Source: Lachnospiraceae bacterium (GTDB taxonomy: Bacteria; Bacillota; Clostridia; Lachnospirales; Lachnospiraceae). From it: a stretch of 64,000 nucleotides of DNA. The notes beneath the pieces are model-generated. The model searched no databases, was not told the origin of the DNA, and saw only the letters and a list, made by a program, of their open reading frames with translations. Each line of letters opens with the position of its first letter. Position 1 is the first letter of the stretch. The translations under genes and the position numbers were made by a program. Below are positions 1 to 64,000 of the stretch, one piece after another. The stretch covers positions 62,001 to 126,000 of the forward strand of contig JAUNDG010000001.1 of the NCBI GenBank assembly GCA_030526195.1, given 5' to 3'.

Positions 1-64
1 TGCAGGTTGCCAACAGTAAATATGCCAATGCCAGACTCGCATTCTGACACGAAGGAGGTTCAAT

Positions 65-751
65 ATGTTCTGGGATAATATCATGTCAACACTGACAGCG
101 GCTTACACAGCCGGCAGTATGCTGACACTTGTTTTAAACTCACTGGCTGCGCTGGTGCTGAGCTTGCTGGTGTTCCTGTCTTACCGTCTCACTTATACGG
201 GGACAGCCTTCAGCAAGAAGTTCATGATCTCACTGGGGATGATGTCACTGGTCACCACCATCATCATGAATGTCATTTCCAACAACGTGGCTCTGTCCCT
301 TGGTATGGTCGGTGCCCTGTCCATCATCCGTTTCCGTACCGCGGTGAAGGATGTGCGTGATGCCACTTACATTTTCTGGTGCATCGCCATCGGTGTGGCC
401 TGTGGTGTCTCCTTATATGCTCAGGCGCTGGTGGGTTCTGTTGTGATCTTTGTTTTCCTGCTGGTGTGCGGTCAGGTCCACACAGAGGGCCGTTACCTTC
501 TGGTGATCCGTGGCAATGCCGAGTCCCGCGGCCGTGTGGTCAATGCCGTGACCGGTTATTTCAAAAATACAGCCACTCTGCGTTCTCAGACCATTACGGC
601 GGAGAGAGGCGACCTCATTTTCGAAGTCAGCGCCCGTGCGCTTAAGAAATACAGCGCCAGCCGCGGCAGTTCTATCTGCGAGTCCCTGGTGAAGATCGAC
701 GGCGTTGAAAGTGTTGACCTTGTTCAGCAGACTGACGATATCAGCCGTTAA
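65..751 (+). CDS. DUF4956 family membrane protein
   Basis: A 228-residue protein with three to four hydrophobic segments in the first 150 residues (about 20-42, 52-72, 75-90 and 105-135) and a soluble C-terminal domain. The conserved stretch around residues 80-105, with GMVGALSIIRFRTAVKD followed by RDATYIFW, is typical of DUF4956 proteins. Biochemical function is unknown. In other bacteria the family is often found beside VTC-type polyphosphate polymerase and CotH genes; here CotH follows after 12 bases, and any VTC gene would lie left of the window. The start is fixed by AAGGAGGTT at 52-60. Family call is confident, role is not. Confidence 0.85.
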   Translation: MFWDNIMSTLTAAYTAGSMLTLVLNSLAALVLSLLVFLSYRLTYTGTAFSKKFMISLGMMSLVTTIIMNVISNNVALSLGMVGALSIIRFRTAVKDVRDATYIFWCIAIGVACGVSLYAQALVGSVVIFVFLLVCGQVHTEGRYLLVIRGNAESRGRVVNAVTGYFKNTATLRSQTITAERGDLIFEVSARALKKYSASRGSSICESLVKIDGVESVDLVQQTDDISR

Positions 752-763
752 GGAGATGATACT

Positions 764-2236
764 TTGCGCAATAAAATTATTGTGATCATAGCCTGTCTGG
801 CGGCTATCGCCGGCATCACCCTGCTGACGGGATATCAGAATATTATTGATCCCGAAGCAGCGGGCCGGGTGGAAGAGGAAAGCGGTCCCAAGGCCGGGGA
901 CAATGTGCCCATGCCCTCTGCGGTGCCCGATCAGGTTTTTGAATCGAGCCTGCCTCTCATTTCCGTGGAAACGGACGGACAGAAGATTCCTTATGCGAAA
1001 TCGATCAAAGCCCGTGTGTATCTGTATGACAGCGAGGACGGATCCAATTCGATCGCTGATGAGCCGGTGGAAAAAATCCTGACGGATTTCCATTTCCGTG
1101 GGCAGTCCTCGGCCGTATTTGAAAAGAAAAGCTACGCCCTGGAATTCCTGAATGAAAATAAGGATGCGACCCGGGATGTGGCGGTTCTTGGCATGGCGAA
1201 GGGTCATGACTGGGTGCTGCATGGTCCGTACATGGACAAGGCGCTTCTGAGAAATTATTTTTCCTACACCATTGCCCGGGATACCATGTTTTATGCACCG
1301 GACAGTCGTTTGTGCGAGCTTTACATCGACGGGGCCTACGAAGGCCTTTACCTTCTGGTGGAAAAACCGCGCATCATGGAAACACGCATTAACTTTGCCA
1401 CAAATGCGGCGGCTGATGGGCATACCGCCTATCTGGTACAGAGAAACCGTGCGCAGGAGATCCAGGATTACGTGGAAGAATATGGTGAAAGACCCCGTCA
1501 GCCCGGACCGGGCGGTATTGATGTGGACACCGACTATCTCAATACCTACGGCAATCTGACCGGTCACGTGGCCTCGCCTCTTTACGTGGTCTATCCCACC
1601 ACAAATAAGATCACGGAGGCACAGTTCGGTTACATTGAATCTGATATCAGCGCCTTTGAACGGGCTCTCTACGCCGATTATTTCTGCGATGAGACAAGGG
1701 GTTACAAGGCTTATATCGACATGGATTCCTTTGTGACTTATTTTGTCTTAAATGAGTTTGCCATGAACGTGGACACCGGCTATTTCTCGACCTATTGCTG
1801 TCGGGATATGGAGGGGCGCCTTTACATGGGGCCTGTCTGGGATTTCAATAATGCCTATGATAACTACTCCGGCACGGCCTGCGATCCCGAGCAGGGATTT
1901 GTGATGGTGGACAACAACTGGTTTGCCCGTCTGTGTCAGGATAAGGCCTTCGTGGATGCGGTCATTGAAAAATGGCAGGAGCTTCGTCAGGGTGTCCTGG
2001 CCGATGAGGCCATGCTCGGCCTTCTGGATGAAGCCGAAACTGCCCACGCGGATGCCATTGCCCGCAATAACGAGCGGTGGGCTCACACCTTTGTGCGCAC
2101 CATGCTGAAAGGCGGCGATGAGCGGAATCCCCGGACCTACGAGGAAGCCCGGGAGAAATTCAGAAGCTTCCTGGTGAAGCGGGGCCATTTCCTTGATGAA
2201 CATTTTGACCGGTTGTATGCCAACTGTGTGAATTGA
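764..2236 (+). CDS. CotH kinase family protein, membrane-anchored or secreted
   Basis: A 490-residue protein starting with TTG behind AGGAGATG (750-757). An N-terminal hydrophobic segment (about residues 4-24) without an obvious lipobox suggests secretion or membrane anchoring. CotH-type atypical kinase features are visible: the FRGQSS segment near residue 110, a W-x-L-H-G-P-Y-x-D-K segment with L-x-R-N near 150-165, YEGLYLLVEKPR near 190 and GPVWDFNNAYDN near 350. Bacillus CotH phosphorylates spore-coat proteins, but many CotH relatives in non-sporulating bacteria lie in surface or polyphosphate clusters like this one. Likely co-transcribed with the upstream DUF4956 gene. The substrate is unknown. 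Confidence 0.85.
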   Translation: MRNKIIVIIACLAAIAGITLLTGYQNIIDPEAAGRVEEESGPKAGDNVPMPSAVPDQVFESSLPLISVETDGQKIPYAKSIKARVYLYDSEDGSNSIADEPVEKILTDFHFRGQSSAVFEKKSYALEFLNENKDATRDVAVLGMAKGHDWVLHGPYMDKALLRNYFSYTIARDTMFYAPDSRLCELYIDGAYEGLYLLVEKPRIMETRINFATNAAADGHTAYLVQRNRAQEIQDYVEEYGERPRQPGPGGIDVDTDYLNTYGNLTGHVASPLYVVYPTTNKITEAQFGYIESDISAFERALYADYFCDETRGYKAYIDMDSFVTYFVLNEFAMNVDTGYFSTYCCRDMEGRLYMGPVWDFNNAYDNYSGTACDPEQGFVMVDNNWFARLCQDKAFVDAVIEKWQELRQGVLADEAMLGLLDEAETAHADAIARNNERWAHTFVRTMLKGGDERNPRTYEEAREKFRSFLVKRGHFLDEHFDRLYANCVN

Positions 2237-2244
2237 AGAGCCGA

Positions 2245-2287
2245 AAAAGCGGACGGTATGCCCGGCAGGCATGACAAGTGTCCGCCT
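2245..2287. repeat. dispersed palindromic element, copy 1
   Basis: AAGCGGAC (2247-2254) is mirrored by GTGTCCGCCT (2278-2287), with a GC-rich centre. It lies 8 bases after the cotH-like stop and belongs to the intergenic family described in the findings. Confidence 0.6.
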
Positions 2288-2299
2288 GGCAAGTAAGTA

Positions 2300-2345
2300 T
2301 AAAGCGGACAGTGTGCCCGGTGATGAAGACGAGCGTCCGCTTTGC
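2300..2345. repeat. dispersed palindromic element, copy 2
   Basis: AAAGCGGACA (2301-2310) pairs with GCGTCCGCTTT ending near 2343. Placed in tandem with copy 1, it ends about 30 bases before the next start codon. Confidence 0.65.
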
Positions 2346-2373
2346 AATAATGACTGGTAACTGAGGAACACCG

Positions 2374-4620
2374 ATGGATATTACCGAAAAACGAGTAGAA
2401 CAATTTAAAAAGAAGGCTCGCAAGATCGTCATCGGACTGCTGGCCGCGGCGGTTGTTATCGTCGTGACCGTGATTCTGCTGTATCTCTACACGGACGCAC
2501 CGATCTATCCGCGCTGCGGCATCAAGGATCGGTACGATTTCCGGGCTACCACCGATAAGGTCTTCCAGATTCAGGTGGACCGGGAGTGGCAGGATTTTGA
2601 GATTCGGGGCATTGAACTGGATGCCACGCTGAATGAAGAGGATTACGATATCTATGTGCGCTGGCTTACGGCCGCCCGGGAGCTCAATGCCAATGTGGTC
2701 TCGGTGCGGAGTCTGATGCCGCCTGATTTTTATCGGGCCCTCCGGGATGTCAATGAGGCCATCGAAGCCAAGAACACCGGGGCTACCGATACAGTATCCG
2801 TGTCCGACGCCGATAATGAAGAAAAAGCGGCAACCGACAAAGCAACGGCTGACGAAACAACCGCCGCCATACCGGATCGCCTCTACCTGTTGCAGAACAT
2901 CACGTTGTCCGATGACGCCTGGGCCGAGATGACAGATATGGTCTCCGGCGGCATGGTGCGCCAGTTCAAAAAGCAGGGGCGCCTCACGGTGGATGCCATT
3001 CACGGCAACCGCCGCAACAAGGGCTACCGGGTTGACGTATCAGAGCTTTTGCTGGGCTATGTGATCGGCGGGCAGTGGGATCCGGATCTTGTGATCTACA
3101 CTAATTATTGTTATGGCGACAGTCTGAACAACGGTCCCGGCGAACACAACAGCTACATCAATGCCTGGGACAACACCGCAGCGGTGACTCATCTTATTGC
3201 GGATGCCATGGACGATGTGGTTTATTATGAATCCAATAAATACGCCTGGCTGCATCCCATGGGTGTGGGCAATACCCAGAAAACGGATGCCCTGCCCCAT
3301 GACAACAGCTGGGCTGTGGGCACGGATGAAAATGTTGCCGTGATCCAGACCGCTTCCCTCGGCGCAGAGGGTCAGATGCGCAGCGGCATTTTCGCCGCCT
3401 ATGAGATTAACACCGGCGTCATGAATAACTTAAGCTTCGACCCGACCTATGCGCGGGCAGAAGGCGGGGCGGTGCAGGCCTATATGAAGGCTCTGGACGA
3501 AGGCCATTTTTATATGCCGGTGCTTTTGTACAGCGCCACTATGTCCGCGGCCCGCGGCACCTCCGGTATCGATGAAGTTGCCGGCTTTGACCGGGGCGGT
3601 ATCGGGGAAGCCGGGCAGGCGGAGGGCCTTACCTATATGTATGACATGGCTCAGGCGGCCGGTCTTGCCGGCACTGTGCTGGGACAGATCGTGGATGCGC
3701 CGCAAAAGAGCAGCGCCAACACCTTTATGGCGGATCATAACGGGGCCTGGCTTGATGTGCAGAACCCGGAAGGCGCTTTGGGCGTGATCGGTCTTTATCC
3801 CGAAAATGGCATTGTGCTCGACGGCAACGCTGATGAATGGGCCGATGTGCCGGCGCTCATTGATGAGGACGGCGTTGAAATGAAGGCCACGGCCGATGCG
3901 GCGTATCTCAATCTGATGATCAAAGCCGACGCTCTGAAGGCCAACTCATCGGCCTATGTGGCTTTTGATGTGACACCTCACTCCGGTGCTAAGACCTGGC
4001 AGGCAAAGGGGCTTCGCTTTGAGGCTGATGCTGATTTTGTGCTGGTGCTTGGCGGAGATGCTCAGGGGCTACTGGTCGGGCAGCGGTACTATCAGATCCC
4101 GGATCGTTATTACGCAGCGGCCTACGATGACATCTGGTATGCCGATGCTCCGGAACGTGACGCAGATGATTTTGTGGCAATCCACCAGTATCAGCGGGCG
4201 GAAATGATCCCGCTGACGGGTGAGGCGATTCCGGCTGTCTTTGCGGAGGCCGGCAAGCTGGCCGGTCGTCTGGTATCAACAAACGGCCATACGACAGCTG
4301 CTGCGGATGAGGCTTCTGAAAATGGTGCTGAGCTTCTGCCCGAGGTTGATGTGTGCCGAAAGGGTGATCTCATCGAGGTGCGCATTCCCTGGCTGCTTTT
4401 GAATGTCACAGATCCCTCTGAGGGCATGATCCTGCAGGATATCTATACCTGGGGTATTGGCAGTGAATCCATCGAGTCGATCGGACTTGAACTGTTTGTC
4501 GGGGCCGGTCAGCCGGTCAGTGCCGGAACAGCCACCCTTGACTTTAATAGCTTTGATAATGTAACAACAGAAAGACAGAGAGCGGCCGCACAGGCATTAG
4601 CAGCTGTCTACGCAAGATGA
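2374..4620 (+). CDS. large membrane-anchored extracellular protein, possible glycoside-hydrolase-like fold
   Basis: A 748-residue protein with a short basic cytoplasmic N-terminus, one strong transmembrane helix at about residues 17-39, and the rest predicted outside the cell. Residues about 60-460 are rich in aromatic residues and acidic turns, and the text (for example YDIYVRWLTAARELNANVVSV) resembles the start of a TIM-barrel sugar-active domain; this is inference. From about residue 470 a domain beginning with LDGNADEW resembles CBM9-like beta-sandwich modules. The stop is followed 3 bases later by the metallophosphoesterase start, so the two are probably co-translated. I do not recognise the family and assign no catalytic residues. 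Confidence 0.7.
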   Translation: MDITEKRVEQFKKKARKIVIGLLAAAVVIVVTVILLYLYTDAPIYPRCGIKDRYDFRATTDKVFQIQVDREWQDFEIRGIELDATLNEEDYDIYVRWLTAARELNANVVSVRSLMPPDFYRALRDVNEAIEAKNTGATDTVSVSDADNEEKAATDKATADETTAAIPDRLYLLQNITLSDDAWAEMTDMVSGGMVRQFKKQGRLTVDAIHGNRRNKGYRVDVSELLLGYVIGGQWDPDLVIYTNYCYGDSLNNGPGEHNSYINAWDNTAAVTHLIADAMDDVVYYESNKYAWLHPMGVGNTQKTDALPHDNSWAVGTDENVAVIQTASLGAEGQMRSGIFAAYEINTGVMNNLSFDPTYARAEGGAVQAYMKALDEGHFYMPVLLYSATMSAARGTSGIDEVAGFDRGGIGEAGQAEGLTYMYDMAQAAGLAGTVLGQIVDAPQKSSANTFMADHNGAWLDVQNPEGALGVIGLYPENGIVLDGNADEWADVPALIDEDGVEMKATADAAYLNLMIKADALKANSSAYVAFDVTPHSGAKTWQAKGLRFEADADFVLVLGGDAQGLLVGQRYYQIPDRYYAAAYDDIWYADAPERDADDFVAIHQYQRAEMIPLTGEAIPAVFAEAGKLAGRLVSTNGHTTAAADEASENGAELLPEVDVCRKGDLIEVRIPWLLLNVTDPSEGMILQDIYTWGIGSESIESIGLELFVGAGQPVSAGTATLDFNSFDNVTTERQRAAAQALAAVYAR

Positions 4621-4623
4621 TTT

Positions 4624-6933
4624 ATGACAAAAAAGATTTCTCACGTTCTCATGCTCAGCGGTATGCTGAGCATGATGGCTATTATGCTGACAATGACAGC
4701 CTGCGGTCAGTCCGAAGGCTCAGGAACAGACAACACACCGCCGGCAGAAGATGAAACATCTGCCGCTGAACCATTGACGGATATTATCGGGCCGGAGTGC
4801 CTCATGGGCGATGAGGGTCTCATGGAGATCCGCTGGTTCACGGAAGAAGCCGGGGATTATCAGCTGGTATACACCATCGATGGTGAGATGACAGAAGCAG
4901 AGCCTTTGCAGTCCAAAATGGCGGATCGCCTGGCCTGGTCTGTGACCTTGCCGCGGACGGACCTGACTTATTATGTGACGGACGGCACGGCCAAAACAGA
5001 GGATTATGCTGTGCGTGCTCTGGCTGATGAGCGTGATTATGCCTTTACATTTCTGGGAGACCCTCAGCTGGTGGGGGATGGTTCGGCAGAGGCATACAAT
5101 GAAGCTCTGGGCTTTTTTGATGACAGCGATTTTGCCCTGATCGCGGGCGACATCGTCAATAATACGGAAGAAGTCTGGGAATACGATCTGGCGGCGCAGG
5201 TGCCGCAGCTTCGGACAATGCCCTACGCCTCAGCGCTGGGCAATCACGATGATCCGACGCTTTATGACTTTTATTTCCTGCCGAAGAACATGCAGCGCGC
5301 GTCCGACAATAAAGGGCTCAATTACGCCTTTTCGATCGGTCGCACCCGTTTTATCTGTCTGGATTCCAACAATATGGACGGGCTGTATCACGAGACATTT
5401 CTGCGTGAAGCGCTGGCGCCATCGGATTATGACTGGGTCATCGTCTACATGCACCATTCCGTATTCACACCGGTGAACAAGCTGGATTACGACGCAGAAG
5501 ACCGCAAGGTGCTGTTTGCGGACCTCTTTGCCCGTTACGATGTGGACCTGGTGCTGGCCGGGGATGACCATTTCCATGCACGGCCCTATTTGATGGATGG
5601 CCTGACGCCTTTGACAGACTGTGACCTGTCATCACCGGACAAGGCCGTCGGTCAGACCGCTTATCTTACCGCCGGGTCATGCTCAGGCTCAAAGTTCTAT
5701 ACTCCCGAAAATGGTCTGCCGGATTATATCTGCGTAGCCGGTGAGGAGAAGAAGACGACGGCGGCGCAGATTCATGTGACGGACAAAGCCATCACGGTTA
5801 CCTCCGTGTATACCGAAAATGGCGAGGTGTTTGACACCTTTACCCTCACCCGCCAGACACCGCGGACAGCCCTGCCGGCGGAAGATGCGGACTCTGATGC
5901 GGCTGTGAAGGAACGAGCCGTTGCCTTAAGCTGTGATTATATCCTTTCCTGCGTGCTGCCGAACGGGGCTATTGCCAGGACACCGGTCAAAGCGGGTGAG
6001 AACAGCGTTAATCCCTATTTTGCGGATTATGCCGCCATGGCGCTCCTCACTCAGGGCGATTATGCCGCTGTGAAGGATTACATCATCTGGCATTTTGCGC
6101 ATCTTAACACAAAACCGGATCATAACGGCCTGCTGTACACGATCGATGACTACCACGTGACGGCAGAGGCCGACGGGGTTGGCGAGTCGGCCAAGGGTGA
6201 CTACGATTCCGTGGATTCTTATGCCGCCTCATTTTTGATGCTGCTGGAAGCTTATGCTGATGAGACAAAGGATGACCTGTTCATCGCCGGGCATGCAGAG
6301 GAGATCCTGGGCATCATTAATCTCCTGCTCGATACTGTGGATGACCGCCTGTCTGTGACCAAGCCGGATCATCCCGTCAAATACCTCATGGATAACAGTG
6401 AGGTGGTGAGAGGCCTGAAGGCGGCCAAGAATGTCATCGATGTCCTGAAAGACCAGGAGGCCTACGATCAGGCAAAACTGGAGGCCCTGCGGAAAACCGT
6501 CAAGTCCGTGCGTGAGGATGTGAAAAAAGGCATTGACGGCCTCATGTGCGAAGATGGCATGAGTTATGCCTGGGTAATGGATGAGGATGGTGAGGTTTCG
6601 TTACCTGACTGGACTGTCTTTTATCCCGACTCAGCGGCCCAGATGACACCGCTCATCTTCGGCATTGCCAAGCCGGATAAAGCAGAGGGCCAGGCACTCT
6701 ATCAGAACATCTGCGATCATTGGCAGTGGGAAACCATGGCACCTCTCGAAAATGGGGCTTCCGGTTCCCTCTGGGCTATGATGGCCGCCGGTGCTTCCGT
6801 AATGAATGATCACGAGCGGATCAACACGTATACCCGCCATTTCCTGGATTACGCGGAAAAAGACGCGGAAGCCTATCTTAATGTCAGTGAAACCGCCTGG
6901 ATGATCCTGGCCCTGACAGGAGCGATGAGATGA
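4624..6933 (+). CDS. metallophosphoesterase lipoprotein with C-terminal helical domain
   Basis: A 769-residue protein with a lipoprotein signal peptide (hydrophobic stretch, then a lipobox ending MTAC at about residues 23-26). Calcineurin-like metal-binding motifs appear in order: GDPQ near 146, GDIVN near 175, GNHDD near 205, HHS near 278, and GDDHFHAR near 315, where GHDH is usual. A purple-acid-phosphatase-like N-terminal beta domain precedes the catalytic part. Residues about 430-769 are a separate alpha-rich domain with aromatic repeats resembling alpha/alpha-barrel enzymes. It probably acts outside the membrane on a phosphoester or polymer. No good Shine-Dalgarno is visible, which suggests coupling to the upstream gene. 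Confidence 0.8.
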   Translation: MTKKISHVLMLSGMLSMMAIMLTMTACGQSEGSGTDNTPPAEDETSAAEPLTDIIGPECLMGDEGLMEIRWFTEEAGDYQLVYTIDGEMTEAEPLQSKMADRLAWSVTLPRTDLTYYVTDGTAKTEDYAVRALADERDYAFTFLGDPQLVGDGSAEAYNEALGFFDDSDFALIAGDIVNNTEEVWEYDLAAQVPQLRTMPYASALGNHDDPTLYDFYFLPKNMQRASDNKGLNYAFSIGRTRFICLDSNNMDGLYHETFLREALAPSDYDWVIVYMHHSVFTPVNKLDYDAEDRKVLFADLFARYDVDLVLAGDDHFHARPYLMDGLTPLTDCDLSSPDKAVGQTAYLTAGSCSGSKFYTPENGLPDYICVAGEEKKTTAAQIHVTDKAITVTSVYTENGEVFDTFTLTRQTPRTALPAEDADSDAAVKERAVALSCDYILSCVLPNGAIARTPVKAGENSVNPYFADYAAMALLTQGDYAAVKDYIIWHFAHLNTKPDHNGLLYTIDDYHVTAEADGVGESAKGDYDSVDSYAASFLMLLEAYADETKDDLFIAGHAEEILGIINLLLDTVDDRLSVTKPDHPVKYLMDNSEVVRGLKAAKNVIDVLKDQEAYDQAKLEALRKTVKSVREDVKKGIDGLMCEDGMSYAWVMDEDGEVSLPDWTVFYPDSAAQMTPLIFGIAKPDKAEGQALYQNICDHWQWETMAPLENGASGSLWAMMAAGASVMNDHERINTYTRHFLDYAEKDAEAYLNVSETAWMILALTGAMR

Positions 6934-7577
6934 TACGAGATCAGTTTATAAAACCTCAAATGGCTCTGCGTCTGACACTGGCTCTGACGGGGATGGTGTT
7001 GATGGGACTGGCCATCGCCATCCTGCGCATCCCTGTTTTCGGTACGGATCCCTATTCCGCCATGATGCTGGGTCTGGCGAACCTGGTGGGTATGTCCTAC
7101 GGGAACTTCTGCGCCATCGGCAACGTGACCATGTTTGCGGCTGAGCTTCTGTGGGGCCGGCGCTACATCGGCATTGCCACCTTCACCAACTGGTTCTTGC
7201 TGGGCTACTGTGTGGACGGCTTTTGCCGGGCCTTTCGACAGCTGGGCCTTGATCACTGTCCCGCCTCTTTGGGGCTGCGGGTGGTGATCGCCCTGGTCGG
7301 GCTCCTGATCTTTGGCTTTGCTTTGTCCATGTACCAGATGGCCGATGTGGGCAGCTCACCCTATGAATGCCTGCCCCTTATTATCAAAGAAAAACTGCAC
7401 CTGCCGTTTTTCATCAGCCGCGTCATTGTGGACGGCCTGTGTACCCTGGTGGCCTTCCTGGCCGACGGTGTGATCGGCGTGGTGACCCTGCTCATTTTCT
7501 TCCTGCTGGGGCCCATCGCGGCATTTTTTAATCGCCATGTCTTTGCCCGGATCATCAGTAATGAGACGTTGCTGTGA
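6930..7577 (+). CDS. YczE/YitT-type integral membrane protein
   Basis: A 215-residue protein with about five membrane segments. Motifs such as PVFGTDPYSAMMLGLANL near residue 35 and MADVGSSPYECLPLII near 135 form the internal duplication (a GTDP-Y / GSSPYE pair) seen in YczE/YyaS/YitT-type proteins. Molecular function is unknown; members may be transporters. Its start overlaps the stop of the metallophosphoesterase gene as ATGA, so it ends the surface operon. A rho-independent terminator follows at 7674-7704. Confidence 0.8.
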   Translation: MIRDQFIKPQMALRLTLALTGMVLMGLAIAILRIPVFGTDPYSAMMLGLANLVGMSYGNFCAIGNVTMFAAELLWGRRYIGIATFTNWFLLGYCVDGFCRAFRQLGLDHCPASLGLRVVIALVGLLIFGFALSMYQMADVGSSPYECLPLIIKEKLHLPFFISRVIVDGLCTLVAFLADGVIGVVTLLIFFLLGPIAAFFNRHVFARIISNETLL

Positions 7578-7593
7578 TGAATCTGCGTGAAGA

Positions 7594-7647
7594 GCAAGCG
7601 GTAACGAGAACATCGTGCCCTGTTGGTCTTGCAAGTACCCGCCTGAT
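7594..7647. repeat. dispersed palindromic element, degenerate copy 3
   Basis: It shares the ACATCGTGCCCTG centre and the following TTGCAAGT with better-preserved copies, but both arms are eroded (CAAGCGGTAACGA and ACCCGCCT). It lies directly after the YczE-like gene. Confidence 0.5.
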
Positions 7648-7673
7648 TATCTTATACGTAAACGGTCATTTAG

Positions 7674-7704
7674 AATGCGTTCGACTTATGTCGGGCGCAT
7701 TTTT
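7674..7704 (+). terminator. rho-independent terminator of the surface operon
   Basis: AATGCGTTCGAC (7674-7685) pairs with GTCGGGCGCATT (7690-7701) around a TTAT loop, with GT pairs in the middle, and runs into TTT. Confidence 0.75.
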
Positions 7705-7755
7705 CGATTCGGAAGATGTTGTTATGATGCCTGCAAGGTGAACCGCAGCAAGCAT

Positions 7756-7810
7756 TCCCCCGCTTCAAAGACGTAGAGTTTTAAGCGGGGGTTGCGAGTG
7801 TCCGCTTTAC
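7756..7810. repeat. half-copy 4 of the dispersed element joined to a hairpin
   Basis: The right arm, TTGCGAGTGTCCGCTTTA (about 7792-7809), is nearly identical to copy 10, but the left arm is replaced by an unrelated CCCCCGCTT/AAGCGGGGG hairpin. Confidence 0.5.
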
Positions 7811-7874
7811 TCCGGCGGTTGACGCACACAAGATACCGTCGTCCATTTTGTATAAGATTAACCGGTCAAAAAGA

Positions 7875-7904
7875 TTGACGAACAAATGTTCGGAATCGTA
7901 TAAT
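7875..7904 (+). promoter_or_regulatory. rmuC promoter
   Basis: TTGACG (7875-7880) and TATAAT (7899-7904) are separated by 18 bases, about 100 bases ahead of the rmuC start. Confidence 0.65.
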
Positions 7905-8007
7905 AGTCTAACACCCGGAAGGCCGGTGACAGATGTCTGCCAAATGGATTCATGCCGGCCGAGGTGTATCATACAAGCGTAAATTAACAAAGAAAAGGAA
8001 TGTGAAG

Positions 8008-9372
8008 ATGGATCGTATGTTGCCTGTTTTTTTGCTCGCCTTAATGGCGGTCATGGTCATTTTGCTGATTATCATCCTGGTGTCTGTCAGAAGCCGCCGC
8101 GGTGATCATCACGCGGAAAATGCGTTCGCCCGTCTCGGGGAAAAGATCGACGGATCGGCTGCCCGGGCTGAACGGGAATCCCATGAGCTGCGCCGGGAAA
8201 TGAATGAGGCCTGGCGGGGCAGTATGCAGACCCAGTCTGAGGAGCTACGGCGAATGTCCGACCGGCAGGCGATTTCCCTTCAGGAAATGGCAGAAAAGCA
8301 GGATGAGCGTCTGGCTCAGATGCAGGAAAAGCAGAATCGGGTCACGGAGGCCCTGATCCGCGAAAATGCCGCTCAGCGGGAGGCTATCATTGAGACACTG
8401 ATCACCTCCATCGATAAGCTGCAGACTTCCAACGAAAGACGTCTGAAGGACATTCAGGGCGTGGTGGATGAAAAACTGGATAAGACTTTAAATGAGCGCC
8501 TGGATGCCAATTTTGCCCAGGTGACGGAGCAGCTGGGTCATCTCTATAAGAGTCTCGGCGAGCTTAAAGACCTTTCCGGTGGTGTGCAGGATCTTAATCG
8601 CACCCTGTCCAATGTGAAGACCCGGGGCACCTGGGGTGAGATCCAGCTTGGGCGTATCCTGGCGGAAACCATGAGCCGCAGTCAGTATGATGTCAATGTG
8701 GCCACAAAACGCAATTCCCGGGATCGGGTGGAATTTGCGGTGAAGTTCCCTTCCCAGGATACCGAAGGCGAATGGGTCTATATGCCCATCGATGCCAAGT
8801 TCCCGGCGGATATTTATAACCGTATCGTGGATGCGGCTGCCAATAATGACAAGCCGGCCCTGGAGGCGGCCACAACTGAACTTAAGACCCGTATCAAAAA
8901 TGAGGCGGCGTCTATCGCCACAAAGTATCTGGACCCGCCCCGCACCACCAATTTTGCCTTTATGTACCTGCCCACGGAGGGGCTCTATGCGGAGGTGCTG
9001 CGCATTGACGGGCTGACGGAGGAGTGTCAGCGTCGGGGCGTGATCATCACCGGTCCCACCACCATCACCGCGGTCCTCAATAACCTGCAGGTGGTTTTCC
9101 GTAACCTGGCCCTGTCAAAGAAGAGTGTTGAGGTGATGCGGCTTCTGGAGGCTGTCAAAGCCCAGATCGGCCGTATGGACGCAGCCGTGGAACAGACCCG
9201 AAAGAAGTTGTCTGATGCGGTGACATTGACAGATGACCTTAAGAAACGGACCGCCCGTCTGTCCGGCAAGATGAAATCCCTTGATGACATGGACGAGGTA
9301 ACTGCCGATAACCTGTTGGGCCTGACAGGTCTGACCGATGGCTCGGATCTGACGGACCCGGACGAAATCTAA
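8008..9372 (+). CDS. rmuC: DNA recombination protein RmuC
   Basis: 454 residues from the ATG at 8008; AAAGGAA (7995-8001) supports this start over one 25 codons upstream. There is an N-terminal membrane helix (residues about 5-26), then a long coiled coil (about 35-200), then the conserved RmuC nuclease-like domain (about 215-400) with VKTRGTWGEIQLGRIL and the YMPIDAKFP segment. Escherichia coli RmuC limits inversions between short inverted repeats and is thought to be a PD-(D/E)XK-like nuclease. It lies just before addB and addA, so this is a genome-maintenance block. Own promoter at 7875-7904. Confidence 0.93.
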   Translation: MDRMLPVFLLALMAVMVILLIIILVSVRSRRGDHHAENAFARLGEKIDGSAARAERESHELRREMNEAWRGSMQTQSEELRRMSDRQAISLQEMAEKQDERLAQMQEKQNRVTEALIRENAAQREAIIETLITSIDKLQTSNERRLKDIQGVVDEKLDKTLNERLDANFAQVTEQLGHLYKSLGELKDLSGGVQDLNRTLSNVKTRGTWGEIQLGRILAETMSRSQYDVNVATKRNSRDRVEFAVKFPSQDTEGEWVYMPIDAKFPADIYNRIVDAAANNDKPALEAATTELKTRIKNEAASIATKYLDPPRTTNFAFMYLPTEGLYAEVLRIDGLTEECQRRGVIITGPTTITAVLNNLQVVFRNLALSKKSVEVMRLLEAVKAQIGRMDAAVEQTRKKLSDAVTLTDDLKKRTARLSGKMKSLDDMDEVTADNLLGLTGLTDGSDLTDPDEI

Positions 9373-9435
9373 AACACAGCAACGGTTCCCTTCTGATGGG
9401 CACCGGCCTGCCGAAACCGGCAGTCCGGGAAGCAC

Positions 9436-9480
9436 AAATCGCGAAGCGAACAGTGTAGCCCATCGGGAATGACTCGCGTC
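9436..9480. repeat. dispersed palindromic element, degenerate copy 5
   Basis: GCGAAGCGAACA and a GCCC...GGG centre are recognisable; the right arm is eroded to ACTCGCGTC. The copy ends 29 bases before the addB start. Confidence 0.45.
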
Positions 9481-9508
9481 AATACGACGATAAACAGGAG
9501 GACACGCT

Positions 9509-12500
9509 ATGTCTCTCAAATTGATTTTGGGTAATGCCGGTGCCGGCAAGACCCATGCTGTATTAACCGATATTCTGGCCCGGGCAGCCAAAGCTCCCCG
9601 GGATAACTTCCTGGTGATCGTGCCGGAACAGTTCTCCATGCAGACACAGGATATCCTGACGGCTCTTCATCCGGGCGGGACCATTCTGAACGTGGACGTT
9701 CTGTCCTTTAACAGACTGGCCTACCGTGTGTTTGACGAGGTGGGCTTTAAGACAAGAGCCCTGCTGGAGGATACCGGCAAGGGCTTCGTCCTTCAGAAGA
9801 TCGCCCTGGATCACGAAAAAGAACTGTCGGCTTTGGGAACCCGTCTGCGCAAGCCGGGCTGCATTGAGGAGATGAAATCTGTCCTGTCGGAAATGATGCA
9901 GTATGACATTTCCGTGGAACAGGTGGAAGCCATGGCAGAACTTGATCTGCCGGGAGATTATCTTAAGGCCAAGCTGAAAGATATTGGTCTTATTTACAGA
10001 GAGTTCCGTCATTATCTGGAGGATCGGTTTATTGTGGCCGAGGAGGTGCCGGATATTCTGTGTCGGCTGGTTGAGGACTCCCTGACCTTGCAGGATGCGG
10101 TCATTGTCTTCGACGGTTTTACCGGTTTTACACCGATCCAGATGAAGCTTCTGGGACGCCTCATGTCCATGACACGGGAGATTATTGTGACAGCCGATAT
10201 GGACAAGCGCCCCGATCCCTTCGCCCCCATGCCGGAGGATGATCTTTTCGTGATGACAGGGGACATGCTGAAGGGTTTGAAACGTCTGTGTGATGAGACC
10301 CATACCCCGATCGAACCGGTGACCTGGATCGAACCTCATGATAAGAGCCGTTTTGCCGGGTCTGAGACCCTGTCCTTCCTGGAGGGGCATATTTTCCGCC
10401 GCCATCAGGCATCATCAGAAGCCGTAGAGAATATCAGTCTTCATGCGTACGATGATCCTGCTGCTGAGGCTGAGGGGTGCGCTTTGGAGATCGCCCGTCT
10501 GGTGCGGGAAGAGGGGCTGCGGTATCGCGATATAGCGGTGCTGACCGGTGATATGAAAACCTACGGGACAGCCTTCCGCCGTGTTTTTGCGGAGAAGGAT
10601 ATCCCCTGCTTTATTGATGAGAAGAAAACACTGCTGCGCAATCCCTTCGTGGAATGTGTCCGGGCTGCTCTGGCGGCCTGTGCCGATGGCTACAGCTATG
10701 ACAGTGTGTTCCGTCTGTTGAAAACCGGTATGACAGATATCGAACCGGCCCTCATTAACCAGATGGAAAACTATGTGATGGCGGTGGGCATCCGCGGGAA
10801 AAAATCCTGGCGTGAGCCCTGGCATCGTTTAAGTAAAGAAATCGGCGGTCATCTGCCCATTTTCTCCCTGAAGGAGGCGGATCAGTGTGAACAGACCGCA
10901 GACTTGAAACTGGCCATGGATCGCATGGCCCGCCTCAATAAAGGGCGTGAAGCGGTTATCGCTATTCTGGATCCGTTGTCGGAGGTTCTGGCAGATCGTG
11001 GGGCGGTGGTGCAGGATAAAGCGGCCGCTATTTACCGCTTCTGTGAAGCCCTGAAGTGCCAGGAAAAACTGAAGGCAAAGGAGGATATCTTTGCCGAAGA
11101 AGGCCGGGGTGATCTGGTGGGTGAATACAGCCAGATTTACCGCAAGGTTATGGAAGTACTGGAAAAACTGGTCAGTGTTCTGGGCGATCAGAAACTGTCC
11201 CAGACTGATATTCAGGCTTTGATGGATGGGGCACTGGCGGAATTTAAGCTGGGGCTTATCCCGCTGGGCACCGATCAGGTGATGGTGGGGGATATGGAGC
11301 GCTCTCGCTTAAAGGACATCAAGGTCCTGTTCTTTGTCGGCGTGAATGAGGGCCTGGTCCCGAAGGCACCGGCGGAGGGTGGTCTCTTGTCGGAAATCGA
11401 CAGGGAAGCTCTTGACGGAGCCGGAGTGTCATTGAAGCCCTTACCCAGGAAACAGGTATTCATTCAGAATTTCTATCTGTATCTGGCGCTGACAAAAGCC
11501 TCAGAACGTCTCAATATCTCATTTTCAAAAGGGGACGGAAAGGGCGAAGAACGCCGGCCGGCCTATCTTATCGGCCGGATTTTACGCCTGTTTCCGCAGC
11601 TTGACATCCGCCCGGATGAGCATTCTTTGATCGACCGCATTGAGACAAAAGCGGAAGGGGCGCGCCTTCTGGCGGAGGGCCTTCGTAATCTCCGGACAGG
11701 TGTGCCGGCGGATGACTGGTTCGAGCTGTACAGCCGGATGGGCCGGGATCCTGAGTTTGCGGATCGTCTGGCGCTGATGCTGGAGGCGGCAGCGGGTCGT
11801 CGGCCTGAGGATGCTATTTCACGGGAAGCGGCAAGAGCGCTTTACGGAAGACGGCTGCGCAATTCCGCCACCCGACTGGAACGCTTTGCCGGCTGTGCCT
11901 TTGCGCATTTCGTGCAGTTTGGTCTGCGGCTTCAGGAGCGGGAAACCTTTGAGTTATCCAGTCTTGACCGGGGGAATGTGCTGCACAAGGCTCTGGAGAG
12001 TTTTGGTCGTCGTCTTCAGGCAGAGGGCATTGACTGGAAGAATCTGACGGATGCTAAGGAGCGGGATGCCCTGGCGGAAACCGTGGTGCGGGAGACCTGT
12101 GCGAACCGGGCGATTTATCACGAAAATGCCCGGAATGAGTTTGAAGTGTCCCGACTGGTGCGCCACATGAAGGTGACCGTCTGGGCTATCCAGCAGCAGC
12201 TGGCTGCCGGTGATTTTGAACTGGCAGAGCTGGAAAAGAACTTTGATGATGTGCTGAAGAGTCGCCATTTCCGTCTGCCCGATGGGTCTGAAATGACCAT
12301 CACCGGTGTCATCGACCGTATCGATACCTATGACGAGGGTGATGTGCGGTATATCAAGATTGTTGACTACAAGAGCTCCATGAAGGAGTTTGATTTGAAT
12401 CAGGTGTACCACGGACTGCAGCTGCAGTTGGTGCTTTATATGAATGCGGCCGTTGAGGCGGCTAAGCAGGAAGGGAAGATCCCGGTGGTGGCCGGTATCC

Positions 12501-12991
12501 TCTATCACGGCATCAAGGATCCTGAAGTGACTTATCAGAAGGCTCCGACACAGGAACTGGTGGAGCAGGAGCGTTTGAAGGCTTTGAAGGAGAGCGGGCT
12601 TTGTGCCGCTGAGATGGAGATTGCCCGTCATCTGGACCGGCAGCTGCCGGAGACCGAACGTTCACTGGTGATGCCCCTGGGCAAAAACGGTCGTGGTCAG
12701 AAGGATAAGGCCACGCGGGTGGCGGACAGTGCTCAGTTTGCGGTGCTTGGCCGATTCGCCGAGCGAAAGGCCGTGGAGATCGGAACCCGCATCATGGCCG
12801 GGGAAGCGACCGTGTCACCCTATGTGATGGGTAAAGGCAATGATATGAAAACACCCTGCACCTATTGTCCGTATCATGATATCTGTGGGTTTGACGAGCA
12901 TCAGAATGCTTATGAATACCGCAGACTGACAAAGTGTGAAGACGAAGAAATCTTCAAGCGTATGGAGGCCGAAAATGAAAACAGCGATTAA
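9509..12991 (+). CDS. addB: AddB subunit of the AddAB helicase-nuclease
   Basis: 1160 residues, normal family length. Walker A is GNAGAGKT at residues 8-15. The C-terminal nuclease domain carries the PD-(D/E)XK signature VDYKSS near 951-956. An iron-sulfur cluster is expected from a Cys near residue 796 (AGCAFAHF) and the CTYCPYHDIC group near 1117-1126. With AddA it processes double-strand breaks and loads RecA, stopping at a Chi sequence. The start is supported by ACAGGAGGACACGCT just upstream. The 3' end overlaps addA by 17 bases, indicating translational coupling. Confidence 0.95.
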   Translation: MSLKLILGNAGAGKTHAVLTDILARAAKAPRDNFLVIVPEQFSMQTQDILTALHPGGTILNVDVLSFNRLAYRVFDEVGFKTRALLEDTGKGFVLQKIALDHEKELSALGTRLRKPGCIEEMKSVLSEMMQYDISVEQVEAMAELDLPGDYLKAKLKDIGLIYREFRHYLEDRFIVAEEVPDILCRLVEDSLTLQDAVIVFDGFTGFTPIQMKLLGRLMSMTREIIVTADMDKRPDPFAPMPEDDLFVMTGDMLKGLKRLCDETHTPIEPVTWIEPHDKSRFAGSETLSFLEGHIFRRHQASSEAVENISLHAYDDPAAEAEGCALEIARLVREEGLRYRDIAVLTGDMKTYGTAFRRVFAEKDIPCFIDEKKTLLRNPFVECVRAALAACADGYSYDSVFRLLKTGMTDIEPALINQMENYVMAVGIRGKKSWREPWHRLSKEIGGHLPIFSLKEADQCEQTADLKLAMDRMARLNKGREAVIAILDPLSEVLADRGAVVQDKAAAIYRFCEALKCQEKLKAKEDIFAEEGRGDLVGEYSQIYRKVMEVLEKLVSVLGDQKLSQTDIQALMDGALAEFKLGLIPLGTDQVMVGDMERSRLKDIKVLFFVGVNEGLVPKAPAEGGLLSEIDREALDGAGVSLKPLPRKQVFIQNFYLYLALTKASERLNISFSKGDGKGEERRPAYLIGRILRLFPQLDIRPDEHSLIDRIETKAEGARLLAEGLRNLRTGVPADDWFELYSRMGRDPEFADRLALMLEAAAGRRPEDAISREAARALYGRRLRNSATRLERFAGCAFAHFVQFGLRLQERETFELSSLDRGNVLHKALESFGRRLQAEGIDWKNLTDAKERDALAETVVRETCANRAIYHENARNEFEVSRLVRHMKVTVWAIQQQLAAGDFELAELEKNFDDVLKSRHFRLPDGSEMTITGVIDRIDTYDEGDVRYIKIVDYKSSMKEFDLNQVYHGLQLQLVLYMNAAVEAAKQEGKIPVVAGILYHGIKDPEVTYQKAPTQELVEQERLKALKESGLCAAEMEIARHLDRQLPETERSLVMPLGKNGRGQKDKATRVADSAQFAVLGRFAERKAVEIGTRIMAGEATVSPYVMGKGNDMKTPCTYCPYHDICGFDEHQNAYEYRRLTKCEDEEIFKRMEAENENSD

Positions 12992-15900
12992 GTGGACAGC
13001 CGATCAGGCAAGTGTTATCGAGTCCCGTCTGGAAAATCTTCTGGTGAGCGCTGCGGCGGGCGCTGGCAAGACGGCTGTTCTGGTGGCCCGTCTGATGGCC
13101 CAGCTGGAGGATCCGGAAGATCCGGCCAACATCGATGAGTTCCTGATCGTGACATTTACCCGGGCGGCAGCGGGCCAGATGAAGGATAAGATCCGGGAGA
13201 AAATCTCGGAGCGCCTGGATGAGAATCCGGAAAACAGTCATATGCAGAAGCAGCTGATGCTGCTGAATCGGGCCAAGATCAACACCATCGATGGCTTTTG
13301 TTCCTATGTGGTGCGCAATTATGCCGGCCGCGTGGATTTCGATCCCGGCTTCCGCATGGGGGAGACCGGCGAGCTGAAACTGATGCAGAAGGATGTCATG
13401 GATGCCCTACTGGAGCAGGCTTTTGCCGATGAAGATGAGGATTTTCGCAAGCGGTTTACCACCCTGGCGGATGTCTTTGCCGATAAACGGGACGAGGACA
13501 GCCTTGAAAGCTGGATCGTCAGAATCTATGAAAAGGCCCAGAGCGATCCTTATCCCGAAGAATGGTACGAGGCCTGCCTGACAAATGAAACAGCGATGAC
13601 GCTGGAAGATATTGCGGATGAACCCTGGATGAAGCAGTTGATGGCCCGGATCGATGAGACAGTGCAGGAGGGTCAGGCAGCAGCCGATTACCTGGCCACT
13701 TATCAGGGAGATTCAAGCCTCACGAAATCATGCGCGGAAGCCACTGTCTTTTATCCGGATCTCTATGCCAAACTGTCCGCAGCCAAAGACAGTTATGAAG
13801 CTTTGTTTACAACCGTTCAGAATGTGGCATTTCCCCGGGTGTCCACCGGCAAAAAGATGGATCCGGAGGCGGAGGCTGCGTTCAAGAATGCGGTCAATGT
13901 GGCCAAGGGTTGTGTGAACACACTGAAGAATAGTCTCCTGACCTGGGCACCGGAACTGGCGGCACAGGTCTGTGGGAAGGCGGCAGCCACCGCCAACACA
14001 CTCCTTGAACTGGCCAGACGTTTCGGGACCGCCTATGAGGTCGCTAAACGGAAAAAGAATGTGGCAGACTTTTCGGATGTGGCTCATGGCGCCCTGCGGA
14101 TCCTCAGGGATGAGCATAAACAGCGAACCGATGCGGCTAAAGAACTGGCGGCTCGCTTCCGTGAGGTTATGATCGATGAGTATCAGGACAGCAACTACCT
14201 TCAGGAGGAACTGCTGACGGCGGTGAGCCGGATCGAAGAGGGTGTGAACAATTATTTCTGTGTCGGGGACGTGAAGCAGAGCATTTACAGCTTCCGTAAT
14301 GCCCGTCCGGAGCTCTTTATGGATAAATTCGATCATTACGGTGTGGGCGGGACCAATGACCGCGGTCACCGGATCGACCTGCATCAGAATTTCCGTTCCC
14401 GTCCGGAAATCCTGGCCTTTGTCAATGAGGTCTGCCGGGATACCATGCGCCGTGAGGTGGGCGGTATCGATTATGACAGCAGTGCCGATCTTATTTTTGA
14501 TGAGGCAAGGCGGGAGGATATGCCCTGTCTTCTGGATGAGACGGGGAAGCCCGACACCTCTGCGGACGTGTTGCTGGTGCGTCTTGGGGATGAGGCCGAT
14601 GATGACGACGATGCGCCGGATAAGCTGGGGCGGGAAATTATGGCCATTGCCCGCAAGATCCGCCATCTGGTGGATCACTGTCAGATCCGGGCAAAGGACG
14701 GCAGTACCCGCCCAGTGGCTTATCGCGACATCGCCATCCTGGTCAGAAAGATCAAGGATGTATCAGACCTTTATGTGCGCCTTCTGGGGGCGGCCGGTAT
14801 TCCGGCGGTCACCACAGAAAAGGAAGGGCTCTTTGATGTGCCCGAGGTTCGGCGGATTCTCGACTACCTGATGGTTCTGGATAACCCGCGGCAGGATATT
14901 CCGCTGGCAGCGGTGATGTGTTCACCGGCGGGCCGCTTTACCCCGGAAGAGCTGGCGCTTATCCGCAGTTGCCCCATGAGCGGCTTTGACTGTCCTGAGG
15001 AGGCGGATGATACGCTCAATGAGCGGCTTCACCCCACCGCATTGTGCGACTGGTGTCAGTTTTATCTGGAAAATGGGTCTGATGAGCGCCTGAAGCAGAA
15101 ACTGCGTCTCTTCTTTGAACGTCTTGACGATTATCGACAGCTGGAGAAGATCACACCGCTTCATGAACTCATCGAACGGATCCTTTCGGAAACGGGACTG
15201 CGGGATTACGCGGCAGCTTTGCCGGATGGTCAGAAGCGCCTGCAGAACCTGCAGATGGTGGTGGAAAAGGCCATTGATTACGAAGACACCAGCTATGTGG
15301 GGCTTTTCAACTTTGTGCGCTATATTGACAACCTGAAGAAATATAACGTGGATCTGGAAGCCGGTGTGACAGCGGACAGCGAGGACGCGGTGCGCATTGT
15401 GACCATCCACAAGAGTAAGGGCCTCGAGTATCCCATTGTTTTCCTGGCACGCATGGGGGCAAAGCTTAACAAGCGGGCTAATTCCAAAGCTGTGCTGTTG
15501 CACAACACCCTGGGCATTGCGGCGGATTATGTGGAGCCGGACAATCGCCGGCGTCTTACCCCGATGAAAAAGGTAATGATGCAGGCTGTGGCCAACGATG
15601 AGTTTATCGGAGAGGAACTGCGCGTTCTCTATGTAGCCCTGACCCGTGCCCAGATCAAGCTCTATGTGACAGGGGTCCTGAAGGCGGATAAGAACGGCAA
15701 TATTTTGTCGGACAAGTACGAGACGGAACGGGAAAGCATCGGTGGCGCCGACAGCCCCATTTTCATGGAAAATGACGTGTCTGCTGACGAGACAGTGATC
15801 TTGAGGGAAGAGCGTCTCACACTGCCGACGGCCTATCTGTCTAAGATCGACCTCTATTATGACATGATTATGCCCACGGCCCTGCGTTTGCAGGAGGCCA

Positions 15901-16817
15901 ACAGTCCGCTTGTGAGGGTTGAGGAAATCGGTCTGGAAGACCTGGCGGAGAAGACTCTGGCGGAGGAAACGGATTTTGCTCAGCACTTCAAAGCTGTCTT
16001 TGAACATAAAGCGGATGAGGTGACAGATCCGGCGGTCCGGGATGCACTGGAGAAAAAACTGTCCTTTGTGTATGCCTATGGCGATCGTCGGGAGATTCCG
16101 GCCAAGGTGTCTGTGTCCGATATCAAGCATGAGCGGATGGAGGATGAAGAGGCCGAATCGAAATATCGTCTGCCGGAGGTTGTACCCTATCTGCCGGACT
16201 TCATCAAGGAAATGCGGGAGTCTGAAAAAGAAGGCCCCACAGGGGCTGAGATCGGGACGGCGGTGCATAACCTGCTGGCTTATCTTGATCTGAAGAGTCT
16301 GGCCGAGCTGTCCTTTACAATGGGCGATGAACTGCCCTGCACAGAGGCGGAACATGAGACCGTTTTCGATATGGTGCAGAGTGCTCTCATGGCGGCTGTG
16401 GCCAAAGGCCTGGTGGCTGAGGGACCGGACCGTTATGTGAATCGGAAGAAAATCGTGACATTCCTGGAAAGCCCGCTGGGCCGCCGGATGATCCGGGCGG
16501 ACCAGGCCGGTGCCTTGAGACGGGAGCAACCCTTCACCATGCGGGTGCCCGCCTCCTGGATCGAGGATGACTGGACCGCTGATGAAGAGGTGCTGGTCCA
16601 GGGGATCATCGATGTCTACTTCGAGGAAGAGGGCAAGATCATTTTGCTGGACTACAAGACGGATCGGGTGCCGGATGCGGAAGCCCTCATCAGACGTTAT
16701 AAAGCTCAGCTCCTCATTTATGCCGAGGCACTGGAACGGGCAACCGGTCTTCCGGTGGCCGAGATCCATATGTATGCCATGGCTTTGGAAGAGGACGTTG
16801 TCATCGCGCGCAGCTGA
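12975..16817 (+). CDS. addA: AddA subunit: UvrD-like helicase with RecB-type nuclease
   Basis: 1280 residues from the ATG at 12975, chosen because ATGGAGGCC (12962-12970) gives a ribosome site and homology begins at MKTAIKWT; an upstream in-frame start would only add sequence inside addB. Superfamily 1 helicase motifs are clear: Walker A SAAAGAGKTA near 22-31, VMIDEYQDSN near 400, and LRVLYVALTRA near 880. The C-terminal nuclease motif LLDYKTD lies near 1222-1228. AddA is the 3'-5' motor and one of the two nucleases of the complex. A dispersed repeat follows the stop. Confidence 0.95.
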   Translation: MKTAIKWTADQASVIESRLENLLVSAAAGAGKTAVLVARLMAQLEDPEDPANIDEFLIVTFTRAAAGQMKDKIREKISERLDENPENSHMQKQLMLLNRAKINTIDGFCSYVVRNYAGRVDFDPGFRMGETGELKLMQKDVMDALLEQAFADEDEDFRKRFTTLADVFADKRDEDSLESWIVRIYEKAQSDPYPEEWYEACLTNETAMTLEDIADEPWMKQLMARIDETVQEGQAAADYLATYQGDSSLTKSCAEATVFYPDLYAKLSAAKDSYEALFTTVQNVAFPRVSTGKKMDPEAEAAFKNAVNVAKGCVNTLKNSLLTWAPELAAQVCGKAAATANTLLELARRFGTAYEVAKRKKNVADFSDVAHGALRILRDEHKQRTDAAKELAARFREVMIDEYQDSNYLQEELLTAVSRIEEGVNNYFCVGDVKQSIYSFRNARPELFMDKFDHYGVGGTNDRGHRIDLHQNFRSRPEILAFVNEVCRDTMRREVGGIDYDSSADLIFDEARREDMPCLLDETGKPDTSADVLLVRLGDEADDDDDAPDKLGREIMAIARKIRHLVDHCQIRAKDGSTRPVAYRDIAILVRKIKDVSDLYVRLLGAAGIPAVTTEKEGLFDVPEVRRILDYLMVLDNPRQDIPLAAVMCSPAGRFTPEELALIRSCPMSGFDCPEEADDTLNERLHPTALCDWCQFYLENGSDERLKQKLRLFFERLDDYRQLEKITPLHELIERILSETGLRDYAAALPDGQKRLQNLQMVVEKAIDYEDTSYVGLFNFVRYIDNLKKYNVDLEAGVTADSEDAVRIVTIHKSKGLEYPIVFLARMGAKLNKRANSKAVLLHNTLGIAADYVEPDNRRRLTPMKKVMMQAVANDEFIGEELRVLYVALTRAQIKLYVTGVLKADKNGNILSDKYETERESIGGADSPIFMENDVSADETVILREERLTLPTAYLSKIDLYYDMIMPTALRLQEANSPLVRVEEIGLEDLAEKTLAEETDFAQHFKAVFEHKADEVTDPAVRDALEKKLSFVYAYGDRREIPAKVSVSDIKHERMEDEEAESKYRLPEVVPYLPDFIKEMRESEKEGPTGAEIGTAVHNLLAYLDLKSLAELSFTMGDELPCTEAEHETVFDMVQSALMAAVAKGLVAEGPDRYVNRKKIVTFLESPLGRRMIRADQAGALRREQPFTMRVPASWIEDDWTADEEVLVQGIIDVYFEEEGKIILLDYKTDRVPDAEALIRRYKAQLLIYAEALERATGLPVAEIHMYAMALEEDVVIARS

Positions 16818-16833
16818 GGCATCGTAGATATGT

Positions 16834-16880
16834 GATGAAGCGGACATCGTGCCCTGCGGGGATTACGTATGTCCGCTTTG
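16834..16880. repeat. dispersed palindromic element, copy 6 (well preserved)
   Basis: AAGCGGACAT (16838-16847) and ATGTCCGCTT (16869-16878) form a perfect 10-base inverted repeat around CGTGCCCTGCGGGG, which itself can form a small CCC/GGG hairpin. Confidence 0.75.
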
Positions 16881-17009
16881 CAGTTGCCTCTGAGGGTGGT
16901 CTGTGAAAAACAGAGCCACCCGGTGGCTGACAGCCATCTTGTGGTAATTGGTTTGCTGGCAATCCTGCGGTATCCGGTGGCAATCTGCACAAAATAATCA
17001 AAAAAATTC

Positions 17010-17038
17010 TTGCATTTTAAAAGTAATGTGAGTATGCT
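17010..17038 (+). promoter_or_regulatory. prfB promoter
   Basis: TTGCAT (17010-17015) and TATGCT (17033-17038) with a 17-base spacer, about 50 bases before the prfB start, after an AT-rich stretch. Confidence 0.6.
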
Positions 17039-17089
17039 ATTTGCGTTGGTTTTTACCAATAGAAAAATATCACGAAAGAAGGTGAGCTA

Positions 17090-18215
17090 ATGGTCGAGTT
17101 GGAACCGGTAAAATACGAAATCAATTCCTACAACGAACCCTTAGTTGAAATGAGGGACTCACTTTGACCTCGCTAACAAAGAGAGGCGAATTCAGGAAAT
17201 AAACAAAGAAATGGAAGAGCCGAATGCCTGGGATGATCCCGAAAAGGCTCAAGCCAAAATGAAGCTCCTCGGTTCACTTAAGGACGATGTGGCCGGTTAT
17301 GACAGACTGGTGTCTATCAAAGAGGATCTGGAGGTTCTGCTGGAAATGGCAGACGAGGAACCGGATCCGTCCTATATCGATGAAGCACAGGAGATGCTGA
17401 ATGAATTCAAAGAACGCTTTGAAGCCATTCGTATCAAGACTCTGCTCTCAGGTGAATACGACGATTGCAATGCCATCGTCACACTTCATGCCGGTACAGG
17501 CGGTACAGAGGCTATGGACTGGACGTCCATGCTCTATCGTATGTACAGTCATTGGGTTGAATCCCACGGATTCTCCATGGAACTTCTGGATATGCTGGAA
17601 GGCGAAGAAGCCGGCCTCAAATCCGTCACGTTCCAGGTAAACGGCCCTAATGCTTACGGCCTTTTGAAATCGGAACACGGTGTACACCGTCTGGTCCGTA
17701 TTTCTCCGTTTAATGCCAACGGAAAGCGTCAGACATCCTTCTCCGCATGCGAAGTTATGCCGGAGATCAAGGAGGATCTGGACATTGAGATCGATGAAAA
17801 GGATATCCGGATCGATACCTTCCGCTCCTCCGGTGCGGGTGGTCAGCACATCAACAAGACATCATCCGCTATCCGTATCACTCATTTCCCCACAGGTATC
17901 GTTGTATCCTGTCAGAATGAGCGTTCCCAGTTCCAGAACAAGGATAAGGCATTTGAAGAATTGAAGATCAAACTGTTCCTTCTGAAGAAAGAACAGCATG
18001 CGGAAAAACTGTCCGATATTCGCGGCAAGGTAACGGAAATTGCCTGGGGAAATCAGATCCGGTCTTATTTCCTTCAGCCGTACCAGCTGATCAAGGACAC
18101 ACGAACCGGCGAAGAGCAGTCAAACGCCCAGAAGGTTCTGGATGGTGGGATCGATCCCTTCATCAATGCTTATCTGAAGTGGCTGGCCCTGAAAGAAAAA
18201 CCGGCTGAGAATTAA
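17090..18215 (+). CDS. prfB: peptide chain release factor 2, with programmed +1 frameshift
   Basis: The first frame runs from ATG 17090 through 25 codons to an in-frame TGA at 17165-17167. The slip site is CTT TGA C, preceded by a Shine-Dalgarno-like GAGGGA (17152-17157); skipping one T gives CTT-GAC and opens a frame of 349 codons to 18215, 374 residues in total. This is the classic autoregulation of RF2, which terminates at UGA and UAA. The GGQ catalytic loop is visible as SSGAGGQHINKTSSA. The start has AAGAAGGTGAG upstream. lysC follows after 20 bases. Confidence 0.96.
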
Positions 18216-18235
18216 TAGAAGGAGACAATAGAACC

Positions 18236-19447
18236 ATGATTGTTGTCAAAAAGTTTGGCGGCACATCCGTAGGGACACCCGAACGTATCATGAATGTGGC
18301 TAAGCGCTGCATCGAAGACTACAACAAGGGCAATGATGTCGTTGTTGTTCTGTCTGCCATGGGTGATTCTACAGATGATCTGATCGCTTTAGCAAAACAG
18401 TTAAACCCGAACCCCCCGAAGCGTGAGCTGGATATGCTGATGTCCACAGGTGAACAGGTCTCTGTTTCCCTGATGGCTATGGCTATGGCCTCCCTGGGTG
18501 TGCGTGCTGTATCCTTAAACGCTTTCCAAGTGGCTATGCATACCACTCATACCTATGGTAATGCCCGTCTGAAGAGAATCGACAGCGAGCGTATCCGTCA
18601 TGAACTGGAAGACCGTAAGATCGTCCTGATCACAGGTTTCCAGGGTGTTAACAAATATGACGATGTCACAACACTGGGCCGCGGTGGTTCCGATACCACA
18701 GCTGTTGCCATTGCTGCTGCACTTCATGCCGATACCTGCGAAATTTACACAGACGTTGACGGTGTTTACACAGCCGATCCTCGCATTGTGCCCAACGCCA
18801 AGAAACTGGAAGAAATCACTTATGATGAAATGCTCGACCTGGCTACTCTGGGTGCCGGCGTTCTTCATAACCGTTCCGTTGAGCTGGCTAAAAAGTATGG
18901 CGTTAAGCTGATCGTCAGATCCAGTCTGAATAATTCCGAAGGTACTATCGTTAAGGAGGAAACAAAACTCGTGGAAAGAATGCTTATCAGCGGCGTTGCT
19001 GTAGACCGCAACTCAGACCGCATTTCCGTTATCGGCGTCAAGAATGAGCCGGGTGTCGCTTTCAAGATCTTTGATGTTCTGGCAAAGGCCGGCATCAACA
19101 TCGACGTTATTCTGCAGTCCTACGGCCAGGGCGATACAAAGGATATCTCCTTCACTCTGCCGTCAGACCGCGTGGATGAAGCCGTTGAAATCCTGAACAA
19201 CTCTACAGATCGTCTGCACTTTGAACGTGTTGATGTCAGACATGACATTGCCAAGCTGTCAGTTGTCGGTGCCGGTATGATGTCCAACCCGGGCGTTGCC
19301 GCTAAGATGTTTGAAGCTCTGTACAATGCCAACATCAACATCAGCATGATCTCCACATCTGAAATCCGTATCACCGTTCTTATCGATGAGAAGGATGCCG
19401 TTCGTGGTGCTCAGGCTGTTCACGATGCTTTCGGTCTTGAAGACTAA
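18236..19447 (+). CDS. lysC: aspartate kinase
   Basis: 403 residues. The N-terminal kinase motif VKKFGGTSVG (residues 4-13), the catalytic-domain text TTLGRGGSDTTA near 140 and the TDVDGVYTADPR segment near 180 are diagnostic. Two ACT regulatory domains follow from about residue 265, with motifs SVIGVKNEPGVA and VVGAGMMSNPGVA. It makes aspartyl phosphate at the head of lysine, threonine and methionine synthesis. It follows prfB by 20 bases with AGAAGGAGA as ribosome site and shows no lysine riboswitch or T-box, so control is probably by feedback at the ACT domains. Confidence 0.96.
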   Translation: MIVVKKFGGTSVGTPERIMNVAKRCIEDYNKGNDVVVVLSAMGDSTDDLIALAKQLNPNPPKRELDMLMSTGEQVSVSLMAMAMASLGVRAVSLNAFQVAMHTTHTYGNARLKRIDSERIRHELEDRKIVLITGFQGVNKYDDVTTLGRGGSDTTAVAIAAALHADTCEIYTDVDGVYTADPRIVPNAKKLEEITYDEMLDLATLGAGVLHNRSVELAKKYGVKLIVRSSLNNSEGTIVKEETKLVERMLISGVAVDRNSDRISVIGVKNEPGVAFKIFDVLAKAGINIDVILQSYGQGDTKDISFTLPSDRVDEAVEILNNSTDRLHFERVDVRHDIAKLSVVGAGMMSNPGVAAKMFEALYNANINISMISTSEIRITVLIDEKDAVRGAQAVHDAFGLED

Positions 19448-19462
19448 TCAGTAAATATCTCC

Positions 19463-19489
19463 CCGGTCGCTGCATGCTCAGACGACCGG
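19463..19489. terminator. hairpin between lysC and the DUF1858 gene
   Basis: CCGGTCG and CGACCGG form a 7-base stem with a 13-base loop and no clear T-tract. It could be a weak terminator or an mRNA processing and stability element. Confidence 0.35.
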
Positions 19490-19514
19490 AGACCTTAATA
19501 AAAGGGAGAAAATC

Positions 19515-19727
19515 ATGGCTAAGATTACAAAAGATATGACCATCATGGAAATCATCGATGTCAATGAAGATATTGCCTCCGTTCTGATGAACGTTGGTAT
19601 GCATTGCATCGGCTGCATGGCTGCTCACGGTGAAACACTGGAAGAAGCTGCTATGGTTCATGGCCTTGATGCTGACGTCCTGGAAGCTCAGATCAATGAC
19701 TTCCTGGCTGAAGGCGCCGAAGCCTGA
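19515..19727 (+). CDS. DUF1858 domain protein
   Basis: A 70-residue acidic protein. The start pattern ITKDMTIMEIIDVNEDIA and the centre MHCIGCMAAHGETLEEA match DUF1858, which occurs alone or fused to hybrid-cluster and other redox proteins in anaerobes. The CIGC pair is the likely functional site (metal or thiol chemistry), but no reaction is established. AAAGGGAGAAAATC supplies the ribosome site. Copy 7 of the dispersed repeat lies downstream. Confidence 0.88.
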   Translation: MAKITKDMTIMEIIDVNEDIASVLMNVGMHCIGCMAAHGETLEEAAMVHGLDADVLEAQINDFLAEGAEA

Positions 19728-19793
19728 TCCGCGCTGTTTGATCGATACAGGTCACAACAGTCCATGATCGGACACATTTAAAACGTAAGTAAT

Positions 19794-19838
19794 GAAACGG
19801 ACACCGCATCCGGTAAGGATGGCGCGTGTCCGTTTTTC
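19794..19838. repeat. dispersed palindromic element, copy 7, terminator-like
   Basis: AAACGGACAC (19795-19804) and GTGTCCGTTT (19826-19835) are perfectly complementary; an inner GCATCC/GGATGG pair extends the structure, and TTTT follows. This copy looks like a functional rho-independent terminator. Confidence 0.65.
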
Positions 19839-19917
19839 ATGAAAAGAAAAACGGTGTTATAGGACAAAACGTGTTGAGCAAATATCGTGTAAACATTGGT
19901 CTTTGAAAGAAGCATGC

Positions 19918-19957
19918 AAAAAGAGCATCCTCTCAATTCGCGAGATGATGCTCCTTT
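19918..19957 (-). terminator. mecA terminator
   Basis: Read on the minus strand, GAGCATC-A-TCTC pairs with GAGA-G-GATGCTC around a 7-base loop and is followed by TTTTTGC. It lies about 100 bases past the mecA stop and could act in both directions. Confidence 0.65.
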
Positions 19958-20059
19958 TAATTTAAATATGAATTATGCCACGATGTGTGGGCGATTCACA
20001 GGCTACCATGTGCCGAACCATAAACACCGGATTCATTTAGTTATGCCCTGCGACCCCGA

Positions 20060-20857
20060 TCAAATGCTGGCCAGTGTCTGCAGAGCGCGTTTTTTGATCA
20101 CGGTCTGTTCATGCTCTTTGAGATGAGCTTCAAAAGCCGGTGTGCAGTCACCGGGACGGCCGTATTCCGACAGCATGTTGCAGGTCTTGTTGAAGACCTC
20201 CGGTGTGTGGGACGATTTGTGGACCGTCAGCAGGTACTCACCCTGCTCATTTTTGTAAAGGGCATTGCTGCCGTTGTAGCTGCTGCCAAGAGCGGCGGCT
20301 GCGGCCATGACGGTGTCAAGGTCGCGGAAGATAAACAGACGAATAAGGTCTGTGGGGGCAGCCTTGTCTTTCCCGGTTTTGCCCGCGGTGCGGGTTTTGC
20401 CATCAGCGCCATTTTCCGAAGTGCCGGCGGCTTTGCCGCCTTTGGCCGGGGTCTTACCTTTGCTGCCGGCCGACGCTTTGTCGACGGCCCGGCGAGCTTT
20501 TTCAAAAAGATCCAGAATATCATCGGCCCCCGCCATGACAGGCTCGGACAGATTTTTTTCATTGGGATCCACCTGCGTGAATTTCGAGAAGCGGGTATCC
20601 AGCTCCTCCGGTTCGTCCACCCGGGTGATGACCAGCATGAGGCTGTCGGCGCTTAAGGGGATAGCCTCGATCATCAGGGGGGCATTTTCCGCATCGAAGC
20701 CGCATTCCCGTCGGGCCTTCAGCATCATGTTGCGGAACAGCGACCGGGCTTTGTCATTTCCGTAAGCCAGATCACCAAGCCCCAGGTTCAGGTCCTCCAG
20801 GTCGGCGGCTGTCAGTGTGCAGCGGATCTGATTGTCATTGATTTTCTCTATTTTCAT
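20060..20857 (-). CDS. mecA: adaptor protein MecA
   Basis: 265 residues. The N-terminal domain (MKIEKINDNQIRCTLTAADL, then FRNMMLKARRECGF) is the conserved MecA substrate-binding region. Residues about 120-170 are a low-complexity Lys/Ala/Gly linker, and the C-terminal part (from IRLFIFRDLDTVMAAAA) is the conserved ClpC-binding domain. MecA delivers proteins to ClpCP for unfolding and degradation. The protein stands alone with a strong promoter (20899-20927) and a perfect palindrome covering the expected transcription start, so it is probably regulated at initiation or in its leader. Confidence 0.92.
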   Translation of the reverse strand: MKIEKINDNQIRCTLTAADLEDLNLGLGDLAYGNDKARSLFRNMMLKARRECGFDAENAPLMIEAIPLSADSLMLVITRVDEPEELDTRFSKFTQVDPNEKNLSEPVMAGADDILDLFEKARRAVDKASAGSKGKTPAKGGKAAGTSENGADGKTRTAGKTGKDKAAPTDLIRLFIFRDLDTVMAAAAALGSSYNGSNALYKNEQGEYLLTVHKSSHTPEVFNKTCNMLSEYGRPGDCTPAFEAHLKEHEQTVIKKRALQTLASI

Positions 20858-20871
20858 AAATATTGCCTCTT

Positions 20872-20895
20872 CTAACCGATCGTGATATCGGTTAG
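20872..20895. promoter_or_regulatory. palindrome over the mecA transcription start
   Basis: CTAACCGAT and ATCGGTTAG form a perfect 9-base inverted repeat with a 6-base centre. It begins just downstream of the mecA -10 box and ends 15 bases before the ATG, so it is either a repressor site or a 5' mRNA hairpin. Confidence 0.6.
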
Positions 20896-20898
20896 TCC

Positions 20899-20927
20899 AT
20901 TATAAACATCAGAAAAAAGGCCGTCAA
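20899..20927 (-). promoter_or_regulatory. mecA promoter
   Basis: On the minus strand, TTGACG (20927-20922) and TATAAT (20904-20899) are separated by 17 bases, close to the sigma-A consensus. Confidence 0.75.
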
Positions 20928-20980
20928 TATCAGTATTGGCGCGGGTTATATCATGAATTATGCTTCTTGATTTTGGGGTA

Positions 20981-21010
20981 TTGATAAATCCATCGCGCCT
21001 CGTTTATTAT
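20981..21010 (+). promoter_or_regulatory. promoter of the candidate ncRNA
   Basis: TTGATA (20981-20986) and TATTAT (21005-21010), 18-base spacer, followed by GC-rich structured sequence without an open reading frame. Confidence 0.5.
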
Positions 21011-21016
21011 CACCTC

Positions 21017-21275
21017 AAGACCGGCCGGTCAACAGACTCTCACGAGGTTTTGCGTCGCAAGGAAAGCCAAAAGCCATGGCGCGCAAGGCCGCAGTTTTCC
21101 TCCGGGAAGGCTGTTGTTTACTGACGATAAGGAAAAAAGAAAGAAGGAGGAAGCAACCGGCATAACGTCAATTCGAGGTTTTTAATCAATTAAGTCAAAT
21201 TTCATAAAAGGGGGCATCTTCGGAATTCTTATGTTATCAGGTCGCCGTCAGTGCACCGAAGATGCCTTCTTTGTT
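21017..21275 (+). ncRNA. candidate structured non-coding RNA
   Basis: Several complementary segments nest in order: GCCGGT (about 21023) with ACCGGC (about 21156), CAACAG (about 21030) with CTGTTG (about 21110), and local hairpins TTGCG/CGCAA and TTCC-TCCG-GGAA. A promoter lies just upstream and a terminator-like hairpin (GGCATCTTCGG / CCGAAGATGCC) closes the region. I could not match it to RNase P RNA, tmRNA, SRP RNA, 6S RNA or a riboswitch class. It could also be a long 5' leader of the GH18 gene. Confidence 0.4.
21213..21275 (+). terminator. terminator-like hairpin before the GH18 gene
   Basis: GGCATCTTCGG (21213-21223) and CCGAAGATGCC (21256-21266) form a perfect 11-base stem with a 32-base loop, followed by TTCTTTGTTATTT. 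Confidence 0.55.
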
Positions 21276-21475
21276 ATTTCGACTGTCATCACTCAGATAG
21301 CGCCATGAGTTATGGACTTAATGCCGGAGGACCGGAAAGCGGGTAGTGGTTGAAGCTGCCGGATGGAATCCCTCGGACTTGGCGGGAATCCGTGGGTGAC
21401 GAACCTTCGAGATGTTGCTATAATAGCGTCAGTACAGAAAATGGAAAATGACACCCATTCGAAAGTTTGTATAAG

Positions 21476-23218
21476 ATGAGTGAAACAATAAAGAAGACTA
21501 ATAAAAAGACTACACATAAGAAAACAAAAAAGTCATCAAAAAAGAAAAAGCAGCATTATGAACGCCTGCTGATCGTTTTGATCCTGGTGGCGGCCGTGAT
21601 CGGCGCCATTGCCTTTTTGTTAACCAGTCGTTTGCCGTCAAAGAAGCATGAAGATCTGACGGCTTATTTTGCGTTACAGACAGGGGAGGATCTGCCGCTG
21701 GTGGTGAATGGTATTGTGTGTGCCACCGGAGCACGGGAAGCTGACGGCGAGGTGTACATCAGCCGTGAGGAAACAGCCCGGTCCCTCAACAAGCGTCTTT
21801 ACTGGGATGAGTGGGAGAACCTGGTCTGCGTCACCACCCCCACCGTTTATCAGGCTATGTCCATGGAAGAACTGGAAGCTTCCGGGGCCCTGCGTTATTT
21901 TGACGGGATACCGTACTACGCCCTGTCCTTCTTAAAGCAGTGGACCGATATGGAAGCCACCATGGCGGAGAATCCCCGGCGCCTGGCCGTGACCACGGAC
22001 TTTTCCGGTGATCTTGCGGAAGTGGCGGCAGATACCGCTCTTCGCATCAAAGCTTCAGATAAATCCAACATCCTTTACGATGTGACCGCCGGTGAGATGT
22101 TGCGGCTTTGGCCGGATGCGGAGCCTCAGGAGGGCTGGACTTTAGTGGGCACCGATGATGGTTTCCGCGGCTATGTGGCCAGTGACAGTCTTGGGGCGAC
22201 AGTGCCCGATGATCACACCTCCGTGATCGGCGCATATATCACCCACCAGCTTGAAGAACGACCGAACATCGCTTTCTATCAGACCAATAATGCCATCAAC
22301 AACGCCTCTTTGCAGGATAAACTCAACAGAGGTGTCAGCGGCATCAATGTACTGTGTCCCACCTGGTTCTTCCTTGACGGACCGGGACAGGTGACCTCCA
22401 TTGTCAGCACCGAGTATGTGCAGATTGCCCACAATAATGGCTATAAGGTCTGGGCATTGATCAATGACATTGACGGGGCCGCCACTTCAAAGGATGCGGT
22501 CTGGGAGGCTCTGCGGACAACCTCCGGCCGCCGCAGCATCATTTCCAAAATGATGAGTGAGGTGCTGGGTGCCGGTGTGGATGGCATCAATGTGGACCTG
22601 GAACGCATTTCCGAGGAAGGCGTTGAGGCTTATCTTGAATTTATCCGGGAGCTTTCCGTGGAGTGCCGGAATAACGGTCTCACCTTATCCATCGATACCT
22701 ACGTGCCCATGGATTATTCCCTGTATCTTGATCGCCGGGAGCAGGGGACTGTGGCCGATTATGTGATCATCATGTGTTATGATGAACATTATAAGGGTTC
22801 CGAAACCGCCGGGTCCGTGGCATCCTACGGCTTTATGGAAAATGGCATTAAGCGGACACTTCGGGAGGTGCCGGCGGATAAGATCGTAACGGCGCTGCCC
22901 TTCTACACCCGTCTGTGGAAGACCACCGGCGGCGGGGCTCCGGAAAGCAAGCTTATGTCCATGGACGAGGCTCAGGCTTATATTAATGAAAATGACATGG
23001 ACGTCTTCTGGGATGAGGATGTCTGTCAGTACGTGGCCGAGAAACGTGTCGGCGAGACTCTGGAGCAGATCTGGGTCGAGGATGCGGATTCTCTGGCGGC
23101 AAAAATGACGCTGGTGAACACCTACGGGGTGGCCGGCGTGGCCCATTGGCGGCTCGGGGACGAAACACCGGATGTGTGGCCGATCATTTCAGATGCGTTG
23201 CAGATGCAACCGTCATAA
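21476..23218 (+). CDS. GH18-family glycosidase with SH3-like domain, membrane-anchored
   Basis: 580 residues from the ATG at 21476; an upstream TTG at 21467 is too close to the GAAAG ribosome site. A very basic Lys/Thr-rich cytoplasmic tail (residues 1-27) precedes one membrane helix (about 31-53). A small N-terminal domain and an SH3-like domain (about 180-245) follow, then a GH18 barrel with the catalytic motif DGINVDLE near 370, Glu being the acid. This resembles YaaH/SleL-type N-acetylglucosaminidases that act on cell-wall glycan. It probably trims peptidoglycan outside the membrane. No co-transcribed neighbour. Confidence 0.88.
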   Translation: MSETIKKTNKKTTHKKTKKSSKKKKQHYERLLIVLILVAAVIGAIAFLLTSRLPSKKHEDLTAYFALQTGEDLPLVVNGIVCATGAREADGEVYISREETARSLNKRLYWDEWENLVCVTTPTVYQAMSMEELEASGALRYFDGIPYYALSFLKQWTDMEATMAENPRRLAVTTDFSGDLAEVAADTALRIKASDKSNILYDVTAGEMLRLWPDAEPQEGWTLVGTDDGFRGYVASDSLGATVPDDHTSVIGAYITHQLEERPNIAFYQTNNAINNASLQDKLNRGVSGINVLCPTWFFLDGPGQVTSIVSTEYVQIAHNNGYKVWALINDIDGAATSKDAVWEALRTTSGRRSIISKMMSEVLGAGVDGINVDLERISEEGVEAYLEFIRELSVECRNNGLTLSIDTYVPMDYSLYLDRREQGTVADYVIIMCYDEHYKGSETAGSVASYGFMENGIKRTLREVPADKIVTALPFYTRLWKTTGGGAPESKLMSMDEAQAYINENDMDVFWDEDVCQYVAEKRVGETLEQIWVEDADSLAAKMTLVNTYGVAGVAHWRLGDETPDVWPIISDALQMQPS

Positions 23219-23367
23219 ACAGGCCTGCAGCCGCTTGGCGATAGTGGCCGGCTTTGTGACAGCAGTTTCAGGGGCATGTACATGAGACGTCCTAAGGGGA
23301 ACAGTTTCGGTCGATGAAGGCGGTCGGACCTGACAGGGACGTTTGAGCATAATAAGGAGGGGTGATC

Positions 23368-24309
23368 ATGGCGGATAATCTGACATTTAAATCATCGATC
23401 AAGGGCTTTGATAAGGATGAGGTGTTCTCATATATCAAGCAGATGACCGAGGAAATGGAAACAGCCCGGGCGCAGCATGAGCAGGAGCTCAAGGACCGGG
23501 ACAAGATCATTTACGATCTGAAGATGCGCATTGCTCAGAAGGATGAGCAGCGGGCTCAGCTCGAGGACGAGATCGAGACCAAGTACAAAAAGTACATCGA
23601 TAACTATGACAAGATCGGGGCGCTCATCTATGAATCCCAGGTCAAGGGTGATCAGATGATCGCCAAGGCCGAGGAAGAGGCCGGCCGGATCATGACGGAT
23701 GCCCTGTCAAAGGCGGATGTCATTGTGCGTGAGGCTGAGGAAAAGATCGCCGGCATGCTGAACGAGGCCAAGGCTGAGGCTGCGGCCATTCACGAGAAGG
23801 CCGAAGAGGAAGCTGAGGTATTCCTTGGGGAAGCCCGTCGTGATGCGGATAAGATGCGGACAGATGCGGAACGGATGGTGGCTGACGCAGAGGCTGAAGC
23901 GGCCCGGCTCAAACAGGAGGCTGCCGACGAAACCTCCGGTATGCGCAGCCGGACGTTAAGTCATGCGGCAGCGGTGAAGGCAGCGGCCAGCGCCGAGGTG
24001 GAGACAACCCTCACCATCGGTAAAGAAAAGTATGCCCGTCTGCAGGCGGCGCTTGATGAATCTCTGGAAATGTTCAATGCGGTTCAGAAGCGTTTCCGTG
24101 ATGCCTACAAGGAAGTTCACGAAATCGTTCAGAGTAATGAGCCGGTGATCCTGGATATTGATTTTGACGGAGATGCCCTGGATGCGGATGACATTCTGGA
24201 TGTCGCCGCTGATGCGGATCTTAAGTTCCGTGTGGAAGAAAGAATATTTGACACAGACGATGAGGATGCGGACGATGTGCCGGTGTCCTATCGCCGTGAG
24301 GAAACATGA
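23368..24309 (+). CDS. DivIVA-domain coiled-coil protein
   Basis: 313 residues from the ATG at 23368, 7 bases after AAGGAGG. The first 40 residues contain the DivIVA-type membrane-binding motif region (FKSSIKGFDKDEVFSYIKQM), though the start LTFKSS differs from the usual Ile-x-x-Lys-x-Phe pattern. Residues about 30-240 are a long coiled coil rich in Ala, Glu and Lys, with repeated EAEAEAARL-type heptads. The tail is very acidic (residues about 260-313). It is likely a scaffold at septa or poles or in envelope growth. It overlaps the next gene as ATGA. Confidence 0.8.
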   Translation: MADNLTFKSSIKGFDKDEVFSYIKQMTEEMETARAQHEQELKDRDKIIYDLKMRIAQKDEQRAQLEDEIETKYKKYIDNYDKIGALIYESQVKGDQMIAKAEEEAGRIMTDALSKADVIVREAEEKIAGMLNEAKAEAAAIHEKAEEEAEVFLGEARRDADKMRTDAERMVADAEAEAARLKQEAADETSGMRSRTLSHAAAVKAAASAEVETTLTIGKEKYARLQAALDESLEMFNAVQKRFRDAYKEVHEIVQSNEPVILDIDFDGDALDADDILDVAADADLKFRVEERIFDTDDEDADDVPVSYRREET

Positions 24310-25358
24310 TGGAAACACGTCTTTGTACGGTGGATCCCGCCTGCCCCGATGCGGGTGTGATGCGGGAAGCCGGTGAGATTTTAAAAAATGGCGGACTGGT
24401 GGCATTTCCCACCGAAACGGTTTACGGCCTCGGGGGCGATGCCCTGAATTCGGAGGCTTCCCGCCTGATTTATGCGGCCAAGGGACGGCCCTCCGATAAT
24501 CCGCTTATTGTGCATATCGCGGATTGGGAAGCTCTGGCCCCCATCGTTCAGGAGGTGCCTGCCGGTGCCCGGCGTTTAGCTGAGGCCTGGTGGCCCGGTC
24601 CTTTGACGATGATCTTTAAGAAATCAGACAGGGTGCCCTATGAAACCAGCGGTGGCCTTGAGACAGTGGCGGTGCGGATGCCGGATCATCCGGTGGCCCT
24701 GGCTCTTATTCGCGCCGCCGGCGGTTATATTGCGGCGCCTTCTGCCAATACCTCCGGGCGACCTTCCCCCACCACGGCTGGGCATGTGGCGGAGGATTTG
24801 AGCGGCCGGATCGATATGATCCTGGACGGCGGTTCTGTCCGGATCGGCCTGGAATCCACCATCGTGGATTTCACGGAAGAGGTGCCGGTGATCCTGCGGC
24901 CGGGCTTCATTAATGAAGAGATGCTCAAAACCGTTCTCGGGGATGTGAAAATGGATCCCGGGCTTCAAAGTGAGGATCCTGCCGTGCGTCCGAAGGCGCC
25001 GGGCATGCGTTATCGCCATTATGCCCCCAAGGCAGAACTTTCTATTGTGGAAGGAACCCCCGAAAGTGTGGTAAAATATATTGATGAGCGTGTCCGCGAG
25101 GCCGAACGGGCGGGAAAGAAAGCCGCTGTGATGGCATCTGCGGAAACGGCCGGGGCTTATAGCGCCGGTCACGTGCATGTGATGGGTTCTCTTAATTCCG
25201 ATGAGGAAATCGCCAATCGGCTTTACGGCGTTTTAAGGAGCTTTGACGAGGATGGCACAGATGTCATTTTCTCAGAGGCCTTTGATTCTCCCCGCATGGG
25301 GCAGGCCATTATGAACCGTTTGCTCAAAGCGGCGGGCCATCGAGTCATATCCGTCTGA
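24306..25358 (+). CDS. tsaC: L-threonylcarbamoyladenylate synthase (TsaC/Sua5)
   Basis: 350 residues, the long Sua5 form. The N-terminal YrdC domain (about 10-200) shows GGLVAFPTETVYGLGGDA, YAAKGRPSDNPLIVHI and SANTSGRPSPTTAGHV. A linker and a C-terminal Sua5 domain follow (about 230-350). It makes threonylcarbamoyl-AMP from threonine, bicarbonate and ATP for t6A modification of tRNAs reading ANN codons. Overlap with the DivIVA-like gene suggests translational coupling. The ATG at 24306 and the one directly after it are both possible starts. Confidence 0.95.
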   Translation: MMETRLCTVDPACPDAGVMREAGEILKNGGLVAFPTETVYGLGGDALNSEASRLIYAAKGRPSDNPLIVHIADWEALAPIVQEVPAGARRLAEAWWPGPLTMIFKKSDRVPYETSGGLETVAVRMPDHPVALALIRAAGGYIAAPSANTSGRPSPTTAGHVAEDLSGRIDMILDGGSVRIGLESTIVDFTEEVPVILRPGFINEEMLKTVLGDVKMDPGLQSEDPAVRPKAPGMRYRHYAPKAELSIVEGTPESVVKYIDERVREAERAGKKAAVMASAETAGAYSAGHVHVMGSLNSDEEIANRLYGVLRSFDEDGTDVIFSEAFDSPRMGQAIMNRLLKAAGHRVISV

Positions 25359-25464
25359 GGGAGACCCATTTTCATCATATCCCGGATTTTCGCCGGCCAA
25401 AATGTCGGCATGGAGATAACATGTCATGAGTTGTGAAAGGATTTCTGTCTGTAAAGGAGAGAAT

Positions 25465-25950
25465 ATGAGCGAGAAAAGACAGGGTTATATCACATGGGAT
25501 GAATATTTTATGGGCGTAGCCATGATGTCCGGCATGCGGTCCAAGGATCCCAACACGCAGGTTGGCGCCTGTATCGTCAGTAAGAATAACAAGATTCTGT
25601 CCATGGGCTACAACGGTTTCCCGAAGGGCTGCTCTGATGACGAGTTCCCCTGGAGCCGGGAAGGCGAGCCGCTGGACAACAAGTATTTTTACACCACCCA
25701 TGCCGAGATGAACGCGATTCTCAATTACAAGGGCGGGTTCGAAAAAGGCGCCAAATGCTATGTAACGCTGTTCCCCTGCAACGAATGTGCCAAGGCCATC
25801 ATTCAGTCAGGAATCGACACAGTCATTTACGACAGCGACAAATATGCCCTGATGCCGTCCACCATTGCCGCCAAGCGGATGTTTGACGCAGCGGGCGTGC
25901 GCTATTATCAGTACAACAGAACAGGCCGCACCATCACCATGGAGCTATAA
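25465..25950 (+). CDS. dCMP deaminase
   Basis: 161 residues from the ATG at 25465, supported by AAAGGAGAG; an in-frame start 13 codons upstream lacks a ribosome site. The zinc-binding cytidine-deaminase motifs are present: HAEMNAI (His ligand and catalytic Glu) and PCNEC (two Cys ligands). The N-terminal WDEYFMGVA and SKDPNTQVGACIV segments are characteristic of the dCMP deaminase/ComEB family. It makes dUMP for thymidylate synthesis. Single gene; an AAATGG/CCATTT hairpin follows at about 25965-25998. Confidence 0.93.
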   Translation: MSEKRQGYITWDEYFMGVAMMSGMRSKDPNTQVGACIVSKNNKILSMGYNGFPKGCSDDEFPWSREGEPLDNKYFYTTHAEMNAILNYKGGFEKGAKCYVTLFPCNECAKAIIQSGIDTVIYDSDKYALMPSTIAAKRMFDAAGVRYYQYNRTGRTITMEL

Positions 25951-26058
25951 GGTGAGTCTGTTTTTTTCGAAAATGGGACACCATTTCCGAAAGGTTATAT
26001 AAGAAACACCACATCCGGGTTTCCGGATCAATAATAATCAGAGAGGGAAAGTACAATT

Positions 26059-27504
26059 ATGGCTGACAAAAAGAAACTGGTTGAGCAGATTACCGCGAGA
26101 GATGTGGATTTTGCTCAGTGGTATACCGACGTGGTCAAAAAGGCCGAGCTGACAGGGTATACATCTGTTAAGGGCTGCATGGTGTTCAAACCGGCAGGTT
26201 ATGCGATCTGGGAGAATATCCAGAAGGGCCTTGACAAGAGGTTCAAGGAAACCGGCGTAGAAAATGTCTACCTGCCGATGTTCATTCCGGAAAGTCTGCT
26301 TCAGAGGGAAAAGGATCATGTGGAAGGTTTCGCGCCGGAGGTGGCCTGGGTCACACACGGCGGTCTGGAACCGCTGCAGGAACGCATGTGCGTCCGTCCC
26401 ACATCCGAGACTCTGTTCTGCGAACTTTACAAGCAGGATGTGCAGTCCTACCGTGATCTGCCGAAACTTTACAATCAGTGGTGCTCCGTTGTGCGTTGGG
26501 AAAAGACAACACGTCCCTTCCTGCGTTCACGTGAATTCCTGTGGCAGGAAGGCCACACAGCCCACGCCACAGCTGAAGAAGCTGAAGAGAGAACCATTCA
26601 GATGCTGAATGTTTACGCTGACTATCTGGAAGAGGATCTGGCCATTCCGGTAGTCCGCGGCCGTAAGACTGACAAAGAAAAATTTGCCGGTGCGGAAGCG
26701 ACCTATACCATCGAAGCCCTGATGCATGACGGTAAGGCGCTGCAGTCCGGTACCAGCCACAACTTCGGCGACGGCTTTGCCAAGGCTTTCGGCATCCAGT
26801 TCCTGGATAAGGATAACCAGCTGAAATATGTTCACCAGACATCCTGGGGTATGACCACACGTCTTATCGGTGCCATCATCATGGTTCACGGCGATGACTC
26901 CGGTCTGGTGCTGCCGCCGCGTATCGCCCCGACACAGTGTGTCATCATTCCGATCCGTCAGAAGGCAGAAGGCATTCTGGATAAGGCCGGCGAGATCCGC
27001 GATGCTCTGGCCGCTGCCGGTATCCGTGTCAAGCTGGATGATGCCGACCGTTCACCGGGCTTCAAGTTTGCCGAGCAGGAAATGCGTGGCTTCCCGATGC
27101 GTATCGAGATCGGCCCGAAGGATATGGAAGCCGGTCAGTGCGTGCTGGTGCGTCGTGACACCCGCGAAAAACTGGTGGTCGCCATCGAGGATGCCGCTGC
27201 TGAATCCGCCAAGCTTCTGGAACAGATCCAGAAGGATATGTTCAAAAGAGCCAAGGCTCACCGCGATGCGCATATCTGGAATGCTTCAAACTACGACGAA
27301 TTCAAGCAGATCGCCGATGAAAAGCCGGGCTTCATCAGAACAACCTGGTGCGGCGAAAGAGCCTGCGAAGAAAAGATCAAAGAAGATACCACCTGTACAT
27401 CACGCTGCATGCCGTTCAACGACAGCGAGGTACCGGAAGGCTCCGTCTGCGTTTGCTGCGGCAAGCCGGCTAAGAAGCTGATCTACTGGGGCAAGGCTTA
27501 TTAA
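26059..27504 (+). CDS. proS: prolyl-tRNA synthetase, archaeal/eukaryotic type
   Basis: 481 residues, the short form without the bacterial editing insertion. Class II motifs are visible: motif 2 around [20 protein letters not shown] and an [11 protein letters not shown] segment in the catalytic core; motif 3 is near [19 protein letters not shown]. The C-terminal zinc-binding-like domain carries [11 protein letters not shown] and the CVCCGKPA pair, and the protein ends in Tyr as expected for this type. It charges tRNA-Pro. AGAGAGGGAAAG supplies the ribosome site. The 109-base leader is too short for a T-box. A CTGCGCAG repeat hairpin follows. Confidence 0.96.
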
Positions 27505-27521
27505 TCATTAAAAATAAGAAT

Positions 27522-27556
27522 CTGCGCAGCTTGCTTAGGCGGACTGCGCAGGTTTG
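27522..27556 (+). terminator. hairpin between proS and cca
   Basis: CTGCGCAG (27522-27529) recurs at 27544-27551 and is self-complementary, giving an 8-base stem with a 14-base loop; the trailing GTTTGCTT is a weak T-tract. Confidence 0.5.
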
Positions 27557-27579
27557 CTTCATGACAACAGGATGAAATT

Positions 27580-28914
27580 TTGAAGATAGAAGTACCTGAA
27601 AAAGTCAAACTGATCATTGATACTTTACGGCGGCATGGGCACGAAGCCTATGCCGTTGGTGGTTGTGTGCGGGATTCCGTCCTGGGCCGGACACCGAACG
27701 ACTGGGACATCACCACCTCCGCCAAGCCGGAGGAAGTGAAGGCCGCTTTCCGCCGGACCATCGACACCGGCATCGAACACGGTACCGTCACGGTTATGCT
27801 GCAAAAGGAAGGGTTCGAGGTAACCACCTACCGGATCGACGGCACCTATACCGACGGCCGTCACCCGGACAGTGTCGTCTTTACATCGGCTCTGTCGGAG
27901 GATCTGCTTCGCCGGGATTTCACCATCAATGCCATGGCCTACAATGACCATGACGGGCTGGTGGATCTTTACGGTGGTGTCAAAGACCTGGAGTGCCGGA
28001 TCATCCGCTGCGTGGGGGACCCCAATGCCCGCTTTGACGAGGATGCCCTGCGGATCCTTCGGGCAGTGCGTTTTGCTGCCCAGCTCGGTTTTTCCATCGA
28101 CTCTGCCACCTGGGAGGCCATCAAAAGCCATGCGGAGGATTTGCGGAAGATCAGCGCCGAGCGCATTCAGGTGGAGTTGGTGAAGCTGTTAACATCACCC
28201 CATCCGCAGCTTTTCCGGCTGCTCTATGAAAGCGGCATCACCGCGGTGATCATGCCGGAATTTGACACTTGTATGAAAATGGAGCAGCACACGCCCTATC
28301 ATCTTTATAACGTGGGCGAGCATTCGCTGAAGTCCCTGGAATTTGTGCCGGAGGATAAGGTGCTGCGCCTGACTATGCTGCTGCATGATATTGCCAAGCC
28401 TGAGGTTCATCGGGTGGACAGCACGGGGACAGATCATTTCAAGGGTCATGCCGAAACCTCGGCCATGATGGCGAAAACCATTTTAAAAAGATTGAAATTC
28501 GATAATGATACTCTGGACAAGGTGACAAAGCTCATTCGGTTCCATGATATCCGGGCCGGTGCCACGGCAGCAGCGGTGCGGCGGGCGATGTATGAGATCG
28601 GCCCTTCACTGTTTGACGCCTATCTGGCGGTTCAGCGGGCCGATAATTTTGCCAAGAATACGGATGTACTGGAATCCGAGTTTGAACGTCTTGACCGGGT
28701 GGAGGCTCTGTCCCGTCAGATCATTGAGCGGGGCGACCCTTTAAGCCTTAAGGCACTGGCCATTAACGGGCGGGATCTTTTGAGCCTGGGCATCAAGGGC
28801 AAAGCCGTCGGGGAGGTGCTGGAATCGGCCCTCATGATGGTATTGGAAATGCCGGAGCTCAACGATCACGAGCTTCTGCTCACCTATGCCATGCAGAAGG
28901 GAGGACTGGCATGA
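27580..28914 (+). CDS. cca: CCA tRNA nucleotidyltransferase with HD domain
   Basis: 444 residues starting with TTG, with ACAGGATG as a weak ribosome site. The nucleotidyltransferase signature is GGCVRDSVLGRTPNDWDITT (residues 27-46), followed by RRDFTINAMAYN near 109 and the neck region with GDPNARFDEDALRILRAVRF. An HD domain follows with MLLHDIAKP near 267. It adds or repairs the 3'-CCA of tRNA. It overlaps trmL by 4 bases (ATGA), so two tRNA-maturation genes are coupled. Confidence 0.94.
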   Translation: MKIEVPEKVKLIIDTLRRHGHEAYAVGGCVRDSVLGRTPNDWDITTSAKPEEVKAAFRRTIDTGIEHGTVTVMLQKEGFEVTTYRIDGTYTDGRHPDSVVFTSALSEDLLRRDFTINAMAYNDHDGLVDLYGGVKDLECRIIRCVGDPNARFDEDALRILRAVRFAAQLGFSIDSATWEAIKSHAEDLRKISAERIQVELVKLLTSPHPQLFRLLYESGITAVIMPEFDTCMKMEQHTPYHLYNVGEHSLKSLEFVPEDKVLRLTMLLHDIAKPEVHRVDSTGTDHFKGHAETSAMMAKTILKRLKFDNDTLDKVTKLIRFHDIRAGATAAAVRRAMYEIGPSLFDAYLAVQRADNFAKNTDVLESEFERLDRVEALSRQIIERGDPLSLKALAINGRDLLSLGIKGKAVGEVLESALMMVLEMPELNDHELLLTYAMQKGGLA

Positions 28915-29441
28915 TCAGCATTGTGCTTCATGAACCGGAGATTCCGGGCAATACGGGCAACATCGGCCGCACCTGTGTGGCCACCGGGTCGGCCCTTCAT
29001 CTCATTGAGCCCCTGGGATTTCATATCACCGAAAAAAATCTGCGGCGTGCCGGCATGGACTACTGGCCCAGGCTTGATGTGCACCGCTGGATGAATTACG
29101 AGGCATTTCTGGAAGCTCATCCCGATGCGCCCATCTATTTTGCCACCACAAAGGCCCGGCAGATGTACACGGATGTTCAGTTTGAACCGAATGCTTTCAT
29201 TATGTTCGGCAAGGAAAGCGCCGGCATTCCGGAGGTTATCCTGGTGAAACATCCGGAGCGCTGCATCCGGATTCCCATGGTGGAAACGGAGCGCTCTCTT
29301 AACCTGTCCAATTCCGTGGCCGTTGTGCTCTACGAAGCTCTGCGGCAAAATGGATTTCCGGGACTGTCGGGAGAAGGCCATCTCCATAACCTTGACTGGC
29401 AGGATGACGGGCTTCGCCACTTGCAGTCTTTTGGGACTTGA
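28911..29441 (+). CDS. trmL: tRNA (cytidine/uridine-2'-O-)-methyltransferase TrmL
   Basis: 176 residues, SPOUT family. Motif 1 is EPEIPGNTGNIGRTC near residue 6, motif 2 is FGKESAGIPE near 100, and motif 3 is RIPMVETERSLNLSNSVAVV near 122, forming the trefoil knot that binds S-adenosylmethionine. It methylates the wobble base 34 ribose of leucine tRNAs. The start overlaps the cca stop. Confidence 0.93.
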   Translation: MISIVLHEPEIPGNTGNIGRTCVATGSALHLIEPLGFHITEKNLRRAGMDYWPRLDVHRWMNYEAFLEAHPDAPIYFATTKARQMYTDVQFEPNAFIMFGKESAGIPEVILVKHPERCIRIPMVETERSLNLSNSVAVVLYEALRQNGFPGLSGEGHLHNLDWQDDGLRHLQSFGT

Positions 29442-29557
29442 CCTAAAATATAAACAACAGGAGCATTTTCGGTTATAAACCTTTGACCATGAAAATGCCC
29501 GGACTGCCGCTTTGGCAGGGTAACTGTAATTAAGCATGAATAAAGGTGGAAATGACA

Positions 29558-31240
29558 ATGTACAAAGAAGATTATCAGCGTTGGCTGACAGCGTCACTTG
29601 AGGATCCCGATCTTCATCCGGAACTGGCCCGTATCGAGGGCAATGATGAAGAAATCAAAGACCGTTTTGCCGTTGCCCTGAAATTCGGGACCGCCGGTCT
29701 TCGCGGTGTCCTTGGTGCCGGCACCAACCGCATGAATATTTACGTTGTGCGTCAGGCAACACAGGGCCTGGCTAACTGGGTGAAAACACAGGGCGGTACC
29801 CAGACCGTGGCCATCAGCTATGACAGCCGCCTTAAGAGCGATGTTTTTGCCAAAAATGCGGCCGGTGTTCTGGCTGCCAACGGCATTAAGGTCCGCATCT
29901 ATGATGCGCTGATGCCGGTACCGGCTCTTTCCTTCGCCACAAGATATTATCAGTGCAATGCCGGTATCATGGTGACCGCTTCCCACAACCCGGCCAAGTA
30001 CAACGGCTACAAGGCTTACGGTCCGGATGGCTGCCAGATGACAGATGATGCCGCCGCCATCGTTTACGATGAAATCCAGAAGACAGATATCCTGACAGGG
30101 GCTAAGTATATGTCCTTCGCCCAGGGTGTCGAAGAAGGTCTGATCCGTTTCTGCGGCGATGACTGCAAGAATGCTCTTTATGCCGCCATCGAGAATTGCC
30201 AGGTGCGTCCGGGTCTTTGCAAGACAGCCGGCCTGAAGCTGGTTTACAGCCCGCTGAACGGCTCCGGTCTTGAACCGGTCACTCATGTTCTTAACGATAT
30301 CGGTATCGATGACATCACCATCGTGCCGGAACAGGAATATCCCAACGGCTATTTCACCACCTGCAGCTATCCGAATCCGGAAATCTATGCTGCTCTGGAA
30401 AAGGGCCTTGAACTGGCTAAGGAAAGCGGTGCCGACCTGATGCTGGCCACCGACCCGGATGCTGACCGTGTGGGTATTGCCATGAAGTGTGCCGACGGCT
30501 CCTATGAGCTGGTGACCGGCAATGAAATGGGTGTCCTGCTGCTGGACTACATCTGTGCCGGTCGCATCGAAAAGGGCACTATGCCGCAGAATCCGGTGGC
30601 TGTGAAGTCCATCGTGTCCACACCGCTGGCTGATGCCGTGGCGGCTCACTATGGTGTTGAACTGCGCGGGGTTCTCACAGGCTTTAAGTGGATCGGCGAT
30701 CAGATTGCCGGCCTTGAGGCTGCCGGTGAAGTGGAACGCTTCATTTTCGGTTTCGAAGAATCCTACGGTTATCTGGCCGGCCCCTATGTCCGTGACAAGG
30801 ATGCCGTTGTCAGCTCCATGCTGATCTGTGAAATGGCTGCTTACTACAGAAGCATCGGCAGCTCCATCAAGCAGAGACTGGAAGAAATCTATGCCGAATA
30901 CGGCCGTTACCTTAACGCCGTTGACAGCTATGAATTCCCGGGTCTGACCGGTATGGATAAGATGAGCGATATTATGAAGAGTCTGCGTGAAACACCGCTG
31001 ACAGAGATCGCCGGTATTGCCGTCACAAAGGTGGTGGACTACTTAAAGACAGAAGAGACAGGTCTGCCCTCAGCCAACGTGCTCATTTACTCACTGGCAG
31101 ACGGCTCCACTGTTGTCATCCGTCCCTCCGGTACAGAACCGAAGATCAAAGCTTACTTCACCACACTGGGCAAGGATCTGGCTGAAGCTCAGGCTGCCAA
31201 GGCCAAACTGGCCGAGGCTGTCAAGCCGATTTTTGCCTGA
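29558..31240 (+). CDS. phosphoglucomutase/phosphomannomutase family enzyme
   Basis: 560 residues from ATG 29558; AAAGGTGG (29542-29549) sits 8 bases upstream, better than the GTG at 29546 or ATG at 29552. The alpha-D-phosphohexomutase motifs are in order: the phosphoserine loop TASHNPAKYNG, the metal loop DPDADRVG, the sugar-binding loop FEESYGYLAG and the phosphate-binding RPSGTEPK near the end. The long form (Bacillus PgcA-like) usually interconverts glucose 1- and 6-phosphate. Product preference for mannose or glucosamine cannot be read from sequence. The ribosome site is good and there is no partner gene. Confidence 0.93.
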   Translation: MYKEDYQRWLTASLEDPDLHPELARIEGNDEEIKDRFAVALKFGTAGLRGVLGAGTNRMNIYVVRQATQGLANWVKTQGGTQTVAISYDSRLKSDVFAKNAAGVLAANGIKVRIYDALMPVPALSFATRYYQCNAGIMVTASHNPAKYNGYKAYGPDGCQMTDDAAAIVYDEIQKTDILTGAKYMSFAQGVEEGLIRFCGDDCKNALYAAIENCQVRPGLCKTAGLKLVYSPLNGSGLEPVTHVLNDIGIDDITIVPEQEYPNGYFTTCSYPNPEIYAALEKGLELAKESGADLMLATDPDADRVGIAMKCADGSYELVTGNEMGVLLLDYICAGRIEKGTMPQNPVAVKSIVSTPLADAVAAHYGVELRGVLTGFKWIGDQIAGLEAAGEVERFIFGFEESYGYLAGPYVRDKDAVVSSMLICEMAAYYRSIGSSIKQRLEEIYAEYGRYLNAVDSYEFPGLTGMDKMSDIMKSLRETPLTEIAGIAVTKVVDYLKTEETGLPSANVLIYSLADGSTVVIRPSGTEPKIKAYFTTLGKDLAEAQAAKAKLAEAVKPIFA

Positions 31241-31373
31241 TAAAATCAGAGGGATTTTCAACCGAATAGAGACGGAGCCTTTGAATAATATGCACGATAT
31301 GTGCGAAATGTTGCACCGTATCGCCGGAAAACTGATGAAAACGTACGAAAATGTGCCTGACACGTGTAGATTA

Positions 31374-31401
31374 TTGACATGCGTCTGAAAAGGTATATAA
31401 T
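31374..31401 (+). promoter_or_regulatory. HU promoter
   Basis: TTGACA (31374-31379) and TATAAT (31396-31401) with a 16-base spacer: both boxes match consensus, as expected for a very highly expressed gene. Confidence 0.85.
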
Positions 31402-31455
31402 TTAAAGGCTATGATTCGGATTAGAAACGAATTTTGATTTTGGAGGATTTACATA

Positions 31456-31731
31456 ATGAACAAAGCAGAATTAGTATCAGCAATCGCTGAAGCCGCAGAA
31501 CTGTCCAAGAAGGATGCCGAAAAAGCTCTGACAGCTTTTACAGATATCATTAGAGATGAACTGAAGGCCGGTAACAAGGTCCAGATGGTTGGTTTCGGCA
31601 CATTCGAAGTCAGCGAAAGAGAAGCTCGCGAAGGCAGAAACCCGCGTACAGGCGAGACAATGACCATCGCTTCTTCTAAGGCTCCGAAGTTCAAAGCCGG
31701 CAAGGCTCTGAAGGATGCTCTGAACGCTTAA
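31456..31731 (+). CDS. hup: DNA-binding protein HU
   Basis: 91 residues, normal HU length. It starts MNKAELVSAIAEAAELSKKD, and the beta-arm region contains VGFGTFEVSEREAREGRNPR followed by TGE, the conserved DNA-intercalating Pro loop. HU compacts and bends DNA as a dimer. TTTTGGAGGATT is the ribosome site. A consensus promoter upstream and a strong terminator downstream make this a single-gene unit. Codons are those of a highly expressed gene. Confidence 0.97.
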   Translation: MNKAELVSAIAEAAELSKKDAEKALTAFTDIIRDELKAGNKVQMVGFGTFEVSEREAREGRNPRTGETMTIASSKAPKFKAGKALKDALNA

Positions 31732-31753
31732 TCGAAATTCATTCAAGATGCAG

Positions 31754-31783
31754 ACCCCGCAGCAGATGCTGCGGGGTTTTCGT
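31754..31783 (+). terminator. HU terminator
   Basis: ACCCCGCAGCA and TGCTGCGGGGT form a perfect 11-base stem with a GA loop, then TTTTCGTTTG. Confidence 0.9.
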
Positions 31784-31817
31784 TTGTTCCGCTGAGTCAA
31801 TGGCAGATGGTGTTTAT

Positions 31818-31870
31818 CCTTCGCTCCAATGATCCGGCGCCGTCCTGCTGTCGGATCATTGGAGCGAAGG
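31818..31870. repeat. long perfect inverted repeat
   Basis: CCTTCGCTCCAATGATCCG (31818-31836) is exactly complementary to 31852-31870, with a 15-base loop. There is no T-tract and the HU terminator lies just upstream, so termination is not the obvious role. Confidence 0.8.
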
Positions 31871-31885
31871 CGGCTGCTGTTAATG

Positions 31886-31938
31886 CGCGTGTAGCGAGAC
31901 GGACATCGAGCCCTGCGAATATCAGGCATGACCGCTTA
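31886..31938. repeat. dispersed palindromic element, degenerate copy 8
   Basis: GTAGCGAGACGGACATCGAGCCCTGCG matches the left half and centre of the preserved copies; the right arm is reduced to GCATGACCGCTTA. Confidence 0.55.
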
Positions 31939-32012
31939 TTTTCTGTGCGAAATTAACGATAAATCAGGCGATATTCTATACAAAAAGTATGTTAAAAAAT
32001 GGTCAATTTCAA

Positions 32013-32041
32013 TTGACAAGGGGGAGTTGACCGATTAAGAT
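32013..32041 (+). promoter_or_regulatory. alcohol dehydrogenase promoter
   Basis: TTGACA (32013-32018) and TAAGAT (32036-32041), 17-base spacer. The -35 box lies inside the inverted repeat GTCAATT-TC-AATTGAC (32002-32017). Confidence 0.65.
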
Positions 32042-32058
32042 AAAGGTGCGTTAAAAAA

Positions 32059-32078
32059 GTGTCAAACAAAAATGACAC
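32059..32078. promoter_or_regulatory. possible operator downstream of the dehydrogenase promoter
   Basis: GTGTCA (32059-32064) and TGACAC (32073-32078) are inverted around 8 AT-rich bases, just after the expected transcription start. The binding protein is unknown; the sequence does not fit the Rex consensus well. Confidence 0.45.
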
Positions 32079-32143
32079 GATATAAAGGAAGTCAGTTTTA
32101 AACGCTTACTAAATCAGGAATGAGATTCCAGGAGGAAAGTACT

Positions 32144-33364
32144 ATGAGATTTACAAATCCGCGTGACCTGTATCATGGCAAGGGTGCTCTGGAAGCACTG
32201 AAAACTCTGAAGGGCAAAAAAGCTGTTGTTTGTGTTGGCGGCGGCTCCATGAAGAAGTTTGGTTTCCTTGACAAGGCTTGCGATTATCTGAAAGAAGCCG
32301 GCATGGAAGTTATGGTTATCGATGGTATCGAACCGGATCCGTCAGTTACAACTGTTATGAACGGCGCTGCCAAGATGCTTGAGTTCGAACCGGATTGGAT
32401 CATCGCTATGGGTGGCGGTTCACCGATCGATGCTGCTAAGGCTATGTGGATCAAATATGAATATCCGGAATGCACATTCGAAGATATGTGCAAGATCTTC
32501 GGTATCCCGGAACTGAGAAAGAAAGCTAAATTCGTCGCTGTTTCCTCTACATCCGGTACAGCTACAGAAGTCACAGCCTTCTCTATCATCACAGACTATG
32601 ACAAGGGTATTAAATATCCGATCGCTGACTTCGAAATCACACCGGATGTCGCTATCGTTGATCCGGAACTGGCTGAAACAATGCCGCAGAAGCTGGTTGC
32701 TCACACAGGTATGGATGCCATGACACATGCCATCGAATCCTATGTTTCAACATGCGCCTGCGATTACACAGATGCTATGGGCCTCTATGCTATGAAGCTC
32801 ATCAAAGAAAACCTGGTTAAGTCTTACAATGGTGATATGACTGCCCGTGACACAATGCACAACGCACAGTGCCTGGCCGGTATCGCATTCTCTTCAGGTC
32901 TTCTTGGTATCGTTCACTCCATGGCTCACAAGACAGGTGCTGCTTTCGCAGCTGACTGCGGTGGCTATCACATCATCCATGGTGCTGCCAACGCTATGTA
33001 CCTGCCGAAGGTTATCGCTTTCAACGCTAAGGATGAAAGAGCTGCTGAAAGATTCGCTTATGTGGCTGATTACCTTGGCCTGGGCGGCGAAACACGCGAC
33101 GAAAAGATCGCTAACCTGATCGCTATGCTGCGCAAGATGAACGATGACCTCAACATCCCGCACTGCATCAAGAACTATGGTGGCGACAGCTACCCGACAG
33201 AACAGGGCTTCGTTCCGGAAGATGTCTTCCTTGCAAAACTTCCGGATATCGCCAGAGAAGCTATCGGTGATGCCTGCACAGGTGCTAACCCGCGTGCCAT
33301 CAACCAGGAAGAAATGGAAGCTCTGCTGAAGTGCTGCTACTATGACACAGAAGTTGATTTCTAA
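32144..33364 (+). CDS. iron-containing alcohol dehydrogenase
   Basis: 406 residues from ATG 32144, placed by CAGGAGGAAAG upstream. The nucleotide-binding GGGS and the AMGGGSPIDAAK segment (near 88-99) and three metal-ligand regions, DAMTHAIE, GIVHSMAHK and HIIHGAANA, mark a group III, Fe-dependent alcohol dehydrogenase. It probably reduces an aldehyde to an alcohol with NAD(P)H in fermentation (butanol or 1,3-propanediol dehydrogenase-like); the substrate cannot be told. Highly biased codon use, own promoter and terminator suggest strong expression. Confidence 0.94.
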   Translation: MRFTNPRDLYHGKGALEALKTLKGKKAVVCVGGGSMKKFGFLDKACDYLKEAGMEVMVIDGIEPDPSVTTVMNGAAKMLEFEPDWIIAMGGGSPIDAAKAMWIKYEYPECTFEDMCKIFGIPELRKKAKFVAVSSTSGTATEVTAFSIITDYDKGIKYPIADFEITPDVAIVDPELAETMPQKLVAHTGMDAMTHAIESYVSTCACDYTDAMGLYAMKLIKENLVKSYNGDMTARDTMHNAQCLAGIAFSSGLLGIVHSMAHKTGAAFAADCGGYHIIHGAANAMYLPKVIAFNAKDERAAERFAYVADYLGLGGETRDEKIANLIAMLRKMNDDLNIPHCIKNYGGDSYPTEQGFVPEDVFLAKLPDIAREAIGDACTGANPRAINQEEMEALLKCCYYDTEVDF

Positions 33365-33662
33365 TTAATTCAATAACTGTCTAACCATTCCTTTATATAA
33401 AAGGGCCGCCACAATAACCTGTGGCGGTCCTTTGTTGTGCCCGGAGCTATCCGCTGTCAGGACCGGCATTTCCTGAGAAAATGGTTTTGTCGGGAGACGA
33501 TTCTCATAGCGATTTTCCGGAAAACTGTATATAATGGGGTATCGTCATAGCATTATCCGTAAAAATGCATGACGTGATCGAAGAGTAAGGAGAGAAGCGA
33601 ACAGCGCACCCTGTCATTATGGAGGGTGACTTAGATTAAAGAAAAAAAGGAAAAGACAGACT
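33365..33662. other. intergenic region with terminator and rqcP promoter
   Basis: 298 bases. Besides the terminator at 33401-33438 it has a TATAAT box at 33530-33535 with only a weak -35 region; no other feature is visible. Confidence 0.5.
33401..33438 (+). terminator. alcohol dehydrogenase terminator
   Basis: AAGGGCCGCCACA pairs with TGTGGCGGTCCTT around a 6-base loop, one GT pair, followed by TTTGTTG. Confidence 0.8.
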
Positions 33663-33902
33663 ATGAGAATCGATAAGTTTTTAAAGGTTTCCCGTCTCAT
33701 CAAGCGCCGCACCATTGCCAATGAAGCCTGCGATGCGGGCCGCGTCATGATCAACGGCAAGGTGGTGAAGGCTTCCGCAGAGGTGAAGGTGGGAGATGTG
33801 ATCGAAATCGCCCTGGGCAACGCCAATGTAAAGGCCGAAGTGACCGCCATCATGGATACCACCAAGAAGGAAAATGCCTCTGAGATGTTCCGGTATCTCT
33901 GA
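33663..33902 (+). CDS. rqcP: RqcP, S4-domain ribosome quality-control factor
   Basis: 79 residues, almost entirely an S4 RNA-binding fold: MRIDKFLKVSRLIKRRTIANEACDAG is split across the first helices, then VMINGKVVKASAEVKVGDVIE. In Bacillus, RqcP (YabO) works with RqcH to extend alanine tails on stalled nascent chains. Its position just before divIC and tilS matches the conserved Firmicute order, but yabP and yabQ, usually between, are absent. AAAGGAAAAGACAGACT precedes the start. Confidence 0.9.
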   Translation: MRIDKFLKVSRLIKRRTIANEACDAGRVMINGKVVKASAEVKVGDVIEIALGNANVKAEVTAIMDTTKKENASEMFRYL

Positions 33903-34026
33903 TCCGCATGATGAAAAATAGCCCGCTTCGTTGACTTTCCGCCGGCATACGTGTAGACTGTAAACGGAGTTATGCCCACAGGGCAGAAACCAACAGGCTT
34001 TGGGGAAAGCCGTAAGGGGAGACTGT

Positions 34027-34356
34027 ATGACAACACGCAACAACAAGCCGCAGCGCAAGGACCGCCGTCGCCGGTCGCCGGGTGCCAACCGCGCCGCTAT
34101 GCTGGGCATTATCATCGTTGTCTGTATACTATCAGTGGTCTTGTTTGTCAAAGGACACGAGCTGAAAAAACAGATTATCGAGAATGATATCACCAAAGAA
34201 AATCTGGAAGCTGCCATCGAAAATGAAAAGGCGCGAACCGAGGAAATCGAGGGGCTGAAGGAGTATTATGACAGCGAAGACTACATCCGCCAGATCGCCC
34301 GGGACCGCCTTGGTCTTGTGGAGGACGGCCAGATCGTTTTCCGGTCAGCTAACTAA
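34027..34356 (+). CDS. divIC: septum formation initiator DivIC/FtsB family
   Basis: 109 residues from ATG 34027, with AAGGGGA 6 bases upstream. A basic cytoplasmic tail (residues 1-28), one membrane helix (about 29-47), and an extracytoplasmic coiled coil (about 48-85) are followed by the conserved YIRQIARDRLGLV motif. This is the bitopic division protein that partners FtsL and DivIB at the septum. A terminator follows, so tilS may use its own promoter. Confidence 0.9.
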   Translation: MTTRNNKPQRKDRRRRSPGANRAAMLGIIIVVCILSVVLFVKGHELKKQIIENDITKENLEAAIENEKARTEEIEGLKEYYDSEDYIRQIARDRLGLVEDGQIVFRSAN

Positions 34357-34369
34357 GAACAGAACACAA

Positions 34370-34406
34370 CCCGATGCGGCCAGGCTGTATCGGGCTTTCT
34401 TTTTTC
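34370..34406 (+). terminator. terminator between divIC and tilS
   Basis: CCCGAT (34370-34375) pairs with ATCGGG (34389-34394) around a GC-rich interior, then CTTTCTTTTTT. Confidence 0.7.
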
Positions 34407-34430
34407 ACAAAAATGACACAGGGAGGCCGT

Positions 34431-36002
34431 ATGCTTATTGACAAGGCTGCGTTATTCATGAAGCAGCACAAGATGTTGAAAATGGGTGATCGGGTGGCCG
34501 TCGGTGTTTCCGGCGGCGCCGATTCGGTCTGCCTTCTGAAAATGCTGTGTGAGCGCCGGAAGGCGGATGGGATTTTCGTGGAGGCTATCCACATCCATCA
34601 CGGAATTCGCGGACAGGCCGCCGATGAGGATGAGACTTTTGTGGATAAGCTGTGCCGGCGACTTGAGGTGCCGGTGCGATTTGTGCATGCGGATGTGCCG
34701 GCAGAAGCAGCGTGTCGTCATCTTAGTGAAGAGGAGGCCGGTCGTCAGATCCGGTACGCGTCTTTTGAAAATGTTATGGCTCAGGATAACCTCAACGTTC
34801 TTGCGCTGGCCCATCAGATGAATGATGTGGCGGAAACCCTTCTCCACAACGAGGCCCGGGGCACCGCTTTGGCGGGCCTGGCTTCCCTAAGACCGGTGCG
34901 GGACGCGGTGATCCGACCGCTTCTGTGTGTCACCCGGGAGGAGATCGAACAGTACCTGACCGCCGAGGGTGAAACCTGGCGGGAGGATGAGACCAATCAC
35001 GAGGATGAGCACACCCGCAACCGGATCCGCCATCACATCTTACCGGCTCTGACAGATCTTGTGAATGAGCAGGCTCTGCGCCATCTCTACGAGTTGTCCT
35101 GTCAGGCGGCGGAGGTGACGGATTATATCCGGACGGAGGCGGAGGCCAAAGCCCGGGACTATGTGAAGAAGACGCCCACAGGTGAAGCTTTGATCGACAA
35201 GTCGATGCTCCGACAGGTACCGGCTTTTATGTGCCGGGAAATTCTGCTCATGACAGCCGGTGAGGTGCTGGGCAGCCGGCAGGATTTGGGCCGTCTGCAG
35301 GCCGACATTCTCATGGAACTTCTCAGCGGTGCCTCGGGCCGGAAACGAGATCTGGTTCACGGTCTGGAAGCCCGGATGGAAGATACGAGGCTGCGCCTGA
35401 TGCGCAAACCGGCCCTTTCCGATAAAGCTGATGCGACAGCCATTTCCGGAACTACGGCGAGCCGGAGCTTTTTCGGTAACGCTAAGACGACGGCTCTTTC
35501 CGCTGAAAATGACACACCCGGCGCGCCGGCAAGCATTGCCGACCACGCCGAAAAAGCGGCGGTGAGCCATCGCCTCATCATTTCCGAAGGGGAGAGTGTG
35601 GCGGAGCCGATGCGCGTCGGAAAATGGCTTATTTCCGCGGAAATTCAGCCCTCTGTGGCCCTTCCTGTGCCTGAAAAAGCATATACGAAGTGGCTTGATT
35701 ATGATAAAATAAAGCGGATTCTCGTTTTACGTCACAGGCAAAGCGGGGATCAGTTGACGGTCAATGCCGAGGGCGGTCGAAAGAGCCTCAAAAAATGGTT
35801 CATTGACGAGAAGGTGCCCCGTGAGGAGCGGGATGACCTTTGGCTGCTGGCGGACGGGGACGAGATCGTCTGGATCATCGGCCATCGGATCGGGGCCACC
35901 TACAAGGTGACGCCGGAGACGAAGCGGGTGCTGAAAGTCACCGTTATGTCGGCGGAGGATTCAATGCCGCAGACCATCACGCCATCAACGGGGTCACAAT
36001 GA
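34431..36002 (+). CDS. tilS: tRNA(Ile)-lysidine synthase
   Basis: 523 residues from ATG 34431 after GGGAGG. The PP-loop GVSGGADSV lies at about residues 25-33, with HIHHGIRG near 60 and NDVAETLLHN near 133. The C-terminal substrate-binding domain (about 410-500) is present. Between the middle and C-terminal domains, residues about 320-380 form an Ala/Ser/Thr-rich stretch not typical of the family. It adds lysine to C34 of the AUA-reading tRNA and is normally essential. It sits in the conserved tilS-hpt-ftsH order. Confidence 0.93.
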   Translation: MLIDKAALFMKQHKMLKMGDRVAVGVSGGADSVCLLKMLCERRKADGIFVEAIHIHHGIRGQAADEDETFVDKLCRRLEVPVRFVHADVPAEAACRHLSEEEAGRQIRYASFENVMAQDNLNVLALAHQMNDVAETLLHNEARGTALAGLASLRPVRDAVIRPLLCVTREEIEQYLTAEGETWREDETNHEDEHTRNRIRHHILPALTDLVNEQALRHLYELSCQAAEVTDYIRTEAEAKARDYVKKTPTGEALIDKSMLRQVPAFMCREILLMTAGEVLGSRQDLGRLQADILMELLSGASGRKRDLVHGLEARMEDTRLRLMRKPALSDKADATAISGTTASRSFFGNAKTTALSAENDTPGAPASIADHAEKAAVSHRLIISEGESVAEPMRVGKWLISAEIQPSVALPVPEKAYTKWLDYDKIKRILVLRHRQSGDQLTVNAEGGRKSLKKWFIDEKVPREERDDLWLLADGDEIVWIIGHRIGATYKVTPETKRVLKVTVMSAEDSMPQTITPSTGSQ

Positions 36003-36161
36003 CATCGGGGGATGTCGTCAAGGCATACGGATGAGCATGAGCTCATTGTCCGGCGGCTGCAGAATGACCCCGACAGCCATCGAAGGACCTGCGGCTGACC
36101 GTATAATATCCAAAAAATCACCCGCCGGTGAGGGCGGGGCAGAAGGAGATGTAGAGATTCT

Positions 36162-36689
36162 ATGAAAGAAAAGATTAGCGTATTGCTGACAGAAGAAGAA
36201 ATCAAGGCACGCATCAAGCAGCTCGGGGAAGATATCAGCCGGGATTACGCCGGAAAGGAACTGATCCTCATCGGTATCCTGAAGGGCGGCGTTTATTTCC
36301 TGACAGACCTGTCCCGGGCCATCGACGATTCCGTGGATGTCCGTCTTGATTTCATGCAGGCTTCCAGCTACGGTGATGAAAAATGCACCAGCGGTGTTAT
36401 CCGCATCATGAAGGACTGCGATCTGGACATCAAGGACAAGCATGTCATGGTGGTGGAGGATATCATCGACTCCGGTCGCACCCTGTCCCGCCTCCTGGTG
36501 GTGCTGGGGGATCGGAAGCCCGCTTCCCTGCGTCTTTGCACACTGCTGGATAAGCCGGCTCGCCGTGAGATCGAAGTGGATGTGGATTACGTCGGCTTCG
36601 AGATCGAAGACAAATACGTGGTGGGTCTGGGCCTTGACAGCGCACAGCAGTACCGGAATCTGTCATATATAGGAGTTGTTGAAGAATGA
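36162..36689 (+). CDS. hpt: hypoxanthine phosphoribosyltransferase
   Basis: 175 residues. The PRPP-binding motif VVEDIIDSGRTLSRLL lies near residue 95, and the N-terminal ILIGILKGGVYFLTDL and DFMQASSYGD segments match the family. It salvages hypoxanthine (and usually guanine) to IMP and GMP. AGAAGGAGATG supplies the ribosome site. It overlaps ftsH by 4 bases, as in many Firmicutes. Confidence 0.95.
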   Translation: MKEKISVLLTEEEIKARIKQLGEDISRDYAGKELILIGILKGGVYFLTDLSRAIDDSVDVRLDFMQASSYGDEKCTSGVIRIMKDCDLDIKDKHVMVVEDIIDSGRTLSRLLVVLGDRKPASLRLCTLLDKPARREIEVDVDYVGFEIEDKYVVGLGLDSAQQYRNLSYIGVVEE

Positions 36690-38521
36690 ACAACAGCAAA
36701 CGATTTGTGATCACCCGGATGATCTATTTTCTGGTCTTTCTGGCCATCATCGCTGTGTATGCCTATTCGCTTTCAAAGAGCCAGGTGGACAGCGGTTATG
36801 ATTACCGCAGTTTCGCTCAGGACCTCAAAAATGAACAGGTCACGGAGGTGCGGATTTCGCAGAACAGAGAGGTGCCCACAGGCCGCGTGACAGCGGTGCT
36901 GAAGGATGACACCACCCGCAGTTTTTATGTGTCTGACGTCAACGAAGCTGAGGCACTGGTCCGGCCCTATGAAGCGGTTGCCCTGAATATCGGGGATGTG
37001 CCGCGCCAGAGCATTTTCATGGGCACGATCCTGCCGGTGCTGTTGATGGGCCTGGTGCTTTTTGTGATCCTTGTTATGATGAACCGGGGTCAGGGCGGCG
37101 GCAACAGCCAGATGATGAACTTTGGCAAGAGCCGGGCACGCCTCTCAACAGAAGAGGATCTGAAGATCGGTTTTGACAACGTGGCCGGTCTCCGGGAAGA
37201 GAAAGAGGATCTGGAGGAGGTGGTAACCTTCCTCAAGGATCCGGGGAAATTCACCCGCGTCGGAGCCCGTATCCCGAAGGGTGTGCTGCTGGTGGGCCCT
37301 CCCGGTACCGGTAAGACGCTGCTGGCAAAGGCTGTGGCCGGTGAAGCCGGTGTGCCTTTCTTCTCCATTTCCGGTTCCGACTTTGTGGAAATGTTTGTCG
37401 GTGTCGGCGCCAGCCGTGTCCGCGACCTCTTTGCGGAAGCCAAGAAAAATCACCCCTGCATCATTTTCATTGATGAGATCGATGCGGTGGGTCGTCGCCG
37501 CGGGGCCGGCATGGGCGGTGGTCACGACGAACGTGAACAGACCCTGAACCAGCTGCTGGTGGAAATGGATGGCTTCGGCGTCAACGAGGGTATCATTGTG
37601 ATGGCCGCCACCAACCGCGTGGACATTCTGGATCCGGCCATTTTGCGTCCGGGTCGTTTTGATCGGAAGATTTCCGTGGGCATGCCCGATGTGAAGGGCC
37701 GCGAGGAGATCCTGAAGGTTCATACCCGCAATAAGCCCTTAAGCGAAGATATCAATCTTGAGGAAATCGCCAGAACCACCGCCGGCTTCTCCGGTGCTGA
37801 TCTGGAAAACCTGATGAATGAAGCAGCCATCACGGCGGCTCGCGAGGACCGGGCTTATCTGGTGCAGAAGGACATCAAGGATGCCTTCGTCAAGGTGGGC
37901 ATCGGTGCTGAAAAGCGCAGCAAGGTCATTGCCGAAAAGGATCGCCGCATCACCGCCTATCACGAAGCCGGTCATGCCATTTTGTTCCACGTCCTGCCGG
38001 ATGTGGGACCGGTTTACTCCGTATCCATCATTCCTACCGGAAATGGGGCTGCGGGCTACACCATGCCGTTGCCGGAGAAGGATGAGCTCTTTAACACCCG
38101 CGGCCGCATGATCCAGAACATCATGGTGGATCTGGGTGGTCGGATCGCTGAGGAACTCATTTTCGACGATATCACCACAGGGGCGTCCCAGGATATCAAG
38201 GTGGCCACCGCCACCGCCCGGGCCATGGTGACACGTTATGGTATGTCCGAAAAGCTGGGCCTTGTGGCCTATGATGAGGACAATGAGGTCTTTATCGGCC
38301 GTGATTTCGAGCGCACCCGCGGTTATTCCGAGAGTGTGGCAGCCACTATTGACGAAGAAATTCACCGTATCATTGAAGAATGCTACGGTAAAGCCCGGAC
38401 AATCATTGTTGATCACCGGGATGTATTAGAAAAATGCGCGGCGCTTCTCCTTGAAAAGGAAAAGATCACCCGCGAGGAATTCGAGGCATTATTTGTACAG
38501 TACAACGAAACAGATCATTGA
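36686..38521 (+). CDS. ftsH: ATP-dependent zinc metalloprotease FtsH
   Basis: 611 residues. Two membrane helices (about 9-27 and 111-132) flank an extracytoplasmic domain. The AAA+ part has Walker A GPPGTGKT near 205, Walker [12 protein letters not shown] near 260, and the second region of homology with [20 protein letters not shown]. The protease site is HEAGH near 430. It degrades membrane proteins and short-lived regulators as a hexamer. Coupled to hpt; the next gene starts inside its 3' end. Confidence 0.97.
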
Positions 38522-40586
38522 TTATACCCTGACAGTACGGCCCCTCTTTAACGGATGGGCCGTCTTCAGTGATGAAACAAAGGACTACCGCCGCCCCTAT
38601 GAACCGAAGGCCGGCGATGAGGTGTCGATCCGCATCCGGACCGCCACCGAGAATGCGGATGAGGTTTTCCTGGTGTCCGGCCGGGAGCGTCATCTGATGC
38701 AGCGTGTGCTGCAGGAAAATGGTTTTGATTATTTCGAAGCCGCTCTTCTTCTGGAAAATGAGCCGCGGCAGTATCATTTTGAGCTGACCGTCGGCGATCA
38801 CACCGTGTATTACGGAAAATGTGGTCTCACGGCGGAACTGCAGGGGTGCGTCCCCTTCATCATCTGTCCGGACTACACCATTCCGTCCTGGCTGTCCGGC
38901 GCCGTCATTTACCAAATCTACACAGATCGTTTCTGCAACGGTGATCCCACCAACGATGTGCTGGAAGGGGAATATGAGTATCTGGGCGGCCCGGTCCACA
39001 AGGTGGAAAACTGGGATGAGTGCCCGGCGGCCTTCGATGTCCGCAATTTCTACGGCGGCGACATCGCCGGTGTGTGGCAAAAGCTGGACTATCTGAAGGA
39101 TCTGGGCGTGGAGGTGCTTTACCTGAACCCCATTTTCGTTTCACCGTCAAACCACAAGTATGACACCCAGGATTACGAGCACATGGATCCCCATATCGGG
39201 GTCATGCGGCCGGAAGCCACCGGCGCCCGTTCTGCGGACGAGGAAAGTCTGGCGGCCTCCGATCAGTACCTGGCGGACTTCATCGCGGCGGTGCATGACC
39301 ACGGCATGAAGGTGATTCTGGACGGCGTCTTCAATCATTGCGGTTCCTTTAACCGCTGGCTCGACCGGGAGGGCATTTACAAGGATGAAAATGGCCTGTC
39401 CGACGGGGCCTATCATTCTGAGGACAGCCCTTATCACACCTATTTTAAATTCAACGATCCCAACGGCTGGCCGGAGAATCACAGCTACGAGGGCTGGTGG
39501 AATCTTGACACCCTGCCCAAGCTCAACTATGAGGAATCTCCGGAGCTGGTGGAACATATCATGAAAATCGCAGCCCGCTGGGTGTCCCCGCCCTACAATG
39601 CCGACGGCTGGCGTCTTGACGTGGCGGCGGACCTTGGGCATTCGGCTGAGTTTAATCATCAGTTCTGGCAGCAGTTCCGTCAGACCGTCCGGGAAGCCAA
39701 CCCCAATGCGGTGGTGCTGGCAGAGCATTACGGCGATGCCTCTTCCTGGCTGCGGGGTGGTGAATGGGATACCGTCATGAACTATGACGCCTTTATGGAA
39801 CCCATTTCCTACTTCCTGACCGGTATGGAAAAGCATTCCGACGGCTATGAGCCGGGCCTTGAGGGCAACAGCCATCATTTCTTCCACAGCATGCGGAGCC
39901 ACATGGCAGCTTTCCAGGGCAATTCCCTACTGTGCGCCATGAACGAGCTGGACAATCACGATCATTCCCGCTTCCTGACCCGCACCAATCACATGGTGGG
40001 TCGTGTGGGCAGTCTTGGCAGCGCTGCGGCCGCCGAAAATATCCGGCCGGTCATTCTGCGGCAGGCGGTGGTGATGCAGATGACCTGGCCCGGTGCCCCC
40101 ACGCTTTATTACGGCGACGAAGCCGGGGTTGTGGGCTTCACCGATCCCGATAATCGTCGGACCTATCCCTGGGGTCGTGAGGATCAGGATCTGCTGGCAT
40201 TCTATAAGAAGGCTATCGCTCTTCACAAGGAACGGCCGGTGCTGAAGGACGGCTCCTTTGTGGAACTTCTGTCCGACGGGCCGGTGGCTGTTTACGGCCG
40301 CTTCAACCGCAAGGATGCGGTGGTGACCCTGGTCAATGCCTCCGATGAGGTCCGGGACGTGGTGGTGCCGGTGTGGTGCATGGGCGGTGACCGCTTTAAA
40401 GATATGGCCTGCACCTGTCTCCTGGCCTGCGGTGAACCGATGCCGGGAACACCGTCTGATGAAAATGGCGCTGCGGAGCCCGTAAGTGCCGAGGCTGTCT
40501 ACGAGAAGGCCACCATTGACGGCGGGTATCTGAGTGTGACCCTGCCGCCCCGAGGTGCCTGCGTGCTGGGGAAGGCCACGGTTTAA
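38493..40586 (+). CDS. alpha-glycosidase of the neopullulanase / cyclomaltodextrinase type (GH13)
   Basis: About 697 residues if it starts at TTG 38493, preceded by CGAGG at 38482-38486 and overlapping ftsH by 29 bases; no ATG precedes the homologous FNGWAVFSDET region, and an ATT at 38517 is another option. An N-terminal beta domain (about 1-130) leads into the GH13 barrel with conserved regions DGVFNH (I), GWRLDVAAD (II, nucleophile Asp), VVLAEHYG (III, acid Glu) and LDNHDHSR (IV). A C-terminal beta domain follows. There is no signal peptide, so it probably cleaves imported maltodextrins in the cytoplasm. Confidence 0.88.
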   Translation: MYSTTKQIIDYTLTVRPLFNGWAVFSDETKDYRRPYEPKAGDEVSIRIRTATENADEVFLVSGRERHLMQRVLQENGFDYFEAALLLENEPRQYHFELTVGDHTVYYGKCGLTAELQGCVPFIICPDYTIPSWLSGAVIYQIYTDRFCNGDPTNDVLEGEYEYLGGPVHKVENWDECPAAFDVRNFYGGDIAGVWQKLDYLKDLGVEVLYLNPIFVSPSNHKYDTQDYEHMDPHIGVMRPEATGARSADEESLAASDQYLADFIAAVHDHGMKVILDGVFNHCGSFNRWLDREGIYKDENGLSDGAYHSEDSPYHTYFKFNDPNGWPENHSYEGWWNLDTLPKLNYEESPELVEHIMKIAARWVSPPYNADGWRLDVAADLGHSAEFNHQFWQQFRQTVREANPNAVVLAEHYGDASSWLRGGEWDTVMNYDAFMEPISYFLTGMEKHSDGYEPGLEGNSHHFFHSMRSHMAAFQGNSLLCAMNELDNHDHSRFLTRTNHMVGRVGSLGSAAAAENIRPVILRQAVVMQMTWPGAPTLYYGDEAGVVGFTDPDNRRTYPWGREDQDLLAFYKKAIALHKERPVLKDGSFVELLSDGPVAVYGRFNRKDAVVTLVNASDEVRDVVVPVWCMGGDRFKDMACTCLLACGEPMPGTPSDENGAAEPVSAEAVYEKATIDGGYLSVTLPPRGACVLGKATV

Positions 40587-40595
40587 ACTCAAGCA

Positions 40596-40643
40596 GCAAA
40601 GCGGACAGCGCGCTCCGGAAGTGAGTGCGGATGTCCGCTTTAT
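40596..40643. repeat. dispersed palindromic element, copy 9
   Basis: AAAGCGGACA (40598-40607) and TGTCCGCTTT (40632-40641) are perfectly complementary over 10 bases; the centre differs from copy 10. Confidence 0.75.
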
Positions 40644-40680
40644 GATAATGATATGAAACGGATAAAACATTAATTTGAAG

Positions 40681-40735
40681 AGCAAGTAGCGAAGCGGACA
40701 TCGTGCCCTGCGGGTATTGCGAGTGTCCGCTTTAC
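40681..40735. repeat. dispersed palindromic element, copy 10 (reference copy)
   Basis: AAGCGGACA (40692-40700) and TGTCCGCTT (40724-40732) enclose TCGTGCCCTGCGGG. It forms a tandem with copy 9 and ends 36 bases before the next start codon. Confidence 0.8.
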
Positions 40736-40770
40736 GATATGATGATTCCGTTTTGTAAGGAGTATGGATT

Positions 40771-41844
40771 ATGAAGAAAAAAATGATCATGACACTGCTC
40801 ATGGTGTCTCTCACAGCCGGTACACTCACACTGAGTGGCTGCGGTGATGCGCAGAAGAGCGACGAAGAGGCAACCGAGAGCACAACAGAGACAGCCGGCG
40901 AAGAGGCTGGTAAAGAGGCTGATGAAAAGACGGAGGGTGCCGATGGCAGCGCCTCCGACAAGACCGGCGATACCGGTGTTAATCCGGAGTCAATTCCGGA
41001 AGAAGTTGACGGTGTGCCGGTGGTGCTTGAAGCCCCGACATTTGAGAATATCGATGAGTTTATCACCTGTGATGACACCACCATGGATCTGGTGAGAATG
41101 GAAGGTCTGGATGTGTCCGGTTATTCGGAAAACATCGGTCAGTTGGTGGGCTGGCAGATGAACTTCGGCCCGGAGGACACTGTTGATTACGGGATGACTG
41201 TCACACTGGATTACAAAGGCAGTGTGGATGGTGAGTATTTTGACGGCGGTTCTGCCGATGATGCGCAGCTGGTCATCGGCTCTCATCAGTTTATCGGCGA
41301 TTTTGAAGATCAGCTGGTGGGCGCCAAGGTGGGGGATGATGTGGATGTCTATGCCACTTTCCCGGAGAATTACGGCAAAGAGGAACTGAATGGCAAAGAA
41401 GCTCATTTTGAATGTCACATCAAGGCCATGAGCCAGGATCCCTGGAGCGCCCTGGTGAACAGATGCACCCTGAAGAAGATCCCTGCTGATTATTTCGCGA
41501 CACTTAAGGCCAACCTGATGGCTCAGTACGAGAGCATGGCGGCTCAGTATGGGGTGGAAACCTCTGCTCTTCTGGAAATGGCCGGTAAGACTGAGGAGAG
41601 CATCAACAAGGAAACCGTTACCGAGGTGAAGAAAGCTCTGGCCGGTCTGGCTATGATGAAAGCTGCCGGTATCACAGAGGATGCACCGGCATACACCGCT
41701 TTGGTGGATGAAATCATGGCAGCCTCCGGTTTCGAAACCGTTGACGATGCCTATGCTGCCGGCATCAGCGATACCCAGATGGCCATCACCAACCATTACT
41801 ATGGCGGCCGTTATGGTCTTCTGAAAATGAATGGCTGCCTGTAA
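40771..41844 (+). CDS. trigger-factor-like peptidyl-prolyl isomerase lipoprotein
   Basis: 357 residues. A lipoprotein signal peptide ends in the lipobox LSGC (Cys near 24), followed by an acidic Glu/Thr/Ala-rich linker to about residue 75. An FKBP-type domain (about 130-215) contains YKGSVDGEYFDGGSADD and a VIGSHQFIGDFEDQLVG segment as in trigger factor. The remaining helical part resembles a shortened trigger-factor C-terminus. Trigger factor itself is cytoplasmic; this one should fold proteins outside the membrane. TAAGGAGTATGG precedes the start. Enzymatic activity is inferred only. Confidence 0.8.
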   Translation: MKKKMIMTLLMVSLTAGTLTLSGCGDAQKSDEEATESTTETAGEEAGKEADEKTEGADGSASDKTGDTGVNPESIPEEVDGVPVVLEAPTFENIDEFITCDDTTMDLVRMEGLDVSGYSENIGQLVGWQMNFGPEDTVDYGMTVTLDYKGSVDGEYFDGGSADDAQLVIGSHQFIGDFEDQLVGAKVGDDVDVYATFPENYGKEELNGKEAHFECHIKAMSQDPWSALVNRCTLKKIPADYFATLKANLMAQYESMAAQYGVETSALLEMAGKTEESINKETVTEVKKALAGLAMMKAAGITEDAPAYTALVDEIMAASGFETVDDAYAAGISDTQMAITNHYYGGRYGLLKMNGCL

Positions 41845-41923
41845 GCCTCCGCTTTCAGTGGCATAAGAATGCCGATCGATCGGCTATCATACTGACATAA
41901 CTGAATCGTATTTATGGCATGCG

Positions 41924-41953
41924 TGCCCCCGTCTTCGGATGGGGGCATTTTTC
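41924..41953 (+). terminator. terminator after the trigger-factor-like gene
   Basis: TGCCCCCGTC and GATGGGGGCA form a GC-rich stem on a TTCG-type loop, then TTTTTCTTCTG. Confidence 0.85.
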
Positions 41954-42022
41954 TTCTGATTGTTTCGTGAATGACAGCAGATACCGCTCGCAGAGTTTTT
42001 GCGGAGGCGGGTGTTTTTTTTG

Positions 42023-42051
42023 TTGCAATGGTGTGTATGATACTATATAAT
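42023..42051 (+). promoter_or_regulatory. padR promoter
   Basis: TTGCAA (42023-42028) and TATAAT (42046-42051) with a 17-base spacer. Confidence 0.75.
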
Positions 42052-42149
42052 AAAAAAGCAATTATTTATATTTGCTATATAATGCATTATTTATAATAAT
42101 GTGCCGAACACAGTGTACTGGGGAGTATGCTGCATATAGAGGGAGTAAG

Positions 42150-42497
42150 ATGGGGAGAGAGAGTATCGAGGGCTCTCTGACTATGGAAATGAAGCGGGGC
42201 ACGTTGGTGCTCTGTGTCCTGAGCCTGTTGGACGAACCGGTCTACGGCTACAGCCTGGTCAGTGCGATGCAAGAGAAGGGTATTGCGGTTGACACCAATA
42301 CCCTCTACCCGCTATTGCGGAGACTCTCTTCCCAGGGACTCCTCACAGAAAGCTGGGATACCAGCTCTGCTCGCCCGCGTAAGTACTACAGGATCTCTGA
42401 GGAGGGCCGTAAGGTTCGTCGGGAGATCCTGGCAGTCTGGCGGCAAATGTCAGCCGCTGTCAATAAACTGACGGAAACGGCATCAAAAAAATGGTAA
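42150..42497 (+). CDS. PadR family transcriptional regulator
   Basis: 115 residues from ATG 42150 (GGGAG at 42141); ATG 42183 is another possible start. The winged-helix motif TMEMKRGTLVLCVLSLL, then VYGYSLVSAMQ and NTLYPLLRRLSSQGLL, followed by PRKYYRISEEG, is the PadR signature. PadR proteins are usually autorepressors released by a ligand or a partner. The following membrane gene is a typical PadR companion. The AT-rich leader with repeated motifs is the likely operator. Confidence 0.9.
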   Translation: MGRESIEGSLTMEMKRGTLVLCVLSLLDEPVYGYSLVSAMQEKGIAVDTNTLYPLLRRLSSQGLLTESWDTSSARPRKYYRISEEGRKVRREILAVWRQMSAAVNKLTETASKKW

Positions 42498-42607
42498 AGC
42501 GATGACAATCGCATGAAGACAGCCCCATTTCCGTAAAGCAACCAAGAGGCGGAAATGGCAGTCTGAGGGGGCTTTGGCTGGATTATTTTTGAAAAGAGGA
42601 CAGACGT

Positions 42608-43138
42608 GTGATCGTTAGACGAATGATCGATAATTATATGAAAGAGGCGCTTCGCTTTGTGCCCGTCTGGAAACGGGGACAGGCCCGTCGGCAGCTGAAC
42701 GACATGATCGTTGATATGCTGGAGGCCTATTGCGAAGGCGAGCGGCCGACCATGCGGGATGTGAAAACCGTGCTGCAGGCGATCGGCTCTCCGCAGGAAG
42801 CGGCGCTGAGTCTCATGGAAGATATGTCCGTTGTGAGAAAGCGCAGAGGCACCAAGGACAACGGTATGACGGCGCGATTGGAAGGGCTTGGCTTTGATAC
42901 GGCCGATCCCGGTCGTTTTCTTCGGACGCTTCTGACGGTGGTCGGTGTGGTGCTGGTACTGGTGGGCTTTGCCGCTATTCTGGCCGGCCATACCGGACAG
43001 GCGATTCTTCTGGTGATTGGCCTGGTGCTGGCGGTTGTGTCTTCTGTGGGCCGTGTGTTTCTGCCGGAAAGAAACCGCCCGGTGCGCCGGACAACGCGAC
43101 AGGCGGTGCGGCCGCATCACGACCAGCTGCGTGCCTGA
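42608..43138 (+). CDS. membrane protein paired with PadR
   Basis: 176 residues starting with GTG after AAGAGGA. The N-terminal 75 residues look like the helical DUF1700/DUF1048-type domain (ALRFVPVWKRGQARRQLNDM, then LEAYCEGERPTMRDVKTVL and IGSPQEAA); two hydrophobic helices follow (about 100-120 and 125-145), then a very basic tail. Such proteins commonly follow PadR genes and may tune its activity or respond to envelope stress. An inverted repeat CATTTCCG/CGGAAATG lies between the two genes (about 42526-42558). Confidence 0.65.
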   Translation: MIVRRMIDNYMKEALRFVPVWKRGQARRQLNDMIVDMLEAYCEGERPTMRDVKTVLQAIGSPQEAALSLMEDMSVVRKRRGTKDNGMTARLEGLGFDTADPGRFLRTLLTVVGVVLVLVGFAAILAGHTGQAILLVIGLVLAVVSSVGRVFLPERNRPVRRTTRQAVRPHHDQLRA

Positions 43139-43504
43139 TGCCGGTATCCTATCGCTAAATTAAATGCTATCTCAGGCCACCTCTCGGCCTTGATATAGAC
43201 ATGACTTGTCTGAAACGAAGACAGAACCCCTGCTGTCTTTGTTCGCGGATTCCAAAATGAATACGCGCTCCCCTGTCAGCAAGAAAATGTGTCACAGCAA
43301 AGAATCCCGAAGCCACTCCCCTGGCTTCGGGATTTTTTACGACAAGCCCTTTGGCTTCGAAGACATGAAGCTGTCAGTGCAGATGACGAGCCCGGCATCA
43401 GTCGGACTTTTGATCTTTACGGAAATGAGGATTCGAGCGCCTGATAGTGGCATTTTTGGCGCCGAACGAATAAAATACAAAATGATGAATCAAGAAAGGT
43501 TTGG
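43139..43504. other. intergenic region with one strong terminator
   Basis: 366 bases. The terminator at 43304-43338 is clear; the open frame running through the region has no ribosome site and no protein-like composition. Nothing else is recognised. Confidence 0.5.
43304..43338 (+). terminator. terminator of the padR unit
   Basis: ATCCCGAAGCCA and TGGCTTCGGGAT form a perfect 12-base stem with a 6-base loop, then TTTTTAC. Confidence 0.9.
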
Positions 43505-44524
43505 TTGCTCAAAGCAGCCGCTGCAAATATGAGACTGTATATTTATCATGACAACACGTATTTCAAAGAACAGCGAAAAGTAGCCGCCGTATCATTTGCG
43601 ACAGAATTTATCAATCTGGTGCTGGTGTCCATTTCCGCGGTGATGGCGGCGTCCATGCTCGTCTGGGCCGATGCGGTTTTGTCCCTTGCGGCGACAGCCT
43701 ATCCGTTGCTTTTGCTCATTGTTCTGAGCACGATGATGCATAAGGATCATGCGGATAAATACAACTATGGGACAGCCCGTATAGAGACTCTGACATCTTT
43801 GTGCTGTGATGTGCTGGTGGTGTTTGGCCTCTTTGCTACCTGTGTGGCATCAATCCCCAGCATCCTGCGGCCGGAACCGCCGCAGGACGGCCTGCTCCTT
43901 TTTGTTATTTTGAAGGTGATCAATCTGGCCGTGGACCTTGTTCTTCTTTTTGGTCAGCTGAAACTGAGAAATATGAACAAGGGTGAGCTCAACAACACGG
44001 TTCTGGCCATCTATGTGCAAAATACTGTGAGTGACAGCATGGTGCTGGTGGCCGGTCTGGCCTGCTACCTGCTGGTCCGTTTTAAATGGAGCTGGTACAT
44101 CAGCCCGGTTGTGGCGATCGTGATGGGTATTGTCTTTATCGTATCTCGTTTAAAGCACCTGCGTCAGCTGGTCGGGGAACTGGTGGATGCCTCGGCGCCG
44201 TTTGAGGATCAGCAACGTGTCTTCGACCTGGTGCTGGATGATCATGACGGCATCAAACGTGTCCATGCTGTCAACATGCACAGCCTGAATCAGGTCGTGC
44301 ACGTGGATGTGGATGTTGATTTCAAACCGGAGACCACCTACGCCCAGCAGCAGGCCTGGATTGACGGCATTTATGAAAAAGTGACGGCGGGTCAGTCGAC
44401 CAGCTACCGTGTTTTCTTAAAGCATGAGAGTGAGAAAAGCCAGAAGGCCCATGCCCTTGGGCAGGGCGATGGCCAGGCTGGCGGTGACAAGCCGACAGAG
44501 TCAGAAGATAGAGTCATAAGATAG
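43505..44524 (+). CDS. CDF-family-like cation efflux protein
   Basis: 339 residues from TTG 43505 with AAAGG at 43495-43499; ATG 43529 is an alternative. About six hydrophobic segments (roughly 27-50, 55-80, 100-120, 135-150, 175-195 and 200-220) and a C-terminal cytoplasmic domain (about 235-315) follow the cation diffusion facilitator plan. HKDHADKYNYGTARIETL near 85 resembles the CDF loop, and VQNTVSDSMV near 185 carries the Asp expected in TM5, but the usual His-x-x-x-Asp pairs are incomplete. Metal specificity is not predictable. The C-terminus is polar and Gln/Gly-rich. Confidence 0.75.
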   Translation: MLKAAAANMRLYIYHDNTYFKEQRKVAAVSFATEFINLVLVSISAVMAASMLVWADAVLSLAATAYPLLLLIVLSTMMHKDHADKYNYGTARIETLTSLCCDVLVVFGLFATCVASIPSILRPEPPQDGLLLFVILKVINLAVDLVLLFGQLKLRNMNKGELNNTVLAIYVQNTVSDSMVLVAGLACYLLVRFKWSWYISPVVAIVMGIVFIVSRLKHLRQLVGELVDASAPFEDQQRVFDLVLDDHDGIKRVHAVNMHSLNQVVHVDVDVDFKPETTYAQQQAWIDGIYEKVTAGQSTSYRVFLKHESEKSQKAHALGQGDGQAGGDKPTESEDRVIR

Positions 44525-44654
44525 TGTGCCGGTTACAGCAAGTAATGCCTCTCGTCAAAGGTCAGCCATTTTTGCTGAGTAACGTGTTCGTTTTATGAAC
44601 ATTGCGAGAAATGATCACAGACTAGAAGAATGACAGAAGAAAAAATCGGAGGAT

Positions 44655-45536
44655 ATGAGAGTGAAAATGAAGATGCGCAAATTTGTCACGTGTTTGATGG
44701 CCACCCTGCTTTTGGCATCAGCTCTGCTTTTGATGAGCTGCGGCAATGCCAAAACGGAGACGAAAGAGGATGTTCCGGTCACTTCAGAAAATGAAGCAGC
44801 GGGTGCCGAAAAGGTGTCTGATAAAGACATTTCCGAGCCCTCCGGCCGCACCAAGATCGGTATTATTGCAGCGCTGTCCTGCGAACTTGAGATCCTCAAG
44901 GAAGCACTGACAGATGACGTGGTGGAGAGTCTGGCGGGGACAGAATTCTACTGTGGCACCATCGGCAACTACGATGTGGTGTTGATGCAGTGCGGTATGG
45001 GTAAGGTCAGTGCCGGCGCCGGCGCGCAGGCGATGATCACGGCCTATAATCCGGATTACATCATCAACACAGGCTGCGCCGGGGCTTTGGCTGAAGAGCT
45101 GGCTGTAGGCGATATTGTGGTGGCGGATAAAACCGTGGAATGGGATCTGGATACGATCGATATCGGGAATCCCAGAGGTTATGTCAGTTCCCTGGATAAG
45201 GTGGAAATGACCGCTGATAAAGATCTGTCCGATAAGATCTGTGCCGTCTTCGATGAAGAAGAAAATGTCATCCGCGGCATGGTGGTTTCCGGTGATCAGT
45301 TTGTGGATAAGCCGGAGCAGCGGGAACTCATTCTGTCAGCATTTCCGGAGGCACTCTGTGCGGAAATGGAAGGTGCGGCCATCGGTCATGTCTGCGAGCA
45401 GAACGGTGTGCCCTTCTGTGTGGTGAGATGCATGTCGGATAATGCCAACGGCGACAGCGGTGTTAACTTTGCGGAATTCTCCGAAATCGCCGGAGAAAAG
45501 TCAGCCTCTTATCTGCTGGCTTTTCTCAACGCCTGA
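44655..45536 (+). CDS. MTA/SAH nucleosidase-like lipoprotein
   Basis: 293 residues. A signal peptide with the lipobox LLMSC (Cys near 30) and an acidic linker precede a complete nucleosidase domain (about 68-293). Catalytic-type residues are visible: the CELEIL segment near 83, AEMEGAAIGHV near 237 and SDNANGD near 261 with the catalytic Asp. Cytoplasmic relatives cleave methylthioadenosine and S-adenosylhomocysteine. Lipidation implies action outside the membrane, perhaps salvage of nucleosides from the surroundings. The GGAGG at 44648-44652 lies very close to ATG 44655; GTG 44661 may be the true start. Confidence 0.85.
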   Translation: MRVKMKMRKFVTCLMATLLLASALLLMSCGNAKTETKEDVPVTSENEAAGAEKVSDKDISEPSGRTKIGIIAALSCELEILKEALTDDVVESLAGTEFYCGTIGNYDVVLMQCGMGKVSAGAGAQAMITAYNPDYIINTGCAGALAEELAVGDIVVADKTVEWDLDTIDIGNPRGYVSSLDKVEMTADKDLSDKICAVFDEEENVIRGMVVSGDQFVDKPEQRELILSAFPEALCAEMEGAAIGHVCEQNGVPFCVVRCMSDNANGDSGVNFAEFSEIAGEKSASYLLAFLNA

Positions 45537-45736
45537 GGGCAAATTGAAAGCTATCAGAAGATGTGATGTCAAGCGGAGGCGAGCATTCTGCTTCGCTGTG
45601 AGTTCTTCGAATTAAATTATGTACAAAAAAATCGGAAGATTCTGTTATGTCAGAGTCTTCCGATTTTTGAGTGCGTTATGTTATTGATTTGATGCCTGGC
45701 GGCAAGGAGCGGTATGCCTGCCATCTATTGGGTGGC

Positions 45737-46456
45737 TTACTCGTTGGCCTCAACCTGCACATAGAAGAGGGCGCGGGCCTGGTAATGATAAGGCAGCACC
45801 AGGAAAAAGCCCATTCCCATACTGAGACAAGCTAACATGTACCAGCCGATGAAGCCCAGATGGAGACGCAGGAGGCCAAGGCGATGACCTTTCATGAGAC
45901 GCATGCTCAGCGCCATGGCTTCGAAGGCGCCCATTTCCGGATATTCCAGAAGGAGAGGCATGGCCTGGGCCAGGGAAAGGCGGATGATCACCAGAATGAT
46001 AAGACCGGCCAGCAGCAATAAAAGGTTTGTGATGAAAAGGCTGCCGACATGAGTGGCATCCGGATCGGCTGCTCTCAGTCCGGAGAGGATGGCCGGCAGA
46101 ACACAGACCACATCAGCTACAGTCAGCACAAGAGCTGTCACCAGAAAGCGGTCAGGCCGTACTGTGAAGGGGTGAAAGATTTCCCCGAGAGAGGCCTTCT
46201 CGCCGCGCCCGCGTTTGATAAAGACCCGGTAAATACCTGCCCGTAGCACATCAAAGAACAGTGACAGAATGAGCAGGATGGCTATGGCTGTGATATAAGT
46301 CATCACCGAGGGCGGTCCGCTTAATAGTTTCATTGAGAAGGAAAACAGCGAGGACGTCAGCACAATGATGATGAAGGCTGAAAAGACGGATGAACCGAAA
46401 TGGTCCGTCATCAGGATCCGTGCGTTTGTTTTAAGTTCTTTCATAACGATTTTCAT
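45737..46456 (-). CDS. DUF975-type membrane protein
   Basis: 239 residues with about five hydrophobic segments (roughly 22-42, 50-75, 102-125, 135-160 and 200-225). The MKELKTNARILM start and the FDVLRAGIYRVFIKRGRGEKAS segment resemble the DUF975 family of unknown function. It overlaps the upstream gene by 4 bases (ATGA) with CAGGAGGT as ribosome site, forming a two-gene unit of small membrane proteins. No function is proposed. Confidence 0.7.
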   Translation of the reverse strand: MKIVMKELKTNARILMTDHFGSSVFSAFIIIVLTSSLFSFSMKLLSGPPSVMTYITAIAILLILSLFFDVLRAGIYRVFIKRGRGEKASLGEIFHPFTVRPDRFLVTALVLTVADVVCVLPAILSGLRAADPDATHVGSLFITNLLLLLAGLIILVIIRLSLAQAMPLLLEYPEMGAFEAMALSMRLMKGHRLGLLRLHLGFIGWYMLACLSMGMGFFLVLPYHYQARALFYVQVEANE

Positions 46457-46923
46457 GAGGCACCTCCTGAAAGTTGTGCCATCATGTCTTCCATCATAGC
46501 GTAAACATCGTCCTGGACGATGGTCATCACATCGGATGCAGCATTGGCGCTGGTATAATCAATCTGATCAAGGTCTGTCTGAATTTTCTGCCAGGTGCCG
46601 GTGGACAATAATACCCACGTGGCAAAGGTCATAAAGGCCACCGACAGGGCCAGACCGATGGAAGATAAGATGAGGCCGATCTTGGCTGACGTGGCCATCA
46701 GACGGCGACGCGACAGCAGGGCTGCTATGACACCCATGGCACCAAAGAAGAAGGACCCGCCGAAAAACATAAAGATCAGCGAGAAGACACCGAACATGAC
46801 GGAAACCAAAGCCAGGCCTTCTGAGGCGGTCAGGCGTTTGGGCTGTGGCGGTTGATTGAACTTGTCAGGTTCATTGGGCCCGCCGGGCTCATTTTGTGTG
46901 TTTTGATAGAAATTTTCGTTCAT
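46453..46923 (-). CDS. small membrane protein, DUF4190-like
   Basis: 156 residues. A polar, Asn/Gln/Pro-rich N-terminus (residues 1-30) is followed by two membrane helices (about 38-68 and 78-108) and a soluble acidic tail. The plan (proline-rich start, then SEGLALVSVMFGVFSLI and RRRLMATSAKIGLILSSIG) is like DUF4190 proteins. It probably faces the outside with its tail. It precedes and overlaps the DUF975-type gene. Function unknown. Confidence 0.6.
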   Translation of the reverse strand: MNENFYQNTQNEPGGPNEPDKFNQPPQPKRLTASEGLALVSVMFGVFSLIFMFFGGSFFFGAMGVIAALLSRRRLMATSAKIGLILSSIGLALSVAFMTFATWVLLSTGTWQKIQTDLDQIDYTSANAASDVMTIVQDDVYAMMEDMMAQLSGGAS

Positions 46924-47045
46924 ATTTTTTTCTCCTGAAGGGCATTATAGCACACAAAGGACTACCCGTTCGTCACATTTTGCGTTATACTGAACGTGGT
47001 TTTTCGATTTTCATTCGTAAAATAATCGATCCGGAGAGGAAAGTT

Positions 47046-47417
47046 ATGGCTGAAGAAAAAAGCGTGAACAAAGAGAAACCCTTTAAAGTCAGAGCCAGAG
47101 TAACCATCCGAAAAGAAACAAACTTTTTCGGGCCGGGCATTGTGGAACTGATGTCTCTCATCGAGATGACCGGTTCCGTGAAGGAAGCTTGCCGTCAGAT
47201 GGAACTCTCTTATACAAAGGGCTGGTTTATCCTGAACAGAGCAGAGGAGGAACTGGGGTATGCCCTGATCCATCGCAGTCACGGCGGTAAGAGCGGCGGT
47301 GGTGCGTTGCTCACAGAAGAAGGCTCAAAGCTGCTGGATAAATACAATAAGCTTCAGGCTGAAGTTCAGGAATACACAGAACAGGCCTTTGCCCGTCTCT
47401 TCGCGGATGGTGTATAA
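47046..47417 (+). CDS. ModE-type winged helix-turn-helix protein without ligand domain
   Basis: 123 residues from ATG 47046 (GGAGAGGAAAG upstream). The domain FGPGIVELMSLIEMTGSVKE followed by ACRQMELSYTKGWFIL and HRSHGGKSGGGALLTEEG matches the N-terminal LysR-like DNA-binding domain of ModE, the molybdate regulator. The molybdate-binding MOP/TOBE part is absent; the protein ends after one helix. Such short forms occur near molybdenum or formate genes in anaerobes, but the target here is unknown. A strong terminator and repeat copy 11 follow. It lies 1.4 kb from the nitrogenase-like operon. Confidence 0.85.
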   Translation: MAEEKSVNKEKPFKVRARVTIRKETNFFGPGIVELMSLIEMTGSVKEACRQMELSYTKGWFILNRAEEELGYALIHRSHGGKSGGGALLTEEGSKLLDKYNKLQAEVQEYTEQAFARLFADGV

Positions 47418-47435
47418 ACACGACGATATATCAGA

Positions 47436-47477
47436 CTGTTGTCACAGGGAACGTATCCCCGGGACAACAGTTTTTTT
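47436..47477 (+). terminator. terminator of the ModE-type gene
   Basis: CTGTTGTC and GACAACAG form the stem around a GC-rich interior, followed by seven T residues. Confidence 0.9.
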
Positions 47478-47503
47478 ATTGCCGAAGGGGACTGCGGCTC
47501 ACG

Positions 47504-47557
47504 GGCAAGTGGCAAAGCGGGCATTGTGCTTTGCATGGATGACGCGTGTCCGCTTTA
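47504..47557. repeat. dispersed palindromic element, copy 11
   Basis: CAAAGCGGGCA and TGTCCGCTTT (47547-47556) with a diverged centre; it lies between the convergent ModE-type and Uma2-type genes. Confidence 0.65.
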
Positions 47558-47558
47558 C

Positions 47559-48452
47559 TCAGACATCCTCCCGAACAAGAGCCAGCGCCTGCTTCACTTC
47601 CCTGAAATCAACGGAAAAATCACGTTGCCAGATGGATACCGGCACCCGGTCGTCAAAGGTGTAAACCGTGGTGAGCAGGCTGTCCTGAAGGTTGTCATAG
47701 ACAATAACGCGCGACTTTGGCGGGTCCACCAGCCAGTATTCCCGGACACCGGCAGCTTCATACTTGAATAGTTTCAGCCTCTCATCTTTACGGGCTGTGG
47801 CAGGAGAGAGCACCTCGATCACAAAATCAGGAGCGCCGAAGCCACGGCCGTTTTTTATCTGATTTTTGGGCTGACAAAGGACAAGGATATCCGGCTGCAC
47901 CATGGTCTTCTCATCACAGTCTAATTGGACATCGAAGGGTGAGAGCATGGGCAGACAGGTGCCTTTTTTACCTTTCACATGGTTGGCAAGTTGCAGAAAC
48001 ACCTCACCGACAATCAGCTGATGGACACTATCCGGTGCGGCCATGTCATAGAAGACCCCGTCGATCAACTCGCAACGTGCTTCCTGAGGCAGAGCAAGGT
48101 AATCTTTGGTTGTGTAGTCCCCCTGTGTTTTGGCCGGATTGGCACCGTACGGTCTGACAGCCTCACGGACATAAGCCGGGCTATGGACCGTGTCATAATG
48201 AAAATGGGGTGTTGCCGTTGGTGTCACATCGGGTGTCGGAACAGTTGAATGGACATGGGATGCGCCATCGGTGATAGTCAGATTTTCCCCCAGAACCCGC
48301 TCCAGTTTGAGAAGTGACTCCCGTCGCGGTGATTTGACCACACCGCCCATGATTTTCTGAACGGTGGTCAGAGGCATATCGGCCAGTTGTGCGATCTCCT
48401 GATAAGAGTATCCCAATTCCTGTTTGCGTCTGCGCATATCTTCAAGTGTCAT
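47559..48452 (-). CDS. HTH-Uma2 fusion protein (PD-(D/E)XK nuclease-like)
   Basis: 297 residues. The N-terminal 55 residues are an XRE-type helix-turn-helix (YSYQEIAQLADMPLTTVQKI). After a His/Thr/Pro-rich linker (about 65-105), residues 110-290 form a Uma2/DUF820 domain with ELIDGVFYDMAAPDSVHQ, VVQPDILV-like text (VQPDILVLC) and FVIEVLSPAT, then KLFKYEAAGVREYWLVDP, the family hallmark. Uma2 domains have a restriction-endonuclease fold, but their substrate is unclear. The protein may bind and cut, or only regulate. An operator-like region with palindromes lies upstream (48595-48700). Confidence 0.88.
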   Translation of the reverse strand: MTLEDMRRRKQELGYSYQEIAQLADMPLTTVQKIMGGVVKSPRRESLLKLERVLGENLTITDGASHVHSTVPTPDVTPTATPHFHYDTVHSPAYVREAVRPYGANPAKTQGDYTTKDYLALPQEARCELIDGVFYDMAAPDSVHQLIVGEVFLQLANHVKGKKGTCLPMLSPFDVQLDCDEKTMVQPDILVLCQPKNQIKNGRGFGAPDFVIEVLSPATARKDERLKLFKYEAAGVREYWLVDPPKSRVIVYDNLQDSLLTTVYTFDDRVPVSIWQRDFSVDFREVKQALALVREDV

Positions 48453-48790
48453 GGCGTGTCCTCACTTTCTGTATGTGGATTACGGTTTGCTCTGCATGGG
48501 TGGCGGTGCCAAATGCCCAATGTCCACGAACCAAAGTGGTCTGACCGGAGGCTCGGAGAAAGGCGTGAGTGTGCCGTATGGATTGCCCAAAATAACGGCT
48601 GCCATGAAAGCGTATCATGGCAGCCGTGAAATGGCAATATTGAAATGACATTGCAATATTGCTGAATATTTGAGGTCGATTTGTGCATTTTTGAACTTGA
48701 AAATGCAATTATATTGCTATATCATGGCGACACGCTCCTGAGGGAGGCCATTCGTTTGACAGCATCGGGCGACGCAACCGCCGTCACTGA
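48453..48790. other. intergenic region between the nitrogenase-like operon and the Uma2 gene
   Basis: 338 bases without a credible gene. It has a 13-base perfect hairpin (48595-48627) and, next to it, GCAATATTG / CAATATTGC palindromes (about 48633-48663). Confidence 0.55.
48595..48627 (-). terminator. terminator of the nitrogenase-like operon
   Basis: ACGGCTGCCATGA and TCATGGCAGCCGT are a perfect 13-base stem with a 7-base loop. On the minus strand it is followed by TATTTTGG, so it may end the operon, although it lies 160 bases past the last stop. Confidence 0.6.
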
Positions 48791-50149
48791 TCAAAGCCTT
48801 GACATGAGGCCGTTCAGCACCTGCTCGGTGAGAAACATGGCGCCGGTATGACCCAGATGTGTTTTCGGGACGATATCGGTGTAGCCCATGCCGGGCAGAC
48901 TGATCTCGATGCCGCAGAAGGGACGGGGCCGGGTTTTCAGAGCAGCGATGGTATTGGCGTTGCCAAAAACAAGTTCAGCTTCTGTCTTGAACATGTCACC
49001 GGTTCGGGGATCTCCGGCCTGATGGGCTGACAACAGGTCATTCAGAGCCTCAATGGTGGTGCTTTCGGCAGCGGCATCGGCCCACTGGTCATCCGTGATG
49101 TCAAGAACATCCGGCACCATCCCCAGATAATCCATAAAGAAGCGGCTGTAGGCCAGGACCACGGAAGCATCGCCTTCAATGGAGAAGCGGGTGCCTCTGG
49201 GGCGACCGCAGATGGCGAACATCTCATTGAGCTTATACCAGCAGATGGCCCGCTTCTTTTCATTATCTGTGATGAAAGCCTGGGCGGGGTTTTCCATCCC
49301 GAGTCGTGAACAGGCCTCCCGGATCAGGGCTTCCGTGGCGGCAAAGCCGATGGGCGGTCCCTCGGGAATCAGGCAGGGTGTACCGCAGCGCTCCCTTAAC
49401 AGGGCAGCGGTGCGAGCACCCATTTCCGGATAGATTACGATGTTGAGGTCGGCTTCGGGCAGACGGCGGATCTCATCAAGGGAACTGCCGGCACACAGGC
49501 AGGTGTTCACGGTGATGCCGGCCAGATCAAAGAGGCGGATGAGCTCGGCTTTATCGCCGTCAATGTAGCGCTGCCACAAAGACAGGCCCAGAAGATTAAC
49601 GGTCGGCCGGTGATCCGTGGTCGTGACTGACTTGCGATCTGTGGCGGCCGGTTTTTCCGGCATCAGAGTCTTAATTAGCTCCAGTGTGGCGGTTTCATAG
49701 CCGGAGGCAAAGGTCTGAGAATAGCCCGGTGACTCCAGCATTAGACAGGGCTTATCCGGCAGATGCGCCGCAATGATGCTTTTCAGATCGTCACCGATAA
49801 GAGAAGCGCCCGGTGAGTTGATGACCGTCAGAAGATCAAAGGGGATGCTCTCCTTGAGATAATCAAGGGCAGCGGCCACTTTATCAGCCGTCCCATAGAC
49901 ATAGTCATGGCGGTCCAGATAGGTGCAGGGGACTCTGACCTGACGGAAGAAGAAGTCGTTCATATTATCAAGGTCCATAAAACGTTGTTTCAGCGGACGG
50001 ACCGTGAGGAATTCTGAGGTGGTGCTATGGTAAAATTTGCAGCCCATGGGGCCGTTCAGCAGGACAACGCTGTGGGCGATGCCCTCCATGGCAAAAACCA
50101 TACCGGTCAGAGAATCAGGAGAAATATTTTTCGAATAATGCGGCATCAT
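48791..50149 (-). CDS. nitrogenase component 1-like subunit (NifK/BchZ-like)
   Basis: 452 residues from the ATG at 50149, 9 bases after AAAGGAGG; the first 35 bases overlap the fusion gene. The N-terminal text [12 protein letters not shown], then [10 protein letters not shown] (Cys37) and [11 protein letters not shown], follows the nitrogenase component-1 beta plan. Only Cys37 of the three usual cluster cysteines remains: the first position is Asp12 and the third is in SPGAS. The fold continues with three Rossmann-like parts to residue 452. It probably forms a heterotetramer with the NifD-like half of the upstream fusion. The substrate is unknown. Confidence 0.85.
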
Positions 50150-52424
50150 GACGCCAATCCTCCTTTCTTCTGTCGGATTCATGCAGCATATCGGCCCAGC
50201 GGCGCAGGATCGGCACGGCGGAACGGAAGCCGGCGGCCGGCACCATGGGCAGCGTGTCTTTGATATAGGGCACATCATCATCCTCGGTGGTGCCGTAGTT
50301 GGACAGCACAAAATCCGGATGATGGGTTTCGATCATGCGGCGGATGGTGGTGGGGCTATAGTCCTCGGACACCAGGGGCTTGCGGTTGTCATTATCCGTG
50401 ATGGTCAGCGGTGTGTGCAGATAGTTAAAGACACCGATCCACACAAAACGCATGCCGGCTTTTTCGGCGGCATCCATCAGCCAGTCCTGATTGACATTGA
50501 TGCTGGTCATCAGGATAGTCTTGCCCTCAAGAGCCGGGCGCAGGGCGACAAGCTCTTCTTCGTAAAGAGCCAGCTGATCGCTGATAAGGGCCAGGGCTTT
50601 ATCTTCACAGTCAAAATGGCGCCCGATCTTACGGAGCCATTCGCCGGTGGCCACCGGTCCGATGGGGAAGCAGGTGTCCATGAAGGTCATGCCGTAATCC
50701 TTTTCCAGCCAGGCCTTCAGTTCAAGACCATCGGCACTGTCGGAATCCAGGATATTCAAAGGCGCAGCCTTAAGATGGCGCAGCTCATCCACGGTACAGT
50801 CACCGGGATACCGGCAGTTGACACGGATATCAAGAGCGGCCAGCAGACCGGACAGAGCCTGGTAATTGAGCTCAAGATTATTGGATACGTTCTTTTCATT
50901 GATGAAGTTGACTAATCGGCCGGCAGGTTTCACTTCACGGTCGATCAGTTTATCACCCAGGGTATGGAGGCACAGACGGATGCCTTCCATGTAATCACCG
51001 GCGATATCACCATCAGCTTCGATGGCGATGACCGGGATATCCGGGGTGGACATGGCTTCAACAGCCTTGAGGTCATCCCCGATGATGCCGCTGACGCAGG
51101 AACTGATGACGATAACAGCGCCGGGCTTCCGGTCAAGGGCCTCTCGGACGGCGGCCTTCAGGCGATCCATACCGCCAAAGACCACATCCTCCTGGTTCAT
51201 ATTCGTGCATTCAAAATGGGGCACGATGGCGGAGGGCATGAGAATCCCGCGGTTAAAGAGATTGCGGCGTCCGGATGAGCTGATGTTCTGCCAGGTATAG
51301 AAGGCGCAGGCCTTCGGGGAATGGGCGATCACCAGTGCATCGGTGATGTGAACAGCCGTTGTGGCAGCACCATTAAAAGCGCAGCCGTAAAGCGGCGGGC
51401 GCTTGGAAAAATCATTGTCATAACGGGAGCAGGCACCGGCGGATTCGCCGGCTGCAACTGATGGGTCAGCTGAAACAGAACCGTCTGTGCATGCAGATGC
51501 CGCAATGTTGTTGGCATCTGCAGAAAGGGCAGAGCCGTCGGTGTTTTCGACTGTGTTCATAGCCGCATCTGTGGCAGCCGTAGCCTTATCAGCAAAAACC
51601 GTGCCCAGCACCACATGTTCCAGGTCCTCATCGGACAGGGGACGCGCCTTGTAAAGTTTTTCATGACCTTCGGCCAGACGCTCCGCATGGGCGGCCAGCC
51701 GGGCGAAAACCATTTTTTCGGGACCGTCTTCAAGTTCGGTGATGGTGCGGTTCAGGGCTTCTGCCCGGGCAAAGGCATTACTGCGGGGGACCTTGACGAT
51801 GATCGGCAGGCCGACAGCATCGGCAAAGCGTTTGACACGGGCATCCTCGTCGTCCACGTTGCGGGCATTATAAACGATGCCGGCCACGCGGCTGTGGGTA
51901 TCACCGTCAAAGTTGCGGATACCCCGGAGGATGTTGTTGGCCGCATAAAGCGCCATATATTCACCGCTGGTGACAAGGAAGACGGCATCGGCATATTCCC
52001 GTCTGACGGGAACGGCAAAACCGCCGCAGACCACGTCCCCCAGGACATCGTAGATGACCAGATCATAGGGATCTTTGGCTGCGTGCTTTTCCATAAACTC
52101 AAAGGCGGAGATGATGCCACGACCGGCACAGCCCACACCGGGCTTCGGGCCGCCGGCTTCGATACAGCCGATGTCAAAGCAGCCTTTCCAGAGCACGTCT
52201 TCAAGACGGGCTTCATTGTCCCGGGTTTCCCGGAGATAATCGAGCACGGTGGGAATGACCCGGCCGTGCATCAGAAGACGGGTGGAATCGTGCTTCGGGT
52301 CGCAGCCGATCTGCATGATCCGTTTGCCGCGGCTGCCAAGAGCGGCGGAAAGATTGGCGCTGACGGTGGACTTACCGATGCCGCCCTTTCCGTAGACCGC
52401 AAATTCAAAAGGTTTTGATTTCAT
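50115..52424 (-). CDS. NifH-NifD-like fusion: reductase joined to nitrogenase component 1-like subunit
   Basis: 769 residues. Residues 1-268 are a NifH/BchL/BchX-type ATPase: P-loop GKGGIGKST (12-20), switch text GCDPKHDST (40-48), and the cluster ligands Cys99 (GVGCAGRG, with the Arg102 of NifH) and Cys133 (DVVCGGF). Residues about 270-335 are an Ala/Ser/Thr/Asp-rich linker. Residues about 340-769 are a NifD/BchN-type subunit with Cys348 (LYGCAFNG), Cys373 ([10 protein letters not shown]) and Cys443 ([11 protein letters not shown]), spaced like the P-cluster ligands of NifD. The FeMo-cofactor Cys and His ligands are not found. AAAGGATTGTTATC precedes the start; it follows the MATE gene by 51 bases. 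Confidence 0.88.
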
Positions 52425-52475
52425 AGGTTTGATAACAATCCTTTCACAGATGTGAACGATAATGGCTGTATCCTG

Positions 52476-53822
52476 TTAGCAGGTCACCGAGGGCCGGGTT
52501 TGCCGGTAAATATAGAAGAAATAGATAACCTCGGCGATGCCGGTGATGGACCAGGAGAAGATATACAACAGGTACAGGGATCCGATCGTATGGAAATGCG
52601 CAAAAATCGTGAAAATCCAGATGATACGGAAAATGCAGCTGCCGATGATGACGATAATGGTGGGCACGATGGTGCGGCCAAGGCCGCGGCTGGCGGCGAT
52701 GGAGCCGTCCATAATGCCGGAGACCGGATAGGAGAAGATCATGATGTTGAGCTTTAAAAGCCCGGCATCGATGACCGCCGGATCGGTGGTAAAAAGCCCG
52801 AGGAACTGACGGCCAAAGAGGCCGACGATGACGCACAGGCCGGCGGATACCGCTACGGAAAGTCCCACACTCCAGAAATAGCTTTTCAGGATACGATCCC
52901 GCTTGCCGGCGCCGTAATTCTGGCTGATGAAGCTGGCACCTGCCACATAAAAGGCGGCCATGACTTCATAGATCAGGTTATCGGCATTTGAGGCGGCCGC
53001 ATTACCTTCCACGATGATGGTGGAGAAGGAATTGACGGCACTGACCACAAAGAGGTTAGCCACCATGAAGACCGCGTTCTGAAAACCGGCCGGGAGGCCC
53101 AGCTTTAATAAGGAAATGGCCTTGGTTTTCTGCAGATGAAGCTCGGAAATGCGCAGGCCGCAGGTCCCTTTTTCTTTCAGCAGCGCCAGGATGATCAGCG
53201 TGGCTGAGACATACTGGGCAATGGCACTGGCCAGGGCCACCCCCACCACATCCAGCTGGCAGGCGATGACAAAAAACAGATTGAGCAGCACATTGACCAC
53301 ACCGGCGGTGGACAGATAAAACAGCGGTTTTTTCGTATTGCCGGTGGCACTGAAGACGGCATGGCCGAGATTGTAAAGGGCCATACCCGGCATACCCATA
53401 AAGTAGATCCGCAGATAGATGAGGGCCCTGTCGTAAAGATCGGGCCGGGTACCCAGAAGCCGCAGAATCGGACCGGACAGGGTGATGCCCAGGATCGTGA
53501 GAACAATGCCCAGAACGGTCATCAGGATAAAGCCGGTATGAATGGTCTCGCAGACATCCGTCTGTCGGGAAGCCCCTAAAAAGCGGGCCGTCAGAGCATT
53601 GACACCGGAGGCCAGACCAATGATAAACATGGTATAAAGAATCACGATCATGGTGGAGGAGCCGACAGCTCCTAAGGCAGCAGGCCCGGCAAAGCGGCCC
53701 ACTACAGCCAGATCGGACAAATTAAAAAGGACCTGAAGCAAATTGGAGCAGATCAGTGGAATGGAAAATGCCACGATCCGCCGGCCAATCGGTCCTTCTG
53801 TCATAGAAACAACAGATGCCAT
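52476..53822 (-). CDS. MATE family efflux transporter
   Basis: 448 residues with 12 predicted membrane helices. The start TEGPIGRRIVAFSIPLICSNL, followed by LQVLFNLSDLAVVGRF, and the second-half repeat LKLGLPAGFQNAVFMVANL are MATE hallmarks. MATE proteins export drugs or metabolites with a sodium or proton gradient. It is the first gene of the minus-strand operon, 51 bases before the NifH-NifD fusion, so it may export a substrate or product of that enzyme, but unrelated function is possible. The promoter region carries a palindrome shared with the divergent lipoprotein gene. Confidence 0.93.
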   Translation of the reverse strand: MASVVSMTEGPIGRRIVAFSIPLICSNLLQVLFNLSDLAVVGRFAGPAALGAVGSSTMIVILYTMFIIGLASGVNALTARFLGASRQTDVCETIHTGFILMTVLGIVLTILGITLSGPILRLLGTRPDLYDRALIYLRIYFMGMPGMALYNLGHAVFSATGNTKKPLFYLSTAGVVNVLLNLFFVIACQLDVVGVALASAIAQYVSATLIILALLKEKGTCGLRISELHLQKTKAISLLKLGLPAGFQNAVFMVANLFVVSAVNSFSTIIVEGNAAASNADNLIYEVMAAFYVAGASFISQNYGAGKRDRILKSYFWSVGLSVAVSAGLCVIVGLFGRQFLGLFTTDPAVIDAGLLKLNIMIFSYPVSGIMDGSIAASRGLGRTIVPTIIVIIGSCIFRIIWIFTIFAHFHTIGSLYLLYIFSWSITGIAEVIYFFYIYRQTRPSVTC

Positions 53823-53845
53823 TTTCTTGAAACCTCAAAATAACA

Positions 53846-53890
53846 ATAGTCTATTTATTCTACCACAAAAGAGGCTTAATAGACTATAAT
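53846..53890. promoter_or_regulatory. divergent promoter region with inverted repeat
   Basis: ATAGTCTATT (53846-53855) and AATAGACTAT (53878-53887) are perfectly inverted, centres 32 bases apart. The right arm overlaps a plus-strand TATAAT (53885-53890) for the lipoprotein. On the minus strand TTGTGG and TGTTAT, 17 bases apart, could drive the MATE operon. One regulator could therefore control both units. Confidence 0.55.
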
Positions 53891-53933
53891 ACAGAAATCA
53901 TAAGAAACGCTTTGTGTTCTTGGAGGAAGGCTT

Positions 53934-54296
53934 ATGAAAACACGTAAATTAATGTTGATGGGACTTCTGGCAGCGGCGCTTTGCCTGGTGCCGGGCTGTG
54001 GGCTGAACACGGGAAAACCGGCTGATGCCACGCAGGAAGAAACTGTGAATAAAGAAAATGAAGATGCCGACGACAAGACAACGGAAAAGGCCCCGGAGTC
54101 TATGAAGCCGGAAAAAGAGGATGCCCCCTTCGTGGATGACTCCACCGGCGGTGAAGAAGGTCTGCCCGCGGAAGAAGATGTGATGCCGGCTGAGTTAGAG
54201 CCTGAGGTGGAGGAAAAGCTTGAGGCTTATGCTGACGACGAGCCCTTCGTGGACGATGACCCCAGTGGTGGCGAGGAAGGCCCCATCGGTGGATAA
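53934..54296 (+). CDS. small acidic lipoprotein with internal repeat
   Basis: 120 residues. The signal peptide ends in the lipobox VPGC (Cys about 22). The rest is very acidic and probably unstructured. A motif occurs twice: APFVDDSTGGEEG near 66 and EPFVDDDPSGGEEG near 103. There is no enzyme domain. CTTGGAGGAAGG is a strong ribosome site. It is divergent from the MATE operon and close to dus. Function unknown; a surface-exposed or metal-binding role is possible but not shown. Confidence 0.75.
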   Translation: MKTRKLMLMGLLAAALCLVPGCGLNTGKPADATQEETVNKENEDADDKTTEKAPESMKPEKEDAPFVDDSTGGEEGLPAEEDVMPAELEPEVEEKLEAYADDEPFVDDDPSGGEEGPIGG

Positions 54297-54308
54297 GGGG
54301 TGGAGGAG

Positions 54309-55301
54309 ATGAACGAAACCGCATTTTATTATGCCCCCATGGAGGGCATCACCAATCATTGTTATCGCCGGCTGCATCACAAGCATTTTCCCGGTATCGA
54401 TAAGTATTTTATGCCCTTTATGGCCCCTCATTTAAAAGGTCACATCAAGAATAAGGAAAAGAATGATATTTTCCCGGGGAATAATGAGGCACTGACAGCG
54501 GTGCCGCAGATTCTCACCAACGACGCGGAGAGTTTTATCATCACCGCACGTATGCTGAAGGATCTGGGGTATCCGGAGGTGAATCTTAACCTGGGCTGTC
54601 CGTCTCCGACGGTGGTAACAAAGGGCAAGGGCTCCGGCTTTTTAGCCTATCCGGAAAAACTGGATGTTTTTCTGGAGACCATCTTTAATGCGTTGGAAGG
54701 CGAGATCGCCATTTCCGTCAAAACACGTTTGGGTATGACTGATCCGGCGGAGGCGGAGGTAATCTTTCCGCTGTATGAGAAATATCCGCTGGAGGAGCTG
54801 ATCATTCATCCCCGGACTCAGAAGGATTTCTATAAGAACACACCAAACCGGGAGATGTTCAAAACATTGGCGGAGAAGAGTCGTCACAAGATCTGTTATA
54901 ACGGCAATCTTTATACAGAAGAGGACTGCCGGACGCTCCTTGAGGAGGTGCCGGTGTGTCAGAATCTGATGCTGGGGCGGGGGCTTCTCCGAAATCCGGC
55001 GCTAGTGCGGAAAATGAAGGGTGGCCGTGATCTTAACATGGCTGATTTCAGAGCCTTTCATGATGAGGTCTATGAGGCTTATCGGGAACTCTATGACGGC
55101 CCATCGGCGATTCTTGGTCACATGAAGGAACTGTGGGTCTATATGGAATCTATGCTGACCGCAGAGCCCCGGGATGTGAAGGCGGTGCGGAAGGCCCGGA
55201 AGCTCCCGGAGTATGAGCTGGCGGTGCGTCATATCTTTAACGGCAGTGAGATTGTCAGTGTGGGCGATCAGCCCAGAGAAACGGAAGCTGTGAAACTGTA
55301 A
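54309..55301 (+). CDS. dus: tRNA-dihydrouridine synthase
   Basis: 330 residues from ATG 54309 (AAGGGG 8 bases upstream; GTG 54300 is less likely). FMN-binding TIM barrel: YYAPMEGITNHCYR at the start, the catalytic loop NLNLGCPSPTV with the active Cys near 98, KTRLGM near 139, and IIHPRTQKDFY near 165. It reduces uridines in tRNA with NADPH. It starts 12 bases after the lipoprotein stop, so the two are likely co-transcribed. The prophage-like element begins within about 110 bases of its 3' end. Confidence 0.93.
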   Translation: MNETAFYYAPMEGITNHCYRRLHHKHFPGIDKYFMPFMAPHLKGHIKNKEKNDIFPGNNEALTAVPQILTNDAESFIITARMLKDLGYPEVNLNLGCPSPTVVTKGKGSGFLAYPEKLDVFLETIFNALEGEIAISVKTRLGMTDPAEAEVIFPLYEKYPLEELIIHPRTQKDFYKNTPNREMFKTLAEKSRHKICYNGNLYTEEDCRTLLEEVPVCQNLMLGRGLLRNPALVRKMKGGRDLNMADFRAFHDEVYEAYRELYDGPSAILGHMKELWVYMESMLTAEPRDVKAVRKARKLPEYELAVRHIFNGSEIVSVGDQPRETEAVKL

Positions 55302-55412
55302 GGCGGTGTCTGCCGATGGGCAGATCACGAAGGTGATGGAGCTGATACGACCGCCTGCATCAATGCCGTGATCAATGCTGAAATTAACACTGTGGGTTCT
55401 GACACGCAAACC

Positions 55413-56903
55413 TCAAGCATTGTAATTGAAATCCGACTGCCTACCACCTCTCTTGAGGTGGTAGGTTTTTTCATTGAGAGAACTAAGGTTGTAGGCTATG
55501 GTGACCTTAAAGTGGTCATCTTCTTCATCCCAGACCGTGACAGAGTTCACGAACAGGTTCACCAGCAGTCTGCGGAAGTCATCATCCTCAATATCCCCGC
55601 CCTTGAACTGTTCCAGCCAGAAGATGACCTGTTCCTTATCCAGGTAGATGACCTTCTTTTCTTCCCGCTTGAGTTCTTCTTCAAGGGTCTTTTTGTCCTT
55701 CTCCAACTCCGCCATACGCTTCACCAGCGTTTCCGGGGCAAGTCCGCTTTCAATGGCCTTGACTATGTTGGTGAGGGAAAGGGTTGTTTCCCGGAGTCTA
55801 TCTTTGATGGCAGGAATATCCGTGCTGTCCTCCACGTCATGGAGGTTGGTACGGATAGCTACCTCTGCAATCTGTTCTATATTTTCGTCCGTGAGCAGTG
55901 ACATTGCGTCACGGATTACAACATCCTCTATGAAGTCTTGTCGGAGGTTCCGCTTCTGACAGTCTACATGGAGGTTTTTCTTTCCATAGCACTCATAATA
56001 AGTATAGCCGGACGTGGTGTTGCTGCTGGCGTTCATCTTGGAACCGCAGTGGCCGCAGTACAGCTTGCCGGAGAGCAGGTAGAAGTGCTTGGCCTTATGC
56101 TGGCCGGAAGCCTTGCTATTTGACTTCATGCGGGCTTGCACCTGGTAGAATAGCTTCTTGTCGATGATAGCAGGTATAGCGTCCTCTGCCCGGTAGTCAT
56201 GGTACTGGTACACACCGATGTACCGCTCATTGTGGAACATTCTGCTGAAAGAACTCTTTCCGAACCGTGTACCCTTGGCCGTCTTATACCCACGGGCATT
56301 GAACAGGCGGCATATCTCCGCAACACTATGACCCTCTGCGTACATTTCAAAAGCCTGCCGGACGATGGGAGCCGTTTCTTCATCAATGACCAGCTTCTTA
56401 CCTTCCGACTTGTAGCCCAGAGGGATGACCCCGCCGATGGAGTTGTGCTTATAGGCAGACTCCTTCATGCCACGGTTGATTTTCTGGGAGAGTTCTGCGC
56501 TGTAAAACTCTGCCATGCCCTCAAGCACGGACTCAAGGATGATACCTTCCGGGTCATTGGAAATGTTCTCTGTGGCAGAAATAAGCTGTACGCCGTTCTT
56601 CCGCAGGCGGTATTTGTAGTTGGCGCTGTCATAGCGGGAGCGGGCAAACCTGTCCAGCTTATAGACGATGACAGCTTGGAAGGACTTCTTTTCGGAGTCC
56701 TTTATCATGCGTAGGAACTCCACACGCTTCTCAATATCCTTGCTGGCCGATGTAGCCCGGTCTGCGTATATCTCTCTGATACGGAACCCGTGGCGCTGGC
56801 AGAAGTCTGTGCAGACACGTATCTGTCCCTCAATGGACTGTTCTGTCTGGTTGGCACTGGAATAGCGCACATACAGGGCTACGTCCTTAATATCTTCATA
56901 CAT
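55413..56903 (-). CDS. large serine recombinase (integrase)
   Basis: 496 residues. The N-terminal catalytic domain has LYVRYSSANQTEQSIEGQ with the nucleophile Ser near 15, and VYKLDRFARSRYDSA near 80. A recombinase domain follows (about 160-260, GYKSEGKKLVIDEE), then a zinc ribbon (CGHCGSK near 310 and a later Cys pair), and a long coiled coil near 370-425 as in phage integrases. It catalyses integration and excision between attP and attB. It is transcribed toward the host, with AGGAAGAACC as ribosome site. It marks the left end of the element. Confidence 0.93.
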   Translation of the reverse strand: MYEDIKDVALYVRYSSANQTEQSIEGQIRVCTDFCQRHGFRIREIYADRATSASKDIEKRVEFLRMIKDSEKKSFQAVIVYKLDRFARSRYDSANYKYRLRKNGVQLISATENISNDPEGIILESVLEGMAEFYSAELSQKINRGMKESAYKHNSIGGVIPLGYKSEGKKLVIDEETAPIVRQAFEMYAEGHSVAEICRLFNARGYKTAKGTRFGKSSFSRMFHNERYIGVYQYHDYRAEDAIPAIIDKKLFYQVQARMKSNSKASGQHKAKHFYLLSGKLYCGHCGSKMNASSNTTSGYTYYECYGKKNLHVDCQKRNLRQDFIEDVVIRDAMSLLTDENIEQIAEVAIRTNLHDVEDSTDIPAIKDRLRETTLSLTNIVKAIESGLAPETLVKRMAELEKDKKTLEEELKREEKKVIYLDKEQVIFWLEQFKGGDIEDDDFRRLLVNLFVNSVTVWDEEDDHFKVTIAYNLSSLNEKTYHLKRGGRQSDFNYNA

Positions 56904-56930
56904 GGTTCTTCCTCCATTCAGTGAAATCTA

Positions 56931-57290
56931 TTATCCGGCACTTACGGTTGCCCCTTTTCCAGCGCTATCCATTTCATTCATACAGACCTGGATAATGCGG
57001 AAGCGGCCTTGGGCGGTGGCGGTACGGTAAGCGTTAAGCAGCAGTTCTTCTTCCGGGGTTAGTGAAATCCCTAACTGCTGTACCTCTTTCACGTCTGACA
57101 GGCAAAAGAGGTAGTCCGCAGACACGTTAAAATACCGTGCCAACTTCAATATGTAGTCCGCACTGGGTAGGTATTCCCGCTTTTTCCACTTACTAAAGCT
57201 GCCATTCGACAATCCAGCGGCCTTTTCCACGGCCTGATTACTAAGTCCACTCTCCTTAACAAGTTCAAAAATCCTATCTACGGTATCCAT
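56931..57290 (-). CDS. XRE family repressor (CI-like)
   Basis: 119 residues from the ATG at 57290, which follows CAGGGAGGG; longer frames upstream are not supported. The helix-turn-helix is SNQAVEKAAGLSNGSFSKWK, then the conserved LPSADYILKLARYFNVSADY and an end DV. No protease or ligand domain follows. Divergent from the early genes, with two operator-like repeats in the promoter between them, it is the likely lysogeny repressor. Confidence 0.85.
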   Translation of the reverse strand: MDTVDRIFELVKESGLSNQAVEKAAGLSNGSFSKWKKREYLPSADYILKLARYFNVSADYLFCLSDVKEVQQLGISLTPEEELLLNAYRTATAQGRFRIIQVCMNEMDSAGKGATVSAG

Positions 57291-57313
57291 AGAAAACCCT
57301 CCCTGAAAAATAT

Positions 57314-57366
57314 TTTGGGAAATCTCTAAATTTAGTATTGACAGTTTGGGATTTCTCGAATATAAT
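57314..57366 (+). promoter_or_regulatory. early promoter with two operator-like repeats
   Basis: TTGACA (57338-57343) and TATAAT (57361-57366), 17-base spacer: a perfect consensus promoter. The sequence TTTGGGAAATCTC (57314-57326) recurs as TTTGGGATTTCTC (57345-57357), the second copy inside the spacer. A repressor bound there would shut the promoter. Confidence 0.8.
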
Positions 57367-57371
57367 AGGGA

Positions 57372-57392
57372 CTGTAAACAAGAGTTGTTTAC
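57372..57392. repeat. inverted repeat downstream of the early promoter
   Basis: TGTAAACAA and TTGTTTACA are perfect complements around GAG, starting a few bases after the -10 box. It could be an additional operator or a 5' hairpin. Confidence 0.6.
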
Positions 57393-57442
57393 AAAACAGG
57401 GCGCAAGAAACCCGCCCACCGTGGCGGTAATTTTTAGCCCCG

Positions 57443-57497
57443 GTAGGTTGTCAATGCTATATGAGTGTCGCAACTTCATTATAAGCATTGAAACCTA
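57443..57497. other. long imperfect hairpin in the early leader
   Basis: GTAGGTTGTCAATGCTATA (57443-57461) is nearly complementary to 57480-57497, giving about 17 pairs with few mismatches and an 18-base loop. It lies 50 bases before the first early gene; termination or leader regulation is possible. Confidence 0.5.
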
Positions 57498-57545
57498 CTT
57501 TGTCAACTATTGTTTATAAGTTTGACAAGGAAGGAGGGAACGGAC

Positions 57546-57770
57546 GTGGAGGAACTTGACGCTATTCGTGAACGCTTGAAGAAGCACCGCCTGTCTTTCG
57601 TATGGCTTATCACCCAACTGCGTTACAAGGGTATCCTGACCGACAAAACGGAAGTGAGTTCCGTGTTTGCGGGAACCCGAAGCGGCGCAAAGGCTGACGC
57701 TATCGTACAGACTACTAAGTATATCCTGGACGATTACGAACAGGGTAAGGTGGCCGTCCACGAACAGTAA
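57546..57770 (+). CDS. small phage DNA-binding-like protein (Cro-like)
   Basis: 74 residues starting with GTG after AAGGAAGGAGGG. The region FVWLITQLRYKGILTDKTEV, then SSVFAGTRSGAKADAI and a final TTKYILDDYE, has the spacing of XRE/Cro-type helix-turn-helix proteins common in Firmicute phages. As the first early gene, it may be the counter-regulator to the repressor or a replication helper. The next small gene begins 1 base after its stop codon. Confidence 0.65.
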   Translation: MEELDAIRERLKKHRLSFVWLITQLRYKGILTDKTEVSSVFAGTRSGAKADAIVQTTKYILDDYEQGKVAVHEQ

Positions 57771-57771
57771 A

Positions 57772-57915
57772 ATGCTGACTGTGCTTCTGGAAGAAACACC
57801 CTTCTGTACCATCCTTGCCCGCAAAGTGGAAGCCTACTTCCAGAGCGAAGAAAACAGGAAGCGCTTTGAGGAATGGTACAAGAAGAAATACGGCAAGGAC
57901 TACGAATGGAGGTAG
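57772..57915 (+). CDS. small phage protein of unknown function
   Basis: 47 residues, ATG 57772 to TAG 57915. The sequence has a helical, charged C-terminal half (RKRFEEWYKKKYGKDYEWR). There is no good ribosome site, but it starts right after the upstream stop, so coupling is likely. No family recognised. Confidence 0.5.
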   Translation: MLTVLLEETPFCTILARKVEAYFQSEENRKRFEEWYKKKYGKDYEWR

Positions 57916-57925
57916 GTGTTATGGT

Positions 57926-58345
57926 ATGAAGTCATCAACCGTGAATAGGACGGTTGGCACTCGTTTTGAGAATGACCTATGTGACCTTCTGGCCGCTGCT
58001 GGCTGGTGGGCGCACAACCTGGCACAGAACCAGACAGGACAGCCCGCAGACGTGATTGCGGTGAAGAACAACGTGGCAGTCCTCATTGACTGCAAGGATT
58101 GTGAAAACAATCGCTTCCCCTTCTCACGTATTGAGTGCAACCAGGAAGGGGCTATGACCCTCTGGGAGCAATGTGGCAACGCCTACTGCACTTTCGCCAT
58201 GAGATTGAATGACGGTGAAATCTACATGGTGCCTTTCGATGACCTACTCATGCTGGAACTGCATGGAGGAAAGAGCCTGACGGAGGAAGGGATACGCAAG
58301 TACCCAACCTTTGCACAGTGGGTCTACCTCATGGAGGAAAGCTGA
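57926..58345 (+). CDS. PD-(D/E)XK-type nuclease, resolvase-like
   Basis: 139 residues. The N-terminal part TRFENDLCDLLAAAGWWA, then QPADVIAVKNNVAVLIDCKDC, shows the Glu...Asp...(D/x)CK order of small RecB-like nucleases and Holliday-junction resolvases of phages. It probably cleaves branched DNA during phage replication. The stop overlaps the helicase start (TGATG). The ribosome site GGAGG is about 13 bases from the ATG, so the start is somewhat uncertain. Confidence 0.7.
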   Translation: MKSSTVNRTVGTRFENDLCDLLAAAGWWAHNLAQNQTGQPADVIAVKNNVAVLIDCKDCENNRFPFSRIECNQEGAMTLWEQCGNAYCTFAMRLNDGEIYMVPFDDLLMLELHGGKSLTEEGIRKYPTFAQWVYLMEES

Positions 58346-59727
58346 TGTTTACGGAAATCGGTAGCACCATCAAAATCACAGACCCGTCACAGAAGATTAT
58401 GGACTGGTGCAAGGCCAACCTGGTTCTGGTCAACCCGGACTATCAAAAGAAGGTTCGTATGCACCTGTGGGTGGGTGACACCCCGAAGCAACTTTTCCTT
58501 TACAGCATGAACGGCAATGACCTCATTCTTCCGTTTGGCTGTCTGCGGTCTATCCTCCCTCTCCTGGAAGGAGATTGGAAGAAGCTGTACCGCACACCAG
58601 TCAAGGTAGACTTTGGCGGGAAAGTCCCGCTGTATGAGTATCAGGAAGAAGCGGTGGCCGCAATGCTTATCAACCACTACGGTATCCTGCAATCCCCCGC
58701 AGGCAGTGGTAAGACCCAGATGGGCATTGCCCTGGCCGCTGCACTGGGAGTCAAGACCCTGTGGTTGACGCACACAAAAGACCTGCTGACCCAGAGTAAG
58801 GCCAGAGCAGCGCAGTATATGAACCCTGACCTGCTTGGCACTATCACCGAAGGTAAGGTAGATATAGGCCAGTCAATGACCTTTGCCACTATCCAGACGA
58901 TGTGCAAGGTTGACCTGGAACAGTACAGGGATGAATGGGACTGCATTATTGTGGATGAATGTCACCGTGTAAGCGGTACTCCCACGGCGGTCACCCAGTT
59001 CAGCAAGGTACTCAACGCACTGCGGGCAAGGCACAAGTACGGTCTATCGGCAACGGTACACCGGGCAGACGGCCTTATCAAGGCTACATACGCCATGATT
59101 GGTGAAGTGGTCTGGACAGTCCCGGACGAAGCGGTCAAGTCCAGAGTGATGACCGTTCACGTTCACCCGAAGGGTACAGGCGTAGGCATGAGTGCCAGCT
59201 TCCTGAACAGTGACGGTACTGTCAACTACGCAAAGTTGATTTCCTATCTCACCGAACTGGAAGCCCGAAACAAGTTCATTCTGCATGACCTCATAGAGAA
59301 CCGTGACCACTACAATCTGGTTCTCTCCGAAAGGGTGGGTCACCTGAAAGAACTCTACTCCATGCTTCCCCCGGCGCTGAAAGCACAGGCCGCTGTCATA
59401 GACGGCACGATGACCAGCAAGGCGAAGAAAGCGGAGCGGGAGCAGGCCATTGAGGATATGCGTACTGGCCGGAAACGGTATCTGTTCGCAACCTACGCAC
59501 TGGCGAAGGAAGGTCTGGACATTCCCCGCCTTGACCGACTTTTCCTGACCACCCCTCAAAAGGACTACGCTGTCATTGTCCAGAGTGTAGGCCGGGTGGC
59601 AAGAACCTTCAAGGACAAGCAACAACCCATTGCCTATGACTATGTAGATAATATCCGTTCTCTACTCAAGTCATACAAGCAGCGCTGTACCAGCTACCGC
59701 AAGTGCGGCTGCGAAATCATTGAATAA
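58345..59727 (+). CDS. phage DEAD/DEAH-box helicase (superfamily 2)
   Basis: 460 residues from ATG 58345 (GAGGAAAG upstream). Helicase motifs: YEYQEEAVAAM (Q-like), Walker A SPAGSGKTQ near 115, DECH box VDECHRV near 195, SAT near 235, and motif VI QSVGRVAR near 420. It is likely a DNA helicase or annealing helicase for phage replication or recombination, like the gp41/UvsW-type enzymes. A Cys-rich tail (CTSYRKCGC) ends the protein. Confidence 0.9.
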   Translation: MFTEIGSTIKITDPSQKIMDWCKANLVLVNPDYQKKVRMHLWVGDTPKQLFLYSMNGNDLILPFGCLRSILPLLEGDWKKLYRTPVKVDFGGKVPLYEYQEEAVAAMLINHYGILQSPAGSGKTQMGIALAAALGVKTLWLTHTKDLLTQSKARAAQYMNPDLLGTITEGKVDIGQSMTFATIQTMCKVDLEQYRDEWDCIIVDECHRVSGTPTAVTQFSKVLNALRARHKYGLSATVHRADGLIKATYAMIGEVVWTVPDEAVKSRVMTVHVHPKGTGVGMSASFLNSDGTVNYAKLISYLTELEARNKFILHDLIENRDHYNLVLSERVGHLKELYSMLPPALKAQAAVIDGTMTSKAKKAEREQAIEDMRTGRKRYLFATYALAKEGLDIPRLDRLFLTTPQKDYAVIVQSVGRVARTFKDKQQPIAYDYVDNIRSLLKSYKQRCTSYRKCGCEIIE

Positions 59728-59746
59728 GAATATGGAGGACTAAGTA

Positions 59747-60214
59747 ATGAAGTTGTTTAGAACTATCGAAGCAGTGGCCGAAGGTCACTACTGCGTGGGT
59801 GACGTTATCACCTTCACCCTCAATGACGGTGAAGAAGTGGAAGCCCTGGCCGTGAAGCAGGAGCAGGACGGCATGATTTTTGTCCTGGTGGACTGCCTGC
59901 GCAAGGAGTATTCCATGAACCGTACCAGTTCCAACCGTGAAGGGTACAAGTCCTGCGCCCTGCGTAAGGCGCTGAACACGGAAATCCTTGACCGCTTCCC
60001 GGCTGAAATCCGTGAGAAGATGGTGGCTTTTGACAGCGGTGACCTACTGCGCCTGCCCACGGAGCGTGAGATTTTCGGCCACAACCCCTACGGTGAGAAG
60101 GAGCCGGAGGACGTGGAACAGTGGGAGTCTATGAAAGACCGCCGCAACCGCATTGCGTTCCAGGGAAGACAAGAACTCCTGCGAGTTGAGCAGGAACTAC
60201 ACCCGTGGCGATAA
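59747..60214 (+). CDS. DUF6273-like phage protein
   Basis: 155 residues. The text YSMNRTSSNREGYKSCALRK, then NTEILDRFPAEIREKM, is the pattern of DUF6273 proteins common in Firmicute prophages, often repeated in surface proteins. Function unknown. GGAGGACTAAGT precedes the start. It follows the helicase by 19 bases. Confidence 0.65.
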   Translation: MKLFRTIEAVAEGHYCVGDVITFTLNDGEEVEALAVKQEQDGMIFVLVDCLRKEYSMNRTSSNREGYKSCALRKALNTEILDRFPAEIREKMVAFDSGDLLRLPTEREIFGHNPYGEKEPEDVEQWESMKDRRNRIAFQGRQELLRVEQELHPWR

Positions 60215-60282
60215 AAATTTTTCACCAAAAACTCTCTAATGCTTTCTTGTTCAGAAAGCAAGGATAACCAAAGGAGTAACTA

Positions 60283-61307
60283 ATGAGTCAGTACATCTTA
60301 TCATTGAGTTACGGCAAGGACAGTCTGGCTTGTCTGGGAGCCATTGAGAAGCTGGGCTGGAAGCTTGACCGTATCGTACATGCAGAGATTTGGGCTACTG
60401 ACACCATTTCCGCTGACCTACCGCCTATGGTTGAGTTCAAGAAGAAAGCGGACGCTATCATCAAGGAGCGTTACGGTATCGAAGTTGAACATATCTACGC
60501 GGTTAGGGGGGGGGGGAGCGGGACACCTACGAAAAGCGTTTCTACGCTGAACTCACCAGCGGAAAATTCGTTGGGACAATCAAGGGGTTCCCTCTCACAC
60601 GCGGAGGATGGTGCAAACATCTCAAATACGGGAGCCAAGTTGACCTACGAAAGCATATTCTATCGGAAGATGAAGAAGCCCCGGAGAACGGGGGGGGACA
60701 ACAGGATTTACGGGTTCCCGATGCGGAAGGGGAACTGGTGCAACTCCGACCTCAAGATTGCAGCACTCCGCAGATTACGGGGTTTGCAAACAGGTTCCGT
60801 CAGTATTGCACCGGGGAACTCAAGCAGTACACTCTGTCCCACCTGCATTTTCCAATAGCCCCGTATCGGAGGGGGCTGATACAAATACTCTGGTGCAGTA
60901 TTTAGGCATTGCAGCGGATGAACCGAAGCGTCTTGCAAGACTGGACGGTATCACCAAGATTTCTCCCCCTGGCGGCAATCGGTTGGACAGAAGCCGACTG
61001 TTGGAAATGGTGTGAGGAAAATGACCTGCTGTCACCTATCTACACTACTGCCACACGCGGCGGTTGCTGGTTCTGCCATAACCAGAGCGTAGAGCAGTTG
61101 CGATTACTCCGTAAGAACTACCCTGACCTTTGGGCGTTGCTGATGAAGTGGGACTTAGACTCCCCGGTAACCTTCCACTCTGACGGGCGTACAGTCCATG
61201 ACTTTGACCGTAGGTTCCAGATGGAAGATGAAGGGAAAATCCCGACTGACAGGACGTTCCGCTGGAAGATGGTAGATAATCCTGACGGAAGGGAGGAAAC
61301 AGGTTGA
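60283..61307 (+). pseudogene. broken PAPS reductase/PP-loop family gene
   Basis: The N-terminus is good: YILSLSYGKDSLACLGAIEKLG carries the PP-loop SYGKDS in the first 15 residues. After AVRGG a run of 11 G (60506-60516) changes the frame; the expected continuation RDTYEKRFYAE is in another frame. The C-terminal half (GWTEADCWKWCEEND, then CWFCHNQS) is intact in a third frame after a run of five C near 60963-60967. A second G8 run (60690-60697) lies between. The family includes phage-borne enzymes of DNA phosphorothioation and sulfur transfer. Either a decayed gene or a sequencing error at homopolymers. Confidence 0.75.
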
Positions 61308-63283
61308 TAGAAAACACATTCATATTCGACTGTGAGGTTTTCGCCCATGACTGGCTGTTCGTGTTCAAGGAGTTATCCACCGGGCAGTACACAGTTATCC
61401 ACAATGACAATGACGCTGTTCTGGCGTTCATGGAGCAAGACCCCTTCCTGGGCGGGTTCAACAATAAGCACTATGACAACCACATTCTCAAGGCAGTCAT
61501 GGTTGGGTTGACCCCGGAACAGGTCAAGGAAGTCAATGACCTTATCATTGTGGAGGAAATAGACGGCTGGGATATTCCCCTGCTGCGTGACTACAGAGTA
61601 TTCTTCCATAGCTTTGACCTGATGGATGACTGTCAGGACGGCACTTCCTTGAAGGGAATTGAAGCCCACCTGGGTATCCCCATTGAGGAAACGGAAGTAG
61701 ACTTCAACATCACGCGCCGCCTAACCCAAGAGGAACTGGCACAGACCATCGCCTACTGTAAGTATGACGTGGACGCTACTGAAATCCTCTACAAAATCAG
61801 GGTGAATTACCTCAAGAACAAGGCTACTCTGGGCAGAGTCAGAGGGTTGGATGAACGCAAGGCTATGTATATGACCAACGCGAAGCTGACCTCTGTGTAT
61901 CTGCAAGCCCAGAAGCCAAGTACCCCGTGGGCAGATGAACGGAACTATCAGTACCCGGATAAGCTGCTGCGTGAGTACATCCCGCAGGAGGTCTTTGACT
62001 TCTTTGACCGCCTGCATGACCCCGCTGTGAAGGACATTGACCTTTTCGGAGGTTATGACGAACACGGCAAAAAGATTAAAGGCGCAAGCCTTGAAATCAT
62101 GGTTGGTGAGTGTCCCTGCACCATCGCCTACGGCGGTATCCACGGTGCAATTCCCACCTATACCGAAGAAGCCACGGACACCCGCTCCATTCGCAATAAG
62201 GACGTGGCAAGCTACTACCCGCACCTGATGACCATACCGTTGTCAAAGGGTCAGAAGTACGGATTTTGTAGCCGTAACATTCCTTCTCCTGAGGTCTTTG
62301 TACAGACTCTTGAGGACAGAGTTAAGGCTAAGAAGTCTGGTGACAAGGACACGGCAAACGCGCTCAAGCTGGTACTGAATACCACCTACGGTACGATGCT
62401 GAACGGCAAGAACGGCGTTGCCTACAATGACCTCTATGACCCGTTGATGGGGCGGTCAGTGTGCATTACTGGACAGTTGCTTCTGCTGGAACTGTCCGTA
62501 CACCTTACCCGTGAGTGTCCCACTCTGAAAATCATCCAGCTTAACACAGACGGCATCATGGTGAGTTTCGACAACTCCGATGAAGCTAAGTGGCAGGAGA
62601 TTACCCAGGAGTGGCAGGACAGGACAGGGTTTGAACTGGAAGAAGATTTCATCCAGAAGATTGTTCAGAAGGACGTAAACAACTACGTGGAAATCCCCGT
62701 AGGCGGCGGCAAGCCGAAGGTTAAGGGCGGTCAGCTTGTCAGAGGTATTCTGACCAACGCCAACATGGACTTTACGGAAATGGGACTCCCGGCATGGGAC
62801 AACATGAGTGGCGGTGCTTTCAACATCAACAATAACGCTGTGGTCATCGCAAGAGCAATCCAGCAGTTCTTTGTGGATGGAACACCCCCGGAGGATACCA
62901 TTGCTGCCACTGACAACATTCTGGACTTCCAGTTGATTTCCAAAGTAGGCGGTAAATACTCCACCTGCTTCCAGGTGATAGGGGAAGAAAAAATCCCTGT
63001 CCAGAAGGTCAACCGCGTTTACGCCACGGCAGACCTGAACTGTGGAACGCTCTACAAGACCCATGCGGTAACTGGTGCAGACTCCAAAGTTCCCAGCTTA
63101 CCCAAACACTGCATCGTGGACAACAACAATCGCTTGTCTATTGATGTGGTAGACCGCAAGTGGTATTTGAAGCAGGCGCAGAAGTACATCAATGACTTTA
63201 TGGGCGTAAAGCCCCCGCGCAAGAATACCCGTAAAATCAATACCATCAAGAAAAAGACGATGGCATTATTAGAAAATCTCTAA
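61304..63283 (+). CDS. phage family B-like DNA polymerase with exonuclease domain
   Basis: 659 residues from TTG 61304, overlapping the upstream frame (AGGGAGGA before it). Proofreading motifs: FDCEVF (Exo I), FNNKHYDNH (Exo II) and YCKYDVDAT (Exo III). Polymerase motifs: A is DVASYYPHLM near 305, B is KLVLNTTYG near 350, and C is QLNTDGI near 415, with Asn where the first Asp of the usual DTD stands. It is shorter than most family B enzymes and resembles polymerases of Clostridial phages. It probably replicates the element. Confidence 0.88.
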   Translation: MIENTFIFDCEVFAHDWLFVFKELSTGQYTVIHNDNDAVLAFMEQDPFLGGFNNKHYDNHILKAVMVGLTPEQVKEVNDLIIVEEIDGWDIPLLRDYRVFFHSFDLMDDCQDGTSLKGIEAHLGIPIEETEVDFNITRRLTQEELAQTIAYCKYDVDATEILYKIRVNYLKNKATLGRVRGLDERKAMYMTNAKLTSVYLQAQKPSTPWADERNYQYPDKLLREYIPQEVFDFFDRLHDPAVKDIDLFGGYDEHGKKIKGASLEIMVGECPCTIAYGGIHGAIPTYTEEATDTRSIRNKDVASYYPHLMTIPLSKGQKYGFCSRNIPSPEVFVQTLEDRVKAKKSGDKDTANALKLVLNTTYGTMLNGKNGVAYNDLYDPLMGRSVCITGQLLLLELSVHLTRECPTLKIIQLNTDGIMVSFDNSDEAKWQEITQEWQDRTGFELEEDFIQKIVQKDVNNYVEIPVGGGKPKVKGGQLVRGILTNANMDFTEMGLPAWDNMSGGAFNINNNAVVIARAIQQFFVDGTPPEDTIAATDNILDFQLISKVGGKYSTCFQVIGEEKIPVQKVNRVYATADLNCGTLYKTHAVTGADSKVPSLPKHCIVDNNNRLSIDVVDRKWYLKQAQKYINDFMGVKPPRKNTRKINTIKKKTMALLENL

Positions 63284-63298
63284 AGGAGGATTATAGCA

Positions 63299-64000
63299 AT
63301 GGCTAATATCTATGAAGCAATGAACGTGCGTCAGAAGCTTGCAAAGGCGCGTCTGTATTTCCTGAACCAGAAGGTGCAGAAGTCTGGTAAGAACATGCAC
63401 CTTGAGTTCAAGTATTTTGAGTTGGAGGACATTGTTCCCCCGGCACTCCGTATCTTTGCCCGTGTGGGTCTGACCACCAGTATCCAGTTCACTAACGAGA
63501 TGGCGATGATGAATGTCTACAACGTGGACAATCTGGAAGAAGCCCCTCTGGTCTTTGTGGTTCCCTACCGCGAGGTCAAGCCTATTATCAGCAACCAGGG
63601 CAAGGAGGTTACCAACCCCATGCAGGCGTTGGGTTCTTCCATCACTTACCTGCGCCGCTATCTGTGGATGGCTGTGTTGGATATTACGGAGCCTGATGAT
63701 GTAGACGCTACTCTGGGTTCCGATGACAACACTGATGAACCTAATGAGTTCGCAGAGGAAGCTGCCGCTGCCGCTCCTGCCACTAAGAAGGGCAAGAAGG
63801 AGAAGAAAGCCCCTGCCACTACCGCAGAGCGTCAGGAAGCCAAGAAGGAACTGACCCAGGCTGACGGTGCTGCCAGTGAGGAACAGATTGCCGAACTCAA
63901 GAACCTGTGCCGTGACCTGATGGACAAGGACGAGGAACAGGAGGAATTTGTACAGCAGATTGCCCTGAAAACCGATGGCTTTACCAACATCGCCGCGTCT
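63299..64000 (+). CDS. ERF-type single-strand annealing protein, cut by window end
   Basis: The open frame begins at ATG 63299 after AAAGGAGGA and is still open at base 64000 (234 codons). Residues about 110-130, with QALGSSITYLRRYLWMAVLDI split over that stretch, match the ERF superfamily signature of phage recombinases that anneal single-stranded DNA. A Glu/Ala/Lys-rich linker follows from about 145. It works with nuclease and helicase neighbours in homologous recombination of the element. The C-terminus lies outside. Confidence 0.88.
   Translation, partial: MANIYEAMNVRQKLAKARLYFLNQKVQKSGKNMHLEFKYFELEDIVPPALRIFARVGLTTSIQFTNEMAMMNVYNVDNLEEAPLVFVVPYREVKPIISNQGKEVTNPMQALGSSITYLRRYLWMAVLDITEPDDVDATLGSDDNTDEPNEFAEEAAAAAPATKKGKKEKKAPATTAERQEAKKELTQADGAASEEQIAELKNLCRDLMDKDEEQEEFVQQIALKTDGFTNIAAS

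Follow-up and report, generated by a model that had tools for sequence, protein, structure and literature searches.

A NifH–NifD gene fusion with a NifK-type partner in Lachnospiraceae and other gut anaerobes, a candidate [4Fe-4S]-only member of the nitrogenase-like reductases

The window, a 64,000-nucleotide stretch of contig JAUNDG010000001.1 of a Lachnospiraceae bacterium (assembly GCA_030526195.1), was analyzed around a nitrogenase-like operon on its reverse strand. A frame of 769 amino acids without internal stops was found at 50115-52424(-), starting from ATG 52424, with AAAGGA (52444-52439) fourteen bases 5' of the start codon. Residues 8-272 (51609-52403) matched Pfam Fer4_NifH (1.4e-89) and formed the NifH-type reductase domain (H), with the P-loop GKGGIGKST and the presumed [4Fe-4S] ligands C99 (52130-52128) and C133 (52028-52026), both present in 39/39 fusions. 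Residues 348-747 (50184-51383) matched Oxidored_nitro (5.2e-65) and formed the NifD/E-type domain (D), with C348 (51383-51381), C373 (51308-51306), and C443 (51098-51096) in ligand columns and an additional near-invariant cysteine, C537 (50816-50814). Between the domains lay a low-complexity linker of 69 residues (275-343; 51396-51602). Its counterparts in 39 fusions were of variable length, 33-89 residues with a median of 41, and rich in A, E, P, and S; order-promoting residues made up 17% of the linker versus 37.5% of the domains.

The next gene, also of the Oxidored_nitro family (5e-45), encoded the NifK/N-type subunit (K; 48791-50149(-), 452 aa from ATG 50149). Its long frame (506 aa) was open back to TTG 50311, and ATG 50149 was the start common to most relatives. 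From this start, the gene overlapped the fusion by 35 bases (50115-50149), an overlap identical in 33 of 42 loci, and its ribosome-binding site AAGGAGG (50165-50159) was situated within the fusion gene, nine bases before the ATG. Upstream of the fusion, at a distance of 51 bases, a MATE-family exporter (Pfam MatE) was encoded (52476-53822(-)). These results bear out the gene order proposed by the sequence-only reading: a complete NifH-type reductase and a NifD-type subunit in one frame, an overlapping NifK-type gene, and a MATE exporter ahead of them. A terminator-like hairpin of 13 pairs (48595-48627(-)) was located downstream of the K gene; the evidence for it is weak, since the consensus scan of the region gave 5 such sites versus 7.1 expected.

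The one-frame H-D fusion was present in 44 of 49 loci (32/34, 4/4, and 7/10 in three locus sets, plus the window), which rules out an assembly artefact and confirms the earlier claim of a true fusion in gut anaerobes; the 49 loci were not all independent (the contigs of L135 and L043 are equal in length; L032/L033, L051/L052, and L117/L118 are close pairs). The same architecture thus recurred in 43 loci besides the window, with a K frame following the fusion wherever the contig continued. As for the exceptions, the sequences of L064 and L140 started within D, at the end of a contig; in L065 and L133, H and D occupied two frames that overlap; and L138 retained no more than a fragment of D together with a shortened K. 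The fusion family was spread across several classes of gut and rumen anaerobes, with a patchy distribution (3 of 42 congeners). No viral copy was confirmed among 324 pattern matches, and no archaeal or deltaproteobacterial copy was reached in our homologue searches. The patchiness, the fragments of L138, the divided frames of L065 and L133, and the broken H and K frames of L055 could indicate a dead or domesticated remnant devoid of reductase activity. This is very improbable: in 39 sequences, down to 40% identity, the cluster cysteines were invariant and the ATP-binding residues conserved. In H, a stretch of 13 residues was invariant in 39 fusions, and the P-loop lysines were conserved in all rows covering them.

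The fusion is not as novel as the sequence-only reading had implied. In 2012, Dos Santos et al. devoted one sentence ("data not shown") to fusions of nifH and nifE, with nifN as the next gene, in some Firmicutes, Archaea, and Deltaproteobacteria (PMC3464626), and a "fused nifH/nifE" gene of Ca. Methanomassiliicoccus intestinalis was named in a 2014 table (PMC4153887). Architecture and gene order are the same as in our operon, the likeness resting on the 2012 description, which came without sequences; the section in question gave no analysis of ligands, clades, or neighbours for the fused nifH-nifE itself (PMC3464626). No biochemistry of the fusion was found in the open-licence full texts searched. 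The architecture has been noted in print since 2012, and the fusion of the window is a further member of that kind.

H, D, and K all exceeded the Pfam gathering scores (NifH-type ATPase and PF00148), which places them in the nitrogenase-like superfamily, and they scored below the cut-offs of the Bch, Cfb, and NifE models. Against the NCBIfam models of Bch subunits, the values fell far short, with 206 bits for BchL (cut-off 345), 195 for BchX (331), and 97 for BchB (490). The H half was closest to CfbC (309 bits, cut-off 402), while CfbD gave 44 bits (cut-off 268); among component-1 models, the D half was closest to NifE with 141 bits, far below the cut-off of 505. In the trees, H (99/99), D (100/100), and K (100) each formed a clade of their own, outside Nif, methylthio-alkane reductase (Mar)/Group IV, DPOR (BchN and BchB rows), and an ABC-transporter-linked H-D-K group of gut anaerobes, with R. 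rubrum MarD and its close relatives standing for Mar, and with no named row for Isr, Nfa, COR, or Cfb. The Mar/Group IV D clade (98/98) was separate from that of the fusion. Deeper placement varied: in the 48-row D/K tree, a quick tree with a mixture model, a value of 84 was obtained both for fusion D grouping with Nif and for fusion K grouping with part of the ABC-linked set, and the other D tree left an open fork.

The D cysteines C348, C373, and C443 were conserved in 39/39 fusions and occupied the columns of the three P-cluster cysteines of NifD and MarD. K retained one cysteine, C91 of the 506-aa frame (50041-50039(-); 35/35); its other two P-cluster columns held Asp (18/18, and 23/23 of the rows reaching the column in a second alignment) and Pro (35/35). 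Instead of the six P-cluster cysteines of nitrogenase (Nif/Vnf/Anf), four were thus found, three of them in D and a single one in K. Regarding the cofactor ligands, no Cys was present in the NifD C275 column (39/39) and no His in the His442 column (18/18); a Cys stood beside the latter column in 6/39 fusions and a His six residues later in 9/39. Such absence from an alignment is not proof, because the His ligand of MarD was missed by sequence analysis until the structure was obtained (PMC12552129). The D and K cysteines fit one predicted [4Fe-4S] cluster with three ligands from D and one from K, while the invariant Asp66 of K and the near-invariant C537 of D leave room for other cluster chemistry.

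Judged by alignment, this pattern is compatible with the single [4Fe-4S] cluster of DPOR and COR, which likewise have three cluster cysteines in the N/D subunit and use the column of NifK C95 for a ligand, which is Asp in the BchB row and Cys in the fusion. COR is not known to have a FeMo-type cofactor. For DPOR, the absence of one is described (PMC12552129). The reductase of DPOR (BchL-BchN-BchB) and COR (BchX-BchY-BchZ) is a separate protein, whereas that of the window is fused. The ABC-linked group (e.g., L088 on Treponema saccharophilum plasmid pTS1), whose NifH proteins are among the most similar free-standing ones (approximately 50% identity), shares the three D cysteines; L088 and L068 also have a single cysteine in K, with Pro in the column of NifK C153, but L070 and L080 have no K cysteine, and the genes of this group are separate and lie beside an importer annotated as an iron ABC transporter.

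MarHDK resembles the fusion in superfamily and H-D-K composition. However, Mar is described with six P-cluster cysteines, with Cys270 and His429 as ligands of an [Fe8S9C] cluster, and with MarB as a partner (PMC12552129), whereas the fusion has cysteines at four of those six positions. The Cys270 and His429 ligands were not found: no Cys stood in the Cys270 column (39/39), and apart from H368 no His was present in at least 35 of 39 D domains. CfbD is reported to lack a K partner (PMC11423573), which the fusion has. Isethionate reductase (Isr) is reported to carry one conserved cluster cysteine in D and three in K (PMC11423573), the opposite of the fusion pattern. Cluster type does not fix the substrate, because Isr acts on isethionate without the full set of P-cluster cysteines (PMC11423573).

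The window had been read as devoid of nifB, nifE/N, and molybdenum genes. The first part holds for the whole genome (96% complete), in which NifB was not found at E 1e-20 and no second NifH or component-1 (D or K) gene was found beyond the fusion and K, so that the tethered H is the sole known reductase of this genome. The molybdenum part needs qualification, as a DNA-binding domain similar to that of ModE, with a score under its curated cut-off, was encoded at 46896-47417(+). When 14 fusion genomes were tested for NifB at E 1e-20, 11 gave no match, among them that of the window, and the control genomes G099 and G134 (Nif or Mar genomes) gave matches; the remaining three (G651, G1017, and G1122) contained NifB-like genes, one of them over the cut-off. 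These data also bear on whether the fusion is a NifEN-like scaffold for cofactor maturation or metal reduction, reducing or processing a metal centre or metallocofactor for another enzyme and not a free metabolite. The best component-1 score of the D half, with NifE, would agree with this, and roles of this sort were put forward for nitrogenase-like groups in the 2012 paper (PMC3464626); nevertheless, the L-cluster cysteine was absent, NifB was not found in 11 of the 14 genomes, and no conserved client or maturation gene stood beside the operon, so we consider a scaffold improbable.

The [4Fe-4S]-type cysteines, the absence of FeMo-cofactor ligands, and the failure to find NifB or a second H, D, or K lead us to the reading that we hold, by a modest preference, to be right: a two-gene, ATP-driven, probably [4Fe-4S]-only enzyme with a tethered reductase, whose mechanism can be outlined independently of its substrate. 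The fusion and K genes would be translationally coupled and their products would assemble as (HD)2K2. The two H domains would dimerise in the usual way, with one [4Fe-4S] cluster between them, bind ATP, and dock on D/K, delivering one electron per cycle to the [4Fe-4S] cluster at the D/K interface; the electron would then reach a substrate held directly in the cavity that houses FeMoco in nitrogenase and in which neither a FeMo-type nor an [Fe8S9C] cluster is expected here. The fully loaded canonical complex has four H per D2K2. The tether would fix the ratio of reductase to catalyst at 1:1, with two H per D2K2, and keep their local concentration high, and the change of the docking cycle posited by the sequence-only reading is plausible. 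In the characterised members of the superfamily, the reductase is a protein of its own, docking and leaving again; the natural H-D tether offers a means of studying whether every electron transfer requires undocking and what number of reductases suffices for a D2K2 particle. That the operon represents a distinct class of ATP-dependent reductases, in which the tether replaces the free reductase, one H dimer serves both D/K halves of its particle in turn, and the substrate (tetrapyrrole, corrinoid, or other) lies outside those of characterised nitrogenase relatives, is possible, if doubtful.

By analogy with the [4Fe-4S]-only systems DPOR, COR, and CfbCD, a tetrapyrrole or corrinoid would be the most likely substrate class, a tentative choice with little genomic support. 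CbiG was encoded in 13 of 16 fusion genomes versus 111 of 391 in the class; within the window's family, the counts were 7/9 and 7/15 (p 0.14), and CbiG adjoined the operon in 1 of 37 loci (L050). The counts hint at a co-occurrence of the fusion with cobalamin synthesis, which is confounded. Replacement of CbiJ in cobalamin synthesis was ruled out, since 14 of 16 fusion genomes have CbiJ themselves.

A sulphur compound, the type of substrate used by Mar and Isr, comes next by analogy and is somewhat unlikely. The corresponding rival reading is a reductase of sulphur assimilation, cleaving a sulphur-containing substrate as Mar and Isr do, with the released sulphur passing to cysteine synthase. 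Gene calls in the locus flanks, made within this analysis, placed a cysteine synthase gene directly beside the operon in L048 and L063 (both above the cysK cut-off; the L063 gene overlapped K by 4 bases), a close CysK homologue next to it in L061, and a contig-end fragment three genes away in L039. These are 4 of 47 loci and, L048 and L063 being sisters, three lineages. The 518 flank genes included four CysK-like ones, all of which lay within three genes of the operon (p 0.036), three of them adjacent (p 0.015), p values that rest on four genes and on loci not all independent. A LysR regulator overlapped or adjoined the fusion in L032, L033, and L036, one small clade; for L033 and L036, the best models, all below cut-off, included YeiE and a selenium-metabolism regulator. 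The relatives Mar and Isr release sulphur compounds, according to the texts cited (PMC12552129, PMC11423573). However, no CysK was found in the examined stretch of 43 of 47 loci, a NifB/MarB-type partner was not found in the same 11 of 14 genomes by the NifB model, and the 2012 paper linked cysteine synthase neighbours to proteins keeping Cys275 (PMC3464626), which the fusion lacks. On balance, we regard sulphur assimilation as a less than even prospect, at about one chance in a few.

Regarding the wider neighbourhood, no conserved partner emerged: of the 163 proteins listed, 112 were chosen for a tally, and none of the families occurred in more than five. The suggested link to the exporter was not upheld, as a MATE gene was adjacent to the operon in 3 of 37 loci including the window, the other two being weakly similar to that of the window; further MATE genes were located farther off in six loci. 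A partnership was rejected on this basis, and the MATE protein is probably not functionally linked to the fusion. When the importer of L088 was used as a query, its substrate-binding protein and permease had no match in any gene of 47 fusion loci, and its ATPase matched eight general ABC ATPases in six of them.

The fusion gene (50115-52424, minus strand) encoded a protein of 769 aa in a stop-free frame, in which Pfam models of a NifH reductase domain (H; residues 8-272) and a component-1 domain of the NifD/E type (D; residues 348-747) were matched nearly end to end. It was adjoined by the gene of a second component-1 protein, K, with the longest frame at 48791-50311 (minus strand). The K start common to most relatives was the ATG at 50149, with AAGGAGG nine bases before it; thus, K overlaps the fusion gene by 35 bases. 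The same overlap was found in 33 of 42 operons, and in 7 of the remaining 9 the start was at 32 or 38. A MATE exporter gene was located upstream of the fusion. No further NifH-like or component-1 gene was found in the host genome (2.54 Mb, 96% complete).

Named genome contigs were scanned, yielding 34 related loci, mostly in MAGs of rumen and gut Clostridia and one in a MAG labelled Eggerthellaceae. H and D shared one frame in 32 of them; the exceptions were L064, which begins within D, and L065, with the halves in two overlapping frames. A one-frame fusion was also present in 11 of 14 further loci (4/4 and 7/10 in two sets). Altogether, 44 of 49 loci, the window included and with some redundancy (L135 is an apparent duplicate of L043, and there are a few closely similar pairs), carried the fusion in a single frame, confirming the sequence-only reading and revealing the same architecture elsewhere. 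It was kept although identity to the window drops to 40%. Genome samples searched with K gave matches in 7/397 genomes of the family, 3/42 of the genus and 5/391 of the class (E 1e-40), and in 5/398 of the phylum (E 1e-30), each count including the genome of the window. In L065 and L133, the two overlapping frames meet near the linker, which may reflect a faulty assembly, a frameshift in nature or two genes. The operon appeared broken in L055 (Lachnospiraceae bacterium TWA4), with the matched H frame starting from residue 55 and K in two frames. Fusion-bearing genome G058 (that of L045) also encoded a separate NifH-type protein of 277 aa (L105), a deep branch in the H tree, adjoined by a component-1-like gene of 551 aa.

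In the 119-row D/K tree, fusion D and fusion K each formed one clade with a long stem (SH-aLRT 100 each). The careful 24-row D tree separated the fusion (100/100), Mar (methylthio-alkane reductase) + Group IV (98/98), Nif (100/100) and the ABC-linked group of gut anaerobes, with separate H, D and K genes beside an ABC transporter (98/95); for Mar, the rows used were R. rubrum MarD and relatives, e.g., L086 (436 bits to MarD). Thus, the phylogeny of both halves proposed in the sequence-only reading placed fusion D inside none of these three groups, and in the H tree the fusion H set was supported at 99/99. In L084 of the ABC-linked group, H is followed by an 812-aa frame (8354-10789, plus strand), about the summed length of both component-1 genes and possibly a D-K fusion.

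The linker between H and D was 33-89 residues long (median 41, n = 39; 69 in the window) and disordered-looking in composition; no motif was seen in it by inspection. Near-duplicates and truncated copies were excluded from the alignments, leaving 39 D and 35 K rows. C99 and C133 of the H domain were kept in 39/39. Cysteines C348, C373 and C443 of D matched the three P-cluster cysteines of NifD (39/39), while in K the NifK Cys95 column held Cys (35/35), the Cys153 column Pro (35/35) and the Cys70 column Asp (18/18 in one alignment, 23/23 of the rows reaching the column in another). This pattern, three putative ligands from D and one from K, would suit a single [4Fe-4S] cluster. The cluster of COR has all-Cys ligands. 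That of DPOR is described in PMC11423573 as bound by three Cys and one Asp. Regarding the FeMo-cofactor ligands of NifD, Cys was present in 0/39 D domains at the Cys275 column and His in 0/18 at the His442 column; Cys was found beside the latter column, at residue 728 (6/39), and His at residue 734 (9/39). H368 was the sole His common to at least 35 of the 39 D domains. Both paralogous subunits had conserved cysteines around a VN(C) turn: C537 in D (38/39), and C264 (30/35; Ala in the window), C270 (19/35) and C273 (27/35) in K.

The best-supported reading is that H-D and K form a predicted [4Fe-4S]-only, ATP-driven two-component reductase with a tethered reductase. At E 1e-20, the search for NifB gave no match in 11 of 14 fusion genomes, including that of the window, while NifB-like genes were present in the other 3; known fusion genomes G538 and G636 were outside this set. 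Tetrapyrroles are the substrates of DPOR, COR and CfbCD, its relatives with [4Fe-4S] clusters only, so a tetrapyrrole would be the first guess here as well. CbiG was encoded in 13/16 fusion genomes, drawn from several samples, vs. 111/391 in the class sample (p 2e-5 against 386 fusion-free class genomes), and in 5/5 fusion genomes of the class sample itself (p 0.002); it neighbors the operon in L050. Inside the family of the window, the values were 7/9 and 7/15 (p 0.14), so lineage may account for this co-occurrence. Replacement of CbiJ by the fusion was rejected, since CbiJ was present in 14/16 fusion genomes.

No family-wide conserved neighbor besides H-D and K was found in the compared loci. 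The possible link to the MATE exporter was not supported, as a MATE gene is adjacent in only 3/37 loci. A LysR gene overlapped or adjoined the fusion in one small clade. A cysteine synthase gene was near the operon in 4/47 loci of three lineages: adjoining it in L048, L063 and L061, and third gene away, as a fragment, in L039. These neighbors keep a sulfur compound in play as the substrate instead of a tetrapyrrole; with internal p values of 0.015 for direct adjacency and 0.036 for a distance of up to three genes, they are a lead, short of proof.

Fused nifH-nifE genes followed by nifN were mentioned earlier (Dos Santos et al. 2012, PMC3464626), and a 2014 table (PMC4153887) lists a fused nifH/nifE of Ca. 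Methanomassiliicoccus intestinalis. The fusion is therefore a member of an already noted architecture; published work on its function was not found in open-licence full texts.

Past the next gene downstream of K, a protein with a ModE-like DNA-binding domain was encoded (46896-47417, plus strand; 63 bits, under the cut-off of 98.5). The phosphorylase-superfamily protein (Pfam PNP_UDP_1; 44655-45536, plus strand) had, by eye, a lipoprotein-like signal, odd in a cytosolic enzyme family. On the other side, serine-recombinase-like and repressor-like genes (55413-57488, minus strand), adjoined by a Dus-like gene (54300-55301), were recognized by eye; this may be the edge of a mobile element, with the MATE gene some 2 kb away.
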